Part shown: positions 1 to 64,000 of the stretch, piece after piece | Position numbering within the stretch: the first letter of the stretch is position 1 | How the letters are laid out: each line of letters starts with the position of its first letter | Source: Luteithermobacter gelatinilyticus | GTDB lineage: Bacteria > Pseudomonadota > Alphaproteobacteria > Sphingomonadales > Emcibacteraceae | Reading direction: 5' to 3' | NCBI RefSeq assembly: GCF_005849285.1 | Contig: NZ_CP040517.1 | Span: 1,556,501-1,620,500, forward strand | DNA length: 64,000 nt | Notes under the pieces: model-generated | Databases searched by the model: none | What the model saw: only the letters and a program-made list of their open reading frames with translations | What the model was told of the DNA's origin: nothing | Position numbers and translations under genes: made by a program

Positions 1-90
1 GGCAACGGTATGAATGCCCATTTCCCGGCAGGCGCGATGAATGCGAAGAGCAATTTCGCCCCGGTTGGCAATAAGCACTTTATCAAACAT
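1..90 (-). CDS. accC: Biotin carboxylase of acetyl-CoA carboxylase, N-terminal 30 codons only
   Basis: The minus strand from position 90 reads [17 protein letters not shown]..., the characteristic start of the biotin carboxylase subunit, which carboxylates the biotin on AccB in the first step of fatty acid synthesis. The gene runs off the left edge of the window, so only the first 30 residues of a protein normally near 450 residues are visible. It begins 13 bp after the accB stop codon on the same strand, as expected for an accB-accC operon. Identification rests on the N-terminal IANRGEIA motif and on the neighbour; there is no realistic alternative. Confidence 0.93.
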
Positions 91-103
91 CAGGAAAAGG
101 CCT

Positions 104-562
104 TTATTCAATGATCACCAGAGGTTCGCCATATTCAACGGGTTGCCCGTTTTCCACCAGAATCTGCGTGACAGTACCGGATTTGGGCGCATGAATATGG
201 TTCATGACTTTCATGGCTTCCACAATCAACAGGGTATCCCCGCTGTTCACCCGGTCTCCCACTTTGATATAGGGATCGGCTCCTGGTTCCGGAGCTACAT
301 AGACAGTTCCCACCATGGGCGAAGTGACGGCACCGGGATGGGAACTCAGATCACTGCCGGCGCTGCTCTCAGCTGTGGGGGCGGCGGGCGCAGCAGCAAC
401 AGGAGCAGGAGCCACCGGTGCCGCTGCTGCAACAGCGGTTGCGGTGCGGGCTACACGAATTTTTCGTTCGCCGTCCTCAACTTCGATTTCGGTCAGGTCC
501 GTTTCATTAAGCAGTGCTGCCAGATCGCGAATAAGTTCCTGATCGACGTGCATTTTTGACAT
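104..562 (-). CDS. accB: Biotin carboxyl carrier protein of acetyl-CoA carboxylase
   Basis: 152 residues. This is the biotinylated carrier subunit of acetyl-CoA carboxylase in the cytoplasm. The C-terminal biotinyl domain (about residues 78-152) carries the EAMKVMN motif with the acceptor lysine at residue 118. A flexible Ala/Pro-rich linker (about 41-65) joins it to the N-terminal helical part ([17 protein letters not shown]). The start at 562 has an AAGGA 11 bases upstream; an in-frame ATG three codons later is a second possibility. aroQ lies 29 bp upstream and accC 13 bp downstream on the same strand, giving the common aroQ-accB-accC operon. Length is normal for the family. Confidence 0.96.
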
Positions 563-591
563 CTGATGTAAATCCTTCGTTCTTTCTGATC

Positions 592-1050
592 TTATTGTTT
601 TTGTGCGGTTATATCCGCCAGAGCGTCAAGCGCCAACAGATATCCCCGGCTCCCAAAGCCGCAGATTATCCCCCGGGAAGCCGGTGAAATATAAGAATGA
701 TGACGAAAATCCTCACGCTTGAAGATATTCGACAGATGAACTTCAATAATGGGCAGATTCACAGCAAGCAATGCATCCATGATGGCAATAGAAGTGTGCG
801 TATAAGCGCCGGCATTAATGATAATGGCCTGTGCGCTCTCGCGCGCCTCGTGAATCCAGTCAATGATTTCGCCTTCTTGATTGCTTTGGCGAAAATCAAC
901 CTGCCAGGGTGTTGCGGAAGCATGCGTTTTCAGACGGTGCTCAATATCTTTCAGGCTTTCGCGACCATAAACTTCCGGCTCACGGCTGCCGAGAAGATTC
1001 AGATTGGGCCCATTGATGACCATGACAGTCTTCTTTGAGGTATTCGTCAT
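592..1050 (-). CDS. aroQ: Type II 3-dehydroquinate dehydratase
   Basis: 152 residues. It catalyses dehydration of 3-dehydroquinate to 3-dehydroshikimate in aromatic amino acid synthesis. The sequence shows the type II signature NGPNLNLLG at residues 13-21, the catalytic tyrosine at residue 28 (EPEVYG), the [10 protein letters not shown] segment and the EVHLSNIF motif with its active-site histidine. Length matches the usual 145-155 residues of this dodecameric enzyme. It is the first gene of the minus-strand operon with accB and accC, and it is divergent from thiS, so its promoter should lie within 1,051-1,266. Confidence 0.96.
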
Positions 1051-1190
1051 AAAACAGTCCGTTTGTTTTATTTTGCCTGCTGCATTATTGCTGTGATCGT
1101 TCTATATAATGCCTTATACCCCGTTTGGAAATAGGAATTGTCTCTGGGGTCATGCCTCTTCTGGGCCGGGACGGTTCAAGGGCGATTGAT

Positions 1191-1218
1191 TTGCCTGAAA
1201 CCATTTGCGAACTATAGA
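1191..1218 (+). promoter_or_regulatory. Candidate sigma70-type promoter for thiS-thiG
   Basis: TTGCCT (1191-1196) and TATAGA (1213-1218) are separated by 16 bp, about 50 bp before the thiS start. This is a pattern match only. The 216 bp aroQ-thiS intergenic region holds no recognisable TPP riboswitch: the CTGAGA and ACCTGATC elements of a THI box were looked for and not found. Confidence 0.3.
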
Positions 1219-1266
1219 GGATTGCTTTAATCCTGCATAGTACTTAAGAAGAAAAAGGGACAGACT

Positions 1267-1479
1267 TTGATTAACATAATCATTAACGGTGACCCCCACA
1301 AAGTCGAAGCAAATCAGGATCTTTACTGCCTCTTGGAAAATCTGGGTATTGATCCGTCAAAAGTTGCCGTCGAAAGAAACCTGGAAATCGTTCCCCGCTC
1401 CACATATCAGGATGTGATGATCAGGGAAGGGGACAAACTTGAAATTGTGCATTTTATAGGTGGTGGAAAAAGTGTCTGA
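1267..1479 (+). CDS. thiS: Sulfur carrier protein ThiS with a C-terminal extension after the glycines
   Basis: 70 residues with a ubiquitin-like fold; it carries thiocarboxylate sulfur to thiazole synthase in thiamine synthesis. Visible features are the N-terminal IIINGDP strand, the conserved [13 protein letters not shown] segment and the C-terminal EIVHFIGGG. The start codon is TTG at 1267, preceded by AAAGGGA at good spacing; no ATG is available. ThiS must end in Gly-Gly to be adenylated, but here the frame adds Lys-Ser-Val after GGG. The stop codon overlaps the start of thiG. Either the tail is trimmed, or the gene has drifted, or a base is wrong here. The assignment to ThiS is firm; its maturation is the open question. 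Confidence 0.9.
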
Positions 1480-2242
1480 CAGTTTTGTAATTGCCGGCAA
1501 GGAATATACCTCCCGTCTGATTGTCGGGACCGGGAAATATCGTGACTTTGAACAAACCGCCGAGGCCGTAACGGCTTCCGGTGCCGAAATCGTTACAGTG
1601 GCGGTGCGCAGGGTGAATATCATGGACCCCGGAAAGCCCATGCTGGTGGATTATCTGGATCCCAAAAAGATCACCTATCTGCCCAATACCGCAGGCTGTT
1701 TTACGGCAGAAGAAGCCGTTCGTACCCTGCGCCTGGCGCGGGAAGCCGGGGGATGGAAGCTGGTCAAGCTGGAAGTTCTCGGGGATCAGAAAACCCTGTA
1801 TCCCAATATGCCGGAAACCCTGAAAGCGGCTGAAACGCTTATTGCCGAAGGATTTGATGTGATGGTGTACTGCAATGACGATCCGATCCAGGCCAAGGTG
1901 CTGGAAGAGATGGGCTGTTGCGCCATTATGCCGTTGGGTGCGCCCATCGGCTCGGGGCTGGGCATTCAAAACCCGGTGCAGATTCGACTGATTGTGGAAC
2001 AGGCCAAAGTGCCGGTGCTGGTGGATGCAGGGGTTGGAACAGCGTCTGACGCCGCCGAGGCCATGGAACTGGGCTGTGACGGCGTATTGATGAACACCGC
2101 CATCGCCGAGGCCAAGGATCCGGTCCGCATGGCCCGAGCCATGAAGCTTGCGGTGGAAGCCGGTCGGGATGCCTATCTTGCTGGGCGCATGCCGCGCAAA
2201 ATGTATGCCGATCCGTCCTCGCCGCTTGCAGGCCTGATTTAG
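1472..2242 (+). CDS. thiG: Thiazole synthase
   Basis: About 256 residues from the GTG at 1472. It condenses 1-deoxy-xylulose-5-phosphate, dehydroglycine and ThiS thiocarboxylate to thiazole phosphate. The TIM-barrel motifs are present: [13 protein letters not shown], the Schiff-base lysine in [19 protein letters not shown] and [13 protein letters not shown] codons at 1460 and 1463 are also in frame. The GTG at 1472 is preferred because the GGTGGTGG run encoding the ThiS glycines gives a Shine-Dalgarno-like site just upstream, and it leaves an 8 bp overlap with thiS that implies translational coupling. Other thiamine genes (thiC, thiE, thiO) are not nearby. The TAG stop (2240-2242) is the first three bases of a type A palindrome. 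Confidence 0.95.
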
Positions 2243-2277
2243 AGTGAATTGTGCAGAGGTTGGCTCAATTCACTCTA
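2240..2277 (+). repeat. Type A palindromic repeat, copy 1 (thiG-dsbA junction)
   Basis: Arms TAGAGTGAATTG (2240-2251) and CAATTCACTCTA (2266-2277) are perfect 12 bp inverted repeats around the 14-nt loop TGCAGAGGTTGGCT. The first three bases are the thiG stop codon. The element lies between two convergent genes and is not followed by a U-tract on either strand. Four other full copies occur in the window. The loop is not palindromic, so the element has a direction; here it points the same way as thiG. Confidence 0.95.
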
Positions 2278-2320
2278 GGCTTCATCTGCGCTGAGAGCCC
2301 CAAGAAGTTGACAAAACATA

Positions 2321-2352
2321 ATGTCCCTCCAGAAAAAGTTCGGGAGGGACAT
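2321..2352 (-). terminator. Possible terminator hairpin behind the DsbA-like gene
   Basis: ATGTCCCTCC (2321-2330) and GGGAGGGACAT (2342-2352) form a stem around an 11-nt loop, 32 bp after the end of the minus-strand gene. On the minus strand it is followed by TATGTTTTG, a weak T-rich stretch. Plausible as a terminator, not a strong one. Confidence 0.4.
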
Positions 2353-2383
2353 CGCATTTGTTGATATTGCAAGCCTTAATCTG

Positions 2384-3154
2384 TCAGCGAGAGGCCTTTT
2401 GCGGTACGTCCTTGCGCGCCTTGGCGACAGTTTTCTTCAACTCTTCATAAGGCAGGGCTCCTGGAATAATGGTGTTCCCAATAATAAAAGCTGGCGTGCC
2501 GGTAATATTCAGCGCCCGGGCCAGGGCAGTATTTTCCTCTATGGAACGGCTGATGGCCGGATCTGTCATATCGACGGCAAGCTTCTGCTCATCAAGGCCT
2601 ACATTACGCGCGATGGAAAAAATAAGCTCTTCATCCAGCGGCTTGCGGTTTTTCATCAGAGCCTTATGGAATTCTTCATATTTTCCCTGTCGGATTGCCG
2701 CCAGTGACGCCTTGGCCGCCGTTACCGAGGATTCCGCCAGAATGGGAAATTCCTTATAGATGATGCGCAGGCCCTTATCCTCTTTCAGCAACCGGTTCAC
2801 TGTGGACATCGCCTTCTTGCAATAACTACAGTTGTAATCAAAAAATTCGATAATGGTGAGATCCCCATTGGGGTTGCCGCCCACATAGCTGATCCCATCA
2901 TTATAAAGCGGTTCGTGGTACTGGGCCAGAACGTGAGCGATCTGACGGGAACGCAAAATGTCAATCGCTTCCGGAATGATTTCCGGATTTTCCAGGATAT
3001 ACTGTCGCACGACGTCACGAATTTGTTCTTTTTGCACGTCCGTAAAACCAGATGTGTCCGCTTGGGCTTCTGCCGGCTTTAATGACAGTCCGATGGTTAA
3101 AACCACACAGATTGGCAGGAAAACCGTCAAAAATATTCTTGTATGTTTCATCAA
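2384..3154 (-). CDS. Periplasmic thioredoxin-fold protein, DsbA/Com1 type
   Basis: 256 residues. The N-terminal hydrophobic segment ending in AEA (about residue 30) is a Sec signal peptide, so the protein acts in the periplasm. The thioredoxin fold carries the redox motif C109-S-Y-C112 in FFDYNCSYCKKA and a cis-proline loop TGTPAF near residue 221. A helical stretch (40-80) precedes the fold, as in Com1/ScsC-type proteins, where it mediates oligomerisation. Oxidase versus isomerase activity cannot be decided from sequence. It follows the BepA-like protease gene by 69 bp on the same strand, which fits a joint envelope quality-control unit. An in-frame second Met could also be the start. Confidence 0.88.
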   Translation of the reverse strand: MMKHTRIFLTVFLPICVVLTIGLSLKPAEAQADTSGFTDVQKEQIRDVVRQYILENPEIIPEAIDILRSRQIAHVLAQYHEPLYNDGISYVGGNPNGDLTIIEFFDYNCSYCKKAMSTVNRLLKEDKGLRIIYKEFPILAESSVTAAKASLAAIRQGKYEEFHKALMKNRKPLDEELIFSIARNVGLDEQKLAVDMTDPAISRSIEENTALARALNITGTPAFIIGNTIIPGALPYEELKKTVAKARKDVPQKASR

Positions 3155-3223
3155 AGTTCCCTGAATTTAGGATCGTTTATCGGGCCGCCCTGCTGGGGAC
3201 GGCCGTTTGGTGTATAGTTATGT

Positions 3224-4675
3224 TCAATTGCCCCGATTCTTGCCTGCTTTATCTTTGCCTTGGCCGTCTTTTTCATCCGGCAGAGGCGGCAGATCCTTGC
3301 CCCGGCCCTGGGCTTCCAGATTGGCGCGCGTAACGAAAAGAATATCCTGGGCCCGAAGCCATTGCGGCGTATTTTTCGGCAACAAGTCCACGGCGTGTTT
3401 GGCATTGACCATAGCGCCGCGAATATTGCCACTCAACAGAAATCGTTCGGCAGTGGCATAGCGGGTCATGGCATCATTGCCCATACGATGATAGGCCACG
3501 GAAGCCTGATGCCAGGCAAAGGCATTGTTCGGGTCGCGCGACAGGGCGTATTCCAGGCTTTCTATGGCTTCCGGCAGATAATCATTATTTTCCGTCGCAA
3601 TCAGAGCCTGGGCAAAGGCTACGCGGATCAAAGGCTCTTCCGGTAAATTTTTCACAGCCATGCGATAGGCAGGAATGGCTTCTTCAATTCGCCCGTTTTC
3701 AAACAGAATTTGGCCCTTTGTTTCATAAAAATAGGGGTCCTGCGGCGCTGAGGCGATCAGGGCGTCGACTTCCTGCAGCGCTTTTTCCACCTGATGCATC
3801 TTGTGATAAGCAAAGGTTCGGGCGTACCGCGCATAAAGGCTTTGATCCTCTGGTGGATATTTGTTCAACGTCGCATACCCCGGCTTCAGATACCCGTATA
3901 ATTTGGCCTGAAGGCGCTTGAACTCAGTCTCGATTGTTGGGTCAGGTGCTTTCCCGTAATAAGGCGACGTGGTGACGCGTTGCCTGAGCCGGGCAACTCG
4001 TTCAACGCTGACCGGGTGAGTCCGAGCATAGGGATCCTGCTGATAGGAACTCAACAGTTCCTGATCACCAAGATGATCGAGAAAATCAATCAGGCCTTCT
4101 CCGCTTTGTTCGGTTTTTTCAAGAAGTGTCAGTCCCGCTTGGTCGGCGGCAGATTCTTGGGTGCGGCTGTATTTCAGGAAGGTCCGGGTTCCGAGGTGCT
4201 GTCCGCCCATCATCAGCGCCATGCCCGCATCCCCCGACCCTGCGGCAATAGCCGCTGCCCCGAGAATGGCTCCGAGAAGCGTCATGGCCGTCGCCCCCTT
4301 AAGGCCATCCGTAAATCGGGTCAGGTGCCCCCCGGTGATATGCCCGGTTTCATGGGCCAGAACACCGATTACCTGATTGGAATTTTCGGCCGCAATCAGC
4401 AGTCCGGAGTGAATAAAAATATTCTGTCCGCCGGCCACGAAGGCATTCAGGGTGTTATCGTTAATGAGATAGGTCCTGACAGAACCTGGATCCAGTTCCG
4501 CTGCAACAAACAAGGGTTCCGCCATATTGCGAATATATTTTTCGATTTCCGCATCCCGTAAAATTGCCAGACCGCCACGTCTTTGCGCATGGGCCATGGG
4601 GCTCATCACGAAAGACAAAACAAGCAGAACGCTCAGAATTCTGTAAAACCCGCCAGGGCGATGAAAAAAGCTCAT
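3224..4675 (-). CDS. Periplasmic M48 metalloprotease with TPR repeats, BepA/YfgC family
   Basis: 483 residues. The signal peptide ends near AHA at residue 30. The zinc protease domain carries HETGH at residues 108-112 and the third-ligand region ESAAD at 174-178. The C-terminal half (about 260-440) consists of TPR helices, for example the AYRMAVKNLPEEPL and ALSRDPNNAFAWHQASVAYHRMG repeats. The C-terminus is charged. In E. coli BepA degrades or helps assemble stalled outer-membrane proteins such as LptD; a similar role here is inferred. It sits upstream of the DsbA-like gene and downstream of rne on the minus strand, separated from rne by a strong terminator. Confidence 0.9.
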   Translation of the reverse strand: MSFFHRPGGFYRILSVLLVLSFVMSPMAHAQRRGGLAILRDAEIEKYIRNMAEPLFVAAELDPGSVRTYLINDNTLNAFVAGGQNIFIHSGLLIAAENSNQVIGVLAHETGHITGGHLTRFTDGLKGATAMTLLGAILGAAAIAAGSGDAGMALMMGGQHLGTRTFLKYSRTQESAADQAGLTLLEKTEQSGEGLIDFLDHLGDQELLSSYQQDPYARTHPVSVERVARLRQRVTTSPYYGKAPDPTIETEFKRLQAKLYGYLKPGYATLNKYPPEDQSLYARYARTFAYHKMHQVEKALQEVDALIASAPQDPYFYETKGQILFENGRIEEAIPAYRMAVKNLPEEPLIRVAFAQALIATENNDYLPEAIESLEYALSRDPNNAFAWHQASVAYHRMGNDAMTRYATAERFLLSGNIRGAMVNAKHAVDLLPKNTPQWLRAQDILFVTRANLEAQGRGKDLPPLPDEKDGQGKDKAGKNRGN

Positions 4676-4787
4676 GACGTCAGATTATTTTCCACCTTTC
4701 GCAGCGTCAAATGAAAAGCCTGATTTCTCAGAATAAAGGACTTTCCTGTATGCCGGATGAACAACATCCTTGTCGGAAATCTTATGT

Positions 4788-4821
4788 AAAAAAATAAGGC
4801 CCGAAAATGTCCGGGCCTTAT
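4788..4821 (-). terminator. Rho-independent terminator of rne
   Basis: On the minus strand a 10 bp stem ATAAGGCCCG / CGGGCCTTAT with an 8-nt loop (4794-4821) is followed at once by a T6 run. It begins 24 bp after the rne stop codon. This is the clearest terminator in the window. Confidence 0.92.
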
Positions 4822-4844
4822 ATTTAAGAGAAAAACCGTTTCTT

Positions 4845-7412
4845 TCAATCACCAAAGGCGCGCTGCCACCATCCTTTTTTACCAGAACCGGACTTTTTCT
4901 TGTCTTCTTTGGTATCCTTACCCACTTCGATGACATTGACATAAGGAGACGGAGTTGGGGAAGGTGTCTCGGCTTCGGCTCCTTCTGCCGCAGGTGAGGG
5001 GGCATCGACCTGTTCTTTCTCCTTATCCCGTTCGCGTTCACTTTGGTCGGCGTCCTTTTCGGGTGCCGCCATCGGCTGTTGCTCTGCCCCCTTCTCTTCA
5101 GAAGGCGCATTTGCAATAGCCGCCTCCTGAGAGTCAGGTTCAGTGCTTTTGGCCGCTGTCTTTGTGCGACGGGGACGGCGGCGGCGTTTGGGTTTTTCCT
5201 CTTCTGCCGGTTTTGTTTCTTCGGCTTTTTCCGTTTCTTCCACAGTTGGGGCTTCTGCCAGAGCCGTTTTTTCGGCCCCCGTATCCTCTCCCCCTTCTTC
5301 TATCTGCGGTTTTTCCTCACTCACCTCGGCCTTTTTCCGGGCGCGGGAAGAACGACGGCGGGACCGTTTCTCGCTTTTAGGGGCAGTATCCTCCTGAACG
5401 GTTTCCTCAGAGGTCACCTCCGCTGAAGCGGTTTCCGGATCGCTGATTTTTTCTTTCTCAGCTGAAGTCTCGTCCTGAGCCGGCTGTTCCTGAGTTTCCT
5501 TCATCTCGACGGCAGCAGCTTTATCCTTACGGCTCCGTCTGCGGGAACGCCGCTTGCGACGGCGTTTGGGTTGCTGGTCGCCTTCTTCTTCACTGCGGCT
5601 TACATCCTCTTCACTCACATCCGCCAGAGTAGGTGTGGGCACCGCAGCTCCAAGCTGCAGGGAGTTCCGCGCTTCGGTCTTCATGGCGCCGCCATCTGTG
5701 CGTTCCAGACGATAGCCATTTTCTGTCAGACTTTCGTCAATGGAAATTCCGATGGAGAAGCCATAGCGGTTTTCCAGTTCAAGAAGTTGCTGGCGTTTAT
5801 TATTCAGAAGGTAGATGGCCACATCGGCCGGCAGATAAACCACAATACTGCTGCTGCGGTTGCGGATCCCTTCTTCTTCGATAACCCGGATGATATGCAA
5901 CGCCTGGGAATCAACGGAACGAATGGTGCCAATGCCTTCACAATGGGGGCAAACGCGGGTGCTGGATTCAAGAACACCGGGCCGCAGACGCTGCCGGGAC
6001 ATTTCCATCAGCCCAAAGCTGCTGATCCGACCGACCTGAATGCGGGCGCGATCGGCTTTCAGGCATTCTTTCATTTTCCGTTCCACAGCACGGATATTGC
6101 CACGGTCCTCCATATCAATGAAGTCGATGACAATCAGCCCGGCCATATCCCTGAGGCGCAGCTGTCGGGCAATTTCTTCGGCTGCTTCCAGATTGGTCTT
6201 GGTCGCCGTTTCCTCGATATTGTGTTCTTTGGTGGCCTTGCCGGAGTTCACATCAATGGAAACCAGCGCCTCCGTAGGATTAATGACAATATACCCACCC
6301 GACCTAAGCTGGACAGTGGGGTTATACATGGAGTCCAGATGGTTCTCCACCTGGAAGCGCTGAAACAACGGGATTGTATCCTGATAATGCTTGACCTTCT
6401 TGGCATGGCTTGGCATCAGGAGTTTCATAAAATCCTTTGCCGTTCTGTAGCCGTTTTCCCCTTCCACCAGCACTTCGTCGATCTCACGGGTATAGAGGTC
6501 ACGGATACTGCGCTTGATTAGGTTACCTTCTTCATAAATCAGCGCCGGGGCGATGGACTTCAGGGTCAGATCCCTGATCCCTTGCCACATCCGATTCAGA
6601 TAATCATAATCGCGCTTGATTTCCAGCTTGGTCCGGTTGTATCCGGCTGTACGAATAATACACGCCATGCCTTCGGGCATATTGAGTTCAGCCAGCAGGG
6701 TTTTCAGACGCTTGCGGTCCTTGGCGCTGGAAATCTTCCGACTCACGCCGCCGCCATGGAGCGTATTGGGCATCAAAACACAATACCGCCCAGGCAAAGA
6801 CAAATAAGTGGTCAGCGCCGCCCCCTTGTTGCCCCGTTCTTCTTTGACCACCTGAACCAGGATTACTTGACGTTTTTTGATAACTTCCTGGATTTTGTAT
6901 TTGCGTCGCAGCCGCCGCGCCATTTGCAGGCGGATCCGGGCTTCTTCTTCTTCGTCATCTTCGTGTAGGGATTCGACGATTTCGGCCTCGTCCGGGTCCG
7001 CGCCGTTTTCATCGTTTTCCGTATCCTCGGAAATGGTTTTGGCGCCATCGGAGTCTAATGCCGCGCCAGTGTCACCAGCAGGCGTTTCCGTGTCCGCCAC
7101 ATCCTGCTCAAGGATATCGGCGTTGGCTTCCGATTCTTCGGCGATCAGGGCCTGTCGGTCTGCGACCGGAATCTGGTAATAGTCAGGGTGAATTTCGCTA
7201 AATGCCAGAAAACCGTGACGATTGCCGCCATAATCAACAAAAGCGGCCTGCAGTGACGGCTCAACCCGGGTTACCTTGGCAAGATAGATGTTTCCTTTAA
7301 GGGGTTTGCGAGCGGCGGACTCATAATCGAACTCCTCCACTCGGTTTCCACGAACGATGGCCACACGGGTCTCTTCTTCGTGTGATGCATCGATTAACAT
7401 ACGTATCGGCAT
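4845..7412 (-). CDS. rne: Ribonuclease E
   Basis: 855 residues from the chosen start. This endoribonuclease governs mRNA decay and rRNA/tRNA processing and scaffolds the degradosome. The S1 domain (KGNIYLAKVTRVEPSLQAAFVDYG) is interrupted at about residues 85-160 by a highly acidic insert, as in other alphaproteobacteria. Catalytic aspartates lie in SIDVNSGKAT and VIDFIDMED, and the Zn-link CPHC in RVCPHCEGIG. The C-terminal 250 residues are low complexity with alternating Arg/Lys-rich and Glu-rich blocks, typical of the disordered scaffold tail. The ATG at 7412 has GGAG ten bases upstream; an ATG five codons earlier (7427) has no ribosome site. A structured leader lies upstream. Confidence 0.95.
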   Translation of the reverse strand: MPIRMLIDASHEEETRVAIVRGNRVEEFDYESAARKPLKGNIYLAKVTRVEPSLQAAFVDYGGNRHGFLAFSEIHPDYYQIPVADRQALIAEESEANADILEQDVADTETPAGDTGAALDSDGAKTISEDTENDENGADPDEAEIVESLHEDDEEEEARIRLQMARRLRRKYKIQEVIKKRQVILVQVVKEERGNKGAALTTYLSLPGRYCVLMPNTLHGGGVSRKISSAKDRKRLKTLLAELNMPEGMACIIRTAGYNRTKLEIKRDYDYLNRMWQGIRDLTLKSIAPALIYEEGNLIKRSIRDLYTREIDEVLVEGENGYRTAKDFMKLLMPSHAKKVKHYQDTIPLFQRFQVENHLDSMYNPTVQLRSGGYIVINPTEALVSIDVNSGKATKEHNIEETATKTNLEAAEEIARQLRLRDMAGLIVIDFIDMEDRGNIRAVERKMKECLKADRARIQVGRISSFGLMEMSRQRLRPGVLESSTRVCPHCEGIGTIRSVDSQALHIIRVIEEEGIRNRSSSIVVYLPADVAIYLLNNKRQQLLELENRYGFSIGISIDESLTENGYRLERTDGGAMKTEARNSLQLGAAVPTPTLADVSEEDVSRSEEEGDQQPKRRRKRRSRRRSRKDKAAAVEMKETQEQPAQDETSAEKEKISDPETASAEVTSEETVQEDTAPKSEKRSRRRSSRARKKAEVSEEKPQIEEGGEDTGAEKTALAEAPTVEETEKAEETKPAEEEKPKRRRRPRRTKTAAKSTEPDSQEAAIANAPSEEKGAEQQPMAAPEKDADQSERERDKEKEQVDAPSPAAEGAEAETPSPTPSPYVNVIEVGKDTKEDKKKSGSGKKGWWQRAFGD

Positions 7413-7427
7413 TAAAATGTACTCCAT

Positions 7428-7947
7428 CGCAAAGACCGCTCAAGCTTGGCTGAAACAAGGGGTTCCGCAAGCGTGCTGGTCTTGTGCTGTTATATTTTTG
7501 ATTGGGAAAAACTGTGTCCACAGCATACCCCGGCCAGTGGAGCCCGGAGAACAGGGAGAGGGGCCTTAATGATGTAAAAGAGGCCTGCTGTTCCCTGTCG
7601 TTTCTGTGTCTGTGTACACTAAAAATCATGTGTTCTTAACTGTGTTATGTTTTATTAAAACATTGTTGTCCCGCACTCGGCGGTCTGTCATGCCGACAGC
7701 GCCGTTAAGGAATACAGTCACCTGAAATTCCTCTTTGGCGGGAACATATCATGTCATTTGGCAGCGTTCCCAGAATGTTCAATGACATCTACAGGAGTCC
7801 CAAATTGACATGGTTTAACATAATCCTCACTTTCGCCCTATACAATAGGGAATATTTAAAACGACGAAAAAACTTTAGACCAACGGCATTTTATATTAAA
7901 ACTAACAGTCAGAATGGACCAACATCACATTAAGTATCGGGCAGAAA
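7428..7947. other. Long intergenic region between rne and amiC
   Basis: No convincing gene. A short open frame at 7751-7933 has no ribosome site and no family resemblance. The region should hold the rne leader (minus) and the amiC promoter (plus). Visible structures are a nested hairpin at 7551-7598 and a perfect 7-1-7 palindrome, TGTTTTATTAAAACA, at 7648-7662. A TTGACA at 7805-7810 lies upstream of TATACAAT at 7839-7846, but the two are too far apart to form one promoter. The part nearest amiC is AT-rich. Confidence 0.6.
7551..7598 (-). promoter_or_regulatory. Nested hairpin in the presumed rne 5' leader
   Basis: ACAGGGA (7551-7557) pairs with TCCCTGT (7592-7598), and inside it GGCCT (7562-7566) pairs with AGGCC (7581-7585). 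It lies about 140 nt upstream of the rne start. In E. coli the rne leader contains hairpins through which RNase E autoregulates its own mRNA; an analogous role here is inference. Confidence 0.35.
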
Positions 7948-9167
7948 ATGCGTTTTTACAGAATGAAGATTCTGGTTTTGCTAATCCTGGCGCATCTGGG
8001 GGGGTGACAGGGTTTTCTGCACCGGCGCAGGCCGCCATTCCCGAAGTGACAGAAGCGCGGATCGGAAGCAACCAGACCCGCACCCGTTTTGTTCTCGAAC
8101 TGACTGGTAAAGTTGGATTTTCCATATTTACGCTGGCAGATCCCAACCGGGTGGTTGTTGATCTTGATGAGGTGGACTGGAAAATCGGCCCGGGGGGAAA
8201 CGAAGGGGAAGGGCTGATCGACCGGTATCGTTATGGCCTGTTCAAACCCGGCACCTCGCGTATTGTGCTTGACGTTACCGCCCCGGTTAAGGTGGACAAA
8301 GCCTTTATCCTGCCGCCCAAAGGTAAATATCCGCACCGCCTGGTCATTGATTTGAAAAAAACCAGTGTAAAAAATTTTGTTGCCGGAGTGAGGAAACCTA
8401 CGCCCATCAAAAAGACAGTGGCCACACGCCCACCCGAAGACATTGTGGATGATATCCGCGCCCAGCGCCAAAAAAAGCTGATTGTGATTGACCCCGGCCA
8501 TGGTGGACACGACCCCGGCAATTTGGGTATTCCCGGCAAAACCAAATACCCGGAAAAGACTGTAACTCTTTTTGCCGCCCAGGCCCTAAAAAGAGAATTG
8601 GAAAGAACCGGGCGCTATGAGGTGATCCTGACCCGGGATCGGGATATTTTCCTCAATCTGCGGGCCCGCCCCAGGATCGCCCATGTCCATCAGGCCGATC
8701 TGTTTATTTCCATCCATGCCGATGCCATTAAGGATAGGCGAGTGAGGGGGGCGACGGTTTATACGTTGTCGGAAAAAGCCTCAGACCGCGAGGCCGCTGC
8801 CCTAGCTCGACGGGAAAACAAATCGGATATTATCGCGGGCATCGACCTGGAGGCCGAAACCGATGAGGTGCAAACCATTCTGATTGATCTTCTGCAACGG
8901 GAAACCATGAATTTGTCAAGTCGTCTGGCCGCAGAAATCGTACCCCAGTTAAAACGCGTGGTCACCGTGCGCACCCGCCCGCACCGCACCGCCAATCTGG
9001 CAGTTCTCAAGGGGCTGGATGTGCCTTCCGTCTTGATCGAACTGGGCTATCTCACCAATGAAACGGACGCCCGTCTGCTGATGCAGAAGGAAACGCAACA
9101 AAATATCGCTCGGTCTTTGGTGCGGGCCATTGACCGTTATTTTCAGAAAAACTTTGTTGCTTATTAG
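7948..9167 (+). CDS. amiC: N-acetylmuramoyl-L-alanine amidase, AmiC type (one-base frameshift in signal peptide)
   Basis: Zn amidase that cleaves the peptide from MurNAc during cell separation. After a signal peptide come an AMIN domain (about residues 25-130) and an Amidase_3 domain with VIDPGHGGHDPGN, FISIHADA and the catalytic glutamate in VLIELGYLTN. From ATG 7948 (or 7963) the first frame gives MRFYRMKILVLLILAHLGG and then hits TGA at 8005. One extra G in the G7 run (7998-8004) restores continuity into VTGFSAPAQA, completing a normal signal peptide with a cleavage site. The corrected product is about 406 residues. The uninterrupted frame alone would begin at 7914 with a polar, non-secretable N-terminus, so it is not the true start. 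A sequencing error is the likeliest cause. Confidence 0.88.
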
Positions 9168-9239
9168 ACTGTGTCCTATACTTTGCCAGAGGCGAACAAT
9201 CTGGTAAGTTCCCGGCCAAAGGGGGAGTTAAAATCATAT

Positions 9240-9254
9240 TGGCCATAATGGCCA
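9240..9254. repeat. Short perfect palindrome upstream of mrcA
   Basis: TGGCCATAATGGCCA is a perfect 7-1-7 inverted repeat about 100 bp before mrcA and 73 bp after amiC. It could be a protein-binding site; the function is unknown. Confidence 0.35.
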
Positions 9255-9343
9255 TAGAGCTGACATATTCGCGAATTAGGGTCAACTCAGGATTTGAACC
9301 GGGTGATTTATTTAGAGCCTGGTGATGATGCATAGGATTATGC

Positions 9344-11808
9344 TTGACTAGTATGTTAAAAAGCAAAAAATTCTGGATCAACCTGCTTGGGGCTACGACG
9401 GCTTTGATTCTTCTGGGATCAATTCTGGCCGCGGGGATCGGGATATATATTCTGACGACCTATGGACGGGAATTGCCGGATTACCATCAGCTGGCCGATT
9501 ATGAGCCGCCGGTCGTGAGCCGCATTTATGCCGGCGATGGAAGTTTGCTTGCCGAATATGCCCGCCAGAAACGTCTGTTTGTGCCGATTTCTGCTATTCC
9601 CCCCAAACTGATCCAGGCTTATTTGTCTGCCGAGGATAAAAATTTCTATACCCATGGCGGTATAGATTATCTCGGGCTGATGCGGGCCGTTCTGGTTAAC
9701 ATCAAAAACAGCCTGTCTGATCGCCGACCTGTGGGCGCCTCTACCATCACCCAACAGGTGGCCAAAAACTTCCTGCTATCGGGAGTGATCAGTTATGAGC
9801 GCAAGATCAAGGAGGCCATCCTTGCCTATCGTATCGAGCGCGCTTTCAGCAAAGACAAAATTCTCGAACTTTATCTAAACGAAATTTACCTGGGTGCAGG
9901 ATCATATGGGGTGGCCGCCGCCAGTCTGTATTATTTCAACAAGGCGCTGGATGAATTGGCGCTTGAGGAAATGGCATATCTGGCGGCCTTGCCCAAAGCC
10001 CCCAACAATTACCACCCGGTACGCAATTATGAGGCGGCTGTGGGGCGGCGCAACTGGGTGCTAAACCGAATGGCCGAAGAGGGATACATCACAGAAGAGG
10101 AAGCCAGGGCGGCCAAAGCCAAGCCTCTGGTTATTCAAAAGCCGCAAAAAACTAACATTTTCAAGGCGGAATATTTTACTGAAGAAGTCAGGCGCGAACT
10201 GAAAAGTCTTTATGGGGACAAGGAACTGTATGGCGGCGGACTGTTTGTGCGCACCACGCTTTCCCCCCGTCTTCAGGCCATTGCCGAACGTGAACTGAAA
10301 AAGGGCCTCATCGCTTATGATCGTCGTCACGGGTATAAAGGCCCCCTGCGGCGTCTTGGCGCCTCCGACGATTGGCTGGCGGAACTAAACAAAATGGAGG
10401 TGTCCCTGGGGATGGACAGCTGGCAGCTTGCGGTGGTCCGTGAGGTCACGAAGACCGAGGCGTCTATCCTGACCCGGGACGGCACTTTGGGCGTAATCCC
10501 CCTGGAAGAAGTCAAATGGGCTCGCCGGTGGCTGAAAGGCGAATATCTCGGCCCGAAAATCAAGGCCGTGACCGAAGTTTTGACGCCCGGTGATGTGATT
10601 ATTGTGGAACCGGTCCGTTCCGATGCCGGGAGAGATAAAAAAGACGAAAATGCGCCCTTCGGGACTTATGGTTTGCGGCAGATTCCCGAAATCAACGGCG
10701 CCATTGTAGCCATGGACCCCCACACCGGACGAGTGCTCGCCATGTCAGGCGGTTTTGATTATCGCCTGAGTGAATATAACCGCGCCACACAGGCCATGCG
10801 CCAGCCGGGTAGTGCCTTCAAACCGTTTGTTTATGCTGTTGCTCTGGACAAAGGGTTCACGCCCTCAAGCCTGATCCTGGATGCCCCCTTTGTGATGGAG
10901 CAGGGCCATGGGCTTGGCAAATGGAAACCCAAAAATTCCAGCGATAAATTTTATGGCCCGAGCACCCTGCGGCTGGGGCTTGAAAAATCCCGCAACCTGA
11001 TGACCGTGCGCCTGGCCCAATACATCAAAATGGACGGCATCGTGGACATTGCCAGCCGCATGGGCATTAATCCGCGCTTAAAACCCATGCTGTCCATGGC
11101 ACTGGGCGCAGGGGAGACAACATTGATGCGTCTTACCGCGGCCTACGGCATGATTGTCAATGGTGGCAAGAAAATCACCCCGACCCTGATTGACAAAATT
11201 CAGGATCGTTGGGGAGAAACCATTTTCCGGCATGATCAGCGCCCGTGTCCCAACTGCCTCGCCCAGGAATGGCGCTGGCAGGAAGAACCCAAGCTGCCGG
11301 ACCAGCGCAAACGTGTTCTGGATGAAGTGACCGCTTATCAACTTGTTTCCATGCTGGAAGGAGTGGTACAGCGGGGCACCGGGATACGGATCCGGGCCCT
11401 GGGCCGTCCGCTGGCGGGAAAAACCGGCACATCGAATGACAGTTTCGATGCCTGGTTTATCGGATTTTCCCCGGACCTGGTCGTGGGGGTCTTTGCCGGT
11501 TTTGATACACCACGCTCCCTGGGGCGGGGTGAAGAAGGGTCCAGCATTGCCGTACCTATTTTCCGGGATTTCATGAAAGCCGCGCTTCAGGACGCTCCCC
11601 CCATTCCGTTCCGCGTCCCCCCGGGGTACGGCTGGTCCGCGTCAACCCCAAAACCGGACTTTTGGCTCAGGCCGGGGAAAAGAATACAATCCTCGAAGCT
11701 TTCCGACAGGGGACTTTTCCCACAAAAAATGCAGAAGTTCTTGACGGATTAAATTCTCTGGTGCAAACAAAGACAAAAATCACCACCGGGACCGGTGGGA
11801 TTTACTAA
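9344..11808 (+). CDS. mrcA: Penicillin-binding protein 1A (one-base frameshift near the C-terminus)
   Basis: Bifunctional peptidoglycan glycosyltransferase/transpeptidase. An N-terminal membrane anchor (NLLGATTALILLGSILAAG) is followed by the GT51 domain, with catalytic Glu in AEDKNFYTHGG and the STITQQVAKN motif. The transpeptidase has SAFK, a KSRN box and GKTGTSND. The first frame ends at 11752 with an unrelated tail after RVPPG. With one more G in the run at 11623-11626, the protein continues as VRLVRVNPKTGLLAQAG... to TAA at 11806-11808, matching family C-termini. The corrected product is about 818 residues from ATG 9353. The TTG at 9344 has the better-placed AGGA; ATG 9353 is the alternative. 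It follows amiC on the same strand. Confidence 0.92.
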
Positions 11809-11861
11809 CTCTTTGAAATATAAGACCTATAGACGTAGTAGTTAAAAAAGAGTCGAAAAAA

Positions 11862-12990
11862 ATGAAAGCCGAAACCCAACATCATGTTGACAAAATCAAG
11901 CAGTCTCTCGCACTGCTGAGGAGGCATCTTTGACTGGGATGTCGCCCTTGACAGACTGGAAGAGTTAAACGCGCTCGCCGAAGACCCCAATCTCTGGGAC
12001 AATCCTGACAATGCCCAGAAACTGATGCAGGAACGCACAAAACTGGATCAGGCCATATCCCTATGCCGTGAGGTGGAACAGGAGCTCAATGATAATATTG
12101 AGCTTATTGAACTGGGCGAAATGGAAGGCGACGAAGAGGTGGTTGCCGAAGCCGAAAAAGCCATCGAAAAGCTGACGGAAAGGGCTGGGGAACTGGAATT
12201 CCAAACCCTGCTCAGCGGTGAGGCCGACAGCAATGATACCTATCTGGAAATCCATTCCGGCGCCGGCGGTACGGAAAGCCAGGACTGGGCCAGCATGTTG
12301 TTGCGCATGTATACCCGTTGGGCCGAACAGCATGGCTTCAAGGTGGAGGTGATCGAATATCACGCCGGCGAAGAGGCTGGAATCAAGTCGGCCACCTTGC
12401 TGATCAAAGGCGAAAATGCCTATGGCTGGCTGAAAACCGAAAGCGGCGTGCATCGGCTGGTGCGTATTTCACCGTATGATTCCAATGCCCGCCGCCATAC
12501 CAGCTTTGCCAGCGTCTGGGTTTATCCCGTGGTGGATGATAATATTGACATTGAAATCAATGAAAGCGACCTGCGTATTGATACATACCGGGCTTCAGGC
12601 GCCGGCGGACAGCATGTGAACACCACAGACAGTGCGGTGCGTATCACCCATATCCCAACCAATATCGTGGTCCAGTGTCAAAACGATCGGTCCCAGCACA
12701 AAAACCGCGCTACGGCGATGGCTATGCTGAAAGCCCGTTTGTACGAAGCCGAGTTGCAACGGCGCGAAGAGGCCGCCAATGCGGAAAACGCCGCCAAAAC
12801 CGAAATCGGCTGGGGGCATCAGCTGCGGTCTTACGTGTTGCAGCCTTACCAGATGGTCAAGGACTTGCGCACTGGCGTCGAGAGCGGGCAGCCCGACAAG
12901 GTATTGGATGGAGATCTTGACCCGTTCCTTACGGCCGCTCTTGCCGCCCGTGTGCATGGCACCACCAAAGAGGTCGAAGACATTGATTGA
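11862..12990 (+). CDS. prfB: Peptide chain release factor 2 with programmed +1 frameshift
   Basis: RF2 terminates translation at UGA and UAA. ATG 11862 opens 23 codons ending in CTT at 11928-11930, followed by the in-frame stop TGA-C (11931-11934). An AGGAGG (11919-11924) sits just upstream as the internal Shine-Dalgarno element. This is the classic RF2 autoregulatory site: when RF2 is scarce the ribosome slips +1 and continues as [13 protein letters not shown]. The second part has the peptidyl-hydrolase motif GGQ ([11 protein letters not shown]). The codon-recognition tripeptide is SPY ([16 protein letters not shown]) rather than SPF. The product is 375 residues. It ends in a convergent junction with the bactofilin gene, with a shared terminator between them. 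Confidence 0.96.
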
Positions 12991-13051
12991 GGTGTGATTG
13001 CTGAGGCGCGAATTTCTGGTTACATATGGAAAAGTCAGAAATCAAAACAAC

Positions 13052-13085
13052 AAAAAGCCCTCTCCTGCATTGGGGAGGGCTTTTT
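13052..13085. terminator. Bidirectional rho-independent terminator between prfB and the bactofilin gene
   Basis: AAAAAGCCCTCTCC and GGGGAGGGCTTTTT form a 14 bp stem around TGCATT. A-run and T-run flank the stem, so it works on both strands for the two convergent genes. Confidence 0.93.
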
Positions 13086-13109
13086 AATATCTCACTTTAA
13101 GTAATACGT

Positions 13110-13589
13110 TTAAGCGCTTTTCTGCTCAGCCGGTTTGCCTTCCAGAGGCTTGACTTTGGGATCTGTTGTTTTGGGGCTAACATTCCCGGCCTGCACCGGG
13201 TTTTCCTTATGGCTCAAATTGCCTTCGATAAACGCGCCGGCTTCCACGCTCAGGGTCTCATGCATAATATCGCCTTTGACCTTGGCGGTTTTTTCAAGGC
13301 GGATATTACGCCCTTTGATCTGGCCGGAGACCGCCCCTTTGATAATCACATTATTGGCAATGACGGACCCGTTCACGGCGCCATGCTCCCCGATAGTCAG
13401 GGAATCGCTTCTCACATCTCCTTCGACGGTACCATCAAGCTGTATTTCACCATGTGTGGTAATGTCGCCGGAAATGGTTACATCTGAACCGATGATAGAG
13501 GGAGCGGAATTGGGGGCTGGTTTCATATTTCTCACTTCGTTAACTTGTGGAACGTCTGTCGTAGTCTTGTCGTTGGATCTTGAGAACAT
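13110..13589 (-). CDS. Bactofilin
   Basis: 159 residues. Bactofilins form nucleotide-independent beta-helical filaments that localise cell wall enzymes. The DUF583 core (about residues 30-130) shows repeated short beta turns (SIIGSDVTISGDITTHGEIQLDGT, a pattern spaced about every 17-18 residues). The flanking termini are polar, proline-rich and disordered, with no signal peptide. It overlaps the upstream M23 peptidase gene by 50 bp, so the two are translationally linked. Bactofilin and M23 peptidase pairs are known in other bacteria, where the bactofilin positions the peptidase. A joint role in cell shape or envelope growth here is inferred from that arrangement. Confidence 0.93.
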   Translation of the reverse strand: MFSRSNDKTTTDVPQVNEVRNMKPAPNSAPSIIGSDVTISGDITTHGEIQLDGTVEGDVRSDSLTIGEHGAVNGSVIANNVIIKGAVSGQIKGRNIRLEKTAKVKGDIMHETLSVEAGAFIEGNLSHKENPVQAGNVSPKTTDPKVKPLEGKPAEQKSA

Positions 13590-14751
13590 CTTCTGCTGCC
13601 TTGAATAGCTTCAAAGGGTTGATAGCCTTGCCGTTAAACCAGATTTCATAGTGGAGATGCGGACTGGTGCTGCGTCCGGTGCTGCCCATCAGTCCGATTT
13701 CCTGATCCATGGAAACCTGCTGGCCACGTTTCACCTTTATCTTCGAAAGATGGCCATATCGTGACTTAAATCCGTTTCCGTGATCAATTTCGATAAAATT
13801 GCCATAGGCGCCGTTGCGCCCGGCCTTGGTCACCACGCCGGCGGCTGTGGCATAGATGGGGGTTTTCCACCATCCTGCCATATCCACGCCGTAATGGCGC
13901 GCCCAGGTCTTCTTGAATGGGTCCTTGCGCACGCCGAAACCGCTGGAAATATAATATTTACGTACTGGCTTGGTGACCGGCATGTTTTGGATTGCAGCTT
14001 CCAGATCAATAAGACGGTTGTAATGCGCTTGCAACCGGGCAAAGGGCTCATCCGGCAACATTTCCGCATCAATATGATCCGAAAATACGATCAGCGGGCC
14101 GCCCTGACCGGACAGGACGGGCGCCTCCGCCAGGAGGGAAGGGCGGTCCTTGATGACTTCGATGAGCCTATCGCTGGGCACCCCCGACTTTTCCAGCGTT
14201 TTATCAATATAATCAAGCTTGGCGGCGATTTTTCGAATCATGACTTCCGCAAAATTACGCTGCTGTTGCTCCAGGCGTTTCAGGTTAAAGCTCAGGTCAC
14301 GCAGTTCTTCGTTGCGCGCGGCAAACTCAGCTTCCTGGTGCGGGGAGCCGAACTCAAAGGAAATTGTCTGTTCGGTATTTTCCTCGCCAGCAGGCAATTG
14401 GGGGTCATGCTCTTGCCCCTGTCCTTCCAATGTCTCCTGCATGGGCAGGATCCCCAGGGCTTTTTCCGTTTCCATCAGCTGCTGAAGATAAATTTGCCGT
14501 TGTTCAAGGTTGCGAGCCGTTTCCTCAATATCGGACTTGAGGGTATTAAACTGTTGTTCCATCAGTTCATACTGGCGCAGAGCTTCACGCACTTCTGCAT
14601 CCTTGGCGGCAAGGATTTTGGATTCCATTGTGACAAAAACAGAGGCGAAAACAAGCCAGCAGGCCAGACCGAAAAGGCCGGCTGCGATCAAAAGCTGTGT
14701 GCGTTCAGAGAGGGTGACAAAACGAACGACGCCATTGGTCCTGAAATACAT
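13540..14751 (-). CDS. Membrane-anchored M23 family metallopeptidase with coiled coil
   Basis: 403 residues. One transmembrane segment near the N-terminus (LLIAAGLFGLACWLVFASVF, about 20-39) is followed by a coiled coil (about 45-120, and again 150-190). The C-terminal M23/LytM domain (about 280-385) has H-x(n)-D in HYGVDMAGWW and HLHYEIWF, which carry the zinc ligands, so the enzyme is likely active. It probably cleaves peptidoglycan cross-bridges in the periplasm. It is the first gene of a two-gene unit with bactofilin. The 186 bp upstream (14752-14937) should contain the promoter. Confidence 0.92.
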   Translation of the reverse strand: MYFRTNGVVRFVTLSERTQLLIAAGLFGLACWLVFASVFVTMESKILAAKDAEVREALRQYELMEQQFNTLKSDIEETARNLEQRQIYLQQLMETEKALGILPMQETLEGQGQEHDPQLPAGEENTEQTISFEFGSPHQEAEFAARNEELRDLSFNLKRLEQQQRNFAEVMIRKIAAKLDYIDKTLEKSGVPSDRLIEVIKDRPSLLAEAPVLSGQGGPLIVFSDHIDAEMLPDEPFARLQAHYNRLIDLEAAIQNMPVTKPVRKYYISSGFGVRKDPFKKTWARHYGVDMAGWWKTPIYATAAGVVTKAGRNGAYGNFIEIDHGNGFKSRYGHLSKIKVKRGQQVSMDQEIGLMGSTGRSTSPHLHYEIWFNGKAINPLKLFKAAEDVLKIQRQDYDRRSTS

Positions 14752-14937
14752 CTGGCGTTCAGGAAAATATCTGGCGCTTAACTCTCTCAGCTTTTTGGCA
14801 AACTCTCGAATGGTTTCTTCCTCTGTTTGCTGGCCCTGTTCATTTGCCCCGTATTTTGAGCCTAATCTTGTTAGAGTCCTTATTTTATACGCCGCATTTC
14901 ATACCAAAAGGTAAAATAATGCAACGGTTTTTAAATA

Positions 14938-15741
14938 TCAATTCCGCGAAAGCGGCAGATAAAATTCTTCCTGCAAACCGGCCGCATCACGCGCCGCCGT
15001 GTTAAACGGCGGTTTCAGGGCGCCTTTGAAATGGGTTTTGACCAGATGATGGTATTGTTTTTTGGGGCAAACACCGTCCTGCTCACAAAGATAAGTGAAC
15101 CAGACCCATCCCGCCCTGACATGACTGACTTCTTCTTCATAAATGACTTTAAGGGCCGCTGCGCTCTTAGCATCGTTAAATCTCTCCAGACGTCGAATCA
15201 TGGCCGGCGTCACATCCAGCCCCCGGGCCTCCAGGACCAGGGGCACAATCGCCAACCGCGCCATCAGATCATGGCGGGTATCATAGGCAGCCTGCCACAG
15301 CCCGTCATGAGCGGGCAGGGCACCGTAAAAAGCGCCAAGAGCCCGCAACCGTTCCTCAATCATCATAAAATGGCGGGCTTCATCATCGCCGATGCGCACC
15401 CAGTCATCCGTGAAGGGGCGCGGCATAACATGGGAAAACCGTGCCACCAGATCCCAAGCCAGATCAATGGCGTTAAGTTCGATGTGAGCCACGGCATGGA
15501 GCAGGGCAATCCGGTTCTCCAGACTGCCGCCTTTGCCTCGTTTGGGCATTTCTCTGGGAAGTCTCAGCTCCGGTTTGGGCGGGCGGGCAGGACGATCATC
15601 GGGAAACGCCCGGGGCCCAAAATCAAGCTTTCCCGTCTGCCACAGATTGGCCATATGGCGACTGACTTGCGCTTTTTGTGTGGCATCCGTCGTACGCAAT
15701 ACCCGGCACGCGGCCGCCCCGATATTTTCTGGATCAGTCAT
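14938..15741 (-). CDS. DUF455 ferritin-like protein
   Basis: 267 residues, COG2833 family. The core (about 75-225) shows ferritin-like carboxylate and histidine ligands: AHIELNAIDLA, DDEARHFMMIEERL, LEARGLD and YEEEVSHVRAGW. These spaced ExxH pairs suggest a di-iron centre as in MiaE-type hydroxylases, but the substrate is unknown. No signal peptide. It is the last gene after glnE and bcp on the minus strand, 10 bp from bcp, so it is probably co-transcribed. Confidence 0.85.
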   Translation of the reverse strand: MTDPENIGAAACRVLRTTDATQKAQVSRHMANLWQTGKLDFGPRAFPDDRPARPPKPELRLPREMPKRGKGGSLENRIALLHAVAHIELNAIDLAWDLVARFSHVMPRPFTDDWVRIGDDEARHFMMIEERLRALGAFYGALPAHDGLWQAAYDTRHDLMARLAIVPLVLEARGLDVTPAMIRRLERFNDAKSAAALKVIYEEEVSHVRAGWVWFTYLCEQDGVCPKKQYHHLVKTHFKGALKPPFNTAARDAAGLQEEFYLPLSRN

Positions 15742-15751
15742 TGTTAAAAAT

Positions 15752-16213
15752 TCAGAGCGCCTTCAGCGTGTCCAGAACCTCCTGGGCATGACCTTTCACC
15801 TTGACCTTACGCCAGATATTGCGAATGATCCCGTCCGCATCAATCAGAAACGTCGTGCGCTCAATGCCCATATATTCCCGGCCATAGAGTTTTTTCAGGA
15901 CCCACACCCCGTAATCCTCACACAGGGTGCCCTGCTCATCAGACAGCAGTTTTACCTTCAGATCCTGTTTGGCGATAAAATTCTGATGACGTTTAATGCT
16001 GTCTTTGGAAACCCCAAGGATCACAGCATTTTGCGCCTCAAACTGATCTTTCAGGGCCGAAAAATCCTTGGCTTCGGTTGTACATCCCGGGGTGCTGTCT
16101 TTGGGGTAAAAATACAGCACCACATTCTTTCCGGCAAAATCCACCAAAGATACCGTTTGTCCCGTTTCGTCGGGGGCGGTGAAATCAGGGGCCTTCTGTC
16201 CAACTTCCAGCAT
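15752..16213 (-). CDS. bcp: Thioredoxin-dependent thiol peroxidase, Bcp/PrxQ family
   Basis: 153 residues. It reduces hydrogen peroxide and organic hydroperoxides in the cytoplasm. The peroxidatic cysteine is C44 in DSTPGCTTEAKDF. No cysteine is present five residues later, so the resolving cysteine of the E. coli-type enzyme is missing; another cysteine lies in GTLCEDYGVW. It therefore resembles the one-Cys or atypical subclass. It is 39 bp downstream of glnE and 10 bp upstream of the DUF455 gene, all on the minus strand. Confidence 0.94.
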   Translation of the reverse strand: MLEVGQKAPDFTAPDETGQTVSLVDFAGKNVVLYFYPKDSTPGCTTEAKDFSALKDQFEAQNAVILGVSKDSIKRHQNFIAKQDLKVKLLSDEQGTLCEDYGVWVLKKLYGREYMGIERTTFLIDADGIIRNIWRKVKVKGHAQEVLDTLKAL

Positions 16214-16252
16214 CGCAACAGGTCCTCATCATTTAACTGTTTTTCATTACAT

Positions 16253-19200
16253 TCATGTCACAGGATTGCCCAGCGGCGTCACCGGGTCCGGTGGTACCAT
16301 TTCCGCCGCCGGTTTGCCAATCATTTCCTGATAAAGATTAAAAACAAAATCCTGGGCCTGGCGCAAGTTTTCTTCCAGTTCTTTCATGGATCCGCATCCC
16401 GTGCGTTTCAGCAAAAGCTGTTGCAGGGCACGGGGTTTATCTTCACTGCGCGACGCGCTGCCTACACATAGACGCAGCAGCATCTGTACCGTTTGTTGCA
16501 GCAATGTGATTTCTTTGAGCTTTTGCGCCGTCTCCGGCGCCATAAGACCAGCTGCTGACAGATTGTCCATGAAATCCACTAGATGTACGGCCAGAATATC
16601 CGGCTTGTCCGCCGCATGTTTGAGCAGAAGATACTGGCAAATAAACTCAATGTCGACCAAGCCCCCCGGGTATGTTTGATGGCCCAGATATTGTCCGTCC
16701 CAAATTCCTCGCGCAAGCGGTTGCGCATTTTTGCCACCTCGAACAGCAGATTATCCTGCTCACGGTTTTTATGAGACAGAATACGGGTAATGGCTTTGTC
16801 AATTTTGACCTTGAGATTCGCGGAGCCGGCGATGACCCGGGCCCGGCTCAAGGCCATATGTTCCCAGGTCCAGGCTTTGCTTTCCTGATATTCCTCAAAA
16901 GTTTCCAGGGTTACTGCGATAGGTCCCGCATTCCCCGAAGGGCGCAGACGCATGTCAATCTCATATAACGTGCCCTCCGCCGTCATGGCGGTGATAGCGT
17001 TGATAAAGTTCTGGCTGAATCGGGCATAATAATGATTAAGACTGAGTGATTTTTTCCCGTCCGAAAAAGCTCCCGGATCGGGGCAGTCATAAATAAACAC
17101 CATGTCCAGATCGGATGTGGTGGTCAGTTCCCGCCCCCCCATTTTTCCCATCGCCAGTACAGCAAAAGAAGCATCTTTGATGACGCCGTGCTTGCGGGCG
17201 AATTCCTTGCTGGTTTCTTCCAGCATCCGGGCGATAACCACTTCTGCAATACGGGTGAGGGCTTCTCCGGCCTCAGTGACACCAATGGTATTGCGCAAAA
17301 TCTGAACGCCAATCTGGAACTTCTGTTCATTTGCCCATTTACGGGCAATATCCAGCACATCTTGAAAGTCCCGCGCTGTGCCAAGCTGTTCGTCAAGACT
17401 GTTTTCCAGCGCATGACTGTCGGGCTGAGAATCAAAAAAATCAGCATTCAGCACCGCATCCAAAAGCAACGGGCGACGGGCCAGAAGTTCGGCCAGTGAA
17501 GGGGCCATCCCCATGATTTCCGCCAAAAGTTCCAATAACCAGGGATGCGCTTTGATAAAGGAGAACAGCTGCACGCCGGAGGGCAGTTTGGCCAGAAAAT
17601 CATTAAACTTGCGCAAACTGCCGTCCGGATCCGCGCTATTGGCGAAGGCCTCCAGAATATTGGGAATTAACCGATGCAATATGGACCGGGCCCGGTCCGT
17701 ACGGCACGCCCGATACCGACCAAGCAGCCAGTTTTGCATCATTTCATAGCAGCCCTTGACGTCCTGAAATCCATAGTTTTCGATTACCTGCAATGTATCA
17801 GGGTGATATTCGTCTGGGGGGAATGACAACAGATTATCGCCGGCCTCGTTCTCACTCTGACGGCTGTCTTTAAGAAGATCGACAAAAAGAGTATGCACTT
17901 GACGAAGATGCCCAAGGGTGACCTGCTCAAACTCGTTCAGTTCCTCAAATCCCATAAAACAGGCAATGCGCCTGATATCCGCCTCCCGTTCGGGGATCAT
18001 ATGGGTCTGGTCATCATTGATCATCTGCAGGCGGTGTTCCAATTGCCGGAAATAAACATAGGCCTGCTGCAGCACTTCATTGTCTTCCGCAGAAAGGTGT
18101 CCTGCTTCAACGAGCGCCTGAAGCGCCGGTCGGGTTGGCGCCACCCGAAGGGTTGGTTCCCGGCCTCCGGAAATAAGCTGGTGGATCTGAGCATAGAATT
18201 CGATCTCCCGAATACCGCCGGGGCCTAGTTTGATATCCTGTCCAGCCAGAAGAATATCTCCGTGTTTATGATGTTTGTGGATCAGTTTCTTAATCGCCTG
18301 AATATCCTCAATGGCAGCAAAATCCAGATGTTTCCGCCAGACAAAACCACGGATTCGTTGTAAAAAATCATACCCTGCCTGAAGATCGCCGGCAACGGGA
18401 CGGGCCTTGATCATTGCCGCCCGTTCCCAGTTGAGGCCGACACTTTGGTAATAGGCTTCTGCTGCCGCCATGGAAATCGCCACCGGCGTGGCTCCGGGGT
18501 CAGGCCGCAGCCTGAGATCTGTGCGGAAAACATATCCGTCGGCGGTTCTTTCCTGCATGATCCGGACCAGAGACTGGGTCATTCTGATAAACAGGTCATT
18601 GGGGGTCTTGCGGCCGGTATAACGGATCACATCCTGATCAAACAGTACAATCAGATCAATATCGCTGGAATAATTGAGCTCCCGCCCGCCAAGTTTGCCC
18701 ATACCTAGAATGGTAAAGCCACATTCCCTGACCAAATTTTCATCCGCCCGGGTTTCATCATCCAGATCTATGCCGTCAGGCGGGGCCAGGTCCCCTTTGA
18801 GCATGGCGGCCCGAACCAGGTGAGCGGTCGCCAGCGAAAGGGCCTGTTCGGCAAAAGTGCTCAGGGTTTCTGTAACTTTCTCCAGTGGCCACAGGCCGGC
18901 CAGATCGGCATAGGCCGTCACCAAAGCCACCTGTGCTTTGGCGAGGCGCAGATTTTTCATTAGGACGGAAAGTTCCGTCACCCCGGGCAAAGGATCCAGA
19001 AATTCTGCCTTAATGGCGTCCAGAGTTTTTTCAGGGGGGGTTAAAAACAGATTGAGCGCAAAATCCGGCATCCGCAATATCAGTGAAGACAAATAGGGGC
19101 TGTTGCCGAATATGGCTTTCAGAAGAGAGATTTTTTCTTCGCTGTTGAATATAGCGGCACAATCCGTTAATCCCCGGTCAAGGCAAATCTGTTTATAGTC

Positions 19201-19266
19201 CGAGAGTTTGGTCTCGGCGGCCTGTGGGTCATAGGGAAGTGGAAAGCCTGGCATGGTGGATATCAT
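16253..19266 (-). CDS. glnE: Bifunctional glutamine synthetase adenylyltransferase/deadenylase (one-base frameshift)
   Basis: It adds and removes AMP on glutamine synthetase in response to nitrogen status. Two nucleotidyltransferase domains are visible: the N-terminal one with GMGKLGGRELNYSSDIDLIV and the C-terminal one with AMGKMGGRELTTTSDLDMV. The first frame ends at 16579 after HTRGAW, while the normal continuation VDIEFICQYLLLKHAADKPD lies in the next frame and ends at 16253. One extra base in the C6 run (16662-16667 on plus; G on minus) joins them into about 1,004 residues, a normal length. Both halves are well conserved across the join, so a sequencing error is more likely than a dead gene. 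It is the first gene of glnE-bcp-DUF455. Confidence 0.92.
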
Positions 19267-19363
19267 GGTGAAGTGGTTATCTTGAAAAATAAATCTGTTG
19301 CCCCAGGGAGGGGCATGGGGTCAATATTAACGATAAAAACGTCCGGATAAAAAGAGAAATATT

Positions 19364-22300
19364 TTGCGACATCCGTCAACGACTCTGAAAATTTTGTCTT
19401 TGTTGTTCGCTCTCATGGCCGTTTTACTGCTGGTTTTTGTCTGGCGGATCAGCCTTGGACCCGTGGCTTTTGACTGGGCGGGGCCCTATCTGAAAAAAGC
19501 GCTGGCCAGCAGCAGCACCGACCTGGAATATGATTTTCGGGATGTCGTTCTGACCTGGCGTCCGGCGTCCGATAAATATTATGATACAGCCGGACTGGAA
19601 ATCCGTTTTCTGGACTTGTCCCTTAAAGATACCACAAACGGCCTGGCGCTGAATATTCCCCAAGCCGGTATCCAGTTCAGCGCTTTAGGCTTGTTGCGGG
19701 GTGTTTTGGCGCCGGTATCGGCTGAATTTTCCAGCCTGAGTTTCGAGATGATACTGCCCCGGGAGATATGGAACAACCAGGATGCGGAACCTTTTGAGCG
19801 TCGACTTCAAAAAATTCTGAATGATTTCCAAAACAGCCCCCGATTGTTGCCACGCCTTACACGGGAGCTGCTTTCTTCTCCTGACCCAGCAAAACCGGCG
19901 GGTTACTTGAAAGAAGTGATCTTCCGGGATACCCACATCGCCATTCTGGATGAACGTTCCGGTAACAGCTGGGAAATTCCCAATGCCGTGCTTGACATGA
20001 GGCGGGCCGAAGATGGCCTTGTGGCCATTCTTGAAGGTGATCTGCTGCGCGCGGAAGCGCGAGACTTGACAGCCGATGATCTAATGACCCTGCATCTTTC
20101 CCTCGCTCACAGCAACAGACGTCAAGACGGCATTATCCAGCTGCGATTTTCCGGCTTCAACCCCTCCAGGTTTTCTGCGGGCATAGAAGGGTTACGGGAA
20201 CTTCACGCGCAGAATGTGCCCCTGAATGGCATAATTGATGTGGAAATCACGCGGGACCTCAATTTGGGGAGTGTGGTTTTTGAACTGGAAAGCGGGGAGG
20301 GGACCATCAACCCGGGCAGGCTTTATGATACCCCGGTTGCCCTGAATCAGGCAATTATCAGCGGCCATTATGCGGGGGCAGAACAGACACTGTTTATAGA
20401 CCAGTTCAGACTGGATCTGGATCAGATTCATCTGAAAGGCGACGGCCTGCTGTATGGCACAATGGACCGGCCCGGTATTATTCTTGATACAACCGTAGAA
20501 CATATGCCTTTTACCCGATTAAAAACTTACTGGCCCGAGGGGCTCGCAGAGGGGGCGCGAAGCTGGATCAAACGGAATATTGATGCGGGGATCGTGACTC
20601 AAGGTGCCGTTGAAATTGATATCCGGCCGGAAATGTGGGATCAGGAAAGGCTGCCTGAAACGATATTTTCCTTTAATTTCGATTTTGAGGGTATCGACGC
20701 GCATTATCTCAGACCCATGCCGTTTTTGAAGACTGTGTCCGGCCGGGCGGAACTCACATTGTCTCGTTTTAATCTTATCGCCGATCAGGGATATATTGAC
20801 GACGTTCTGGTTCATGACGCCCGGCTTCTTTTCAGTGATATTGACCAGAAGGGGGCGGCCCAGGCTCATATGACCATTCCCCTATCCGGGCGACTGGAAT
20901 CGATTCTCAGGATTATTGATCATGATCCGTTAGGCTATCCCGGAAAATACGGCATCGAAGAAGGTAGCATCACCGGCCAGGCGGAGGCGCTATTACGCCT
21001 TGATTTCCCACTGATCCGGGACCTTGCCCTAAAAGATGTGGATTTTGATGTCAAAGCGACAGTGAATGCCTTGTCCATTCCTCAACTTTCCGACAGCCTG
21101 TCCATCACTGATGGTGAGATTGACCTGTTTGTCAACGGTGACGAACTTGAGGCCACAGGAGATATTCTTCTTAACGGCGTAAAGTTTACCGCACTCTGGC
21201 GGGAAACCTTCAAGAGCAGTGCCAGTGAGGCCCCCACCTTCTACCAGATCACCGGCGAGCTGAACGGATCAGACTGGGACGCTTTTCATCTGCCTTTCGA
21301 AGCTTTTGTCGAGGGTCCCGCCGAAATACAATTAAAATTGTCCGGTCGGGGAGCCAAACTGACCGCCGGTGAGGGCGAAATCAATCTGACAAGACCCCGA
21401 ACCGTCTTTCCACCCCTAGGTTGGATCAAGGAAAAAGACACGCCCGCCACAGCCTCTTTCCGATTGGATTTCGGCGAACGGGAAATGTTGCGCATCAAGG
21501 ACATCTCTTTAACCTCCAACAGCTTGCGCGCGACGGCGGAAATGCTGTTGGTAGAAGATCAGACCGTGCATTTTGCCATACCGAAACTTGTGATGGTGGA
21601 TACCAACCTTTCTTTCGAGATGATGTGGAACGCAGAAAAACAAAACTATCTGGCTACCCTGGAAGCGCCACAGTTTGATGCCACTGCGCTGATTGACATG
21701 ATGGTTTCCTCCGGTCCCTCTTCGGAGACACTTTCTTTGCCGGATTTTGACCTGACAGGTGTCTTCGGCAAGGTTAAGGCCAAGAATGGTGTTGTTCTGG
21801 ATCGGGCCGATCTGAAGGTTCGCTACGCTGGAAATGATTTTCGCGATGTGAAATTCCACGCCAAATGGGCTGGCGCAGCACAGTCAGAAGAAGAAAAATA
21901 TGTTGAGGTTACACTGATTCCCGGGCCGGAAGACCGGATATTGAATGTGACAAGCAATGATGCCGGAGAAGCCCTGCGCGGATTTGGCATTTTTAAGCTG
22001 GGGGCCGGCGGCAAAATGGAACTCAAAGCAGACTTCATACGCCATGACGATGGCATTTCCATTGGCGGGAAAACCAGGGTGAAAGACTTCAAGGTGGTTG
22101 ATTCTCCCGGCTTTGCCCAGCTCCTGACCGAAGAAAAGTTCGCCAAGGCTCGCGAGGAACTTAAAAAAGAGGGTCTGAAATTCGACGATTTTGAAATGGA
22201 GTTCCGTCAATATAATGGCATTCTGGAAATCAGTAACGGCACCGCAAAGGGCAATATGCTGGGCATGACCTTGTCCGGCAGTGTGGACCAGACCTATAAT

Positions 22301-22609
22301 GAGGTGAGTCTGAGCGGAACCATCGTGCCGGCCTATGGCATCAATTCGCTACTGAGTAACATTCCACTGGTGGGGGCGATCCTCACCGGAGGTAAGGATC
22401 AGGGCGTCTTCGCTGCCACTTACCGTATGTCGGGCACCATGGATAATGTAACCATAGACGTTAACCCTCTGGCCGCCCTGGCTCCCGGTATTTTGCGAAA
22501 TATCTTCAAAGTCTTTGAAGGTGGCAAGAAAAAAACCCTACGGGAGGAGGCCGAGGAATTGCAGGACATCTCCCCCGATGTGAATAAGGGGGAAATAGAA
22601 GGACCATGA
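19364..22609 (+). CDS. Large YhdP-like AsmA-family envelope protein
   Basis: 1,081 residues. An N-terminal transmembrane helix (ILSLLFALMAVLLLVFVW) anchors a long periplasmic beta-rich body: a DUF3971-like first part (GPVAFDWAGPYLKKAL...) and an AsmA-like C-terminal part (YGINSLLSNIPLVGAILTGG, residues about 990-1010). AsmA/YhdP/TamB proteins bridge inner and outer membranes and are implicated in phospholipid transport; that role is inferred. The start codon is TTG at 19364; no nearby ATG keeps the membrane anchor. It is divergent from glnE, with 97 bp between them, and convergent with tyrS across a strong terminator. Confidence 0.87.
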   Translation: MRHPSTTLKILSLLFALMAVLLLVFVWRISLGPVAFDWAGPYLKKALASSSTDLEYDFRDVVLTWRPASDKYYDTAGLEIRFLDLSLKDTTNGLALNIPQAGIQFSALGLLRGVLAPVSAEFSSLSFEMILPREIWNNQDAEPFERRLQKILNDFQNSPRLLPRLTRELLSSPDPAKPAGYLKEVIFRDTHIAILDERSGNSWEIPNAVLDMRRAEDGLVAILEGDLLRAEARDLTADDLMTLHLSLAHSNRRQDGIIQLRFSGFNPSRFSAGIEGLRELHAQNVPLNGIIDVEITRDLNLGSVVFELESGEGTINPGRLYDTPVALNQAIISGHYAGAEQTLFIDQFRLDLDQIHLKGDGLLYGTMDRPGIILDTTVEHMPFTRLKTYWPEGLAEGARSWIKRNIDAGIVTQGAVEIDIRPEMWDQERLPETIFSFNFDFEGIDAHYLRPMPFLKTVSGRAELTLSRFNLIADQGYIDDVLVHDARLLFSDIDQKGAAQAHMTIPLSGRLESILRIIDHDPLGYPGKYGIEEGSITGQAEALLRLDFPLIRDLALKDVDFDVKATVNALSIPQLSDSLSITDGEIDLFVNGDELEATGDILLNGVKFTALWRETFKSSASEAPTFYQITGELNGSDWDAFHLPFEAFVEGPAEIQLKLSGRGAKLTAGEGEINLTRPRTVFPPLGWIKEKDTPATASFRLDFGEREMLRIKDISLTSNSLRATAEMLLVEDQTVHFAIPKLVMVDTNLSFEMMWNAEKQNYLATLEAPQFDATALIDMMVSSGPSSETLSLPDFDLTGVFGKVKAKNGVVLDRADLKVRYAGNDFRDVKFHAKWAGAAQSEEEKYVEVTLIPGPEDRILNVTSNDAGEALRGFGIFKLGAGGKMELKADFIRHDDGISIGGKTRVKDFKVVDSPGFAQLLTEEKFAKAREELKKEGLKFDDFEMEFRQYNGILEISNGTAKGNMLGMTLSGSVDQTYNEVSLSGTIVPAYGINSLLSNIPLVGAILTGGKDQGVFAATYRMSGTMDNVTIDVNPLAALAPGILRNIFKVFEGGKKKTLREEAEELQDISPDVNKGEIEGP

Positions 22610-22614
22610 TAATA

Positions 22615-22641
22615 AAACCCTCCCGACGGTCGGGAGGGTTT
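22615..22641. terminator. Rho-independent terminator between the YhdP-like gene and tyrS
   Basis: AAACCCTCCCGA and TCGGGAGGGTTT form a stem of about 12 bp with a short CGG-type loop, flanked by an A-run and a T-run. It lies directly after the stop codon and serves the convergent pair. Confidence 0.88.
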
Positions 22642-22699
22642 CTGTTTAGACTGGATTTCCGCCGGTATGGAAATGACGAAGAGCAGGAAAAAACGGAAC

Positions 22700-23971
22700 C
22701 TATTCGGGAACCACCAGAATATGACGTTTTTTCCCGGCCGACAGTTTGATTGACCCTTGCGGATTCAGGTGCCCCAGTGTGATCAACAGTTCCGCATCTT
22801 CAACCCTTTCATCATTCAGACGTGCCCCGCCGCCCTGGACCAGGCGCCGTGTTTCGCCTTTGGATTTCGCAAGACCGGCCAACACGAACAGCTCGCTGAA
22901 CGGCACGCCTTCCTCAAGCCGAGTTCGCTCAATGCCCACCTTTGGAAGATCCGCCGCCAGCGACTTCTCTTCAAAGGCCTTGCGCGCCGTTTCCGCTGCC
23001 AGGCGGGCGGCATCGGGACCGTGACACAGGGTGGTCGCTTCATTGGCCAGAATTTTTTTGGCGTCGTTGATTTCAGCGCCTTCAAGCCGTTCCAGCCGTT
23101 CAATTTCCTCCAGCGGCAGCTCCGTGAACAACCGCAGAAAACGTCCCACATCGGCATCATCCGCATTACGCCAGAACTGCCAGTATTCATAGGGAGACAA
23201 CATATCGTCATTGAGCCACACGGCCCCCCCCAGGGTTTTTCCCATTTTCTGGCCATTGGCCAGGGTCACCAGCGGTGTGGTGAGGCCGTATACTTCCGCC
23301 CGGTCCACACGGCGGGTCAACTCAACGCCATTAACGATGTTCCCCCACTGATCGGATCCGCCCATCTGCAACAGACACCCGTATTTCCGGTACAGCTCCA
23401 GAAAATCATAGGCCTGCAATATCATGTAGTTGAATTCCAGAAAGGTCATGGGGTTTTCCCGCTCGAGGCGCAGTCTGACGCTCTCGAAACTGAGCATGCG
23501 GTTGATTGTGAAATGAACTCCCATGTCCCGCAAAAACTCGATATAATTCAGTTTATCCAACCAGTCCGCATTATTGATCATAATGGCGTCGGTCGGGCCA
23601 TCGCCAAACGTGATGTATTTTTCAAACACCTTGCGGATACCGTCCATATTCTCCTGAATCTGTTCATCGGTGAGCATGGCGCGGGATTCATCCCGGCCGG
23701 TGGGGTCCCCGATCCGGGTGGTGCCGCCGCCCAGGAGAACTATGGGTTTGTGTCCTGATTTTTGCAGATGACGCAACATCATGATCTGAACCAAAGAGCC
23801 CACATGCAGGCTTCTGGCCGTGCAGTCAAAACCGATATAAGCGGGCACGATTCCTTCAAGAAGCTTTGCATCCAATCCTTCAGGATCCGTACATTGGTGA
23901 ATATAGCCCCGTTCCTTCATGATGTTCAGAAAGGAGGACCGGGGGGTAAAATTATCCAAATTCTCGCTCAT
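22700..23971 (-). CDS. tyrS: Tyrosyl-tRNA synthetase
   Basis: 423 residues, bacterial TyrRS form. The class I motifs are the HIGH-like [11 protein letters not shown] and the KMSKS-like [11 protein letters not shown]. The tyrosine-binding DQWGNIVNG and a C-terminal S4 RNA-binding domain ([20 protein letters not shown]) are present. Length is normal. It is divergent from anmK (88 bp apart), an arrangement common in alphaproteobacteria. Confidence 0.97.
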
Positions 23972-24059
23972 GATCGTTTACTGCCATATCCAGTTTAGAG
24001 TTTCGCTTACGCTGGGCTTCATGTAGCATAAGTCAGTTGAGAAAATAAACGGAAACTTT

Positions 24060-25241
24060 ATGGACCAGAAAGAGATAATACGGGGCAGGCCGGATCAGGC
24101 CGGAAGCACAGAAATAAATCCCGATAAAATTCTGGCGGCTGGGCTGATGAGCGGCACATCGCTGGATGGCATTGATGCTGCCCTGGTGCTAACCGATGGA
24201 TATGACGTCGAGCCTTATGGCAAGCCGGTTCATGTCCCGTATGATCAGGATTTCCAAAATCTGATCCGTGAAGGAATTGGCCGGGCAGCCCTTTACGGAG
24301 AACCCGTCAAAGACGATATGACCATTAACAAGCTCGAGGTTGTTCTGACCGACCATCATCAGACGGCACTTCAAAAATTAATGGTTGAAAACAAGCTGTC
24401 CTGGAAAAAGCTGGATGTGATTGGGTTTCATGGGCAAACATTGTTGCATAAACCCGAAGCCGGCTGGACCTGGCAGATCGGTAAAGGGGAGCAACTGGCC
24501 AACCGGTTACAGATTCCCGTGGTTAATGACTTTAGAAGCCGGGATATGTCGCTGGGCGGGCAGGGGGCGCCGCTGGCACCGATCTATCATTTGGCGCTGG
24601 CCTGTCGCCGGAAACAGCGTGACAAGTCCCTGGCGCTGCTCAATATCGGCGGTGTAACCAATCTTACCTGGATTCCGCCGGACCGGAGACCTGAAGAGCT
24701 TCTGGCTTTTGACACAGGACCGGGCAATGCGCTGCTCAATGACTGGATCCACAAACACACCGGCAACAGCTTTGACCAGGACGGCGCCATTTCCGTTACC
24801 GGCAAAGTGGATCAGGCCCTGCTTGAAAGCTGGATGGCGCATGACTATTTCACGGCACCTCCCCCCAAATCCCTGGATCGCAATATGTTTGAAGTTCCAG
24901 GCCTTGACGGCCTATCCGTGGAAGACGGCGCGGCCACCTTATGCGCCTTCACGGTGGAAACGGTAAAAGCCGCAGAAGGTTTATGTCCTTCGATTCCCGA
25001 AAACTGGTATGTGTGTGGCGGCGGCCGGCATAATCCCGTAATTATGGATATGCTGCGCAAAAGGCTGCTGGGGACGGTTCATTTGATTGAGGAATTGGGC
25101 GCACAGGGTGACTTTATCGAAGCAGAAGCCTTTGCTTATATGGCGGTGCGCAAGCTGAAGGACCTGCCCATTTCTTTCCCGGGAACAACCGGCGTTGCCG
25201 AACCGTCCCCGGGAGGGGTTATTCATTATCCCGCCTGTTAG
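24060..25241 (+). CDS. anmK: Anhydro-N-acetylmuramic acid kinase
   Basis: 393 residues. It phosphorylates and opens 1,6-anhydroMurNAc released by lytic transglycosylases, feeding peptidoglycan recycling. Family motifs are AGLMSGTSLDGIDAAL near the N-terminus, GFHGQTLLHKPE, LNIGGVTNLTW, FDTGPGNALLNDW and YVCGGGRHN. A short N-terminal tail of about 25 residues precedes the ATPase fold. It matches functionally with mltB, dacA and amiC elsewhere in the window. The TAG stop (25239-25241) is the first triplet of a type A palindrome, and the next gene is convergent. Confidence 0.96.
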   Translation: MDQKEIIRGRPDQAGSTEINPDKILAAGLMSGTSLDGIDAALVLTDGYDVEPYGKPVHVPYDQDFQNLIREGIGRAALYGEPVKDDMTINKLEVVLTDHHQTALQKLMVENKLSWKKLDVIGFHGQTLLHKPEAGWTWQIGKGEQLANRLQIPVVNDFRSRDMSLGGQGAPLAPIYHLALACRRKQRDKSLALLNIGGVTNLTWIPPDRRPEELLAFDTGPGNALLNDWIHKHTGNSFDQDGAISVTGKVDQALLESWMAHDYFTAPPPKSLDRNMFEVPGLDGLSVEDGAATLCAFTVETVKAAEGLCPSIPENWYVCGGGRHNPVIMDMLRKRLLGTVHLIEELGAQGDFIEAEAFAYMAVRKLKDLPISFPGTTGVAEPSPGGVIHYPAC

Positions 25242-25275
25242 AGTGAATTGTGAATAGGTTGACCCATTCACTCTA
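25239..25275 (+). repeat. Type A palindromic repeat, copy 2 (anmK-hydrolase junction)
   Basis: The left arm TAGAGTGAATTG begins on the anmK stop codon. The right arm CCATTCACTCTA has one mismatch, and the loop TGAATAGGTTGAC is one base shorter than in the other copies. It lies between convergent genes, in the same orientation as anmK. Confidence 0.94.
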
Positions 25276-25326
25276 GGCTGTTTGGTGCACAGAGGGGTAT
25301 GTCATCGTCTTTCTTCAAAAGACGGC

Positions 25327-25968
25327 TTAATAGCCCAAGCGTTTTGTCAGATAGGCATCAATTTTCTGAACAAGCGGGGCGTGATGGTTTTCATAAAAAT
25401 GATCCGCGCCTTCCACTTTTTCATAATCAATAGTGATGCCTTTCTGGGTTTGCAGCTTGTCCACCAGTTTCTGCACGGCAACTTCCGAAACCACCCTGTC
25501 AGCGGTCCCCTGAATGATCAGACCGGAAGAGGGGCAGGGGGCCAGGAAACTGAAATCATAAAGATTGGCTGGCGGAGAGACCGATAAAAAGCCTTCGATT
25601 TCCGGACGCCGCATCAAGAGCTGCATAGCGATCCAGGCCCCGAAAGAAAATCCAGCGATCCAGCAACTTGAGGCATCACGGTTAAAGGATTGCAACCAGT
25701 CGAGCGCCGCCGCCGCGTCACTCAACTCTCCGACCCCATTATCAAATTCACCCTGGCTCCGGCCCACACCGCGAAAGTTAAACCGCAAGACTGCAAAGCC
25801 TCGCCGGGCAAAGGAATGATACTGATAATAGGAAATCTTGTTGTTCATATTTCCGCCAAACTGCGGATCAGAATGCAATATCAGCGCAATGGGGGCATTG
25901 TCCCCTTTACCGGGGTGATACTTGCCCTCGAGCCGGCCATCCGGACCGTTAAATATTACATCAGGCAT
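25327..25968 (-). CDS. Alpha/beta hydrolase, COG2945 type
   Basis: 213 residues, cytoplasmic. Visible elements are ALILHSDPQFGG, FNFRGVGRSQG, the nucleophile elbow GFSFG (serine), an aspartate in GTADRVV and the histidine in EGADHFYENH. The family is widely conserved next to cysteine desulfurase genes in alphaproteobacteria; the substrate is unknown. Its start faces away from cysE, with 204 bp between the two start codons that hold the cysE promoter candidate. It is convergent with anmK. Confidence 0.86.
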   Translation of the reverse strand: MPDVIFNGPDGRLEGKYHPGKGDNAPIALILHSDPQFGGNMNNKISYYQYHSFARRGFAVLRFNFRGVGRSQGEFDNGVGELSDAAAALDWLQSFNRDASSCWIAGFSFGAWIAMQLLMRRPEIEGFLSVSPPANLYDFSFLAPCPSSGLIIQGTADRVVSEVAVQKLVDKLQTQKGITIDYEKVEGADHFYENHHAPLVQKIDAYLTKRLGY

Positions 25969-26044
25969 AATTGGATTGTTTTCCTCACAGGTTTAAACAA
26001 TTAACTTCAAAGAATATACAATCATTTGGGGCCTCTACAAGACC

Positions 26045-26073
26045 TTGACGCCATTACTTGCCAGACCTATATG
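26045..26073 (+). promoter_or_regulatory. Sigma70-type promoter for cysE and the desulfurase genes
   Basis: TTGACG (26045-26050) and TATATG (26068-26073) with a 17 bp spacer, 100 bp before the cysE start. Just downstream is an imperfect palindrome (ATATG...CATAT) that could be an operator. The hexamers and spacing are close to consensus. Confidence 0.55.
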
Positions 26074-26172
26074 ATATGAATTAGCATATTCACTTAACCT
26101 GACAGGCAAGCCCCGGTGATTCCGTGTTTTTTATAGCACAAAAGCAGGCAAAAAGGGCAAGCTGAGATTTGG

Positions 26173-26937
26173 ATGATGACCATGTTTGACAACCTGCGCC
26201 ATGATATCAGCGTCGCAATGGAACGTGATCCTGCGGCAAGATCCAAAGTTGAAGCCCTGTTTGCCTATCCCGGCATTCACGCACTTGCCTTCTATCGGCT
26301 GGCACACTGGTTCTGGGAAAAAGGTTTTCATACATTGGGGCGTATCCTTTCTCATCTAGGGCGTTTGTTTACTGGCATCGAAATTCATCCCGGCGCCAAA
26401 ATCGGCAAAGGCGTCTTCATTGATCATGGCATGGGGGTTGTCATTGGGGAGACCGCCGAAGTGGGCGATAATGTCACACTCTATCAGGGCGTGACCCTTG
26501 GAGGAACATCCCTGGAAAAAGGCAAACGTCACCCGACCCTAGAAGAAGGGGTTATTGTGGGGGCAGGGGCCAAGGTTCTGGGACCGATCACCATTGGCAA
26601 GGGCGCGCGTGTGGGGTCAAACGCTGTTGTTATCAAACCCGTGCCGGAATCCGCCACCGTCGTTGGCATTCCCGCCAAAGTCGTCCAACCCCCGCGTGAA
26701 AGAAAAGTGGAAGATTTCTGCGCCTATGGGCTGCCCACGGATGATATTCCCGACCCCATAGCCCGTTCCTTGGATGGTATCTTTGACATGGTGTGTGGCC
26801 TCCGGTCCCGACTTGAGGAACTGGAAAAGGAAGTGGCCGACCTGGAAGCGGAAAATATCTTGCTCACCGCACGCTTAGACGGCAAAAGCTCGAAACAATC
26901 CGGTAAAAAAATTAAAACATCTTCTACCAAAGACTGA
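26173..26937 (+). CDS. cysE: Serine O-acetyltransferase
   Basis: 254 residues. It makes O-acetylserine, the precursor of cysteine. The N-terminal helical part ([21 protein letters not shown]) and the left-handed beta helix ([22 protein letters not shown], continuing to VVGIPAKVV) are clear, with catalytic His and Asp in IDHG. The C-terminal tail (about 200-254) is a coiled coil rich in Glu and Lys, longer than in E. coli. The first ATG at 26173 is followed by a second at 26179. It is the first gene of a unit with two cysteine desulfurases, so cysteine synthesis and sulfur mobilisation may be co-expressed. Confidence 0.95.
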
Positions 26938-26944
26938 CAGGATC

Positions 26945-28072
26945 ATGACGTCCAGACGGGTTTATCTCGACTATAACGCCACGGCGCCGGTCTATCCCGA
27001 AGTTATTGAAGAGGTCGCAAAAGTCCTTGCCGAGGGGGGGAATGCCTCTTCAGTTCATGCTGCGGGGCGGGCGGCCAAGGCGAGACTCGAAAAATCCCGA
27101 CAGATCATTGCCGATATGCTGAATTGCCGGCCACAGATGATCACCTTTACCAGCGGCGGCACCGAAGCCAATAATATTGCGCTTAAAGCCTCTGGCGCAA
27201 AACGGCTGATTATTTCCGCAGCAGAGCATGATTCCGTTCTTGAAGTGGCCAGGACATTTGCAGGAGAAGTGGAAATCCTGCCCTTGGATCACAAGGGATA
27301 TGTGCGTCGCGACATCCTGCAACAACTGTTGGACAAAAGCGAGGCCCCCACAGTGGTCAGCATCATGCTGGCTAATAATGAAACCGGTGTTCTTCAGGAC
27401 ATTGCCGCACTGGCCGAAATGGTTCATGACCATGGGGCGCTGTTTCATACGGACGCCATTCAGGCATTGGGTAAGGTGCCTGTGGATTTTCGCGCGCTGG
27501 GTGTGGATATGATGTCCCTGTCGGCCCATAAGGTTGGTGGCCCCCAAGGGGTTGGTGCCCTGATTGCCTGGGAAAAACTCGACATCCTTCCATTGATTCA
27601 GGGCGGCGGGCAGGAAGTCGGACGGCGCTCCGGCACAGAAAATATTGCCGGCATTGCCGGTTTTGCCAAAGCCGTCAGTCTGGTGCCCCGATCCCTGCAA
27701 AAAGCTGCTGAAATCAGAGAATGGCGTGACGAAATGGAGCAAATACTGCTTAGCCATGCTCCGGATGCAAAAATTTTTGGCGCGGAGTCTGAACGGCTGC
27801 CCACAGTCTCTTCCATTCTGATGCCCGGTGTGAACAGCGAAACCCAGGTGATGGCCTTTGACCTGGACGGTCTCTGTGTTAGTGCAGGCTCGGCCTGTTC
27901 CTCAGGCAAGGTCAAATCATCCCATGTGATCACCGCGATGGGCGGCACACCGGAAGAAGCCGCCTCTACTCTGCGCCTCAGTCTCGGCTGGGCCACCACC
28001 CGCGAGGACATCGAGCGTTTCGTCAAAAGCTGGTGTCGCCTTTATGACCGGAAGATAAAAAAAGCCTCATGA
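26945..28072 (+). CDS. Cysteine desulfurase, NifS/IscS family (first of two)
   Basis: 375 residues. A PLP enzyme that moves sulfur from cysteine as persulfide. Visible are the N-terminal YLDYNATAPVYP, the PLP lysine in SLSAHKVGGPQG and the catalytic cysteine in SAGSACSSGKV. The RSGTENIAG segment is also present. It starts 8 bp after cysE and overlaps the second desulfurase by 4 bp (ATGA), so translation is coupled. Paired desulfurases are frequent in alphaproteobacteria upstream of suf genes, but no suf genes follow here. Its specific acceptor (Fe-S, tRNA thiolation or thiamine) cannot be told. Confidence 0.93.
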   Translation: MTSRRVYLDYNATAPVYPEVIEEVAKVLAEGGNASSVHAAGRAAKARLEKSRQIIADMLNCRPQMITFTSGGTEANNIALKASGAKRLIISAAEHDSVLEVARTFAGEVEILPLDHKGYVRRDILQQLLDKSEAPTVVSIMLANNETGVLQDIAALAEMVHDHGALFHTDAIQALGKVPVDFRALGVDMMSLSAHKVGGPQGVGALIAWEKLDILPLIQGGGQEVGRRSGTENIAGIAGFAKAVSLVPRSLQKAAEIREWRDEMEQILLSHAPDAKIFGAESERLPTVSSILMPGVNSETQVMAFDLDGLCVSAGSACSSGKVKSSHVITAMGGTPEEAASTLRLSLGWATTREDIERFVKSWCRLYDRKIKKAS

Positions 28073-29232
28073 GCAATACACCGAAGCTGCCGATTTATCT
28101 GGATTATCAGGCAACAACACCGCTGGACAGGCGGGTGCTGGACAGCATGCTGCCGTATCTCACCGATAAATTCGGCAATCCGCACAGCATCAATCACAGT
28201 TTTGGATGGGAAGCGGAGGCCGGTGTGGAAAAGGCACGGATTGACCTTGCCCGCCTGATTGGTGCAGAAAGCGACTCCCTGATTTTTACCTCAGGCGCGA
28301 CTGAGTCCAACAACCTCGCCATCAAAGGGGCTGCGTATGCCGGGTATCCGCAGCGGACCCATGTCATCACGGTCGCAACCGAACATAAATGTGTGCTGGA
28401 AAGCTGCCGGGCGCTGGAACAGGGCGGATTCGATGTCACCTATCTGCCGGTTGATAAGGACGGTCTTGTGGATCTTGACCACCTTAGGGACAGTATCACC
28501 GATAAAACCTCCCTGGTGTCTGTTATGGCCGTAAATAACGAGATCGGTGTCGTTCAGGACATTGCCCATATCGGGGCGCTTTGTCGTGAAAAAGGGGTTC
28601 TTTTTCATACAGACGCCGCACAGGCTGTCGGCAAAATTCCCCTCGACGTGAACCGCATGCATATTGACCTGCTTAGCATTTCCGGCCATAAATTTTATGG
28701 TCCCAAAGGCATCGGGGCACTTTATATCCGCCAGGAACCGGAAGTTCCCCTGCTGCCCTTACTCAATGGGGGAGGGCAGGAAAAAGGATTGCGTTCCGGG
28801 ACTCTCTCCCCGGCATTATGTGCGGGTCTCGGGCACGCTGCGGCGTTGGCTGAAAGGGAAATGGAACAGGACATGCAGCATGCCGACAAATTGTCCAGAA
28901 AACTGAAGAACAGGCTATTCCAGGCGCTGGAGGGAGTGAAGCTGAACGGCCATGAAACCCAACGCTGGCCGGGCAATCTCAGCCTGACATTTGACGGTGT
29001 GAAAAGCGATGTACTGATCGCCGAACTCCGGGACATTGCGGTCTCAAGTGGATCGGCCTGTTCTACGGTCAAGGTTGGCCCGTCTCATGTGCTTCAGGCC
29101 CTGGGCCTGAACAAAAAGCAGCTGGAATCAACCCTGCGTATTGGCATCGGGCGCATGACTACAGAGGCGGAAATAGACTATGCCGCCACTGTTTTGATTG
29201 ATAAGGTTCGTCATACCCGTTCCCTGCTTTAG
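28069..29232 (+). CDS. Cysteine desulfurase, IscS-like (second of two)
   Basis: 387 residues. It has the PLP-binding lysine in SISGHKFYGPKG, GATESNNLAIKG, and the catalytic cysteine in SSGSACSTVKVGPSHVL on an extended loop as in group I IscS enzymes. It overlaps the preceding desulfurase by 4 bp. It is the last gene of the cysE unit. Its TAG stop (29230-29232) is the first triplet of a type A palindrome, beyond which panE comes in from the other strand. No iscU, iscR or suf genes are in the window. Confidence 0.93.
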   Translation: MSNTPKLPIYLDYQATTPLDRRVLDSMLPYLTDKFGNPHSINHSFGWEAEAGVEKARIDLARLIGAESDSLIFTSGATESNNLAIKGAAYAGYPQRTHVITVATEHKCVLESCRALEQGGFDVTYLPVDKDGLVDLDHLRDSITDKTSLVSVMAVNNEIGVVQDIAHIGALCREKGVLFHTDAAQAVGKIPLDVNRMHIDLLSISGHKFYGPKGIGALYIRQEPEVPLLPLLNGGGQEKGLRSGTLSPALCAGLGHAAALAEREMEQDMQHADKLSRKLKNRLFQALEGVKLNGHETQRWPGNLSLTFDGVKSDVLIAELRDIAVSSGSACSTVKVGPSHVLQALGLNKKQLESTLRIGIGRMTTEAEIDYAATVLIDKVRHTRSLL

Positions 29233-29267
29233 AGTGAATTGTGAATAGGTTGGATCAATTCACTTTA
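29230..29267 (+). repeat. Type A palindromic repeat, copy 3 (supplies both stop codons)
   Basis: Arms TAGAGTGAATTG (29230-29241) and CAATTCACTTTA (29256-29267), loop TGAATAGGTTGGAT. The first triplet is the TAG stop of the desulfurase; the last triplet, read on the minus strand, is the TAA stop of panE. The entire space between the two convergent genes is thus the element itself. The one arm change is a G-U pair in plus-strand RNA. Confidence 0.95.
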
Positions 29268-30197
29268 GCCCCTGTCCGGGGTACCGTCGGCATAAGGTTT
29301 GAGGCATATATAACATAGAGAATGTAATGGGGTAGGGATACTGTATTTCCGTCCCAACCGATGCAGGGTGCCCTGAATCCATTCTAGTTCCAATCGCTGT
29401 CCCCGTGCCTTGGCGACCGCCTGTGACGCCATGAGATTCTGGCCCTTAAGCCCGTCGATCCGTGCCATGATCATGTCCACAAGACCATCGGACAGGGTCA
29501 CGCCGTCCGCCCGGGCAACCGCCACTACCTCTTGCAGCGCCTGACGGAACAAAGGCCGGCTGTCCGGATCTCTGCACAGCGCCCCGGCATCCCGTCCGGT
29601 CAAGGCCCCCAGTCCGGCATTGGCCGCAAGCAGCACAAATTTTTCCCAAAGCATCACACGCATATCCGGATGACGGTCCCCCGTAAGTCCTGCGGCGGCA
29701 ACCATATCTGCCACCGGTTTGTAGTTTTCCTCAGGGAAATCTTCAGGCCCGGCATACATGAGCATATTTGCCCCGCCGTTATGGCGGATGACCCCAGGTT
29801 CCGCAATGCTGGCGGACACATAAATGGATCCGGCCAATGTCCGGCCCGGTCCTATGATACGGGAAATCATCTCCACACTTTCCACCCCGTTCTGCAGGGT
29901 GAGCAGGAAGGTTTTGTCCTGCATCAGAGGCAGGCAAGCCGCTGCGGCCTGTTCCGTATCGAACAATTTCACACTGAAAATAATCATATCCACGGGACCG
30001 ATTGTGGCCGGATCGTCGCTGGCTGTGACCGGAGCAACGTGGATATCACCTTCCTCTGACAACAACGCCAGTCCGTTTTCACGCAGGGCTTTCAGATGTG
30101 CTCCCCGGGCAATAAAAGCAACGTCATAGCCGGCCTTTGAAAGTTTCGCACCAAGGAATCCCCCCATGCCGCCAGCCCCCATAATAGCAATGCGCAT
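29265..30197 (-). CDS. panE: 2-dehydropantoate 2-reductase
   Basis: 310 residues. It reduces ketopantoate to pantoate with NADPH in pantothenate synthesis. The Rossmann motif is IMGAGGMGGFLGAKL at the N-terminus. LTLQNGVES and the conserved lysine in LWEKFVLLAANAG follow, and the C-terminal helical domain ends with a typical tail. It starts directly after the TAA of the upstream esterase gene (TAAATG), so the two are co-transcribed. Its TAA stop lies in the end of a type A palindrome. Confidence 0.93.
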   Translation of the reverse strand: MRIAIMGAGGMGGFLGAKLSKAGYDVAFIARGAHLKALRENGLALLSEEGDIHVAPVTASDDPATIGPVDMIIFSVKLFDTEQAAAACLPLMQDKTFLLTLQNGVESVEMISRIIGPGRTLAGSIYVSASIAEPGVIRHNGGANMLMYAGPEDFPEENYKPVADMVAAAGLTGDRHPDMRVMLWEKFVLLAANAGLGALTGRDAGALCRDPDSRPLFRQALQEVVAVARADGVTLSDGLVDMIMARIDGLKGQNLMASQAVAKARGQRLELEWIQGTLHRLGRKYSIPTPLHSLCYICLKPYADGTPDRG

Positions 30198-30962
30198 TTA
30201 TGCCTCCTTTAGAAAAGCAAGAACCATTTTCATAAATTCCTCTGGTTTGTCCGCATGCAGCCAATGCCCGGCCCCGGCAATGGTTTTAATCTGCGAGCGG
30301 GGGAAAAGGCGATAAATTTCCGCAAGGTGTTCATCCCGGATATAATCCGATTTTTCGCCACGCAAAAACAGGGTTTCCCCCCGGAAAGAGCCCCCGGCAG
30401 GAGCGGCCGCAATATGGTCATAACCTTTTTCCAACGCCTCCAGATTACACCGCCAGGCAAAACCGCCATCCTTCGTGCGCACCAGATTGGTCAAAAGGAA
30501 AAGCCTGATTCCCGCTTCCGGCACATAAGGTTGAAGCGCCTCTTCGGCATCACCACGGGATGTGAGACGATCAAGGTCAATGGCATTCAGGCCTTCAAAG
30601 ATCCGGGTATGATGGGGCGGGTAGGGGACCGGTGCGATATCGCCAACAATGAGTTTTCCGAGACGCTCTGGATGAGACAGCGCCAGTTGCATGGCAACTT
30701 TCCCGCCCAAAGAATGTCCCAGAATATGGGCCCGTTCCAGTCCCACCCGGTCCATAAGCTCGACAACATCGCCACTCATGGCTGAATAGGAAGTATCCTC
30801 ATGATGGGGAGAGGCCCCATGATTCCTCAGGTCCAGGCAAAAAACACTGTACGTTTCAGAAAATTTCCGGGCGAAGGACCTGAAATTACTGGCAGACCCG
30901 AACAGGCCGTGAAGGATAATCAGGGGAAACCCTTCCCCAAAACGGTCATAGGCTAATTCCAT
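30198..30962 (-). CDS. Alpha/beta hydrolase, YbfF-type esterase
   Basis: 254 residues from the ATG at 30962. Motifs are LIILHGLFGSASNF, the LDLRNHG oxyanion region, the nucleophile in GHSLGGKVAMQLA, an aspartate region GEKSDYI and the histidine in GAGHWLHADKPE. The frame is open back to 31148, but the extra 62 residues are partly encoded by a 22 bp tandem repeat and match nothing in the family. The ATG at 30962 has GGAG eight bases upstream and the family-like start MELAYDRFGEG. The physiological ester substrate is unknown. It is upstream of panE with no gap. Confidence 0.88.
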   Translation of the reverse strand: MELAYDRFGEGFPLIILHGLFGSASNFRSFARKFSETYSVFCLDLRNHGASPHHEDTSYSAMSGDVVELMDRVGLERAHILGHSLGGKVAMQLALSHPERLGKLIVGDIAPVPYPPHHTRIFEGLNAIDLDRLTSRGDAEEALQPYVPEAGIRLFLLTNLVRTKDGGFAWRCNLEALEKGYDHIAAAPAGGSFRGETLFLRGEKSDYIRDEHLAEIYRLFPRSQIKTIAGAGHWLHADKPEEFMKMVLAFLKEA

Positions 30963-31054
30963 CAACTGCTCCGCTTTTTCCAGCTGCACCGGCGAGGATC
31001 CCTTTCCGAGCGAGAAAATTTTACCGGGGAACAAGGTGCAAGTCGATGACATAT

Positions 31055-31098
31055 TTGAATATTTCAAAAACCTTCTTTGAATATTCCAAAAACCTTCT
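31055..31098. repeat. Two tandem 22 bp repeats upstream of the esterase gene
   Basis: Units 31055-31076 and 31077-31098 differ at one base; each begins TTGAATATT and ends AACCTTCT. They lie about 95-135 bp upstream of the esterase start, between it and the terminator of the preceding gene, so they may carry its promoter or an operator pair. Confidence 0.85.
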
Positions 31099-31117
31099 GG
31101 GCTTCCCGCATATAAAT

Positions 31118-31146
31118 GGAGCAGACCCTTGGGAAAGGTCTGCTCC
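31118..31146 (-). terminator. Terminator of the PepSY-like gene
   Basis: GGAGCAGACC and GGTCTGCTCC form a perfect 10 bp stem with a 9-nt loop, 34 bp after the stop codon. On the minus strand it is followed by ATTTATAT, a modest T-rich tract. Confidence 0.7.
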
Positions 31147-31179
31147 ACAGAGACAGATAAGAGGGGTAGTAGGGGTTAA

Positions 31180-31533
31180 TTACTTTTTCGTCGTAATTTC
31201 ACCTGTCTCTGTATCTACATAAAGCCTGCCGACGATCATGCGGTTCAGGGATTGGATATCGACTTTCCACTTGTCGCGAAATTCTGATCCCTCCAACATG
31301 CGGGCTTTGTTCACATCCCCTGGACGCAGGTTTCTTTTACCTTTGTCTTTCAGAAACTCCTTAACCAGTTTTTTGGCCTCACTTTTGCTAACGCCATCAC
31401 TTACTTCAACGTCGGCCTGATGCACATTCTTACCCAAACTGCCCGCTGAAGCCTGCATGGCTCCTACGCCGGCAACGGCGATCACCATGCCCAGCGCGAT
31501 CATTGTTCCCTTTACAAAATTCTGCATTTTCAT
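31180..31533 (-). CDS. Small secreted PepSY-like protein
   Basis: 117 residues. A signal peptide ends at ASA (residue 30). The mature part has a basic region (SKSEAKKLVKEFLKDKGKRN) and a PepSY-like beta segment (KWKVDIQSLNRMIVGRLYVDTETGEIT). PepSY domains are thought to inhibit peptidases or sense envelope conditions; no function can be assigned here. It is a single-gene unit with its own terminator. The 185 bp upstream is free of genes and carries a weak tandem repeat. Not recognised beyond the domain-level similarity. Confidence 0.72.
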   Translation of the reverse strand: MKMQNFVKGTMIALGMVIAVAGVGAMQASAGSLGKNVHQADVEVSDGVSKSEAKKLVKEFLKDKGKRNLRPGDVNKARMLEGSEFRDKWKVDIQSLNRMIVGRLYVDTETGEITTKK

Positions 31534-31657
31534 GTCTCCTCAGGTCTGTGTGGTACTGTGTGGTAAATATGTGGCTTAACCCCTTCTACCCCGAAAGGGC
31601 TCGCCCGAGGAATATCTATGCGATAAGAGGAAGGGCTTTTGCGGTGAAAAATATTAT

Positions 31658-31698
31658 GCTGCGATAAATGGTTTTTCTGCTGCGACGAATGGTCATCT
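31658..31698. repeat. Imperfect tandem repeat upstream of the PepSY-like gene
   Basis: Two units of about 21 bp, both beginning GCTGCGA and containing AATGGT, follow each other (31658-31678 and 31679-31698). They lie between the ends of tesA and the PepSY-like gene start. Significance unknown. Confidence 0.35.
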
Positions 31699-31718
31699 GC
31701 CCGGAAAAAGCCAGAGAC

Positions 31719-32387
31719 TCACCGAAGATTCTTCAACACATAAGGCAGGATATTTTCCACGATAACCGCCACTCCTTGGCGGTTCGGATGCATGCCGTCT
31801 TCCTGATTGAGCTGCGGTTTGCCCGCCACACCTTCCAGAAAGAACGGATAAAAGGCAACGTCATATTCCGCCGCCAGTTCCGGATAAATGCGGTTATAGT
31901 CACCGGCAAAGTCGGGTCCCATATTGGGCGGCGCCAGCATGCCTGCAAACAAAACGGGAATCTGGCGGCTTTTGAGAATCTCCAACATGCGGGACAAATT
32001 TTGACGTGTAATCCGGGGATCAATGCCCCTGAGCGCGTCATTGGCGCCAAATTCCAAAATAACAAGGTCCGGTTTTTCCGCGCCAAAACTGTCCAGAACC
32101 CAGGAAAGCCGCGCCAGTCCTCCAGAGGAGGTATCCCCGGAAACACCGGCATTGCTGACTTTCACCTCCATCCCTTTTTCTGCAAGTTTTTTTTCAAGCT
32201 GATCGGGAAATCCTTCTCCAGGCGGCAGACCATATCCGGCCGTCAGGCTATCCCCCAGGGCAAGAACCAAATGTTTTTCCGCCCGGGCCATCCCCGGCAC
32301 ACTAATGAGAATAATCGCAGCAAGTGTCACACCCGTCGCAATATACTTGATGATTTTTGATCGGCTTATATATCTTGCGACATACAT
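31719..32387 (-). CDS. tesA: SGNH/GDSL arylesterase/lysophospholipase, TesA type
   Basis: 222 residues. A signal peptide or membrane anchor (YIATGVTLAAIILISVPGMARA) directs it to the periplasm. The SGNH blocks are visible: GDSLTAGYG (Ser), SGDTSSGGLARL (Gly), EFGANDALRG (Asn) and DGMHPNRQG (Asp-His). It hydrolyses thioesters and lysophospholipids in E. coli. It is divergent from the YbbA-like gene with 64 bp between, the same tesA-ybbA-ybbP neighbourhood seen in gammaproteobacteria. Confidence 0.93.
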   Translation of the reverse strand: MYVARYISRSKIIKYIATGVTLAAIILISVPGMARAEKHLVLALGDSLTAGYGLPPGEGFPDQLEKKLAEKGMEVKVSNAGVSGDTSSGGLARLSWVLDSFGAEKPDLVILEFGANDALRGIDPRITRQNLSRMLEILKSRQIPVLFAGMLAPPNMGPDFAGDYNRIYPELAAEYDVAFYPFFLEGVAGKPQLNQEDGMHPNRQGVAVIVENILPYVLKNLR

Positions 32388-32451
32388 TTATATCAAATAC
32401 CTTCTAACACTGTGAGCATGACACTTTTGGGGGCACGCACGGAACGCACGC

Positions 32452-33180
32452 ATGGACAACGACATTATACTCAAACTTCAAAACATACATCTCAAATTTA
32501 AGGGCGAGGGACACGAAGTCAATATTCTGAATGGCATCAACCTTGAAATCGCGCGTGGTAGCGCCGTCGCCATACTGGGTCCGTCCGGTTCCGGCAAATC
32601 TAGTCTCATGTCGTTGATGAGCGGACTTGAAAAACAGACCGCCGGCAGGATCGAAGTTGCCGGGCAATGCCTGGACGAGCTGAATGAAGACCAACTTGCC
32701 CTGTTTCGCCGTGATCATATCGGGATCGTGCTGCAATCCTTTCACCTTATTCCCACCATGACGGCGCTGGAAAATGTGGCGGTTCCCCTGGAACTGGCGG
32801 GAAAGTCCGATGCTTTCGCACGAGCTGAAAAATTCCTTGATGAAGTGGGATTATCCCATCGTCTGGATCATTATCCGGCCCAGCTTTCCGGTGGAGAACA
32901 ACAACGGGTGGCCATCGCCCGGGCCTTGGCGCCAGAGCCGGAAATTCTGTTTGCGGATGAACCGACCGGCAATCTGGATGGAAAAACCGGTCATAAAATT
33001 ATTGAACTCATTTTCGGGCTGCATAAACGTCTGGAAACCAGCATGGTCCTGATTACCCATGACCCCGAATTGGCCGGGAAATGTGATCGTATTCTGCATA
33101 TTCAGGATGGTCTGGTGGTCAAAAGCGAAGACAACATTACATCGCCAGCCGGGAGGGTGGCCGAATGTCTGTTGCCATGA
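32452..33180 (+). CDS. ABC transporter ATP-binding protein, YbbA/LolD type
   Basis: 242 residues. Walker A is GPSGSGKSS, the Q-loop is [10 protein letters not shown], the signature is [15 protein letters not shown], Walker B is [13 protein letters not shown] and the H-loop is VLITHDPE. This belongs to the MacB/LolD/YbbA group, which powers mechanotransmission or lipoprotein release rather than ordinary transport. It overlaps the permease gene by 16 bp. The substrate of YbbA-YbbP is not established. Confidence 0.93.
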
Positions 33181-35735
33181 CACGGCCCATCATGACACAG
33201 CCCATACGGACACAGTTTATTCTGGCCCTGCGACTGGCGCGCCGGGAACTGCGCGTAGGAGTGCGCAAGTTCCGCATCTTTCTGGCCTGTCTTTTCCTCG
33301 GAACGGCTATCATAGCCGGCGTAGGATCGGTCACGGCCAATATTTCCGAAGGATTGCGTGAAGAGTCCCGGGTCTTCCTTGGCGGTGATGTGGAACTGCG
33401 TCAGGTTCAGGAGGAACTGCCGCTTGAGGTATATGAAGACCTCAGCACATATGGCACCATCTCGCGCATTGCTACATTACGAGCCATGGTGCACCTGGCG
33501 GAAAACGGACGGGAAGACAGTTCTTTGGTGGAGCTCAAGGTCGTAGATGAACTTTATCCGCTGTTTGGCCATCTAAAACTGCGTCCCCATATCGCCCGCC
33601 AGGACCTGTTCAGGGCGCAGAAAGGGCGGCCGGCGCTGGTGATTTCCGAAGCTCTCGCCAATCGTCTTTCGGTGGCGCCTGGCGACCACCTCAAGCTCGG
33701 AGACAGTATTTTTTACATTGCCGCGATTTCCTTGCATGAGCCAGACAACGATAGGGGATTTCGCCTCGCCCCCGGGGCCATGTTGTCATTTGAGGGGCTG
33801 GAGCAAAGCGGCCTGGTCCAGCCCGGCAGCCTGATCCGGTATTACTATCGCCTCAGGCTGGAGGACGGTTTTTCTCCGGAAAAAGTCAAGAAAGAACTCA
33901 ATGAAAAATATCCCGACGCCACCTGGCGCCTCCGCATCAGTAACGAGGGCGGCGCCGGCATTCGCCAGTTTGTTACCCGTCTGGGGCAGTTTATGACGCT
34001 GGTCGGGCTGACGGCGTTGCTGGTGGGCGGGGTTGGGGTCAGTAATGCGGTTGCCGCCTATCTGGGGCAAAAGACCGATACAATCGCCACCTTTAAAATT
34101 CTGGGCGCACCGTCCAGGCTAATTTTCATGACCTATCTGACTCAGGTTCTGATCATGGCCGGGCGCGCCATTCTGGCGGGGCTGGTGGCCGGAGCCATAA
34201 CACCGCTTCTCATTAGCGATCTTCTGGGCCAACATATTCCCGTCCCGCTCAAAAACACGGTCTATGTCAAGCCGCTGCTTCTCGCCGTATTTTACAGCCT
34301 GCTGATTACCCTGATTTTCACCTTGTGGCCGCTGTCCCAGGCCCGGGATGTTCCCGCCGCCCGCCTGTTCCGTCAACTGGTCAATCATCAGGAACCTGTC
34401 CGCACGCCCAAACGACTTATGGGATTGATTGGGGGCCTTGCAGGCCTGTTGCTGGCCGGGATTCTGTACACTGCCGATTACCGAATGCTGACCATATGGT
34501 TCATAGCCGGCGCTGTTGGGGCCTTTATGCTGCTGTTTGCCGCCGGAGGGCTGGCCCGTGCCGTCGCCCGTCGCCTGCATCGCGTGCGCCGGCCTGCCTG
34601 GCGTATTGCATTGGCCAATATTCACCGGCCGGGAAACGCCACCATGTCCATCATCCTGTCCTTGGGGCTGGGGTTGACCCTGTTTTCGGCCATTGCTCTT
34701 GTCAGATACAACATCACCCGTGAAATTGATGATCGGGCCCTGAAAGATGCGCCGTCCTTTTTCTTTATTGATATCCAGAAACCGGACGAAGAGCGTTTTC
34801 AGCGTTTTCTCACGGGCCTGGAAGGGGTCAGGCTATACCGTAGCGTGCCCAATCTCAGAGGACGTATTACCCATGTCAAAGGCATCCCGGTCGGTGAGGT
34901 GGATGTACATCCCGATGGCCGCTGGATGTTGCGCGGCGATAGGGGGTTGACCTTTACCGCCAAACGTCCGGAAGATAACGATCTGGTGGCCGGACAATGG
35001 TGGGGGGCGGATTATCAGGGACCGCCGCAGCTATCCATCTCCCATGACATGGCGGATTATATGAAGCTTGGCCTGGGTGATGAGGTCACGGTGAATGTAT
35101 TGGGCCGTAGCATTACCGCAGAGATCGTGTCCATTCGCAAGGTGGACTGGGGAAGTTTCGGCATCAATTATGTGCTGATGTTTGACCCGGCCACACTGAA
35201 AGCCGCGCCTTATACCTATGTGGCGACGGCACGGGTGACGCCAAACCAGGAAGAAGCCGTGTTCAGGGCCATTGCCCGGGCGTTCCCCCAGGTGTCCGTG
35301 GTGCGCATGACCGAAGTGCTGAATAATGTGCAGGACTTGTTGAGGAAGATCGGTAGTGCTATTGACGTCATGGCGGCAATTACCATTCTCACAGGGGTGC
35401 TGGTATTGGCTGGCGCCGTGGCCGCGGGCCATAAAGGCCGTATTTATGACGCCGCGGTGCTCAAAGTGGTGGGGGCCACGCGCCGAGATATCCTGAAAGC
35501 CTATCTTTTGGAATTTCTGTTTTTGGGGAGTGTGACGGGACTGATTGCGCTGGGACTTGGGGCGTTGGCGGCCTATGGCATTGTCACCGGCTTGATGCAG
35601 ATGAGCTGGCAGTTCAGTCTTACCGTACCGGTGTTGACCATCACACTGGGCATTTTGTTCACGCTGCTGGCCGGCATGACCAGCATCTGGCTGGCGCTCG
35701 CCATCCGTCCGGCGAGACTGTTGCGTAATGTTTAA
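33165..35735 (+). CDS. FtsX-like ABC permease, YbbP type
   Basis: 856 residues. It has a TM helix near residue 45 (FLACLFLGTAIIAGVGSV), a large periplasmic region, then two FtsX domains (about 265-405 and 730-850), with the central LTLFSAIALV and C-terminal ILTGVLVLAGAVAAGHKGRIYDAAVLK regions. The two-FtsX-domain build and size match the YbbP family. It starts inside the end of the YbbA-like gene and is surely its partner. Possible roles include export of lipids or peptides, in line with the neighbouring tesA esterase; this is inferred. Confidence 0.9.
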   Translation: MSVAMTRPIMTQPIRTQFILALRLARRELRVGVRKFRIFLACLFLGTAIIAGVGSVTANISEGLREESRVFLGGDVELRQVQEELPLEVYEDLSTYGTISRIATLRAMVHLAENGREDSSLVELKVVDELYPLFGHLKLRPHIARQDLFRAQKGRPALVISEALANRLSVAPGDHLKLGDSIFYIAAISLHEPDNDRGFRLAPGAMLSFEGLEQSGLVQPGSLIRYYYRLRLEDGFSPEKVKKELNEKYPDATWRLRISNEGGAGIRQFVTRLGQFMTLVGLTALLVGGVGVSNAVAAYLGQKTDTIATFKILGAPSRLIFMTYLTQVLIMAGRAILAGLVAGAITPLLISDLLGQHIPVPLKNTVYVKPLLLAVFYSLLITLIFTLWPLSQARDVPAARLFRQLVNHQEPVRTPKRLMGLIGGLAGLLLAGILYTADYRMLTIWFIAGAVGAFMLLFAAGGLARAVARRLHRVRRPAWRIALANIHRPGNATMSIILSLGLGLTLFSAIALVRYNITREIDDRALKDAPSFFFIDIQKPDEERFQRFLTGLEGVRLYRSVPNLRGRITHVKGIPVGEVDVHPDGRWMLRGDRGLTFTAKRPEDNDLVAGQWWGADYQGPPQLSISHDMADYMKLGLGDEVTVNVLGRSITAEIVSIRKVDWGSFGINYVLMFDPATLKAAPYTYVATARVTPNQEEAVFRAIARAFPQVSVVRMTEVLNNVQDLLRKIGSAIDVMAAITILTGVLVLAGAVAAGHKGRIYDAAVLKVVGATRRDILKAYLLEFLFLGSVTGLIALGLGALAAYGIVTGLMQMSWQFSLTVPVLTITLGILFTLLAGMTSIWLALAIRPARLLRNV

Positions 35736-35814
35736 AACCACCATTCAACACAGGTAATCCGGAACAGGGGATGATCTGGTTCATGACTTCCCCAATGAAA
35801 GGGTCCTGAAACAA

Positions 35815-35945
35815 ACACGGGTTTTAATTAAAGTATATTATAAAAGATATTGAATAATACCTTATGAATAATCAATAAAATTAAATTATACAATACACAT
35901 AATTTACCATAATATATATTATGCGAATTATGATATGTCTTCCTA
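35815..35945. other. AT-rich intergenic stretch with nested palindromes
   Basis: About 130 bp of strongly AT-rich DNA between the convergent YbbP-like and pirin genes, unlike the GC-richer genes around it. It contains the perfect palindrome CATAATATATATTATG (35908-35923), enclosed by CATAATT (35898-35904) and AATTATG (35926-35932). No open frame, no G+C-rich terminator stem and no type A element is present. It could be a binding site, a recombination relic, or an AT-rich hairpin end. Confidence 0.6.
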
Positions 35946-35994
35946 CGCATATGTATATTGGTGTTGCCCTATTTTCCTGCTGCTCCCCCTTCGT

Positions 35995-36861
35995 TTATTC
36001 CTCCGGCAGCACGATAAATTCTTCTTCATCCCCCGGAATTTTGGGAAAGCGTCCGTCTTTCCAGTCTCGTTTGGCCTGATCAATGCGGTCCTTACGGCTT
36101 GAGACAAAGTTCCAGTAGATGTGACGTTTTGCCATATGTTCACCACCGATAACAGCCACACGCGTATTTTCCACAGCCTCTAAAGTGAGGCCAGCTCCCG
36201 GCGTGACCACGGCCAGGTGGTATGCCGGGATCAAAAAACCATCCGCCAGAGTGAGCGCACCGCCGGCCACATAGACCGCCCGTTGTTCGCTCTCAGGCAA
36301 CACGAGGCGTTGTCCCTTCCTTAAATCGGCTTCGACATAGAGTGTTTCTGCATAAGTCTCCACGGATGATGTCACCCCATACGCCGTTCCCATCATGACA
36401 CGCACCGTCACGCCTTCAGCAGTGACGACAGGAATGTCCTGCGCCGGATAATGATAAAATGCCGGGGGTCGTTCCTCGTCCTGTTCCGGCAAGGCCAGCC
36501 ACAATTGCAGGCCATGTACGACATGATCACTATGGCGCACCTCGGGATGTTCCCGTTCGGAATGAACAATGCCGCGCCCGGCCAGCATCAGATTAATATC
36601 CCCTGGACGAATGACCTGATAACTGCCCAGAGAATCCCGGTGCAGGATTTCTCCGTCAAACAGATATGTAACGGTTGCCAGATTAATATGGGGGTGCGGA
36701 CGCACATTCACCCCCTTCCCGGCCGGAAAACTGACCGGCCCCATATGGTCAAAAAAAATCCACGGCCCCACCATACGCCGTTTCGCATAAGGCAGGAGGC
36801 GGCGGACAGAGAATCCGCCCAGATCCTTCCTTCGTGGTGGAATAAGCAGCTCAATGCCCAT
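35995..36861 (-). CDS. Pirin family protein
   Basis: 288 residues from ATG 36861. A bicupin protein: the N-terminal cupin carries the metal site (FFDHMGP, HPHINLATVTYLFDG, the HSE region GIVHSEREH), followed by the C-terminal cupin (about 160-260). Some pirins are quercetin dioxygenases, others act as redox-sensing partners; the role here is open. The frame extends upstream, but the ATG at 36861 has AAAGG at good spacing and a family-like start (GIELLIPPRRKDLGGFSVRR). It lies downstream of the KefB/C-type antiporter on the same strand, about 107 bp apart. Confidence 0.88.
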   Translation of the reverse strand: MGIELLIPPRRKDLGGFSVRRLLPYAKRRMVGPWIFFDHMGPVSFPAGKGVNVRPHPHINLATVTYLFDGEILHRDSLGSYQVIRPGDINLMLAGRGIVHSEREHPEVRHSDHVVHGLQLWLALPEQDEERPPAFYHYPAQDIPVVTAEGVTVRVMMGTAYGVTSSVETYAETLYVEADLRKGQRLVLPESEQRAVYVAGGALTLADGFLIPAYHLAVVTPGAGLTLEAVENTRVAVIGGEHMAKRHIYWNFVSSRKDRIDQAKRDWKDGRFPKIPGDEEEFIVLPEE

Positions 36862-36967
36862 CGTCATACCTTTCCATAGCCAGAGCAGCGCGCCGAAACA
36901 GAAAAAGATATACTCTGAATCCAAAATCTACGACTTTAAATTAGAGTTTTTGTGTAACTATATAAGT

Positions 36968-38653
36968 TTAAAGGACTTTGTTGATTTTATCATAGTAGCT
37001 TTTTCTGAATTGTTCCAGAACGGTGCGGACCTTGTCCTCTTCCGTACCGATATGTTTCAGTACAGCCTTCGCCAGTTCGGCACTGGCTTCCAGATTCTCA
37101 GAAACCGTATAGCGTGCCCCTATGCGGATCAACTCCTGGCATCTTTCAATGTCATGGCCGCGAGCAAATACCGGTACCGTCGGGAAAACCGCATGCAAGG
37201 TGGCGACCACATGTTCCGTGGCTTCAAAGTCATCCAGGGTCACAATGACCAGCGCGGCTTCCTCAATGCCGGCAGCTCTGAATACCTCCGGCCGGCGGGC
37301 ATCGCCATAATACACCTTATGTCCCTCATTACGTTTATATTGAACCCTGCTGGGATTTTTATCAATTGCTACATAGGGAATATTGCTCATTTCCAGGATT
37401 TGGCCAATCCGATGGCCAACCCGGCCGAAACCGGCCAAAATGATATGCGCCCGTTCCCGGACCTCCGGCTTCGGAGTTTCGGCAACAGGTTCCGGCTCCC
37501 GACGGGACAAGACTTTCTGAGCCAGTTTGTCCAGTAAAGGGGTGCTCAACATGCTGAGCAACACCACCACCAAAAGCTGCTGGAACAGGTCCGGCTGTAA
37601 AATGCCGAGATTATGCGCCAGCGCAAACAGCACCAACGCGAACTCGCCGCTCTGGGCCAACAGGATACTGACCGCCATGGCCGCCCGCCCTCTCACCCGG
37701 AACGCCCGCGTCAACGGCCACAGCACTAGAAACTTGACCGGCAAGAGGATCAAAACCAGCCCCAGAAAGTTCAAAGGTGCTGCCAAAAACACCTGCAAAT
37801 TCAGGGACATTCCCATGGACATAAAAAACAGGCCAAGCAGCAAGCCGCGGAAAGGGTGGATTTCCGCAAGGATCTGGTGCCTGTATGTGGAATCCGCCAC
37901 AATTAGCCCGGCCAGGAATGCCCCTGTCGCCATGGACAATCCAATACGTTCCATTGCAAGGGCGGCCACCAGGACCAAAAGCAAGGTCGAAGCGGTAAAC
38001 ACCTCCGGTGCGCCAGATCGGGTCAAAAAATTAAGCAACGGATTGAGGATATACCGACCAAAAACAATGATGCCCCCCAGGATGGTGACGGCCTCTCCCA
38101 ATGCATAAAACACATCTTCCGCCATCGTCATATCTGGCTTTTCCAGAAGCGTCACCAGCGCCAGCAGCGGCACGACCGCCAGATCCTGCATTAAAAGGAT
38201 GGAAACGGCGGGACGACCATGTTCCGTTGAAATCTGGCGTCTTTCGGATAAAACCTGCAATACGAAGGCTGTAGAAGATAGCGACAGTGCCATCCCGATC
38301 ATCAGCGACACATCCCATGCAATGGCAAAGCCATAATGCATGGCAAAGGTCAGAAGCACCCCGGTGATCAGGATCTGTAAACTACCCAGGCCAAAAACAT
38401 AACGCCGCATCTGCCACAGGCGCGCTGGTTTGAGTTCAATGCCGATCACAAACAACAGCAACACCACGCCCAGCTCCGCCAAATGGGCGATATCTTCCAC
38501 ATTTTCGATATAGCCCAGCCCGGACGGGCCCACGGCAATCCCGGCCACAACAAATCCTGTAATCGCCCCCAGTCCCAGAGACTGAAACAATGGGACGGCA
38601 ATTACGGCAGCAGCCAGCAATATAATGATGTCGGACAGATATTCTATTGTCAT
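36968..38653 (-). CDS. Monovalent cation:proton antiporter with TrkA-N domain, KefB/KefC type
   Basis: 561 residues from ATG 38653. The N-terminal CPA2 antiporter domain has about 12 transmembrane helices (first: YLSDIIILLAAAVIAVPLF). The C-terminal RCK/TrkA-N domain shows the Rossmann motif ILAGFGRVGHRIGQIL and DARRPEVFRAAGIEEA, which binds nucleotides or glutathione adducts in Kef proteins. In E. coli Kef systems release potassium under electrophile stress; here this is inferred. The frame is open 17 codons further upstream (38704), but the later start matches the family. A palindrome cluster lies directly upstream. Confidence 0.93.
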   Translation of the reverse strand: MTIEYLSDIIILLAAAVIAVPLFQSLGLGAITGFVVAGIAVGPSGLGYIENVEDIAHLAELGVVLLLFVIGIELKPARLWQMRRYVFGLGSLQILITGVLLTFAMHYGFAIAWDVSLMIGMALSLSSTAFVLQVLSERRQISTEHGRPAVSILLMQDLAVVPLLALVTLLEKPDMTMAEDVFYALGEAVTILGGIIVFGRYILNPLLNFLTRSGAPEVFTASTLLLVLVAALAMERIGLSMATGAFLAGLIVADSTYRHQILAEIHPFRGLLLGLFFMSMGMSLNLQVFLAAPLNFLGLVLILLPVKFLVLWPLTRAFRVRGRAAMAVSILLAQSGEFALVLFALAHNLGILQPDLFQQLLVVVLLSMLSTPLLDKLAQKVLSRREPEPVAETPKPEVRERAHIILAGFGRVGHRIGQILEMSNIPYVAIDKNPSRVQYKRNEGHKVYYGDARRPEVFRAAGIEEAALVIVTLDDFEATEHVVATLHAVFPTVPVFARGHDIERCQELIRIGARYTVSENLEASAELAKAVLKHIGTEEDKVRTVLEQFRKSYYDKINKVL

Positions 38654-38785
38654 AAACCGGGCAAATATTGTGATTCGGGATGCTGATAGAATTCCCGGAT
38701 CCATAAGGGATTACAATATTTTTTTCAGAAAAAAGTTCGGCTGCTGTGAACCGCCGTTATCTGAATTAATGATGAAATTTAAATT

Positions 38786-38797
38786 TAGGGTGAATTG
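38786..38797. repeat. Degenerate half copy of the type A arm
   Basis: TAGGGTGAATTG differs by one base from the type A arm and lies 15 bp before full copy 4, in front of GGGGTCAGATTGACTC. It looks like a remnant of another copy with its loop and second arm lost. Confidence 0.5.
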
Positions 38798-38812
38798 GGG
38801 TCAGATTGACTC

Positions 38813-38850
38813 TAGAGTGAATTGAGCCAACCTCTTCACAATTCACTCTA
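38813..38850 (-). repeat. Type A palindromic repeat, copy 4 (in palindrome cluster)
   Basis: Arms TAGAGTGAATTG and CAATTCACTCTA are perfect; on the minus strand the loop reads TGAAGAGGTTGGCT. It lies upstream of the KefB/C-type gene and about 160 bp downstream of the hypothetical gene. Its right end shares a CTAG with the next palindrome. It is the only full type A copy not at a convergent junction and not on a stop codon. Confidence 0.94.
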
Positions 38851-38922
38851 GTCTTCTGACTCTGAAATTCGTATCATATTTGTAGCAGGCTATTCGAATT
38901 TCAGAGTCAACAAGAAGACTAG
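38848..38922. repeat. Type B palindrome bounded by CTAG
   Basis: CTAG at both ends (38848-38851 and 38919-38922). Outer stem TAGTCTTCT / AGAAGACTA (9 bp); a 4-nt bulge AACA on the right side only (38909-38912); inner stem GACTCTGAAATTCG / CGAATTTCAGAGTC (14 bp, perfect); loop of 23 nt. It shares its left CTAG with type A copy 4. Confidence 0.93.
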
Positions 38923-38936
38923 TTAATTATTTGACT

Positions 38937-39014
38937 CTAGTGTGGTTTCTGAATTTGAAGCTCCTAAGTCGTATGACATAATCAATAACAGGAACTTCAA
39001 ATTCACCACACTAG
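38937..39014. repeat. Type C palindrome bounded by CTAG, ending on a stop codon
   Basis: CTAG at both ends (38937-38940 and 39011-39014). Outer stem TAGTGTGGT / ACCACACTA (9 bp); a 4-nt bulge TTCT on the left side only (38947-38950); inner stem GAATTTGAAG / CTTCAAATTC (10 bp), continued after one mismatch by TCCT / AGGA; loop of about 24 nt. The right CTAG contains the TAG stop of the hypothetical gene. The plan is the same as type B, in reverse orientation. Confidence 0.93.
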
Positions 39015-39520
39015 CGCGCCGTCATCATTCTGAGGCTCTCTAGAGACAGCTCTGCCCAGCCATCAGGAGGCAGACGGTTCGTCCGCAAATATCCGGCCTC
39101 ATCAACAGCAAAAGCCAGGCTGTAAGACAAAGAATGGGTCATCAGACTGTACGTCTCCCCGCCGCCCAGAAGGAATAATACATAAGCTGTTTGGGGACGA
39201 AAATACGCGCTGATCAACTGCCCCGGCAGCTTCACCTGAAGAGGTGACGCAACATTTGCCTCCGGAGGGCCTTTCAGAACCTCAACAATTTCAAAATACC
39301 TTACGGGACGCTGATCTCGCGGTCCCGAGACCACCGGCGCCGAAACAGGGCGCGCCAGAACAACCATGGCGGCCATATCAAAAGCCTCGCGCGCCGTGCC
39401 GCTGAAAATAGTTAACTCCTGGGCCATATATGGAGGATCAAGGGCTATGGCCCTGCCCGGCATCACTGCGGACAAGGCCATTGCTGTAATAATCAGATAT
39501 TGTCTGAACCTGCGTTTCAT
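39011..39520 (-). CDS. Hypothetical secreted protein next to the PEP-CTERM gene
   Basis: 169 residues, not recognised. The N-terminus (RQYLIITAMALSAVMPGRAIA) is a signal peptide. The mature part reads ELTIFSGTAREAFDMAAMVVLARPVSA... with a beta-rich segment, VRYFEIVEVLKGP, resembling the 'VLKG' pattern of small OB- or NTR-like secreted domains; this resemblance is weak. No cysteines or metal motifs stand out. It is 16 bp downstream of the PEP-CTERM-like metalloprotease gene, probably in the same operon. Its TAG stop lies in the type C palindrome. Confidence 0.72.
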   Translation of the reverse strand: MKRRFRQYLIITAMALSAVMPGRAIALDPPYMAQELTIFSGTAREAFDMAAMVVLARPVSAPVVSGPRDQRPVRYFEIVEVLKGPPEANVASPLQVKLPGQLISAYFRPQTAYVLFLLGGGETYSLMTHSLSYSLAFAVDEAGYLRTNRLPPDGWAELSLESLRMMTAR

Positions 39521-39536
39521 TCAGGTCCTTTTCCTG

Positions 39537-41150
39537 TTATGCCACACCGCCATTATGACGACGACGCAGCATAAAGGCAATCGCGCCCAGCATCAACAGA
39601 AACGCCGAGGGTGCCGGAATGCGGGTTTGGGTAACGAACAGCTGGTAATTGCCGATGCTCCACTGGTCAAAACCCGTGCCGGTATAATCAAAACCGGTGA
39701 CCAGCGCGTAAAAAATCCCCGTATAGTCCATCTTGAAATCAAAGACGAAGGAATCCGGACTTTCAAATTCATCATCGCTATAGGTGAGCAGATTACCCAG
39801 TTCATCGAAAATATACAGGATGCTGTCGAAGAAATCGTCATTGTTACTGTTGACAAGAGAGATCACCTCAAGGTTAAAGATATCTCCCTCTTCCCCATGA
39901 AACGCATACCAGTCCCATTCGCCAATTTGCGACAGGCTGCCTTCGATGGAAATGGCATTCACATTCAGGCGATTGTTCGCATTACGGCCCTCAACAATGG
40001 TATTGGGCACGTCAAGTTTTGCCAGATCCACCATTTGCGCACTACCGATCGAGCTGTGATCGCCATCCGTTTCCGCCACGACCTGACCGTTTTCGTTAAA
40101 GGCCAGCTTGATCGCCGAACGTTCACTGAAAAACCGGTCCGTCACAACAGAATCAGCCAGAGACAGTCCCGCACTAAACCCGGAGCCCATCAGGTGCAGG
40201 GTGGTTTCCGTTCCGTTACGCGGTCCGGTATACTCCGGCAGGAAGGCGTCATCCGGAGGTGTGCCCGTGGTCGGAAGCCCTTCACCGATCGGCCCCCAGG
40301 CTTCATAATGTCGCAGCCCCTGAATATGCCCCAGCTCATGCGCGCCCGTCTGGGCGCTTTGAATCACCGTGGCAAGCGCCCGGTTCTCTGGCGTGTCCAC
40401 CATCCCTGTCACCGCTTCAAAACCGCCAGAAGAAAACAGCGCCCAGACATTGCCGTCCACATTGGCATTGTCGCCGCGGGCCAGGTTTCGAAAATCAATG
40501 GAATCAGCGATGCCGAACAAAATTGACGTAATGGCGCCACCATCGTCAACGATGATTCCGGCTGGGCCGGCATCAGCCCCCTCACCCGGCATATTGGCAT
40601 TAAAGAAAATGGTGCTGTATTCCCCTTCTGTAGGTTGTTCCGTGGTGAACTGGAAATTAAACTGGCCGTAATCCGCCTGAAAACGTTGCTGGATATATGC
40701 CCTTTCTTCCGCAGAATAAATATGTTCATCAAAAACCCGGGTAATATCGGCCCCCGTGCCGTCCGGGTTTTCCTTATAGGTCCGGCTGTAGGTTCCCGTG
40801 GTCGCACTGTCAAAATCCAGATACACCACCTGTGGACCCTGGCTGGACGCACCGGTACTTGCCGGTTGGGTAGATGTTGCAATAGAGGGGGACAGATCTT
40901 GTGTCGTAACACCGGCGGCCGTCACTTCCGGCACATTACGTCCCAACAGGAGCTTTTCCTGTTTGCTGATGGGCAATGACTTCCAATGCGAGCAGGTTGT
41001 GCTGTGCTGATGCTGGACATAAGACAACAAATACTGTTCATTCTCTGGTGTGAGCGTGGTTGCCATGGCCAAGGAAGGGACGATGCCCAGAAGGGCCCCT
41101 CCTATGATAGATTTATATAGGTATTTCAATGAAATAGTTGGTTTTTTCAT
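39537..41150 (-). CDS. PEP-CTERM-like secreted protein with metzincin motif
   Basis: 537 residues. A signal peptide ends at AMA (residue 30). The metalloprotease signature HELGHIQGLRH (271-281) fits HExxHxxGxxH of metzincins. The region about 400-505 resembles a pre-peptidase C-terminal (PPC/DVUA0089-like) beta domain (WDWYAFHGEEGDIFNLEV). The C-terminus is a sorting-signal-like tripartite tail: PAPS, a hydrophobic helix (AFLLMLGAIAFML) and RRR, with Ala in place of the Glu of PEP. Proteins with such tails are processed by exosortase/archaeosortase-type enzymes, none of which is in this window. Function inferred: exported, sorted protease. Upstream region 41,151-41,529 has two hairpins. Confidence 0.82.
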   Translation of the reverse strand: MKKPTISLKYLYKSIIGGALLGIVPSLAMATTLTPENEQYLLSYVQHQHSTTCSHWKSLPISKQEKLLLGRNVPEVTAAGVTTQDLSPSIATSTQPASTGASSQGPQVVYLDFDSATTGTYSRTYKENPDGTGADITRVFDEHIYSAEERAYIQQRFQADYGQFNFQFTTEQPTEGEYSTIFFNANMPGEGADAGPAGIIVDDGGAITSILFGIADSIDFRNLARGDNANVDGNVWALFSSGGFEAVTGMVDTPENRALATVIQSAQTGAHELGHIQGLRHYEAWGPIGEGLPTTGTPPDDAFLPEYTGPRNGTETTLHLMGSGFSAGLSLADSVVTDRFFSERSAIKLAFNENGQVVAETDGDHSSIGSAQMVDLAKLDVPNTIVEGRNANNRLNVNAISIEGSLSQIGEWDWYAFHGEEGDIFNLEVISLVNSNNDDFFDSILYIFDELGNLLTYSDDEFESPDSFVFDFKMDYTGIFYALVTGFDYTGTGFDQWSIGNYQLFVTQTRIPAPSAFLLMLGAIAFMLRRRHNGGVA

Positions 41151-41182
41151 TTATATCCCCTTAAAAACCAGAATTGACAATG

Positions 41183-41207
41183 TTTGCCCGAGAGAACCTC
41201 GGGCAAA
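41183..41207. promoter_or_regulatory. Hairpin TTTGCCCGAG/CTCGGGCAAA upstream of the PEP-CTERM gene
   Basis: Perfect 10 bp inverted repeat with the 5-nt loop AGAAC. It lies 33 bp before the PEP-CTERM start codon, so it would sit in that gene's leader, or early in a plus-strand transcript ending at 41275. A TTGACA at 41174-41179 is adjacent. Confidence 0.6.
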
Positions 41208-41232
41208 AAGTTACGCATTACGCAAATGAAGG

Positions 41233-41275
41233 CTGAGATTCAGCCCATGAACAGGTTGGGCTGTCGGTTTTTTTT
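41233..41275 (+). terminator. Orphan plus-strand rho-independent terminator
   Basis: CAGCCCA (41241-41247) pairs with TGGGCTG (41257-41263). CTGA (41233-41236) can pair with TCGG (41264-41267) after a 4-nt bulge. T8 follows directly (41268-41275). No plus-strand gene lies immediately before it. It may end a small RNA that starts near 41180, or act as a leader terminator for chrA, which begins 255 bp later. Confidence 0.65.
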
Positions 41276-41529
41276 ACAGAATCCGGGACACCCCCTCCCT
41301 TCGCAAAGGTGCTAAGCAAATTCTGTACCATGATGGGCAACCCCACCAGTAACGGGAGTCTGGACCGTGGAAATGCTATTTTTTGAAATTTTCGCAGTCA
41401 AAAGTGTAAAGAATTCAAGACAGTCTGAAATCCCGAAATAAGGGCTGGGGCAGGATGTCGTCAAATTATGCTGATTTTTTTCAACCGGATATGTTACTGG
41501 TGGGAAAGAGGTGGAGGGAAGATATAAGC

Positions 41530-42744
41530 ATGACAGATCCGAAAAACGGCGTTTCCGACAAACCAATTGGCGTAACGGAAATTTTCTGGCGGTTTTTGCT
41601 ACTGGGCTGTACCTCCTTTGGCGGGCCGGTCGCACATCTGGGATATTTTCGGGATGAATTTGTCAAAAGACGACGCTGGATCAGCGATCAGGCCTATGCG
41701 GATCTGATTGCCTTTTGCCAGTTTCTTCCGGGACCCGCTTCCAGTCAGGTTGGCATGGCCATCGGCCTCAGCAAAGGCGGATATGGTGGCATGTTCGCTG
41801 CCTGGGTGGCCTTTACCCTGCCTTCTGCCCTGATAATGTTTGGTTTTGCCTATGGGGTCAACCAGTATAGTGATCTTCTGGGGGGAGGCTGGATTTTAGG
41901 TCTCAAAGCCGCAACCGTGGCCATCGTGGCTCAGGCGCTGCTGGGTATGGCTTCCTCTCTCACGCCAGACCGGCGCACAGCCAGCATTGCCCTTGTTGCC
42001 CTGCTCGTGGTTTTCCTTATTCCCGGTGCTGTCGGTCAGGTCACGGCCATTCTTATTGGGGGATTCCTTGGCACATTCTGGTGCCGTCACGCCCCCCAAA
42101 CACAGCAGGATAACCACAAGCTCGGGGGAAATACCAGGGCCGGTACAGCGGCATTTTTGCTGATCCTTTTTGCAACACTAATGGTTGTCCTGCCGGTTGT
42201 CGCCACTTTCACCCCCGCACAGGGCCTTACCCTTCTGGACAGTTTTTACCGGGCCGGCGCCTTGGTCTTTGGCGGCGGGCACGTGGTTTTGCCGCTATTA
42301 CAGGCGGAAATGGTGCAAACCGGACTGGTCAGCCGCGAAGATTTTCTGGCCGGATACGGTCTTGCCCAGGCCGTACCCGGCCCGCTTTTCACTTTTTCCA
42401 GCTATCTGGGCGCCATAGCCGCTGGCCCCCTGCCCGCCACCGCCAAGGCCGGTATTGCCACACTGGGCATTTTTCTGCCGTCCTTTTTTCTGGTAATCGG
42501 CGGCTTGCCGTTGTGGAATCGCATGCGGCGCATGTCACGGGCCCGCAAGGCCATGACTGGCGTCAATGCCGCTGTGGTTGGTCTGCTCGCCGCCGCCCTT
42601 TACGACCCTGTTTTTACGGAAGGCATAACGGGAACCGCCACTCTGGCCATCGCAGCGGTGAGTTTCATTGCGCTCAAACACTGGAACATCCCGGCCTGGG
42701 CCATTGTCATTGTGGCGGGGCTGGCCGGAGGCGCACTGCTTTAG
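41530..42744 (+). CDS. chrA: Chromate transporter, two-domain form
   Basis: 404 residues from ATG 41530, which has GGAGGGA upstream. The two homologous halves each carry the family motif: first FGGPVAHLGYFRDEFV with QFLPGPASSQ, second FGGGHVVLPLLQAE with QAVPGPLFTFSSYLG. There are about 10-12 hydrophobic segments. The CHR family expels chromate from the cytoplasm in resistant strains; in others substrate specificity is untested. The frame is open 25 codons further upstream without a ribosome site. Its TAG stop is the start of a type A palindrome. Confidence 0.92.
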   Translation: MTDPKNGVSDKPIGVTEIFWRFLLLGCTSFGGPVAHLGYFRDEFVKRRRWISDQAYADLIAFCQFLPGPASSQVGMAIGLSKGGYGGMFAAWVAFTLPSALIMFGFAYGVNQYSDLLGGGWILGLKAATVAIVAQALLGMASSLTPDRRTASIALVALLVVFLIPGAVGQVTAILIGGFLGTFWCRHAPQTQQDNHKLGGNTRAGTAAFLLILFATLMVVLPVVATFTPAQGLTLLDSFYRAGALVFGGGHVVLPLLQAEMVQTGLVSREDFLAGYGLAQAVPGPLFTFSSYLGAIAAGPLPATAKAGIATLGIFLPSFFLVIGGLPLWNRMRRMSRARKAMTGVNAAVVGLLAAALYDPVFTEGITGTATLAIAAVSFIALKHWNIPAWAIVIVAGLAGGALL

Positions 42745-42779
42745 AGTAAATTGAGCCAACCTATTCACAATTCACTCTA
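42742..42779 (-). repeat. Type A palindromic repeat, copy 5 (chrA-LOG junction)
   Basis: Arms TAGAGTAAATTG (42742-42753) and CAATTCACTCTA (42768-42779). The loop on the minus strand reads TGAATAGGTTGGCT. It starts on the chrA stop codon and lies between convergent genes. The single arm change is a G-U pair in minus-strand RNA, which is the direction of the element. Confidence 0.94.
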
Positions 42780-42800
42780 AGCTCCGGAAAGCGCTGGTCA

Positions 42801-43487
42801 TCAGGCTAAAATCATCTCTTCGCAGGTTTCGTTTTGCATGATCGCCACCACTTCATCGACATCATCGGTACCCCGGATGAGATTGAGATCGAGAGTGTCA
42901 ATGGTGCCATAGCGGATCATGGTTTTTTCAAGAAAAGGGATCAGCTCCTGCCAATAGTCCTGCCCAAAGGCGATGACCGGAAAGTTACGTACCTTCCCGG
43001 TTTGCATCAGGGTGAGCGTTTCAAACATTTCATCCAATGTACCGAACCCGCCGGGCATCAGCACAAACCCCTGTGAGTAGCGCACCAGCATCAGCTTGCG
43101 CACGAAAAAATATTTAAACGTGGCGCTGATGTCCAAATAGGGATTGGGCGCCTGTTCCCGCGGCAGATGAATATTGCAGCCGATGGACAGGGCGCCGTTT
43201 TCCTGCGCTCCCCTGTTGGCGGCTTCCATAATGCCCGGCCCGCCACCGGTCATGATGGAAAATCCGGCTTGACCAAGGCGGCCGGCCAGCGTCCGGGTCT
43301 GATGGTAATATGGGTGTTGTTCGTCAAAACGGGCCGATCCGAAAATGGTGATGCACGGACCAATGTTTCGCAAAAGGCTGAACCCGCGCCACATTTCCCG
43401 CGACACCTGATACAGACGTAAAACATCCTTGAGCCAGCTTTTGGATTCATGAAGAAGTTTTTCCTGATTGTTCAGGGGCATACTCAT
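42801..43487 (-). CDS. LOG-family protein
   Basis: 228 residues. LOG proteins are nucleotide 5'-monophosphate phosphoribohydrolases, related to cytokinin-activating enzymes of plants. Motifs are FGSARF, the MTGGGPGIMEAANRGA nucleotide-binding loop and the PGGFGTLDE catalytic signature. Length is slightly longer than the usual 190-200. It overlaps the preceding cyclophilin gene by 4 bp and is the last gene of the long minus-strand run. The natural substrate here is unknown. Confidence 0.92.
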   Translation of the reverse strand: MSMPLNNQEKLLHESKSWLKDVLRLYQVSREMWRGFSLLRNIGPCITIFGSARFDEQHPYYHQTRTLAGRLGQAGFSIMTGGGPGIMEAANRGAQENGALSIGCNIHLPREQAPNPYLDISATFKYFFVRKLMLVRYSQGFVLMPGGFGTLDEMFETLTLMQTGKVRNFPVIAFGQDYWQELIPFLEKTMIRYGTIDTLDLNLIRGTDDVDEVVAIMQNETCEEMILA

Positions 43488-44110
43488 TTCCGCACGATGT
43501 CAAGGATTTCCACGGGCCGGCTCATGATCTGATTGCGTACGGGAGATGCCGGGTCCGCCACCGGTGCCGTGGTGGGCTGCTGTTGGATTTTGCGCACCAC
43601 ATCCATACCGGAAATGACAACGCCAAAAGCGGCATAGCCCTGCCGGTCCGGATTGCGGTCACTGCCATAATCAAGCGCCGGGTTATCGCCTATGGTGATA
43701 AAAAATTCACTGTCCGCCGTACCTGGGGCAAGTCGCGCCATAGAAATCACGCCATCCCGGTGCAAAATGCCGGTTTGCTCTGTGGTCTCATGAACAATGG
43801 GCGGGCGGGCCTCAACGGCGCGGTTTCGCCCTCCCTGAATCAGGGTGATGGTCGTTTCGGCCGGGCGTTGATTATCCAACCGGACAGCCCGGTAAAAAAG
43901 GCCGCCCCTATACAACCCCGCCTCCATATTCTTGAGAAAATTATCCACTGTTACCGGGGCCCGCTCCGGATACAGCGCAACGGTAATATCACCCAAACTG
44001 GTTCTAATCACCACCGGTATTATTCTCTCTTCAGCCCTGAGCATGCCAGCCGCCATAATAGACAGGCACAACGTCATTCCCACGATAATAAGGTTTTTGA
44101 GGGCTTTCAT
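43484..44110 (-). CDS. Periplasmic cyclophilin-type peptidyl-prolyl isomerase
   Basis: 208 residues. A signal peptide ends near LRA. The cyclophilin fold is visible in GDITVALYPERAPVTVDNFL, GLFYRAVR, GVISMARLAPGTADSEFFI and the YAAFGVVISGMDVV end region. Several active-site positions differ from PpiA; for example FHRVI is FYRAVR, so catalytic activity is uncertain. It overlaps its neighbours on both sides by 4 bp (MFS upstream, LOG downstream). A second, more typical cyclophilin is at 56,741. Confidence 0.9.
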   Translation of the reverse strand: MKALKNLIIVGMTLCLSIMAAGMLRAEERIIPVVIRTSLGDITVALYPERAPVTVDNFLKNMEAGLYRGGLFYRAVRLDNQRPAETTITLIQGGRNRAVEARPPIVHETTEQTGILHRDGVISMARLAPGTADSEFFITIGDNPALDYGSDRNPDRQGYAAFGVVISGMDVVRKIQQQPTTAPVADPASPVRNQIMSRPVEILDIVRK

Positions 44111-45348
44111 GCCGCCTCTCCCTTCTTTTCGGCCGAGGATGTTCTGGGTTTGCTGTGGGAGACAACATACCAGAGCGTCACCAAAAATAAAAATAACAGG
44201 ACCGCATAGACGATCAGATTAAGGCGGGTCCACCCCAGCGTTTCAAAAATATACCCCGAACTGAGCGACGCCGCTGCCATCATACTGTACACCAGAAAAT
44301 CGTTGACGCCCTGGGCAAACGTCTTTTCCGATTCTGTATGGGCCTCGGCGAGCAGCGTTGTTCCCGCCGTAAACATAAAATTCCAGCCAAAACCAACCAG
44401 CGCCAAAGACAGATAAAAATTGCTGAGTTCAATATCGTAAATGGCCACTGCCGCAGCGATGGCGTAACTGGCCATACCCAGAAAAATAATCGGGACCGCA
44501 CCGAATCGCGCAATCAATGAGCCCGTCACAAAGGCAGGAGCGAACATGGCAAGAACATGAACCTGTATGACCATGGCGGCATCGGTGGTCTGGTATCCGC
44601 AGAACATCACCGCCAGCGGGGAAGCAGTCATCACAAAAGACATCAGCAGATATCCGCCACCCGCATTCAGACAAGCGCAAATAAAAGTTGGGCGTCGCAG
44701 AACGCCCCAAGGGGTTTTCTGGCTGGAAGGCACCGGCATATTACGTCTGCCGTTGCCGTCATGAACCATCGGCTGAACCTTATGCGGAACCCTTAACAGG
44801 GCGATCGGAATTTGCGCCAGAAGGCTAAGGCAAAGCACCAGCGCATAGGGACCGGCAAAAGTTAAAGGTTCCAGAACTGAGGTGAAATATCCCGTAATGG
44901 TAGGAGTCAGGAGAGCCGCAGCGATACCGCCCGCGAGGACAAAGGAAACCGCCTGTTTCTGGCGGTTCGGCGAACTCACTTCCATGGCGGTAAAGCGATA
45001 AAAGGCCGCAAAGGCCTGATAATTCCCGTGAAACCAGGTCGCCAGACAAAACAGGATAAAATCCTGCCGGACCAGAGCATATAGAGCCAGCGCCCCGCTG
45101 GTCAGCGCATTCAGGGCCCCGACCTGAAATCCCCGTTTGCGCCCGAACTTTCTCATGAAATAGGACGCCGGCACCGCAGAGAATGCCGACCCTAGCACCG
45201 CCGTCGCCACTGGCAATGCCGCCCATACCGGGTCCGGCGACAGCATTTTGCCGACCAGCGCCGAATAGGTCAGCAGCGTCATGGTGGAGGCCAGCATCAA
45301 CGCCTGGCACAGGCTGAGAAGAAAAATATTCAGTTTTTCACGGGGCAT
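44107..45348 (-). CDS. MFS transporter
   Basis: 413 residues with about 12 hydrophobic helices (first: IFLLSLCQALMLASTMTLLTYSALVG). The loop 2-3 motif region RKFGRKRGFQVGAL is typical of the major facilitator superfamily, which moves small molecules across the inner membrane. No motif fixes the substrate. It is 28 bp after the metallo-beta-lactamase gene and overlaps the cyclophilin gene by 4 bp. A short cytoplasmic C-terminal tail is present. Confidence 0.86.
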   Translation of the reverse strand: MPREKLNIFLLSLCQALMLASTMTLLTYSALVGKMLSPDPVWAALPVATAVLGSAFSAVPASYFMRKFGRKRGFQVGALNALTSGALALYALVRQDFILFCLATWFHGNYQAFAAFYRFTAMEVSSPNRQKQAVSFVLAGGIAAALLTPTITGYFTSVLEPLTFAGPYALVLCLSLLAQIPIALLRVPHKVQPMVHDGNGRRNMPVPSSQKTPWGVLRRPTFICACLNAGGGYLLMSFVMTASPLAVMFCGYQTTDAAMVIQVHVLAMFAPAFVTGSLIARFGAVPIIFLGMASYAIAAAVAIYDIELSNFYLSLALVGFGWNFMFTAGTTLLAEAHTESEKTFAQGVNDFLVYSMMAAASLSSGYIFETLGWTRLNLIVYAVLLFLFLVTLWYVVSHSKPRTSSAEKKGEAA

Positions 45349-45376
45349 GAATAACTCAGGACAGGGCTGATGGCGA

Positions 45377-46132
45377 CTACAGGTTGATTACCATGCCATC
45401 ATAAGCAGGTTCGATGTGCCCGGGAAGCTGTTTTTTCAAAGTTGCATAATCCATATCCCAGGTCATGTGCGTGAGCACCGCCCGTTTGGGCTTAAAAAGC
45501 TTGATATAATCCAAGGTCCTTTCAAGATGGGTGTGGGTCGGATGCGGTTCCGGCCGCAAGGCATCAACAACCCATAAATCCAGGTTATGGAGATATTTGT
45601 GACTTTCTTCAGGTATCACATTAAAATCTGTGCTATAAGCCACTTTATTCAAACGGAAACCATATGATGTGGTGTTGCCGTGGTTTTGCAAAAACGGCTG
45701 TATGTCAATGGCACCGATGCGAAAGGGGGACGTCTCAATTTCATGCATGTTGGCAATCGCCGGATATCCCCCCTGACTGGTGAAAATATAGTCAAAACGC
45801 CGCTTCAGAACGGCGCGGGTTTCCGGGCCGGCATAAACGTCCACGCGTTTTTTCATACATTGAAAAATCCCTCGCAAATCGTCTATGCCATGCGTATGAT
45901 CCGCATGATCGTGGGTATACAAAACCCCGTCAAGGCGGGTAATGCCCGCATCCAGGCATTGTTCCCTGAGATCCGGTGACGTATCAACAAGCAGTGCCGT
46001 GCCCTGCTCTTCCACGTAGATGGAAGACCGCCGGCGGCGGTTTTTCGGATTGTTGCGATCACATACGCCCCAGATATTGCCGATCCGCGGCACGCCGCCC
46101 GAAGTGCCACAGCCCAGAATAGTCACCTTCAT
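45377..46132 (-). CDS. Metallo-beta-lactamase fold hydrolase, PhnP/RNase Z-like
   Basis: 251 residues from ATG 46132. The zinc motif is THDHADHTHGID (HxHxDH), with a CGTSGGVPRIG start typical of PhnP and related phosphodiesterases. The frame is open eight codons further upstream, but ATG 46132 overlaps the tatD stop (TGATG) and has GGGG upstream, and it gives the family start MKVTILGCGTSGG. This gene follows metG-tatD in many alphaproteobacteria. A phosphodiesterase role is inferred; the substrate is unknown. Confidence 0.9.
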   Translation of the reverse strand: MKVTILGCGTSGGVPRIGNIWGVCDRNNPKNRRRRSSIYVEEQGTALLVDTSPDLREQCLDAGITRLDGVLYTHDHADHTHGIDDLRGIFQCMKKRVDVYAGPETRAVLKRRFDYIFTSQGGYPAIANMHEIETSPFRIGAIDIQPFLQNHGNTTSYGFRLNKVAYSTDFNVIPEESHKYLHNLDLWVVDALRPEPHPTHTHLERTLDYIKLFKPKRAVLTHMTWDMDYATLKKQLPGHIEPAYDGMVINL

Positions 46133-46944
46133 CAGTTTTCCCCTTCCGACAGACACGCCTTATGACGCGCCTTATGGAACAGGGCAAAGAAGTTTTCCGT
46201 GGTGATCCGGGCCAGTTCTTCATAAGACAGTCCCAGCAGGTCAGCCAGAAAGGCGGCCGTATATTTCACATAAGCCGGCTCATTAGGTTTGCCGCGTTTG
46301 GGCACCGGTGCTAGATAAGGCGCGTCCGTTTCAACCAACAACCGGTCGTGGGGGATGATCCTTACCGTTTCCCGAAGATCCGTAGCGTTTTTGAACGTAA
46401 CGATCCCGGAAATGGAAATATAACACCCCATCTCCAGCGCCGCCTCGGCAAAGGCGCGACTGGCGGTAAAACAGTGAATGACCGCCGGATAGGCGCCCTT
46501 GTCCATTTCTTCTTTCATGATCCGGGCCGTATCGGCATCAGCATCCCTGGAGTGCACAATCAGCGGCAGACCAGTTTCCCGGCTGGCGGCAATATGAGCC
46601 CGGAAATTTTCCTGTTGTAAGTGGCGCGGCGCATGATCGTAATAATAATCCAGCCCGCTTTCGCCAATACCGACGACCTTTTCCGGCTGAGCCTTTTCAA
46701 TCAGCTGTTCCGCCGTAATTCCGGGTTCATTTTCCGCCTCATGGGGGTGGCTGCCCACCGTACACCAGACATGATCATACTGCCGGGCGATGGCCAGCAC
46801 CTCGTCATATTCGCTAAGCCGGGCATTGATGGCCAGCATCGCGCCGACCCCTGCCTCGCGGGCCCGTTGCATGACACCGGGCATATCCTCTGTCATGCTG
46901 CCGTAATTTAAATGGCAATGGCTGTCGACAAGCATCTCTTTCAA
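46132..46944 (-). CDS. tatD: TatD family hydrolase
   Basis: 270 residues. A metal-dependent TIM-barrel DNase/hydrolase. Ligand motifs are VDSHCHLNY (HxH), GESGLDYYYD, IVHSRDAD, HCFTAS and VETDAPYLAPVP. Length is normal. It starts within the metG stop region (4 bp overlap) and its own stop overlaps the next start, showing tight coupling in the metG-tatD-MBL unit. Confidence 0.95.
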   Translation of the reverse strand: MKEMLVDSHCHLNYGSMTEDMPGVMQRAREAGVGAMLAINARLSEYDEVLAIARQYDHVWCTVGSHPHEAENEPGITAEQLIEKAQPEKVVGIGESGLDYYYDHAPRHLQQENFRAHIAASRETGLPLIVHSRDADADTARIMKEEMDKGAYPAVIHCFTASRAFAEAALEMGCYISISGIVTFKNATDLRETVRIIPHDRLLVETDAPYLAPVPKRGKPNEPAYVKYTAAFLADLLGLSYEELARITTENFFALFHKARHKACLSEGEN

Positions 46945-48485
46945 GCCTCTTGTTCAACAAATCGGGGGAAGACTCCTTGCGGCTTGTCCAGGACTGTACC
47001 GCTTGGCAGACGGCCGGTTTCGCCCAATTGGTCAAAACCGCGCGCTGCCTGGTCGAGGTTCAGCTGATCCAGCATTTTTGCTGCACTATCGGGCATGAAC
47101 GGCTGAATAAGGATTCCCACCTGGCGAATAACTTCTGCCGTGACATACAATACTGTGCCCATGCGTTCCGGATCGGTTTTCTTGAGCGCCCAAGGTTCCT
47201 GCCCCGCAAAATACCCATTCGCGTCAGAAACAACCTTCCAGATAACTTCCAGCGCCTGGTGAAAGGCCTGCTCGTCCATTTTTTCACGCACTTTTTCCAA
47301 AAGCCCGTCGGCAGCAGCGAGAATATCACGATCGGCCTGCGTTAACGTACCGGGGACGGGGATACGAGATTCACAATTTTTGTAGATCATGCTGAGGCTG
47401 CGCTGGGCCAGATTGCCCAGATCATTGGCCAGATCGCTGTTGATGCGGTTGATCATGGCCTGCCGGGAATAATCCCCATCATTGCCAAACGGCACTTCCC
47501 GCATCAGGAAATAGCGCACCTGGTCCAGACCGAATTCCTCAACAATCTGGAACGGGTCAATCACGTTACCAATGGATTTGGATATTTTCTGTCCCTCATT
47601 GGTCCACCAGCCATGGGCAAAAATACGCCGGGGCAAGGGAATTTCGGCCGCCATAAGAAAAGCCGGCCAGTAGACCGCATGAAACCGCAGAATATCCTTG
47701 CCCACCATATGCATATCGGCGGGCCAGAATTTGCGGAAAATAGCGCTGTCCATATCCGGGTAGCCCACGGCCGTCAGATAATTGGTCAGCGCGTCAATCC
47801 AGACATACATGATGTGTTTGTCATTGCCCGGCACTGGCACGCCCCACTGAAAACTGGTGCGGGAAATGGACAGATCCCTGAGCCCCCCTTCCACAAAACT
47901 TTTCACTTCGTTGCGGCGACTTTTGGGCAGAACCGCCTCCGGCAGCGTGTCATACCATTTGAGAAGCTCCTCCCCCCAGGCGGAAAGACGGAAAAAATAA
48001 CTCTCTTCTTCCACCCATTCCACTGGCGCGCCCGTAGGCGCCAGCTTTTCACCGCCTTCCCCCTCGATCAGTTCGCTTTCAGCATAAAAGGCTTCATCAC
48101 GCACCGAATACCATCCGGCATATTTATCCAGATAGATCTGACCATTATCTTCCAGTTTTCGCCACAACGCCTGAACCGCCCGTTTGTGACGTTCTTCAGT
48201 AGTGCGGATAAAATCATCATTGGAAAAATTCATGAACGTGGCCAGCTTACGGAATCCCTGAGACACATCATCACAGAATTCCTGCGGCGTTTTGCCGGCG
48301 GCCCGAGCGGATTTTTCGACTTTCTGACCATGTTCGTCCGTGCCCGTCAGAAACATCACTTCATACCCGTCCAGCCGTTTAAAACGCGCAAGAACATCAC
48401 AGGCCAGCGTGGTATAGGCATGGCCAATATGCGGTTTGTCATTCACATAATAGATGGGCGTCGTAATGTAAAAAGCAGACGACAT
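46941..48485 (-). CDS. metG: Methionyl-tRNA synthetase
   Basis: 514 residues. It charges tRNA-Met. The HIGH-like motif is KPHIGHAYTT and the KMSKS-like motif is KISKSIGNVID. The body has the MetRS connective domain without an evident zinc knuckle, and lacks the C-terminal dimerisation domain of longer forms, as is usual in alphaproteobacteria. It overlaps tatD by 4 bp and follows holB by 32 bp. Confidence 0.97.
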   Translation of the reverse strand: MSSAFYITTPIYYVNDKPHIGHAYTTLACDVLARFKRLDGYEVMFLTGTDEHGQKVEKSARAAGKTPQEFCDDVSQGFRKLATFMNFSNDDFIRTTEERHKRAVQALWRKLEDNGQIYLDKYAGWYSVRDEAFYAESELIEGEGGEKLAPTGAPVEWVEEESYFFRLSAWGEELLKWYDTLPEAVLPKSRRNEVKSFVEGGLRDLSISRTSFQWGVPVPGNDKHIMYVWIDALTNYLTAVGYPDMDSAIFRKFWPADMHMVGKDILRFHAVYWPAFLMAAEIPLPRRIFAHGWWTNEGQKISKSIGNVIDPFQIVEEFGLDQVRYFLMREVPFGNDGDYSRQAMINRINSDLANDLGNLAQRSLSMIYKNCESRIPVPGTLTQADRDILAAADGLLEKVREKMDEQAFHQALEVIWKVVSDANGYFAGQEPWALKKTDPERMGTVLYVTAEVIRQVGILIQPFMPDSAAKMLDQLNLDQAARGFDQLGETGRLPSGTVLDKPQGVFPRFVEQEA

Positions 48486-48517
48486 AATCCAGTTACTCCG
48501 GTTAATTCCTGATAAAA

Positions 48518-49642
48518 TTAACCCTTCACCGTCTGGCTGATCATGGAAAAAATGTTGATGACGACAAGTTTCCGATCCAGGTTGACGGCATCGGTGCGGG
48601 TTATTAATTGGCTAACCTTTTCCCATAGCTCGCCCCATTGATCAAGCGGAATTCTTTGACCGAGCGACGCCATAAGCTCAAGCTCCCCTGTCATCACCGG
48701 ATGAACGGACGAGACCTGCTCCTGGGCGGATAATGCTGCATGCCGGGTCATGCGGTTCATGAAACGCAGCAAAAGCTCTCCAAACAGACGGAATCTGTCT
48801 TGATTATTGCGCCCGGCCAGTTCGCCGGCCAACACATGCAGGGCCGGCACGTTCACCTCTGGCAGAGTGGATAATAGCGAAAGTATTTGACTGTAAAGCT
48901 CCAGTCCCTTCTGATGCACCAGGTTCAGCGCATATCCCGGGCTGCCTTCGCTAAGTACGGCATAGCCCGCAAGCTCCTCTTCGGGAAGCTCTGGATTTTC
49001 CCGCCGCAAAATTTCAGCCACGGCCTGATCCGTGAGCGGTTTCAGACGCATCTGACGGCATCTCGACCTGATGGTGGGCAACAGTCGGCCCGGCGCATGC
49101 GCCAGAATGAAAAGCAAAGCATGACGAGGAGGTTCTTCAAGAACCTTCAGTAAGGCGTTGGCCGCATTACGATTCATTTCATCGGCACTGTCTATGATGG
49201 CGATGCGCCAGCCCCCATCGCTGGAAGTGGTATTAAAAAACCCCTGAAGCCGGCGCACCTCGTCAATGACAATCTCCTTGCGCCGTTTGCCGGTTTTCTC
49301 ATCCAGGCCCCGTTCTATGCTCAACAGGTCAGGATGACTTCCCGCATTAATCAATTGATTGGTCCGGCTTTCGGGATCAGTGGCCAGAGTTGTAAGCGCC
49401 GTCTTTTCCAGGGTGTCGCCAAAAAGACCGCCGCCTGCCTCCTCTGTCGGCGCATGATGCAATAAAAACCGCGCCATGTGATAAGCCAGCGAGGCCTTAC
49501 CAATACCGCGCGGGCCGGTGATCATCCACGCATGATGCAGTTTGTCGGCATTAAAGGCATCAAGGAACAGGCGTGATGCCGCCTCATGCCCGATAACTTC
49601 CCGACACAGGCGGGCATGGGGGACCATTTCAAGTTCTTCCAT
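48518..49642 (-). CDS. holB: DNA polymerase III delta' subunit
   Basis: 374 residues from ATG 49642. A clamp-loader subunit with an AAA+ fold: GPRGIGKASLAYHMARFLL around the P-loop, SADEMNRNAANALLKVLEEPP and the sensor-1 segment IRSRCRQMRL. The frame is open 12 codons further upstream, overlapping tmk; the chosen start has GAGTGAGGG upstream and follows the tmk stop closely. It lies between tmk and metG, the usual alphaproteobacterial order. Confidence 0.94.
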   Translation of the reverse strand: MEELEMVPHARLCREVIGHEAASRLFLDAFNADKLHHAWMITGPRGIGKASLAYHMARFLLHHAPTEEAGGGLFGDTLEKTALTTLATDPESRTNQLINAGSHPDLLSIERGLDEKTGKRRKEIVIDEVRRLQGFFNTTSSDGGWRIAIIDSADEMNRNAANALLKVLEEPPRHALLFILAHAPGRLLPTIRSRCRQMRLKPLTDQAVAEILRRENPELPEEELAGYAVLSEGSPGYALNLVHQKGLELYSQILSLLSTLPEVNVPALHVLAGELAGRNNQDRFRLFGELLLRFMNRMTRHAALSAQEQVSSVHPVMTGELELMASLGQRIPLDQWGELWEKVSQLITRTDAVNLDRKLVVINIFSMISQTVKG

Positions 49643-49647
49643 TGCCC

Positions 49648-50331
49648 TCACTCCAGTCCAAACCGGTCTTTCACACACTGCCAGATGCGTTCTTCCACGT
49701 CGTCGACACGGCCTTCCGCAGCGATCACGGTAATCCGCTGCGGGTTTTTCGCGGCAATATCAAGAAAGGCCTCACGCAGTTTTTCGTGGAATCCCTTCCC
49801 CATTCTTTCATACCGGTCTTCGCGCTGTTGCCCTGTCTCCGTCTTTTGCCGCATTCTGGCCCGCTCTAACCCCAACGAGGCCCCGCCATTCAAAAGCAGG
49901 GTAAAGTCAGGCCAGAAGTTGTCGGTCACGATCTTATGCAGGTCAAGAATCCTATCCACCCCAAGCCCTTGGGCATATCCCTGATACGCCAGGGTGGAAT
50001 CGGCATAACGATCACAGATAACCCATTTCCCTGCCCGTAATGCCGGCAGCACCGTCCGATCCAGATGGTCGCGCCGGGCCGCATAATGCAACAGGGTTTC
50101 GGTCATGGGGGTCCATTTATCCGTGCCACCGGTTACCAGAAGCCCACGAATTGCTTCCGCCCCCGGCGCCCCGCCTGGCTCCCGGGTCAACACCACTTCT
50201 ATCCCGTGGTGTTCCAGCCTTTCCCTGAGCCGCAAGGCCTGGGTGGACTTGCCCACCCCTTCCCCGCCTTCAAAGGTAATAAAGCGGCCCTTAAACGACG
50301 AACCAGAATGGGCAAGTGTTTTATCGGCCAC
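49648..50331 (-). CDS. tmk: Thymidylate kinase
   Basis: 227 residues. It phosphorylates dTMP to dTDP. Motifs are the P-loop FEGGEGVGKST, the TREPGG segment, DRYADSTLAYQG and an Arg-rich lid. The N-terminal tail of about 14 residues is longer than in E. coli. It overlaps the end of the D-Ala-D-Ala carboxypeptidase gene by 11 bp and its stop lies just before holB. Confidence 0.96.
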   Translation of the reverse strand: MADKTLAHSGSSFKGRFITFEGGEGVGKSTQALRLRERLEHHGIEVVLTREPGGAPGAEAIRGLLVTGGTDKWTPMTETLLHYAARRDHLDRTVLPALRAGKWVICDRYADSTLAYQGYAQGLGVDRILDLHKIVTDNFWPDFTLLLNGGASLGLERARMRQKTETGQQREDRYERMGKGFHEKLREAFLDIAAKNPQRITVIAAEGRVDDVEERIWQCVKDRFGLE

Positions 50332-51493
50332 GGCCTGAGGACCCTATCAGCATATAGTTCAGAGCAGCTTTCAAGCGGTTAAAACCACCCAGTTTTCCGA
50401 CATCTTCGCCGGCCACCAGTGGCAGACGTACCGATTCCATATGAGGAGATGAGATCTCCAGCATGGCCACAGGCTGTCCCTTCACGATCGGCGCCGCAAT
50501 GGGCCCTTCGTAAATTACCTTGGCTTTCATCTTGCGACGCGCTTCACGGCTCATAGACAGGGTGACATCCTGTTCCAACACTAACGGCACCTGATCCTTT
50601 TCCCCCAGCCACACATTGGCATAATCAAGCGTTTTTCCCGCCTGCAGCAGGTTGTAAACATCAAAGTTACGGAATCCATAATTCAGAAGCCGTTCGGATT
50701 CCCGCGCTCGGGCCCGTTCGCTGGGCAACCCATTGACCACCAGAATCAGCCGCCGGTCATCCCGTTTGGCCGAAGCCACAAGCCCGAACCCCGCCGCTTC
50801 TGTATGACCGGTTTTTAGGCCGTCCGCTTCCGGCATGCTATAAAGGATGGGATTGCGGTTGGTTTGGCGAATATCGTTATAGGTGAATTCTTTTTCCGCA
50901 AACATGGCATAATATTCTGGAAAATTGGCGATCATTTTCTGAGCCAGGATCGCCAGATCCCGCGCCGACATGTAATGGTTTTCATCCGGCCAGCCATTGC
51001 TGTTCACCATATGGGTGTTTGTCATGCCAAGTTCGCGGGCTTTTTCGTTCATCCAGTCCACGAAGACCGCTTCCGAGCCTGCCAGCCCTTCTGCCAGGAC
51101 CACACAGGCATCATTGCCGCTTTGCACAATGATCCCCATCAAAAGATCGTGAACCGTGACCCGGTCACCGGCCTTGAGAAACATGGTGGAGCCTTTAAGG
51201 CGCCATTTCCGCCAGGCTGCTTCGCTGACCTCGATTTCATCATTGAGGGTGATCACCCCGTCCCGGAGCTTTTCAAAGGCGATATAGACCGTAAGCAGCT
51301 TGCTCATGGAAGATGGCGCCATCGGGGTGTCGGGCTCCTTGGCAAACAACACATCTCCTGTCGCGCCTTCGATCAGGATGGCATGTTCCGCAATGGTCTG
51401 GATATTCTGGGCGCCAAAGGCCGCAGAGGTCCCTCCTTGGGCACTTAGAAAAACCATCAGAATGGTGAAGAAGGATCTTTTGAGATCAACCAT
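50321..51493 (-). CDS. dacA: D-alanyl-D-alanine carboxypeptidase, PBP5/6 family
   Basis: 390 residues. A signal peptide ends near AFGA. The serine is in SMSK (catalytic Ser62, SSMSKLLTV), the SxN motif is in QSGNDA and the KTG motif in GLKTGHTEAAG. The C-terminal beta domain and a terminal amphipathic stretch (KAALNYMLIG) would bind the inner membrane. It trims pentapeptides in peptidoglycan. It follows rlpA and overlaps tmk. Confidence 0.95.
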   Translation of the reverse strand: MVDLKRSFFTILMVFLSAQGGTSAAFGAQNIQTIAEHAILIEGATGDVLFAKEPDTPMAPSSMSKLLTVYIAFEKLRDGVITLNDEIEVSEAAWRKWRLKGSTMFLKAGDRVTVHDLLMGIIVQSGNDACVVLAEGLAGSEAVFVDWMNEKARELGMTNTHMVNSNGWPDENHYMSARDLAILAQKMIANFPEYYAMFAEKEFTYNDIRQTNRNPILYSMPEADGLKTGHTEAAGFGLVASAKRDDRRLILVVNGLPSERARARESERLLNYGFRNFDVYNLLQAGKTLDYANVWLGEKDQVPLVLEQDVTLSMSREARRKMKAKVIYEGPIAAPIVKGQPVAMLEISSPHMESVRLPLVAGEDVGKLGGFNRLKAALNYMLIGSSGRGR

Positions 51494-51556
51494 TTATCCG
51501 TTTCTCGTCTTTATTTGTTAAACTTAGTATTTCAAACCGGTTATGCCGGAACAGGG

Positions 51557-52480
51557 TTAGTCCATCACTATTCGGGCCGTATTATGTCCCCAGGCCAACA
51601 CACGCCCCAGGGTAACATCTGCCTGTTCCCTGGACTCCAGCGGTCCGATGCGTACACGGTAGAGTTTCTGGCCGTTGACATCAACAAGCTCCAGCAGGGT
51701 CTGCCCTACATGGCGGATGCCATCCGCCACGGCTTCAGCCCGGAGTTTGTCGGCAAAAGCCCCGATCTGTACATAAATCGTTTTCAGATCATATTCCTTG
51801 TGTGCCGTTTCCTGTTGCGGTGGAGAAGAGACAAGCTTTTCCACCTCCACGGCCGGTGGTGGAGACAGTGGCGTAGTTTCTTCGGCCACGACCACGGGGG
51901 CGCGTTTGGGAGCGGGCTGGGCCAGTGAGGATGAGGACGGCGAGGATGAGGACGGCGAGGATGAGGATGGTGGAGTTTGTCGTCTGACATAGACCGGGGC
52001 GGCATCAGGACCTGGGACGGCTTCCACACGAACTTTGGTAACTCCTTGGCGTTCAAATCCCAGAAGCTGGGCTGCACGCCGCGAAACGTCGATCAGGCGG
52101 TTACCCACAAATGGCCCGCGATCATTGACCCTAAGAATCAGGGAACGCCCGTTTTCCAGATTGGTCACCCGCACATAACTTGGCATCGGCAGGGTGGTAT
52201 GGGCGGCGGTCAGGGCGTTCATGTTAAAAATTTCGCCATTGGCCGTCTTGCGGCCATGAAATTTAGGCCCGTACCAAGAGGCAAGCCCCACGGCGGAATA
52301 TGTGGGGTCTTCCTTGGGATAATACACCTTGCCTGCGACCTTATAGGGCTTTCCCACTTTGTAACTGCCCTGCCCCGCTGGCGGCGTTTCATAGGAACGG
52401 GGGCCGCTGGAACACGCGGCAAGCCCCAGAAGCAGCATACACAGTCCTAAATATTTTCCCAAACGGTTCAGTAACTTCAT
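51557..52480 (-). CDS. rlpA: RlpA-type lipoprotein, septal lytic transglycosylase
   Basis: 307 residues from ATG 52480. The lipobox LLLGLAAC gives a lipidated Cys near residue 22. The double-psi beta-barrel (SWYGPKFHGRKTANGEIF, RVNDRGPFVGNRLIDVSRRAA) is the transglycosylase domain, and a SPOR domain (about 230-307) binds denuded glycan. Between them is a Ser-Pro linker encoded by a 15 bp tandem repeat. The frame is open 17 codons further upstream inside mltB, but the later ATG gives a canonical lipoprotein signal. It overlaps mltB by 4 bp. Confidence 0.93.
   Translation of the reverse strand: MKLLNRLGKYLGLCMLLLGLAACSSGPRSYETPPAGQGSYKVGKPYKVAGKVYYPKEDPTYSAVGLASWYGPKFHGRKTANGEIFNMNALTAAHTTLPMPSYVRVTNLENGRSLILRVNDRGPFVGNRLIDVSRRAAQLLGFERQGVTKVRVEAVPGPDAAPVYVRRQTPPSSSSPSSSSPSSSSLAQPAPKRAPVVVAEETTPLSPPPAVEVEKLVSSPPQQETAHKEYDLKTIYVQIGAFADKLRAEAVADGIRHVGQTLLELVDVNGQKLYRVRIGPLESREQADVTLGRVLAWGHNTARIVMD
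51927..51971. repeat. Three tandem 15 bp repeats inside rlpA
   Basis: GAGGATGAGGACGGC occurs at 51927-51941 and 51942-51956 exactly, with a slightly changed third unit to 51971. On the coding strand it encodes PSSSS repeats in the linker between the catalytic and SPOR domains. The repeats can gain or lose units in frame, changing only linker length. Confidence 0.9.
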
Positions 52481-53517
52481 TTCAGTTGATCCGACAGCAA
52501 ACTCACCCCTAGTGCATAATAGTTTGAACAATTATAGCTGAGTATAGCCCGGAAGTTCCGGTATGTCAGGTAGGCGGGCCCGTCCTTGCCCGCCGGCATG
52601 ACCAACGATGCCTTGAAATCCCGATCCCCCACATCGGGAAGATCAGAACCATAAATGGTTTTCACGCCCAGTTCGGACCATTCCTTGAGACTGAGCTGCC
52701 GGCTATGATGTTTCAGAGCACGCCTACAGCTACGTGGTGGTTCGGTCTGCTTGACCTTTTCCCATAACTCTTCCACATTTTCCGGCAGACGCACCTCGCG
52801 ACCCCAAGTGCGGTCTTCGCGCCAGCCATGTTTTTTCAGATAATTGGCGATCGAAGCAAACACATCGGCCTGATCCACCCAAATATCCTTCCGGCCATCC
52901 CGGTTGTAATCATAGGCAAAGGTGAAAAAGCTTGACGGCATGAACTGCCCCTGCCCCATCGCCCCGGCCCAGGACCCCTTCATATTTTTCGGGTCAATAT
53001 GCCCCTGATCAAGAATCTCCAGCGCCCGTAACAGTTCCCGCCGGAAAAAAGCGGGCCGGCGCATGTCATACGCCAGGGTGGCCAGGGCTTCGATCACATA
53101 ATAGCCGCCGGTATACCTGCCGTAATTGGTCTCCATACCCCATATGGCGGCAATAAAACGGGGTTGTACCCCCATGTCGCGTCCCACTTTGGTCAGCACC
53201 TCCTGGTGCTCAGCCATTTTTTTCCGGCCGAGTTCAATACGGGCCGGACTGACCCGACGGCCGATATATTCGGCAAAGGTCTGGGTAAATTCAGGCTGGC
53301 GGCGGTCCAGTTCTATGATTTTCGGTACCGGTTGAACACCGTCCAGGGCCACGGCAAGGGTGTTTTCGGATATGCCTTGCTCACGGGCTTCCCGTTTCAG
53401 TTCTTCAAGCCACTGCTTAAAACTCAGGGGATTGGCGGGAATGCTGTCTTTTGCCTGCGCTGCCCCAATATTTAACAGTATCCCGATCAGCCCCATCAAC
53501 AGTACGGTATATCTCAT
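52477..53517 (-). CDS. mltB: Lytic murein transglycosylase, MltB family
   Basis: 346 residues. A signal peptide ends at AQA. The catalytic glutamate is in IWGMETNYGRYTGG, with the MGQGQFMPSSFFTFA and DGRKDIWV segments typical of the SLT_2 domain. A putative peptidoglycan-binding C-terminal segment follows (NFRAILSYNCSNYYALGV). It releases anhydromuropeptides, the substrates recycled via AnmK. It is the first gene of the minus-strand run mltB-rlpA-dacA-tmk-holB-metG-tatD. Confidence 0.95.
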   Translation of the reverse strand: MRYTVLLMGLIGILLNIGAAQAKDSIPANPLSFKQWLEELKREAREQGISENTLAVALDGVQPVPKIIELDRRQPEFTQTFAEYIGRRVSPARIELGRKKMAEHQEVLTKVGRDMGVQPRFIAAIWGMETNYGRYTGGYYVIEALATLAYDMRRPAFFRRELLRALEILDQGHIDPKNMKGSWAGAMGQGQFMPSSFFTFAYDYNRDGRKDIWVDQADVFASIANYLKKHGWREDRTWGREVRLPENVEELWEKVKQTEPPRSCRRALKHHSRQLSLKEWSELGVKTIYGSDLPDVGDRDFKASLVMPAGKDGPAYLTYRNFRAILSYNCSNYYALGVSLLSDQLK

Positions 53518-53597
53518 TTTGCCTGAATAGCCCCTGTTTTGCGGTTATTACCTGCACAGCCCCTATGTTCCGTTCTTGCGGTTTGGTCAAACTGCCC

Positions 53598-53619
53598 ATG
53601 TTCGCCTCATGTTCGCCTC
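53598..53619. repeat. Two tandem 11 bp repeats creating a GTTC-N7-GTTC match
   Basis: ATGTTCGCCTC occurs twice in a row, 80 bp before the mltB start codon. The repetition creates GTTC-N7-GTTC (53600-53614), which resembles an alphaproteobacterial LexA site but is explained by the repeat alone. Confidence 0.6.
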
Positions 53620-53762
53620 ATGGGTTTGGGACATGGATTCATATATCAGTCCCCAACAAGAACGGAAGCTCATGCTGTTCCCAAATCGTGACCATATCAT
53701 GGCATAAAAGACCATTTGCACCATATTTACAAGCCATTATTAAAAACTTGTGAATTCGGATC

Positions 53763-53790
53763 TTGACCTGATACTTGCGATAAGATAAAT
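53763..53790 (+). promoter_or_regulatory. Promoter of tRNA-Ser
   Basis: TTGACC (53763-53768) and ATAAAT (53785-53790) with a 16 bp spacer, about 27 bp before the tRNA 5' end. Spacing and position fit a sigma70 promoter for a tRNA gene. Confidence 0.5.
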
Positions 53791-53817
53791 CCTAGCCCAC
53801 GGCATTTCATTCGCTAC

Positions 53818-53907
53818 GGAGAGGTGGCAGAGTGGTTGAATGCACCGGTCTTGAAAACCGGCAAGGGTGCAAGCCCTTCGTGGGTTCGAATCCCACCCTC
53901 TCCGCCA
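53818..53907 (+). tRNA. tRNA-Ser (anticodon TGA)
   Basis: 90 nt including encoded CCA. The acceptor stem GGAGAGG pairs with CCTCTCC. The anticodon stem CCGGT/ACCGG holds the loop CTTGAAA with anticodon TGA (53852-53854). A long variable arm (AAGGGTGCAAGCCCTT) is diagnostic of class II tRNA-Ser. The T-arm has GGTTCGAATCC. It reads UCA and related serine codons. Confidence 0.98.
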
Positions 53908-54037
53908 CTATGCACTGCACGACAGCGTTTCTCTGCGCTTCCCTGCTTTTGCAGCAGCAGACTAAGTCACCCCCCTAAACGTGCTTCCCAAAGAAGCTTA
54001 ACGGCACTTTGGCGGTTTCGGGCTGGCCATGCCATAG

Positions 54038-54214
54038 GCGGATATTGCCGAGCGCTATGGTCCCTGCACCACTTGCTATAATCGATTTGTTCACTAATCG
54101 GTTTGTTCAGTGGCGAAGGCGGGTGTCTGTCAGCGGCTTTTCGACGCGATCTTTCAGGTCCATGACGGTAACCTCCTCATGATCGACAGCAGCTGTGCCC
54201 GTGTGCATCAACAG
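54038..54214 (+). pseudogene. Degenerate IS5-family transposase fragment
   Basis: One frame reads ADIAERYGPCTTCYNRFVH, then a TAA stop (54095-54097), and later VAKAGVCQRLFDAIFQVHD and MIDSSCARVHQ. This is the middle of IS5/IS427-group transposases, including the region of the first catalytic aspartate (MIDSS). A 16 bp duplication (54081-54096 and 54097-54112, one base different in the shared part) and an apparent one-base loss nearly cancel out in frame but leave a stop. No start, no terminal inverted repeats and no 3' part are seen. It lies between two tRNA genes. Confidence 0.78.
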
Positions 54215-54284
54215 GAAAGTTTCCCGATATTTTCAATGGCTTGAAAAAAGCAGAAATTTTGTACCACAGAGGGGAAAACCTTAA

Positions 54285-54331
54285 ATAAAAAACCCTTGGA
54301 TATCTGCTAACGCATTAATACCCAAGGGTTT
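54285..54331 (-). terminator. Terminator of tRNA-Lys
   Basis: On the minus strand AAACCCTTGG and CCAAGGGTTT form a 10 bp stem around a loop of about 22 nt, followed by a T-run (TTTTTTATTT with the stem end). It starts 6 bp after the CCA end of the tRNA. Confidence 0.75.
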
Positions 54332-54336
54332 TAAAT

Positions 54337-54412
54337 TGGTGAGCCCTGAAGGATTCGAACCTTCGACCTACTGATTAAAAGTCAGTTGCTCTACCAACTG
54401 AGCTAAGGGCCC
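54337..54412 (-). tRNA. tRNA-Lys (anticodon TTT)
   Basis: 76 nt on the minus strand including CCA. The acceptor GGGCCCT pairs with AGGGCTC (one G-U). The D-arm is GCTCAGTTGGTAGAGC, the anticodon loop ACTTTTAATC gives anticodon TTT, and the T-arm is GAAGGTTCGAATCCTTC. It reads AAA and AAG. Confidence 0.98.
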
Positions 54413-54427
54413 GTAAAAGATGAGCGG

Positions 54428-54456
54428 AACATAAAGTCAGTTTCCCGGATGGTCAA
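54428..54456 (-). promoter_or_regulatory. Promoter of tRNA-Lys nested in the tgt terminator
   Basis: On the minus strand TTGACC (54456-54451) and TATGTT (54433-54428) are separated by 17 bp. The -35 lies in the loop of the hairpin at 54436-54468 and the -10 directly after its stem. The -10 is 16 bp before the mature 5' end of the tRNA. Confidence 0.6.
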
Positions 54457-54468
54457 TAGGAAACTGAC
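54436..54468 (-). terminator. Hairpin after the queA-tgt genes
   Basis: GTCAGTTTCC (54436-54445) and GGAAACTGAC (54459-54468) are perfect 10 bp inverted repeats with a 13-nt loop. They lie 20 bp after the tgt stop. On the minus strand the stem is followed by TTTATGTT. It probably ends the tgt transcript, and it surrounds the tRNA-Lys promoter -35. Confidence 0.65.
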
Positions 54469-54488
54469 ACTTTTTTTAAAAAATTTTC

Positions 54489-55631
54489 TTATAGCGGATC
54501 AATGTCGCCAAGCGCCCTTTTGGCATGAAAATCAGCCACATACTGTTTCAGTTTTCCGGCCGCAATGGCGGCGCGCAATCCTGCCATAAGATCCTGAAAA
54601 TAGGTCAGATTATGTTCCGTCAGCAGCATGGCCCCCAGAATCTCGCCACTACGGATCAGATGCGAAAGATAGGCCCGGCTGTATTTCGTGCAGGCATCAC
54701 ACCGGCAGTCTTCATCCAGAGGCCGCGGGTCATCCGTATGGCGGGCATTTTTCATATTCACTGCCCCTCGCCGGGTAAAGGCCTGTCCCGTGCGGCCCGA
54801 CCGGGTCGGCAGCACACAGTCGAACATGTCAATGCCGCGCTCGACGGCCCCGACAATATCATCGGGTTTGCCCACCCCCATCAGGTAGCGCGGTTTGTCT
54901 GTGGGCATTTTGGGCATGGTAAAGTCGAGCACCTCGAACATCACCTGCTGCCCTTCGCCCACCGCAAGGCCGCCAACGGCATACCCGTGAAAGCCGATCT
55001 CGGTGAGCGCGGCGATAGACTCCTGCCTCAGGTCCTCAAACACCCCGCCCTGCACAATGCCGAACAAAGCATTCTTTTCCGCATGTTCAGACCCATTGTG
55101 AAAGGCGTCAAAAGAACGTTTGGCCCAGCGCATGCTGAGCCGCATGCTGTCTTCCGTCTGTTTTCGGGTGGCGGGATACGGCGTGCATTCGTCAAACGCC
55201 ATCACGATGTTAGAGCCCAACAATCGCTGGATTTCCATACTGCGTTCCGGGCTGAGCAAATGACGACTGCCGTCAATATGGGACTGGAAAGCCACGCCCT
55301 CCTCGCTAATTTTCCGAAGCTGCGCCAGGGACATCACTTGAAACCCACCGGAATCGGTCAGAATCGGCCGCTCCCAGTTCATGAATTTGTGTAACCCCCC
55401 TAGATGATGAATCCGTTCCGCCGTGGGCCGGAGCATCAAATGATAAGTGTTGCCCAAAAGAATATCCGCCCCCGTGGCCCGCACGGTTTCCGGTTTCATG
55501 GCCTTGACCGTAGCCGCCGTCCCCACCGGCATAAAGGCGGGCGTGCGAATATCCCCGCGCCAGGTTTTCAAGACCCCGGTGCGCGCCGATCCGTCGGTCG
55601 CCTCGATGTGCAGCTTGAAATTATCCTTCAC
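54489..55631 (-). CDS. tgt: tRNA-guanine transglycosylase
   Basis: 380 residues. It exchanges guanine 34 for preQ1 in queuosine tRNAs. The active-site aspartates are in [12 protein letters not shown] and [14 protein letters not shown]; the zinc site is [17 protein letters not shown] with its histidine. Length is normal. It follows queA with a 4 bp overlap. Downstream is a hairpin that also holds the tRNA-Lys promoter. Confidence 0.97.
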
Positions 55632-56668
55632 AACTGGTCCTCACGAAATAACAGACTGCTGTCGCCATAGGAATAAAAACGATACCGTTCTTCAATGGCA
55701 TGGTGATAGGCCGCCTTCATTGTTTCCAACCCGGCAAAGGCCGACACCAGCATAAACAGAGTGGACCGCGGCAGATGGAAATTGGTCATCAGCATATCCA
55801 CACAACGGAACTTGTATCCCGGCGTAATAAAAATATCCGTGGAATCGGCAAAGGGGCGTGTGTGCCCGCTTTCGTCCGTCGCAGCTTCCAGCAGGCGCAA
55901 CGACGTGGTGCCCACAGCAACGACCCGCCGTCCTTCGGCGTGGGCGCGGTTAATCTCCTCCGCCACGTCCGGGGTAATCTCGCCCCATTCCTCATGCATT
56001 TTATGATCGCGGGTGTCCTCCACTTTAACCGGCAGGAAGGTACCGGCCCCGACATGCAGGGTGACCTGGACGCGTTTTACGCCGATTTCGTCAATTTTGT
56101 TCAGCAGGGCCGTTGTGAAATGCAGTCCGGCAGTGGGAGCCGCGACGGCCCCGTCTTTTTTGCTATAGACGGTCTGGTAATCCTCACGGTCCCGCGCATC
56201 TACCGGCCGTTGTGAAGCGATATAGGGCGGCAGAGGCATGACCCCCACTTCATCAAGCGCCTGGCGCAGGGCCGATCCCGCCCGGTCAAACCGTAAAGTG
56301 ACTTCACCGCCTGCGCCCTTGTCCGTTACCGTACAGAACAGCTTGTCCTGAAAACTGATCTCGTCACCCACTTTCAGTTTCTTGGCCGGGCGGGCAAACG
56401 CCTTCCAGAGCCCCTCATCCTTCTGCTGATGCAGGGTAAATTCAACTTTGCCCAGCCCCCGTCTGCCGCTCAGGCGCGCCGGAATCACCCGGGTATCATT
56501 AAAGACCATCACGTCACCGGGATTAAGATAATCTGTAATATCCGCCACACGACGGTCTTCAAGGTCCTTGCCTCGCACCACAAGAAAGCGCGCCCCGTCG
56601 CGATTTGCGACGGGGCGAAGCGCAATCAGCTCCCGCGGGAGTTCAAAGTCAAACAGGTCAACCTTCAA
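55628..56668 (-). CDS. queA: S-adenosylmethionine:tRNA ribosyltransferase-isomerase
   Basis: 346 residues. It converts preQ1 to epoxyqueuosine on tRNA, acting directly after Tgt. Motifs are [38 protein letters not shown] and [16 protein letters not shown]. It overlaps tgt by 4 bp. Upstream, 72 bp separate it from ppiB. Confidence 0.97.
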
Positions 56669-56740
56669 TGTTCACCCCGATATTCATCCTAATATCCACT
56701 CCAATGGTCCCCCCATGCTGACCCCATGTTGACCCGTGAG

Positions 56741-57271
56741 CTACTGTTCCACATCCGCAGCAACCTGCATTTTTACAATGATGTCCGGATCGGTAAAGCC
56801 CGGCCCCTCCCCAGGTTTGATATTGTCCACAAACTGCATGCCTTCGACCACCCGTCCCCAAACGGTATATTGTCCGTTCAGGTGCATGGCCGGCTCAAAA
56901 CAGATAAAAAACTGTGAATCCGCACTGTTGGGGTCCATCGCCCGAGCCATGGACACGGTCCCGCGCAGATGCGGCAGGTCGTTAAATTCCGCCGGCAGGT
57001 TTTGCCCCGATCCACCGGTACCATCCCCTTTCGGGTCTCCGGTCTGGGCCATGAAGCCTGGAATCACCCGGTGAAAGGTTAAGCCGTCATAAAACCCTGC
57101 CCGGACCAATTCCTTGATTCTCGCCACATGTTTGGGCGCTTTATCCGGATACATTTCAATCACCACCCGACCATCTTTCAGGTCAAGGTAAAGGGTATTT
57201 TCCAGATCCATGGCGTGTGCTCCTGCCGTCATCAAGAAAACGGTCAAAACCGCCTTCAACAAGTTTTTCAT
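56741..57271 (-). CDS. Cyclophilin-type peptidyl-prolyl isomerase with signal peptide
   Basis: 176 residues. A signal peptide (LLKAVLTVFLMTAGAHA) precedes the cyclophilin domain, so it is periplasmic. Typical active-site segments are present: GLTFHRVIPGFMAQTGDP, SQFFICFEP and YTVWGRVVEGM. Length and order next to coaD and queA match conserved alphaproteobacterial synteny. Catalytic residues look intact, unlike those of the second cyclophilin at 43,484. Confidence 0.94.
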   Translation of the reverse strand: MKNLLKAVLTVFLMTAGAHAMDLENTLYLDLKDGRVVIEMYPDKAPKHVARIKELVRAGFYDGLTFHRVIPGFMAQTGDPKGDGTGGSGQNLPAEFNDLPHLRGTVSMARAMDPNSADSQFFICFEPAMHLNGQYTVWGRVVEGMQFVDNIKPGEGPGFTDPDIIVKMQVAADVEQ

Positions 57272-57294
57272 GATTTATCACCTCGGAGAGTGCG

Positions 57295-57810
57295 TTATAC
57301 AGTTTTTCCCAGCTTCGCCAAGACTTTTTGCCGCACTGACGGCGATACAAAAGCCTTGATTTCCCCGTCGAAGATGGCGATTTCCTTCACTAGACGGGAG
57401 GCAATCGCCTGATAGGACGGATCCGCCATCAAGAATACGGTCTCCACATTCGGGTTAAGCTTGTAGTTCATGGCCGTCATTTGAAATTCATATTCGAAAT
57501 CCGACACAGCCCTAAGCCCCCGGATAATGATCCCGGCGCCGATTTCTTCGGCAAAGCTCATCAACAAAGTATCAAAGGGGCGAACCTCAATGGCCACCCC
57601 TTCGTTTTTTTCAATAAAGGCTGTTTCTTCACGCACCATCTCCACCCGCTCATCCAGATCAAAAAGCGGCTGTTTGGACGGATTGGTGGAAATCCCCAGA
57701 ACAAGACGATCAACAAGTTTGGCGCCCCGTTTGATAATATCAATATGCCCCAGAGTGATGGGATCAAAAGTTCCCGGATAGAGCCCGATACGTTCTTTTT
57801 TCTGGGTCAT
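57295..57810 (-). CDS. coaD: Phosphopantetheine adenylyltransferase
   Basis: 171 residues. It makes dephospho-CoA in the fourth step of CoA synthesis. The nucleotidyltransferase motif is GTFDPITLGHIDII with TxxH-type histidine, and RGLRAVSDFEYEFQM is the family signature. It starts 6 bp after the gyrA stop codon and precedes ppiB by 23 bp. Together with panE it places two CoA-pathway genes in the window. Confidence 0.97.
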   Translation of the reverse strand: MTQKKERIGLYPGTFDPITLGHIDIIKRGAKLVDRLVLGISTNPSKQPLFDLDERVEMVREETAFIEKNEGVAIEVRPFDTLLMSFAEEIGAGIIIRGLRAVSDFEYEFQMTAMNYKLNPNVETVFLMADPSYQAIASRLVKEIAIFDGEIKAFVSPSVRQKVLAKLGKTV

Positions 57811-57816
57811 AAGCCC

Positions 57817-60624
57817 TTATTCCTCCTTTGCGTTTCCTTCAAAAGACGATGTTCCGGAAGAGTCCGAACCGGATGTTTCCGTGTTTTCGATGGCTTCCGC
57901 ATTTTCGTCTACAACTTCATTCAGATCCCGGTTTTCCTCATCGTTCTCTTCACCATTCTCTTCATCGTCCTCCACATCCGTCAGACGGGCCACGGAAACA
58001 ACATGTTCCTCATCCCCCACCCTGAACAGGGTTACCCCCTGAGTGCTGCGTCCGGCGATTCTCACATCATGAACCGGCACCCGGATCAGACGCCCCAGAT
58101 CAGTCACCATCATCAGCTGATCCTGCGCCTCGATGGGGAACGCGGCCACCACGCTGCCATTGCGTTCGGAGGTTTCGATATTGATGATGCCCTGACCACC
58201 GCGGTTGGTTTGCCGGTATTCATAGGCCGAGGTGCGTTTGCCATAACCGTTGGCCGTCACGCTGAGAATAAACTCTTCCTGCGCCTCCAGTTCCGCAATA
58301 CGTTCCGCAGACAGGCCCTCAGGCAGTTCAACTTCTTCCCCCCGGCGCCGGGCCGCAGCATAACGCAGATAAGGGTCACGTTCTTCCATGGTGATGGTGG
58401 TGCTTTTCAACACGGACATGGACACCACTTCATCCCCTTCGGCCAGACGAATCCCTCTGACCCCATCGGAATTGCGTCCTTTAAACAGGCGTACGGCCGT
58501 CGCATTGAAACGGATACATTTGCCGTCCCGGGTCGCCAACAGCACATCATTGTCCTCAGCACATGCTGCAACCCCGATCAGGCGGTCATTCTCGCTCAGG
58601 CGAATGGCGATTTTGCCATTGGCGCGCACATTAACAAAATCGCTCAGCAGGTTACGGCGCACATTCCCCTTCGCCGTGGCAAAAACCGCATGCAGCTCTT
58701 CCCAGCTGTCTTCATCCTCAGGCAGCGGCAGAATGGTGGAAATGGTCTCCCCCTGGCTGAGCGGTAGAAGATTGATCAGCGCTTTGCCCTTGGATTGCGG
58801 CGTGCCCGGCGGCAATTTCCAGACTTTCAGCTTATAGACTTGCCCCAGATTGCTGAAAAATAACACCGGCGTGTGGGTGTTGGCCACAAAAACCGTTTGC
58901 AGAAAATCCTCATCTTTGGTCTGCATGCCGCTGCGGCCCTTGCCTCCACGCCGCTGCGCCCGATAGGTGTTAAGGGGCACCCGCTTGATATAACCGCTAT
59001 GGGTGACCGTCACGACCATGTCTTCACGCTGGATGAGGTCTTCGTCTTCGATGTCGCCCAGCCCGGCAGGAACGATTTCCGTGCGTCGCGGCGTAGCAAA
59101 CGCCTCCCGATAGGCAACAAATTCATCGCGCATGATGCCGTAAAGTTTTTCCCGACTGCGCAGGATTTCCAGATATTCCTCAATCTCGGCGGCAATTTTT
59201 TTCAGTTCTTCGCCAATTTCGTCCCGGCCCAGTGCGGTCAGACGATGCAGACGCAATTCCAAAATAGCCCGCACCTGGGTTTCCGACAGAATATATTTGC
59301 CGTCCACCACCCCGCGTCCCGGTTCATTGATCAGGCGAATATACCCTTCAACATCCACTGCATCCCATTCCTCGGCCATGAGCGCCTCGCGGGCCGCCGC
59401 CGGATTGGGAGCCTTGCGAATCATCGCCACAATCTTATCCAGATTGTTGACCGCAATTACCAGCCCTACCAAGACATGGGCCCGATCCCGGGCCTTGCCC
59501 AGCAGATATTTGGTCCGCCGGGTGATGACTTCCTCGCGGAACTTGACAAAGGCTTCGATAATCTGGCGCAGGTTAAGAAGTTCCGGTTTGCCATTATTCA
59601 GGGCCAGCATGTTACAGCCGAAACTGGTTTGCAACGGGGTATAGCGGTACAGCTGGTTCAGCACCACATCCGCCACCGCGTCGCGTTTGATTTCCACGAC
59701 CACCCGCACGCCCTCACGGTCGGATTCATCACGGATATCTCCAATGCCTTCGATACGTTTGTTGCGCACCGTTTCAGCAATGGTTTCGATCATACGGGAT
59801 TTATTCACTTGATAAGGAATTTCCGTGATCACAATGGCTTCCCGACCATTGCGTGTTTCCTCGATGTGGGTCTTGCCGCGCATCATCACCGATCCACGCC
59901 CGGTCATATAGGCAGACCGGGCCCCGGCCGCTCCCATAATCAGGCCACCGGTGGGAAAATCCGGCCCTGGCACCAATTCGATGAGCTCTTCCAACGTCAC
60001 TTCCGGGTTGTCAATAAAGGCACAGCAGGCATCCAGAACCTCCCCTAGATTATGAGGCGGGATGTTGGTTGCCATACCGACGGCAATCCCCCCTGCCCCA
60101 TTCACCAGAAGGTTGGGGAACCGGGCCGGCAACACCACCGGTTCCAGTTCGGATTCATCATAGTTCGGATGGAAATCAACCGTATCCTTGTCGATGTCCT
60201 CCAAAAGTCCGCTGGCCGCCTTATCCATGCGGGCCTCGGTATAGCGCATAGCCGCTGGCGGGTCACCGTCCATGGAACCAAAATTGCCCTGCCCGTCAAT
60301 CAACGGCAAACGCAGGGAGAACGGCTGGGCCATACGGACCATCGCATCATAAATGGCACTATCCCCGTGGGGATGGTATTTACCCATCACATCCCCGACC
60401 ACGCGCGCCGATTTACGATAGGGTTTGGTCCAGTCATAGCCGTTCTCATACATGCTGTAGAGAATACGCCGATGCACCGGCTTCAGACCATCACGCACAT
60501 CCGGAAGGGCCCGGGACACGATCACGCTCATGGCGTAATCGAGGTAGGAGGATTTCATTTCCTCCTCAATAGTGATGGTAGAAATGTTCGGATCCTGGGG
60601 GTCTAGAACGGTGTTCTCACTCAA
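57817..60624 (-). CDS. gyrA: DNA gyrase subunit A
   Basis: 935 residues. The breakage-reunion subunit has catalytic tyrosine 128 in [12 protein letters not shown] and a quinolone-determining region [20 protein letters not shown] with Ser89 and Asp93 intact, the sensitive type at those two positions. The C-terminal beta-pinwheel repeats follow ([20 protein letters not shown] is the GyrA box region). The last 60 residues are strongly acidic ([14 protein letters not shown]). The start codon is TTG at 60624, with AAGGGA upstream. It is followed at once by coaD. Confidence 0.97.
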
Positions 60625-60961
60625 GAAAATATCCCTTAATTTATACTTTTACTTTCGGGTCTCTTTTGTCACTCTGCTTTGTCACTCTGCCCTGGCCTGT
60701 TCCAACAGGACATGGCCGGGCAAGAGGCAGAAAAATGCAGCCCAATTGATAGCAATTCCCCATGAGCATGGCAAGGATTTAGGCGCCTGGGACAGGAACC
60801 GTTTTTCAGCTTCCTTTTTCCGGCAACTTTTCCAGGTGTCAAAGGTCGGTTCATCCTCACATGATCATAACGCCAAAAGGCCCCAGCCTGATGACCGGGA
60901 CCCCAAATATTCAAGAAACATTCAGCCGAAAATAATCAGCCAGAAATAAAAAGAAACAGGC
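60625..60961. other. Intergenic region between gyrA and ssb
   Basis: No gene seen in 337 bp. It should hold the gyrA promoter (minus) and the 3' end of ssb. A 13 bp tandem repeat (TTTGTCACTCTGC, 60665-60690, two exact copies) lies 41 bp upstream of gyrA. A TATAAA-like box for gyrA (minus) is near 60636-60641, without a clear -35. Confidence 0.6.
60665..60690. repeat. Two exact tandem 13 bp repeats upstream of gyrA
   Basis: TTTGTCACTCTGC is repeated once directly, in the presumed promoter region of gyrA. It may be an operator pair or a slippage product. Confidence 0.75.
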
Positions 60962-61438
60962 TTAGAACGGAATCTCATCATCCAGATCGCCCCCCCCCGC
61001 AGCAGGACCGGAAGAAGATCCGCCGCCATAGTTAGACGCTCCGTTATCCTCAAAAGTATCACTGCCGCCATAGCCCCCGCCTTCACCCTTGCTGTCCAGC
61101 ATGGTCAGCTCGCCGCGGTATTTCTGCAGCACTACTTCCGTTGTGTATTTTTCCACGCCCTGCTGGTCCGTCCATTTACGGGTTTGCAGCGCGCCTTCCA
61201 CATAAATCTTGGACCCTTTGCGCAGATATTGTTCCGCAACCCGGCACAGCGCCTCGTTAAAGATGACCACCCGGTGCCATTCAGTGCGCTCCTTACGCTC
61301 CCCTGTTATCCGATCCTTCCAGCTCTCGGACGTGGCCAGACTCAATGTCACCACCGGGGAGCCGTCCTGGGTATGCCGTACTTCCGGGTCCCGCCCTAGA
61401 TTCCCCACCAGAATGACCTTGTTGACGCTACCTGCCAT
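60962..61438 (-). CDS. ssb: Single-stranded DNA-binding protein
   Basis: 158 residues. The OB-fold ([20 protein letters not shown] through [19 protein letters not shown]) is followed by a Gly/Ser-rich linker and the acidic tip DLDDEIPF, which recruits partner proteins. It is divergent from uvrA. An SOS box between them, 123 bp upstream of ssb, may affect both, as in E. coli, where uvrA and ssb are divergent and both SOS-linked. Confidence 0.97.
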
Positions 61439-61560
61439 TTTTATCTTCCTTTAATCCGTATTCTGTTGTTAAACGTATTCCAACCATAACGGCTGCCAAG
61501 CGATCTGCAAAGCAAATTTGCAGGTTTTTGAACGCCGGTTTCCGCCCAAACCACCAATGA

Positions 61561-61575
61561 GAACAAAATAAGAAC
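61561..61575. promoter_or_regulatory. Candidate LexA (SOS) box GAAC-N7-GAAC upstream of uvrA
   Basis: GAAC (61561-61564), seven bases, GAAC (61572-61575): the direct-repeat operator known for alphaproteobacterial LexA (GTTC-N7-GTTC on the other strand). It abuts a -35 TTGACA (61576-61581), 65 bp before the uvrA start, so LexA would block the promoter. Such a motif is expected about twice per 64 kb by chance; the location is what supports it. Confidence 0.75.
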
Positions 61576-61639
61576 TTGACATCTTTCCAAAAAAGACCAC
61601 ATTGCACATAATTCCATCGTTTCAGGGTGCGTATGAAAA

Positions 61640-64000
61640 ATGCTGACTAAGATTTCCGTTCGCGGCGCCAAAGAACACAATCTGAAAAATATTGACGTGG
61701 ATATTCCCCGCGACAAACTGGTGGTGGTCACAGGCTTAAGCGGGTCCGGCAAATCCTCACTGGCCTTTGACACCATTTATGCTGAAGGCCAGCGCCGCTA
61801 TGTGGAAAGCCTGTCGGCCTATGCCCGGCAGTTTCTGGAAATGATGCAGAAACCGGACTGCGAACATATCGAGGGCCTCAGCCCGGCCATTTCCATCGAG
61901 CAGAAGACCACCTCCCGCAATCCCCGTTCCACCGTCGGCACGGTAACGGAAATTTATGACTATATGCGCCTGTTGTTTGCCCGGATCGGCGTGCCCTATT
62001 CCCCGGCCACGGGCCTGCCCATCGAAAGCCAGACCATCAGCCAGATGGTCGATAAAATCATGGCATTGGAAGAAGGCACCCGCCTGTATCTTCTGGCTCC
62101 TATCGTACGCGGGCGTAAGGGAGAGTACCGCAAAGAGTTTGCCGATCTGCTGAAAAAAGGGTTCCAGCGGGTCAAAGTGGACGGAAATTTCTATGAACTT
62201 GATGATGTGCCGGACCTGAACAAGAAGCTCAAACATGACATTGAGGTGGTGGTGGACCGGGTTGTGGTGCGCGCCGGGCTTGAGACCCGGCTGGCCGACA
62301 GCCTGCAAACCGCGCTGGAACTGGCCGAAGGGCTGGCCATAGCGGAATTCGCCAGCGGTGCGCAACAGGGGGAACGGCTGTTATTTTCCGAAAAATTTGC
62401 CTGCCCGGTTTCCGGGTTTACTATTGAGGAAATCGAACCCCGGCTGTTTTCCTTCAACAACCCTTTTGGGGCCTGCCCCACCTGCGACGGGCTGGGCAAG
62501 AAACTTTATTTCGATCCCGATCTGGTGGTGCCGGACAAGACCAAAAGCCTGAAACAGGGCGCCCTTGTCCCCTGGTCTAAATCCAGTGCCCCTTATTACA
62601 TCCAGACCCTGGAAAGCCTCGCCCGACATTACGGGTTTAAAACCGACACGCCTTGGGAAAAACTGCCACACCAGTTTCAGGACATTATCCTGTATGGCAG
62701 TGGAGATGAGGTCATCGAAATGATCTACAGCGATGACCGCAAGAATTATGTGGTGGAAAAACCTTTTGAGGGGGTGATCGGCAATATTGAACGGCGCTGG
62801 CGGGAAACCGACAGTAACATGATGCGCGACGAGCTGGGTAAATATCAAAGTGCCGCCACTTGTGAAACCTGTAACGGCTACCGGCTCAAACCGGAAGCGC
62901 TGTGTGTCAGAATTAACGACCGGCATATCGGGCAGGTCGCAGAACTTTCAGTGCGGGACAGTTACCTGTGGTTCCGGGAATTGCCCGCAAACTTAAGCGA
63001 AAAACAGAATGAAATCGCCGCGCGCATTCTCAAGGAGATCATTGAACGACTGGGATTTCTGAACAATGTGGGGCTGGAATATCTTAATCTGTCCCGCAGT
63101 TCCGGCACCTTGTCCGGTGGTGAATCGCAGCGCATTCGTCTGGCCTCTCAAATCGGATCGGGGCTCACGGGTGTGCTGTATGTGCTGGATGAGCCGTCCA
63201 TCGGACTGCACCAGCGGGACAATGACCGGCTCTTGGAAACCCTGATGAATTTGCGGGATATGGGCAATACGGTGCTGGTGGTGGAGCATGACGAAGACGC
63301 CATTCGTGCCGCCGATCATGTGATCGACATGGGGCCTGGCGCCGGCGTGCATGGGGGGGAAGTGGTGGCCGAAGGCACGCCGCAGGACATCATGGCCAAT
63401 GCCCACAGCCTCACCGGGCAATATCTCTCCGGCCAACGCATCATTCCGGTTCCCCTTGACCGCCGGCCAGGGCATAAGGCCGGCAATCGGCGTAAGGAAA
63501 TCATTGTGCACGGGGCCACCGGCAACAACCTGAAAAATGTATCCGTGACCTTCCCGCTGGGCACACTGACCTGTGTGACCGGGGTGTCCGGCAGCGGCAA
63601 GTCCACGCTGACCATCGACACGCTGTACAAGGCTGTGGCCCGCAAGCTGAACAACAGCCGCGACCTGCCGGCGCCCCATGAGGATATCAGCGGCCTGGAA
63701 TATATCGACAAGGTGGTGGACATCGACCAGTCCCCGATTGGCCGCACACCGCGTTCCAACCCGGCCACCTATACCGGCGCCTTCACCCCGATCCGCGACT
63801 GGTTTGCAGGGTTGCCTGAATCCCAGGCCCGGGGCTACAAGCCGGGGCGCTTTTCCTTTAATGTCAAAGGCGGGCGCTGCGAAGCCTGCCAGGGCGACGG
63901 GGTGATCAAGATTGAGATGCATTTCCTGCCCGATGTGTATGTGCAATGTGATGTGTGCAAAGGCAAGCGCTATAACCGTGAGACCCTGGAAATCACCTAT
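61640..64000 (+). CDS. uvrA: Excinuclease ABC subunit A, N-terminal 787 residues
   Basis: UvrA recognises DNA damage as a dimer in nucleotide excision repair. The start is [18 protein letters not shown] at 61640. The first Walker A is [16 protein letters not shown], the signature is [15 protein letters not shown] with Walker [14 protein letters not shown], and the second Walker A is [16 protein letters not shown]. Zinc-binding cysteines include CPTCDG, CETCNG, CEACQG and CDVCKG. The reading frame is open to the right edge, so about 170 of some 960 residues are outside. It is under a probable SOS box. Confidence 0.97.

Follow-up and report, generated by a model that had tools for sequence, protein, structure and literature searches.

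Between positions 38786 and 39014 of the 64,000-nucleotide stretch of Luteithermobacter gelatinilyticus DNA analyzed here (the window), three palindromes, A, B and C, stand side by side together with a partial copy of the first. This arrangement raises the question of whether one junction collected three independent elements or whether some of the palindromes belong together, and by what means they arrived. A preliminary description placed a half A, a full A, B and C in this interval, and all four palindromes were found there, the half A being a short degenerate copy; the single CTAG said to be common to A and B was borne out by the sequence. Folded as single-stranded DNA and compared with dinucleotide shuffles, A gave a z of -6.4 and B and C gave lower values still (Table 1), and 0 of 200 shuffles folded equally well for any of the three. 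The palindromes are real and far above chance expectation.

Table 1. Features of the A-B-C locus, with positions counted from the first letter of the window
Feature	Positions	Strand	Basis or remark
Degenerate short A-type copy (half A), TA-GGGTGAATTGGGGTCAGATTGACTC-TA	38788..38812	.	sequence; similar half copy at genome 1242300, likewise beside a full A
A element, 34 bp with a TA on either side (40 bp counting both CTAGs)	38815..38848	.	MITE of the IS630-family IS at genome 116228 and 3066670
B-C unit minus flanking TA	38851..39011	-	38848-39014 including both CTAGs; on the strand given, C is hairpin 1 and B is hairpin 2
Hairpin B (hairpin 2 of the family), outer end left	38848..38922	.	fold z -7.8, pair counts
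4-nt insertion in the linker-facing arm of B (its register may shift by one base)	38909..38913	.	fold; 3-4 nt in nearly all relatives
B-C linker TTAATTATTTGACT, 14 nt	38923..38936	.	relatives almost all 12-14 nt
Hairpin C (hairpin 1 of the family), outer end right	38937..39014	.	fold z -7.5, pair counts
4-nt insertion in the linker-facing arm of C	38946..38949	.	fold and relatives
Flanking ORF, 169 aa; its TAG stop falls in the right-hand CTAG of the B-C unit	39011..39520	-	ORF coordinates

The A element has the form CTAG-AGTGAATTG..CAATTCACT-CTAG. Its exact arms occur at 19 places in the 3.15-Mb single-contig genome, and its end, ATTCACTCTA, occurs 176 times per strand, compared with one occurrence of a reversed control; counts for the whole genome come from searches and from individual stretches of it. 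An IS630-family insertion sequence (Pfam DDE_3) is present in two copies that are 98.8% identical (genome 116228 and 3066670); its left end, TAGAGTGAATTGTGAAAAGGTTGGG, is nearly the same as A's own end, which matches the IS end GAGTGAATTGTGAAAAGGTTGG. At the borders of A the TA is constant and the next base outward varies (CTA 22, TTA 13; TAG 23, TAA 14), counts that include some mis-registered matches of the pattern search. Because of the near-identical IS end and the constant TA at the borders, A is a 34-bp IS630-type MITE flanked by TA and built from the end of this IS. In both copies of the A-type IS (L079 at 3066670 and L080 at 116228), a run of eight A residues divides the transposase into two overlapping frames, and programmed frameshifting may operate there. 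A longer MITE of about 270 bp with A-type ends and the inner segment CTGTTGGCGGATTGTGG...CCAGACCTGACCGGCAGAATG is also present in several copies (L020, L040, L012), for example at genome 941411-941677, 2903882-2904150 and 3113000-3113266.

A search of the genome with B-C recovered 12 full copies (identity 95-100% in eleven and 88% in the twelfth), together with one copy covering positions 1-158 of the query and several broken copies, in one of which the CTAG between B and C is occupied by another insertion sequence. In all full copies B and C are joined by the same 14-nt spacer, and DNA searches of this genome found neither B nor C as an independent full element. Since the 12 full copies keep B, linker and C together, B and C are halves of one dispersed unit, not two elements. 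The unit is 163 bp long (167 bp counting both CTAGs), has the order CTAG-hairpin-linker-hairpin-CTAG and carries no transposase gene of its own; no ORF of at least 80 aa spans it. The design attributed to both hairpins, with CTAG ends, an outer stem of 9-10 bp and a one-sided 4-nt insertion, was seen in each, but their sequences are not unrelated, as had been thought: the outer ends CTAGTCTTCTGACTCTGAAATTC and CTAGTGTGGTGAATTTGAAGTTC represent one motif with seven variable positions and fit the single pattern CTAGTSTKSTGAMTYTGAARTTC, and the arms of B and C have TA-G-T-N5-GANTYTGAARTTC in common. The inverted arrangement of C relative to B is likewise present, but it reflects the symmetry of one unit in which each hairpin carries its insertion on the arm toward the linker.

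It is hardly credible, then, that three unrelated elements chose the same junction independently and that B and C converged on one geometry. A is indeed a separate element, and CTAG junctions do attract several elements, but B and C, with related arms and the same linker, always occur together. Two chimeric copies (L018 and L069, at genome 3047692 and 1852274), in which a B or C arm runs straight into an A end, were likely produced by recombination at the shared GTGAATT or CTAG.

The B-C layout extends well beyond this genome. The end pattern CTAGTSTKSTGAMTYTGAARTTC matched 75 stretches in named genomes over a search space of 257 Gb, in which we estimate about 0.5 chance matches; the carriers included Roseibium sediminicola, Martelella mediterranea, Brucella daejeonensis, Caulobacteraceae, Paramagnetospirillum and Rhodospirillaceae, among others. 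Most of these matches consist of hairpin 1, a linker of about 13 nt and hairpin 2, with CTAG at both outer borders and a total length of 163-171 bp, and a shorter group (118-133 bp) is laid out alike, as two hairpins with small loops. Standard elements carry a 3-4-nt insertion (rarely 2 or 5 nt) in each of the two arms that face the linker, which itself measures 12-14 nt except in one decayed element (10 nt). A covariance model detected the layout in at least 21 of 385 species genomes of Alphaproteobacteria, from 18 genera and 15 families (a minimum, as seven candidates were scored in each genome), and in 7 of 40 genomes from the family of one Caulobacteraceae carrier. The spread of the family is patchy, since 15 families carry the element while BLAST of 31 genomes from the family of the window organism itself found no copy, except for one 24-nt match. 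Searches of phage records for an origin of B-C returned no match.

In an alignment of 26 diverse elements, 96.3% of cells were paired over 49 pairs, compared with 23-42% in slid controls, and 26 of the 49 pairs were altered on both sides, with a covariation score of 0.305 versus 0.116 after shuffling. The geometry is real and clearly recurs, in further B-C elements of this genome and in many Alphaproteobacteria, where it is kept by compensatory changes. GANTC sites, located in the stems, were present in 25 of the 26 aligned elements. Brucella daejeonensis holds two double-hairpin subfamilies in one genome, with the end classes CTAGTGTGGT and CTAGTGGTCT/CTAGTGGATT (L298-L301 versus L085).

The ends of the family point to the enzyme that may have moved it. 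When a Roseibium element was compared with plasmids by BLAST, whole elements were recovered as well as the right end of an insertion sequence annotated as IS630 family in Rhizobium and Agrobacterium (left end CTAGTCACCCGGAACTAAAGTAGGCATCA, right end CTAGTCACCCGAATCTGAAGTTCGGCTCATTG). The Martelella hairpin-2 end, CTAGTCACCCGAATCTGAAGTTCGTCTCATTG, is identical to the Rhizobium IS630 right end at 31 of 32 nt, and the Roseibium end at 28 of 31; the IS630 left ends resemble the MITE ends less than the right ends do. Relatives of the Rhizobium IS630 transposase (P0001) have ends of the form TA-GT-N5-G with the same 7-nt spacing, and the ends of this subgroup show the same classes as the MITE ends, such as CTAGTCTTCTGA (the B end), CTAGTGTGGTG (the C end), CTAGTGTCCCG and CTAGTGGTCTG. 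For example, CTAGTCTTCTGAGTC in Streptomyces is comparable to B and CTAGTGTGGTG in Pseudomonas syringae to C, while CTAGTGTCCCG occurs in Methylibium and CTAGTGGTCTGAGTTAGAAGTTC in Roseomonas. The best in-register match of 78 MITE outer ends to 17 subgroup ends covered a mean of 15.5 of 22 positions, compared with 8.6 for shuffled ends; the mean was 10.3 of 22 against the ends of other IS630 elements, and 10.4 of 22 when the MITE inner ends were read in place against the subgroup ends. Since, read as duplex DNA, the outer ends agree in register with the termini of the IS630 subgroup, the earlier proposal that structure is what is recognized is not needed. Elements of about 130-550 bp in a gammaproteobacterial MAG (L139, L117) and in Acidobacteria MAGs (L081, L123, L124, L136) have ends like CTAGTGTGGTGAATCTGAAGTTCG and no double-hairpin layout; these represent further kinds of MITE, found beyond the Alphaproteobacteria, whose ends belong to the same IS630 subgroup.

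The genome of the window organism contains no intact transposase of the matching IS630 subgroup and only a relic at position 955004, which is 70% identical to the C-terminal part of P0001 and, read from its right end, gives CCAGTGAGGTGAATCGAAAATTCGCCTCAT, near the Roseibium hairpin-1 end CTAGTGTGGTGAATTTGAAATTCGCCTCAT. Among 22 carrier genomes, 11 had no DDE_3 match, including Roseibium sediminicola with its many near-identical copies. The 20 DDE_3 loci found in carrier genomes had no end pair matching their own MITEs beyond chance, apart from one weak end (21 of 30) in one genome. In carriers now without a transposase, the enzyme may have been lost after bursts of transposition or may have been supplied by plasmids.

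Of the transposase families suggested previously, IS630 fits, and RAYT and IS200/IS605 showed no link to the elements. One-sided-bulge hairpins paired in opposite orientation in intergenic DNA do resemble BIMEs, and the genome has one Y1 transposase gene, as would be expected if REP/BIME-like units were moved by a single-strand transposase (HUH, RAYT, IS200/IS605) that recognizes hairpins. However, this sole Y1 gene is flanked by another repeat, GGGGACAGTATACTATTT, and not by A, B or C, and B-C has no linked RAYT and no GTAG tag, with CTAG/TA at both ends and termini that match a DDE-type IS. Such an origin is very improbable and is largely refuted. The Y1/RAYT-like gene itself (L044, genome 713439-716759), ringed by GGGGACAGTATACTATTT, adjoins an antitoxin/PIN-toxin-like gene pair.

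We propose that B-C is probably one non-autonomous element (MITE) of the IS630/Tc1-mariner type, in which only the outer ends can be cut and the double hairpin moves whole. The outer arm of each hairpin would be a functional transposon end, consisting of TA, G-T-N5 and then the box GANTYTGAARTTCG for transposase binding, and the inner arm would be an inverted copy of the same end with 3-4 nt inserted between cut site and box. TA and box are separated by 7 nt in the two outer ends and by 10-11 nt in the two inner ends, and because the inner ends are mis-spaced in this way the unit would be expected to move whole. The 3-4-nt shift would place the inner ends beyond the catalytic site, the transposase would cut at the two outer TAs only, and the unit would then enter another TA, preferably one within CTAG. 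Activity of all four ends is disfavored, the inner ends being out of register. Three single-hairpin derivatives (L293, L295, L296), two of which join both outer arms, have the 7-nt spacing at both ends and, by keeping it, support the view that inner ends are dead. On the other side, one of the CTAG boundaries of the solitary hairpin L297 is formed by an inner-type end with the wrong spacing, which may reflect either use of an inner end, contrary to the model, or a deletion. We regard the case for dead inner ends as about evenly balanced.

If the inner ends are dead, the lasting complementarity of the inner arms is not accounted for by transposition alone. Candidate causes are selection on the fold, palindrome repair in replication, or a transposase that binds all four boxes. 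The second of these, in which arms of an otherwise plain IS630 MITE stay complementary through repair of imperfect palindromes by template switching, with no structural selection, would explain three Roseibium sediminicola elements (L108, L111, L112) in which hairpin 1 is a perfect palindrome lacking the 4-nt insertion. As a general account it is doubtful: repair of this kind would erase the insertion too, yet both inner arms retain the 3-4 nt in many families. Something appears to maintain the insertion, because repair would otherwise remove it.

Selection on the fold would mean that the same mobile unit has its arm pairing preserved as RNA hairpins that stop or protect transcripts at gene ends, or as protein-bound cruciforms, the insertion being a structural part and not a spacing lock. 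The strong compensatory change in both hairpins, including the inner arms, agrees with this, as does the position of many copies exactly at stop codons: where an open frame of 100 codons or more runs into a junction (56 junction sides), it terminates at the boundary TAG in 33 cases, versus 9 and 14 in the other frames. However, this comparison is uncontrolled for CTAG itself, which is likely frequent at stop codons, so the bias may reflect target choice only. Moreover, in the two hairpins the insertion occurs at one and the same position of the IS end and its sequence varies freely, the outer ends match IS630 termini as sequence, and an Rfam search found no matching family, giving only weak miRNA-like matches far below the cut-offs. 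We consider selection on the fold unlikely as the main explanation.

Returning to the IS630 reading, the family could consist of long-lived double-hairpin parasites of IS630 transposases with a spacing lock, in which inverted copies of the end are kept as hairpin arms and disabled by 3-4 bp between cut site and box, so that the unit always moves whole and arm pairing persists in many bacterial families; the same layout may explain the movement of CIR elements (see below). We put this forward tentatively, as a possibility that falls short of an even chance.

IS630-derived MITEs are already known, as is a two-armed, TA-ended repeat with a linker in Alphaproteobacteria (CIR) (PMC2229807, PMC3049150); RUP and CIR are the nearest known relatives of B-C in kind. 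RUP, the repeat unit of pneumococcus, is an IS630-Spn1-derived MITE and, like B-C, is short and non-autonomous, with TA at its ends and ends like those of an IS630-family IS (PMC2229807, PMC3049150). It differs in being 107 bp long with terminal repeats paired to each other, whereas B-C has two hairpins, each made of an end and an inverted mis-spaced copy, and belongs to a family that spans many alphaproteobacterial families. The CcrM-associated intergenic repeats of Caulobacter (CIR1-4), as summarized in a 2007 review, are about 110 bp long and consist of two inverted-repeat arms and a linker, with TA ends and GANTC (PMC2229807). They thus share with B-C the two linked arms, the TA ends, the GANTC sites and the alphaproteobacterial hosts; compared by description only, they differ in their length, in having GANTC at the terminal loop and in having no IS partner known from that account, while B-C elements are mostly 163-171 bp (118-133 bp in the short group) with GANTC in the stems as part of an IS630-type end. 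In the same review, the two-armed CIR repeats are described as only partly MITE-like and their manner of movement as unknown (PMC2229807).

As far as the literature searched shows, what is new here is the link between a two-armed family and a defined IS630 subgroup, the breadth of that family and the constant offset of inner-end spacing. The IS630-matching ends suggest how double-hairpin repeats move, and the combination of a two-armed layout with ends of a defined subgroup reduces the question of CIR-type mobility to a test with one transposase. The constant 3-4-nt inner-arm offset also provides a testable prediction of how Tc1/mariner-type transposases distinguish live from dead ends. In Tc1/mariner elements, IS630 among them, the transposase attaches to the terminal repeat, in ISY100 by way of two helix-turn-helix units, and cuts beside the TA (PMC2170065). 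IS630 and ISY100, of the Tc1-mariner superfamily, duplicate a TA target, as B-C may also do; they are autonomous, whereas B-C lacks a gene and has extra inverted copies of its ends.

For two filled sites of R. sediminicola, the corresponding sequence of a relative, 81-85% identical, runs on without interruption. Where the filled site reads CTAG-element-CTAG, the empty site has one tetranucleotide, given as CAAG or CAG, in keeping with a single copy of the target; with relatives this diverged, the duplicated bases may be TA or CTAG. IS630 prefers TA within CTAG (Tenzen and Ohtsubo 1991, as cited in PMC2170065), and CTAG is depleted in the window, with 28 occurrences versus 93 expected. With CTAG scarce, the ends of resident elements would become favored targets, and clusters such as A-BC would grow. 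Every insertion into CTAG would leave a CTAG on each side, which would explain the shared CTAGs and the tandems: B-C-type copies with a common CTAG stand three in a row in B. daejeonensis (L298) and as pairs at four further loci (L299-L302), in Brucella daejeonensis and Roseibium. Insertion of the IS630 type into CTAG would thus account for the build-up of elements at CTAG junctions, and the suggestion that one junction attracts several elements holds, both for these tandems and for A adjoining B-C.

Seven of 13 near-full B-C copies, and one split copy, adjoin an A end. Much of this pattern is accounted for because CTAG is scarce and A-type ends are numerous; a special preference of B-C for A termini, also considered, was set aside on the ground that target scarcity covers much of it. 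At the abutments of A and B-C (genome 1595286, 577858, 585961, 2896046, 3111324, 2312885 and 1184626), A always lies on the B side and mostly in the same orientation, and no B-C copy in this genome adjoins A by its C side. Several insertions of the B-C type, found in Roseibium, Brucella and this genome (L088, L130, L142, L145, L154, L095 and L302, and genome 1184799) adjoin GGTCCTGACC (GGTCAGGACC), apparently the end of another CTAG-flanked repeat.

Follow-up and report, generated by a model that had tools for sequence, protein, structure and literature searches.

Palindromic intergenic repeats of Alphaproteobacteria include RIME of Rhizobium, which we liken to the element analyzed here by description only. 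A preference of IS630 for the TA dinucleotide in CTAG is stated in the title of the report by Tenzen and Ohtsubo (1991), cited in PMC2170065. RUP of Streptococcus pneumoniae, a single 107-bp unit, is described as a short non-coding repeat with IS630-like terminal inverted repeats (IS630-Spn1) and TA targets (PMC3049150, PMC2229807). For BOX, another repeat of S. pneumoniae, 36 genes with the stop codon inside a copy and no clear truncation are described, together with an enrichment of repeats between convergent genes (PMC3049150). MITEPsy1 of Pseudomonas syringae is presented as an IS5-like MITE of 100 bp that inserts at CTAG or YTAA with a 4-bp duplication (PMC3189936). In Brucella, Bru-RS1 and Bru-RS2 are palindromic intergenic repeats of 103-106 bp (PMC10800456), and Bru-RS1 is the target of IS711 at YTAR (PMC3163539). 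The CcrM-associated repeats of Caulobacter, CIR (Chen and Shapiro 2003, as summarized in section 7 of the 2007 review PMC2229807), are described as alphaproteobacterial, intergenic repeats of about 110 bp with two arms, a linker, TA termini and GANTC at the hairpin loop. On these descriptions, IS630 MITEs at TA (RUP), CTAG-targeting MITEs (MITEPsy1), stop-providing repeats without truncation (BOX) and two-arm GANTC repeats (CIR) are already in print.

The DNA analyzed here (the window) is a stretch of 64,000 nucleotides of the Luteithermobacter gelatinilyticus genome (G000, one 3.15-Mb contig). A preliminary description had reported a palindrome, type C, at 38937-39014, and had noted that its right-hand CTAG (39011-39014) provides the TAG stop of a secreted hypothetical gene on the minus strand. 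Both observations were reproduced: the arms 38937-38946 and 39005-39014 are fully paired, 38950-38965 and 38990-39005 are paired at 94%, the inner arm carries the 4-nt bulge TTTC, and the complement of 39011-39013 completes the reading ...CGC TAG. The palindrome is real but is not a stand-alone element. It occurs in G000 at 14 places at 91-100% identity and at one diverged place at 79%, and because most of these copies bring along, on one side, the hairpin found at 38848-38922 and a 14-nt linker, with the opposite flank differing, we define the unit as 38848-39014 on the plus strand, of which the palindrome is the right half. This two-hairpin element (types B+C) is 167 bp long with CTAG at both ends, or 38849-39013 from TA to TA. 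It consists of hairpin B (38848-38922), whose outer end GTCTTCTGACTCTGAAATTCG resembles the ends of an IS630 element considered below (L270), the linker (38923-38936), and hairpin C (38937-39014). The window copy holds three GANTC sites, and a GACTC at 38933-38937 spans the end of the linker into the next CTAG. Folded as single-stranded DNA, the element forms two hairpins at -39.7 kcal/mol, compared with -12.4 for shuffled sequences (z -9.6). The best Rfam match of the window stretch reached 24 bits against a gathering score of 90, and four other loci gave no Rfam match. Besides 13 full copies with unrelated outer flanks, G000 holds one split copy, fragments and relics of the element. In the split copy, the inner CTAG is occupied by an element that appears IS5-like from a reading of its transposase ORFs (L005 1501-2400; L071, G000 2910682-2911728) and that is bordered by CTAG left and right; CTAG is also targeted by this unrelated IS.

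The two-hairpin element is the last of a stack of three in the window. A short type A element of 38 bp, TA to TA, lies at 38813-38850 (plus strand) and meets the two-hairpin element in a common TA, the right one of the former and the left one of the latter. Its other TA is shared with a 29-bp stretch at 38786-38814 (plus strand), which we read as a diverged type A variant by comparison with a 29-bp element at G000 2485440. The type A motif (CTAGAGTGAATTG plus spacer) has 152 sites in G000 and its reversed control has none; the type A sample, selected by exact CTAGAGTGAATTG ends, comprises 96 of the 100 sites listed among these 152. In the stretches read, most paired ends delimit either 38 bp (52 of 85 pairs) or about 270-296 bp. 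Two DDE_3 (IS630-type) transposase genes are present in G000, and the elements that carry them (L254 and L255) are 98.8% identical over 1,070 bp. Their left end is a type A end, set in CTAG or TTAG; for the L254/L255 ends, 20/21 and 16/21 positions are identical. Type A elements thus have terminal repeats in common with an IS630 transposon of the same genome. Moreover, a 270-bp type A element inside a B+C copy of G000, at the inner CTAG, allowed a comparison of filled and empty sites and showed a duplicated TA in the YTAR/CTAG context. The coding region of the type A IS630 transposase is divided at a run of A (L254 1400-1450) into two frames that overlap, which suggests programmed frameshifting. 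Some IS630 transposases likewise read as two overlapping frames.

No corresponding partner of the two-hairpin element was detected among the DDE_3 genes of G000, where both transposase loci match type A, though the 13 B+C copies look recent, or in the stretches found with the end pattern CTAGTGTGGTKNNNNTGAAGTTC described below. Autonomous IS630 elements with similar ends surfaced only when 32 genomes bearing the repeats were searched for DDE_3 genes, with matches in 26, and when the ends of 39 IS630 loci were examined (L296 not among them). The IS630 element L270 is 1,184 bp long, has CTAG on each side and encodes a 379-aa protein that matches the NCBIfam IS630 profile at 287 bits against a cut-off of 100; L295, of 1,179 bp, has the same GTGTCCTGA-type ends at both sides. 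Both genomes hold two-hairpin elements (L142 and L201, the latter a diverged copy). The outer end of hairpin B is identical to each L270 end at 16 of 21 positions, a value reached by none of 20,000 shuffles. For L270 and L295 together, the identities are 14-16/21 with hairpin B and 12-15/21 with hairpin C; the consensus of the second hairpin across the family reaches 19/21 with L295. The control ends of L254 match the two-hairpin ends at 6-9/21, which is not significant, and CTAGTGTCCTGA-type ends on both sides were found at only 2 of the 39 loci. Through L270 and L295, which belong to other genomes, the two-hairpin element therefore shares its terminal repeats with IS630 transposons, and we infer that the named IS630 transposases move these elements. 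The enzyme mobilizing B+C in G000 may have been lost, may be too diverged for DDE_3, or may be that of type A. At four further loci (L273, L291, L293 and L294), one end or both are of the CTAGTGG type and resemble those of a second two-hairpin subfamily, with ends CTAGTGGATT... and CTAGTGGTC..., which we observed in an environmental Brucella (L143, reverse strand from 7752), where it sits inside a first-subfamily element at the inner CTAG.

A search of 40 relatives matched one further genome, from another family of the order, with 67% identity and the same architecture (L057). In GTDB contigs, CTAGTGTGGTKNNNNTGAAGTTC retrieved at least 114 stretches, compared with about 4 expected by chance according to our own estimate. 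Among the 80 listed by name, most belong to Alphaproteobacteria (the Brucella/Ochrobactrum group, Mesorhizobium, Xanthobacteraceae, Parvularculaceae, Acidiphilium and others), and some to Acidobacteria, Chloroflexi and a deltaproteobacterium. The two-hairpin filter (acceptance range 135-185) passed 66 of the 117 pattern hits examined and failed 51; all 66 accepted copies measure 162-170 bp, and in 49 the inner CTAGs are 13 nt apart. An alignment of 45 rows (43 of the 66, the window copy and L057) has 48 consensus pairs, of which 21 show pair-keeping changes on both sides in at least one sequence, a count that relatedness inflates; each inner arm carries a bulge of 3-5 nt. GANTC is present in 62 of 65 distinct copies, and lies in the linker in 45 of the 65, where a rough estimate would give about 11%. 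Under the strict pattern the family is patchily distributed, being found in 4 of 385 genomes of the class, our own included (reversed control, 0). Repeats of Chloroflexi (L141, L174, L195 and L213) and Acidobacteria (L144, L166, L168 and L189) have similar CTAGTGTGGTG...TGAAGTTC ends with a different interior and without a second hairpin; these are probably ordinary MITEs of related IS630 elements.

Compared with the systems described above, the element is a pair of separate hairpins with a linker, in other bacteria, whereas RUP is a single unit. BOX has other ends and another partner IS, and its stop lies within the repeat rather than at the target-site boundary; MITEPsy1 differs in its IS5-like nature and its duplication, and Bru-RS, compared by description only, in its length. 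There is also a likeness to CIR: the two arms with a linker, the intergenic position, the TA termini, the occurrence in Alphaproteobacteria and the GANTC sites are all found again, but the GANTC sites lie in linker and stems, and end-motif hits are also found outside Alphaproteobacteria, there without the second hairpin. We do not file the element as CIR because its length differs, CIR having been compared by description and not through the CIR1-CIR4 sequences. The two-hairpin element is CIR-like and appears to be IS630-mobilized. Our literature search retrieved no paper with the element's sequence in the context of bacterial repeats, none linking IS630 to CIR, and no IS630 example of a covarying double hairpin with methylation sites as non-autonomous form. 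As far as this search shows, the link of two-hairpin repeats to IS630 and the covariation of their stems are new.

The gene whose stop is provided by the boundary CTAG (39011-39520, minus strand) encodes 169 aa with a start that reads as signal-peptide-like, and Pfam and NCBIfam profiles gave no match to its product. A distant relative in genome G001 can be aligned up to residue 166 of 169 and ends nine codons later; since it is only 29% identical, the stop is compatible with the original position or with a shift by up to about nine codons. The preliminary description had counted five boundaries coinciding with in-frame stops across two element types. The coincidence is confirmed, the number being six genes in five insertion blocks: those ending at 2242, 25241, 29232 and 42744 on the plus strand, and at 29265 (TAA) and 39011 on the minus strand. 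The left TAG of the type A element at 2240-2277 is the stop of a thiG-like gene (1460-2242), that of the element at 25239-25275 the stop of an anmK-like gene (24060-25241), and that of the element at 42742-42779 the stop of a chromate-transporter gene (41455-42744), all three elements being on the plus strand. A further type A element (29230-29267, plus strand) lies between convergent genes: its left TAG is the stop of 28069-29232 (+), and its right end is the TAA stop of 29265-30197 (-). It seems that, prior to insertion, the stops of this convergent pair had a TA in common (TAG on the plus strand, TAA on the minus strand); the element now parts the pair with both stops kept. Pfam profile matches stop 5, 3, 16 and 9 residues short of the C-terminus for ThiG, AnmK, a class-V aminotransferase and a ketopantoate reductase; the match of the chromate transporter comprises two domain stretches, with only the first placed. 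As judged from their sequences, these stop-boundary genes of the window are complete, four of them by profile match.

For the statistical analysis, genes were called by a purpose-written codon-usage script trained on 31 ORFs of the window, and 86 insertion blocks were defined, leaving out 57 unpaired ends and one pair of less than 29 bp. Type A and B+C taken together, TA is found at both ends in 78 of the 86 blocks. The reconstructed targets are CTAG in 41, CTAA in 21, TTAG in 15 and others in 9, type A loci having been chosen by an exact CTAG end; most two-hairpin copies have CTAG at both ends. For a two-hairpin copy in another genome (L205), three orthologous sites (L298-L300) are empty and have flanks that meet within a few bases, the site itself being too diverged for the TA duplication to be read letter by letter. 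CTAG is rare in the window, with 28 occurrences against 248 from base composition, and 7 of the 28 are inside repeats. Among 172 boundaries (94 stretches), 92 have a facing gene 3' end in the search range, and 33 of these stops fall exactly at the boundary TA, the next offset counting 4. Genes that reach an element do so in the ratio 33:4:3 by frame, stop frame first (binomial, 2e-10). In other genomes, where 64 of the 66 accepted copies were used and boundaries with less than 400 bases of flank were skipped, a dominant long ORF reads in at 48 of 120 boundaries, in the stop frame at 29 and in the others at 8 and 11 (1e-4; the control is flat).

It had been proposed that the coincidence would lose its meaning if its rate equaled that of random intergenic positions containing TAG. 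Compared with all non-coding sites of the same tetranucleotide, this is not the case: 31 of 86 blocks lie at stops, against 10.0 expected (14.2 with occupied sites), and none of 20,000 draws reaches this number. When the comparison is confined to the zone 0-100 bp behind a facing stop, the rate comes closer to expectation, 31 of 55 blocks against 20.7 (23.2), with 57 and 426 of 20,000 draws reaching 31. In this range, 8 of 15 unoccupied CTAG sites are stop codons. The context of the blocks is often convergent (38 of 85 classified, one of the 86 without a gene on one side being excluded, against 24 of 181 element-free junctions), including 23 of the 31 blocks at stops. Most of the stop coincidence is thus explained by CTAG targeting and by survival at gene 3' ends, because the elements need (C/T)TA(G/A) and persist behind genes, where a considerable proportion of such sites are stops. 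The modest excess that remains may reflect selection against disturbing 3' flanks, or a genuine preference. Types A and C had been taken as unrelated in sequence and yet showing the same behavior; both do show it, but they are not independent kinds, since the ends of both are those of IS630-type transposons, whose insertion site is TA within YTAR/CTAG.

Type A and the two-hairpin element are very probably non-autonomous MITEs of IS630-family (Tc1/mariner-like) transposons, whose insertion at TA in CTAG spares stops, other insertions being lost. A transposase acting in trans would cut at the ends of the element and link these to a TA, with CTAG as the preferred context and with duplication of the TA. 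The first base of the element is G and its last base is C, so that both junctions read TA-G inward. From this reading of the sequence, when the TA within a TAG or TAA stop is hit, the stop would survive on the gene side, and a CTAG target would become a CTAG on either side of the element, because G and C stand beside TA; stacking would then be possible. Since CTAG is very rare and few non-coding CTAGs lie near genes, stop codons would represent a considerable fraction of the harmless sites; with TAG as the stop of many genes, an element would often land exactly on a stop and leave the gene unharmed. Insertions within genes or promoters would be lost by selection.

Other explanations were weighed against this one. 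Long bulged hairpins, a conserved tetranucleotide and the BIME-like pairing of two hairpins in one unit recall REP/RAYT elements, in which a hairpin has a tetranucleotide at its base and a Y1 (HUH) transposase mobilizes the single-stranded form; both the bulge and the tetranucleotide are important for TnpA-REP, as described in PMC8266576, and G000 does have one Y1_Tnp gene. This sole gene (L079 1300-2200, G000 714939) is, however, flanked by its own GGGGACAGTATAC repeats with no CTAG hairpin, so that no cognate Y1 transposase bordered by the hairpins studied here was found; with the TA duplications and the DDE parent IS of type A and the IS630-like ends of B+C, a REP/RAYT origin is highly improbable. 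It is scarcely more credible that the elements truncate genes, their TAG ending any frame that runs in. A TAG is on offer at both ends, and seven other-frame overlaps do end inside an element, but truncation predicts equal frames, contrary to the ratio of 33:4:3, and the four profile matches in the window extend almost to the C-terminus. In one case the gene may have been slightly truncated and its stop not preserved: at the two-hairpin copy in L205, the boundary TAG stands in place of TGG, two codons ahead of the stop of the relatives, and the gene may be two residues shorter.

The coincidence with stops could also be selected itself, if elements behind stops end transcription or stabilize mRNA 3' ends, notably between convergent genes. 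The enriched convergent context, the residual excess at stops in 3' flanks and the covarying stems are in keeping with this. The same distribution is expected if elements avoid promoters and genes, an argument made for pneumococcal repeats in PMC3049150, and our reading of the sequences found no T-run after the stems; we consider such selection rather unlikely, if less far-fetched than truncation. That intergenic TAGs are simply common enough for five coincidences finds a parallel in the 3' flanks, where about half of the unoccupied CTAG sites are stops and high rates are expected. For random non-coding sites, chance is refuted by the 20,000 draws, and as a general explanation it has next to no probability.

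If the IS630 reading holds, the simple rule is that a CTAG-targeting transposon in a nearly CTAG-free genome looks attracted to stop codons. The same reading provides a testable account of how CIR-like two-arm alphaproteobacterial repeats move, a question left open in the 2007 review (PMC2229807, section 7). More tentatively, an IS630 lineage might treat stops as safe harbors, with ends that regenerate both TAG and CTAG and so permit stacks such as 38786-39014, and the two-hairpin form might be a specialized, IS630-mobilized relative of CIR, in which stems and methylation sites would control either the movement of the element or the 3' ends of host genes; we regard this extended proposal as possible but doubtful. 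The comparison at a further locus (L197) was set aside, because the relatives differ at the stop and one of them bears another repeat there. At the end of the same gene in another species (L312, about position 2100), CTCTAG is followed by a different repeat, TAGAGCGCATCC..., which may be a further MITE of the IS630 type on that stop codon.
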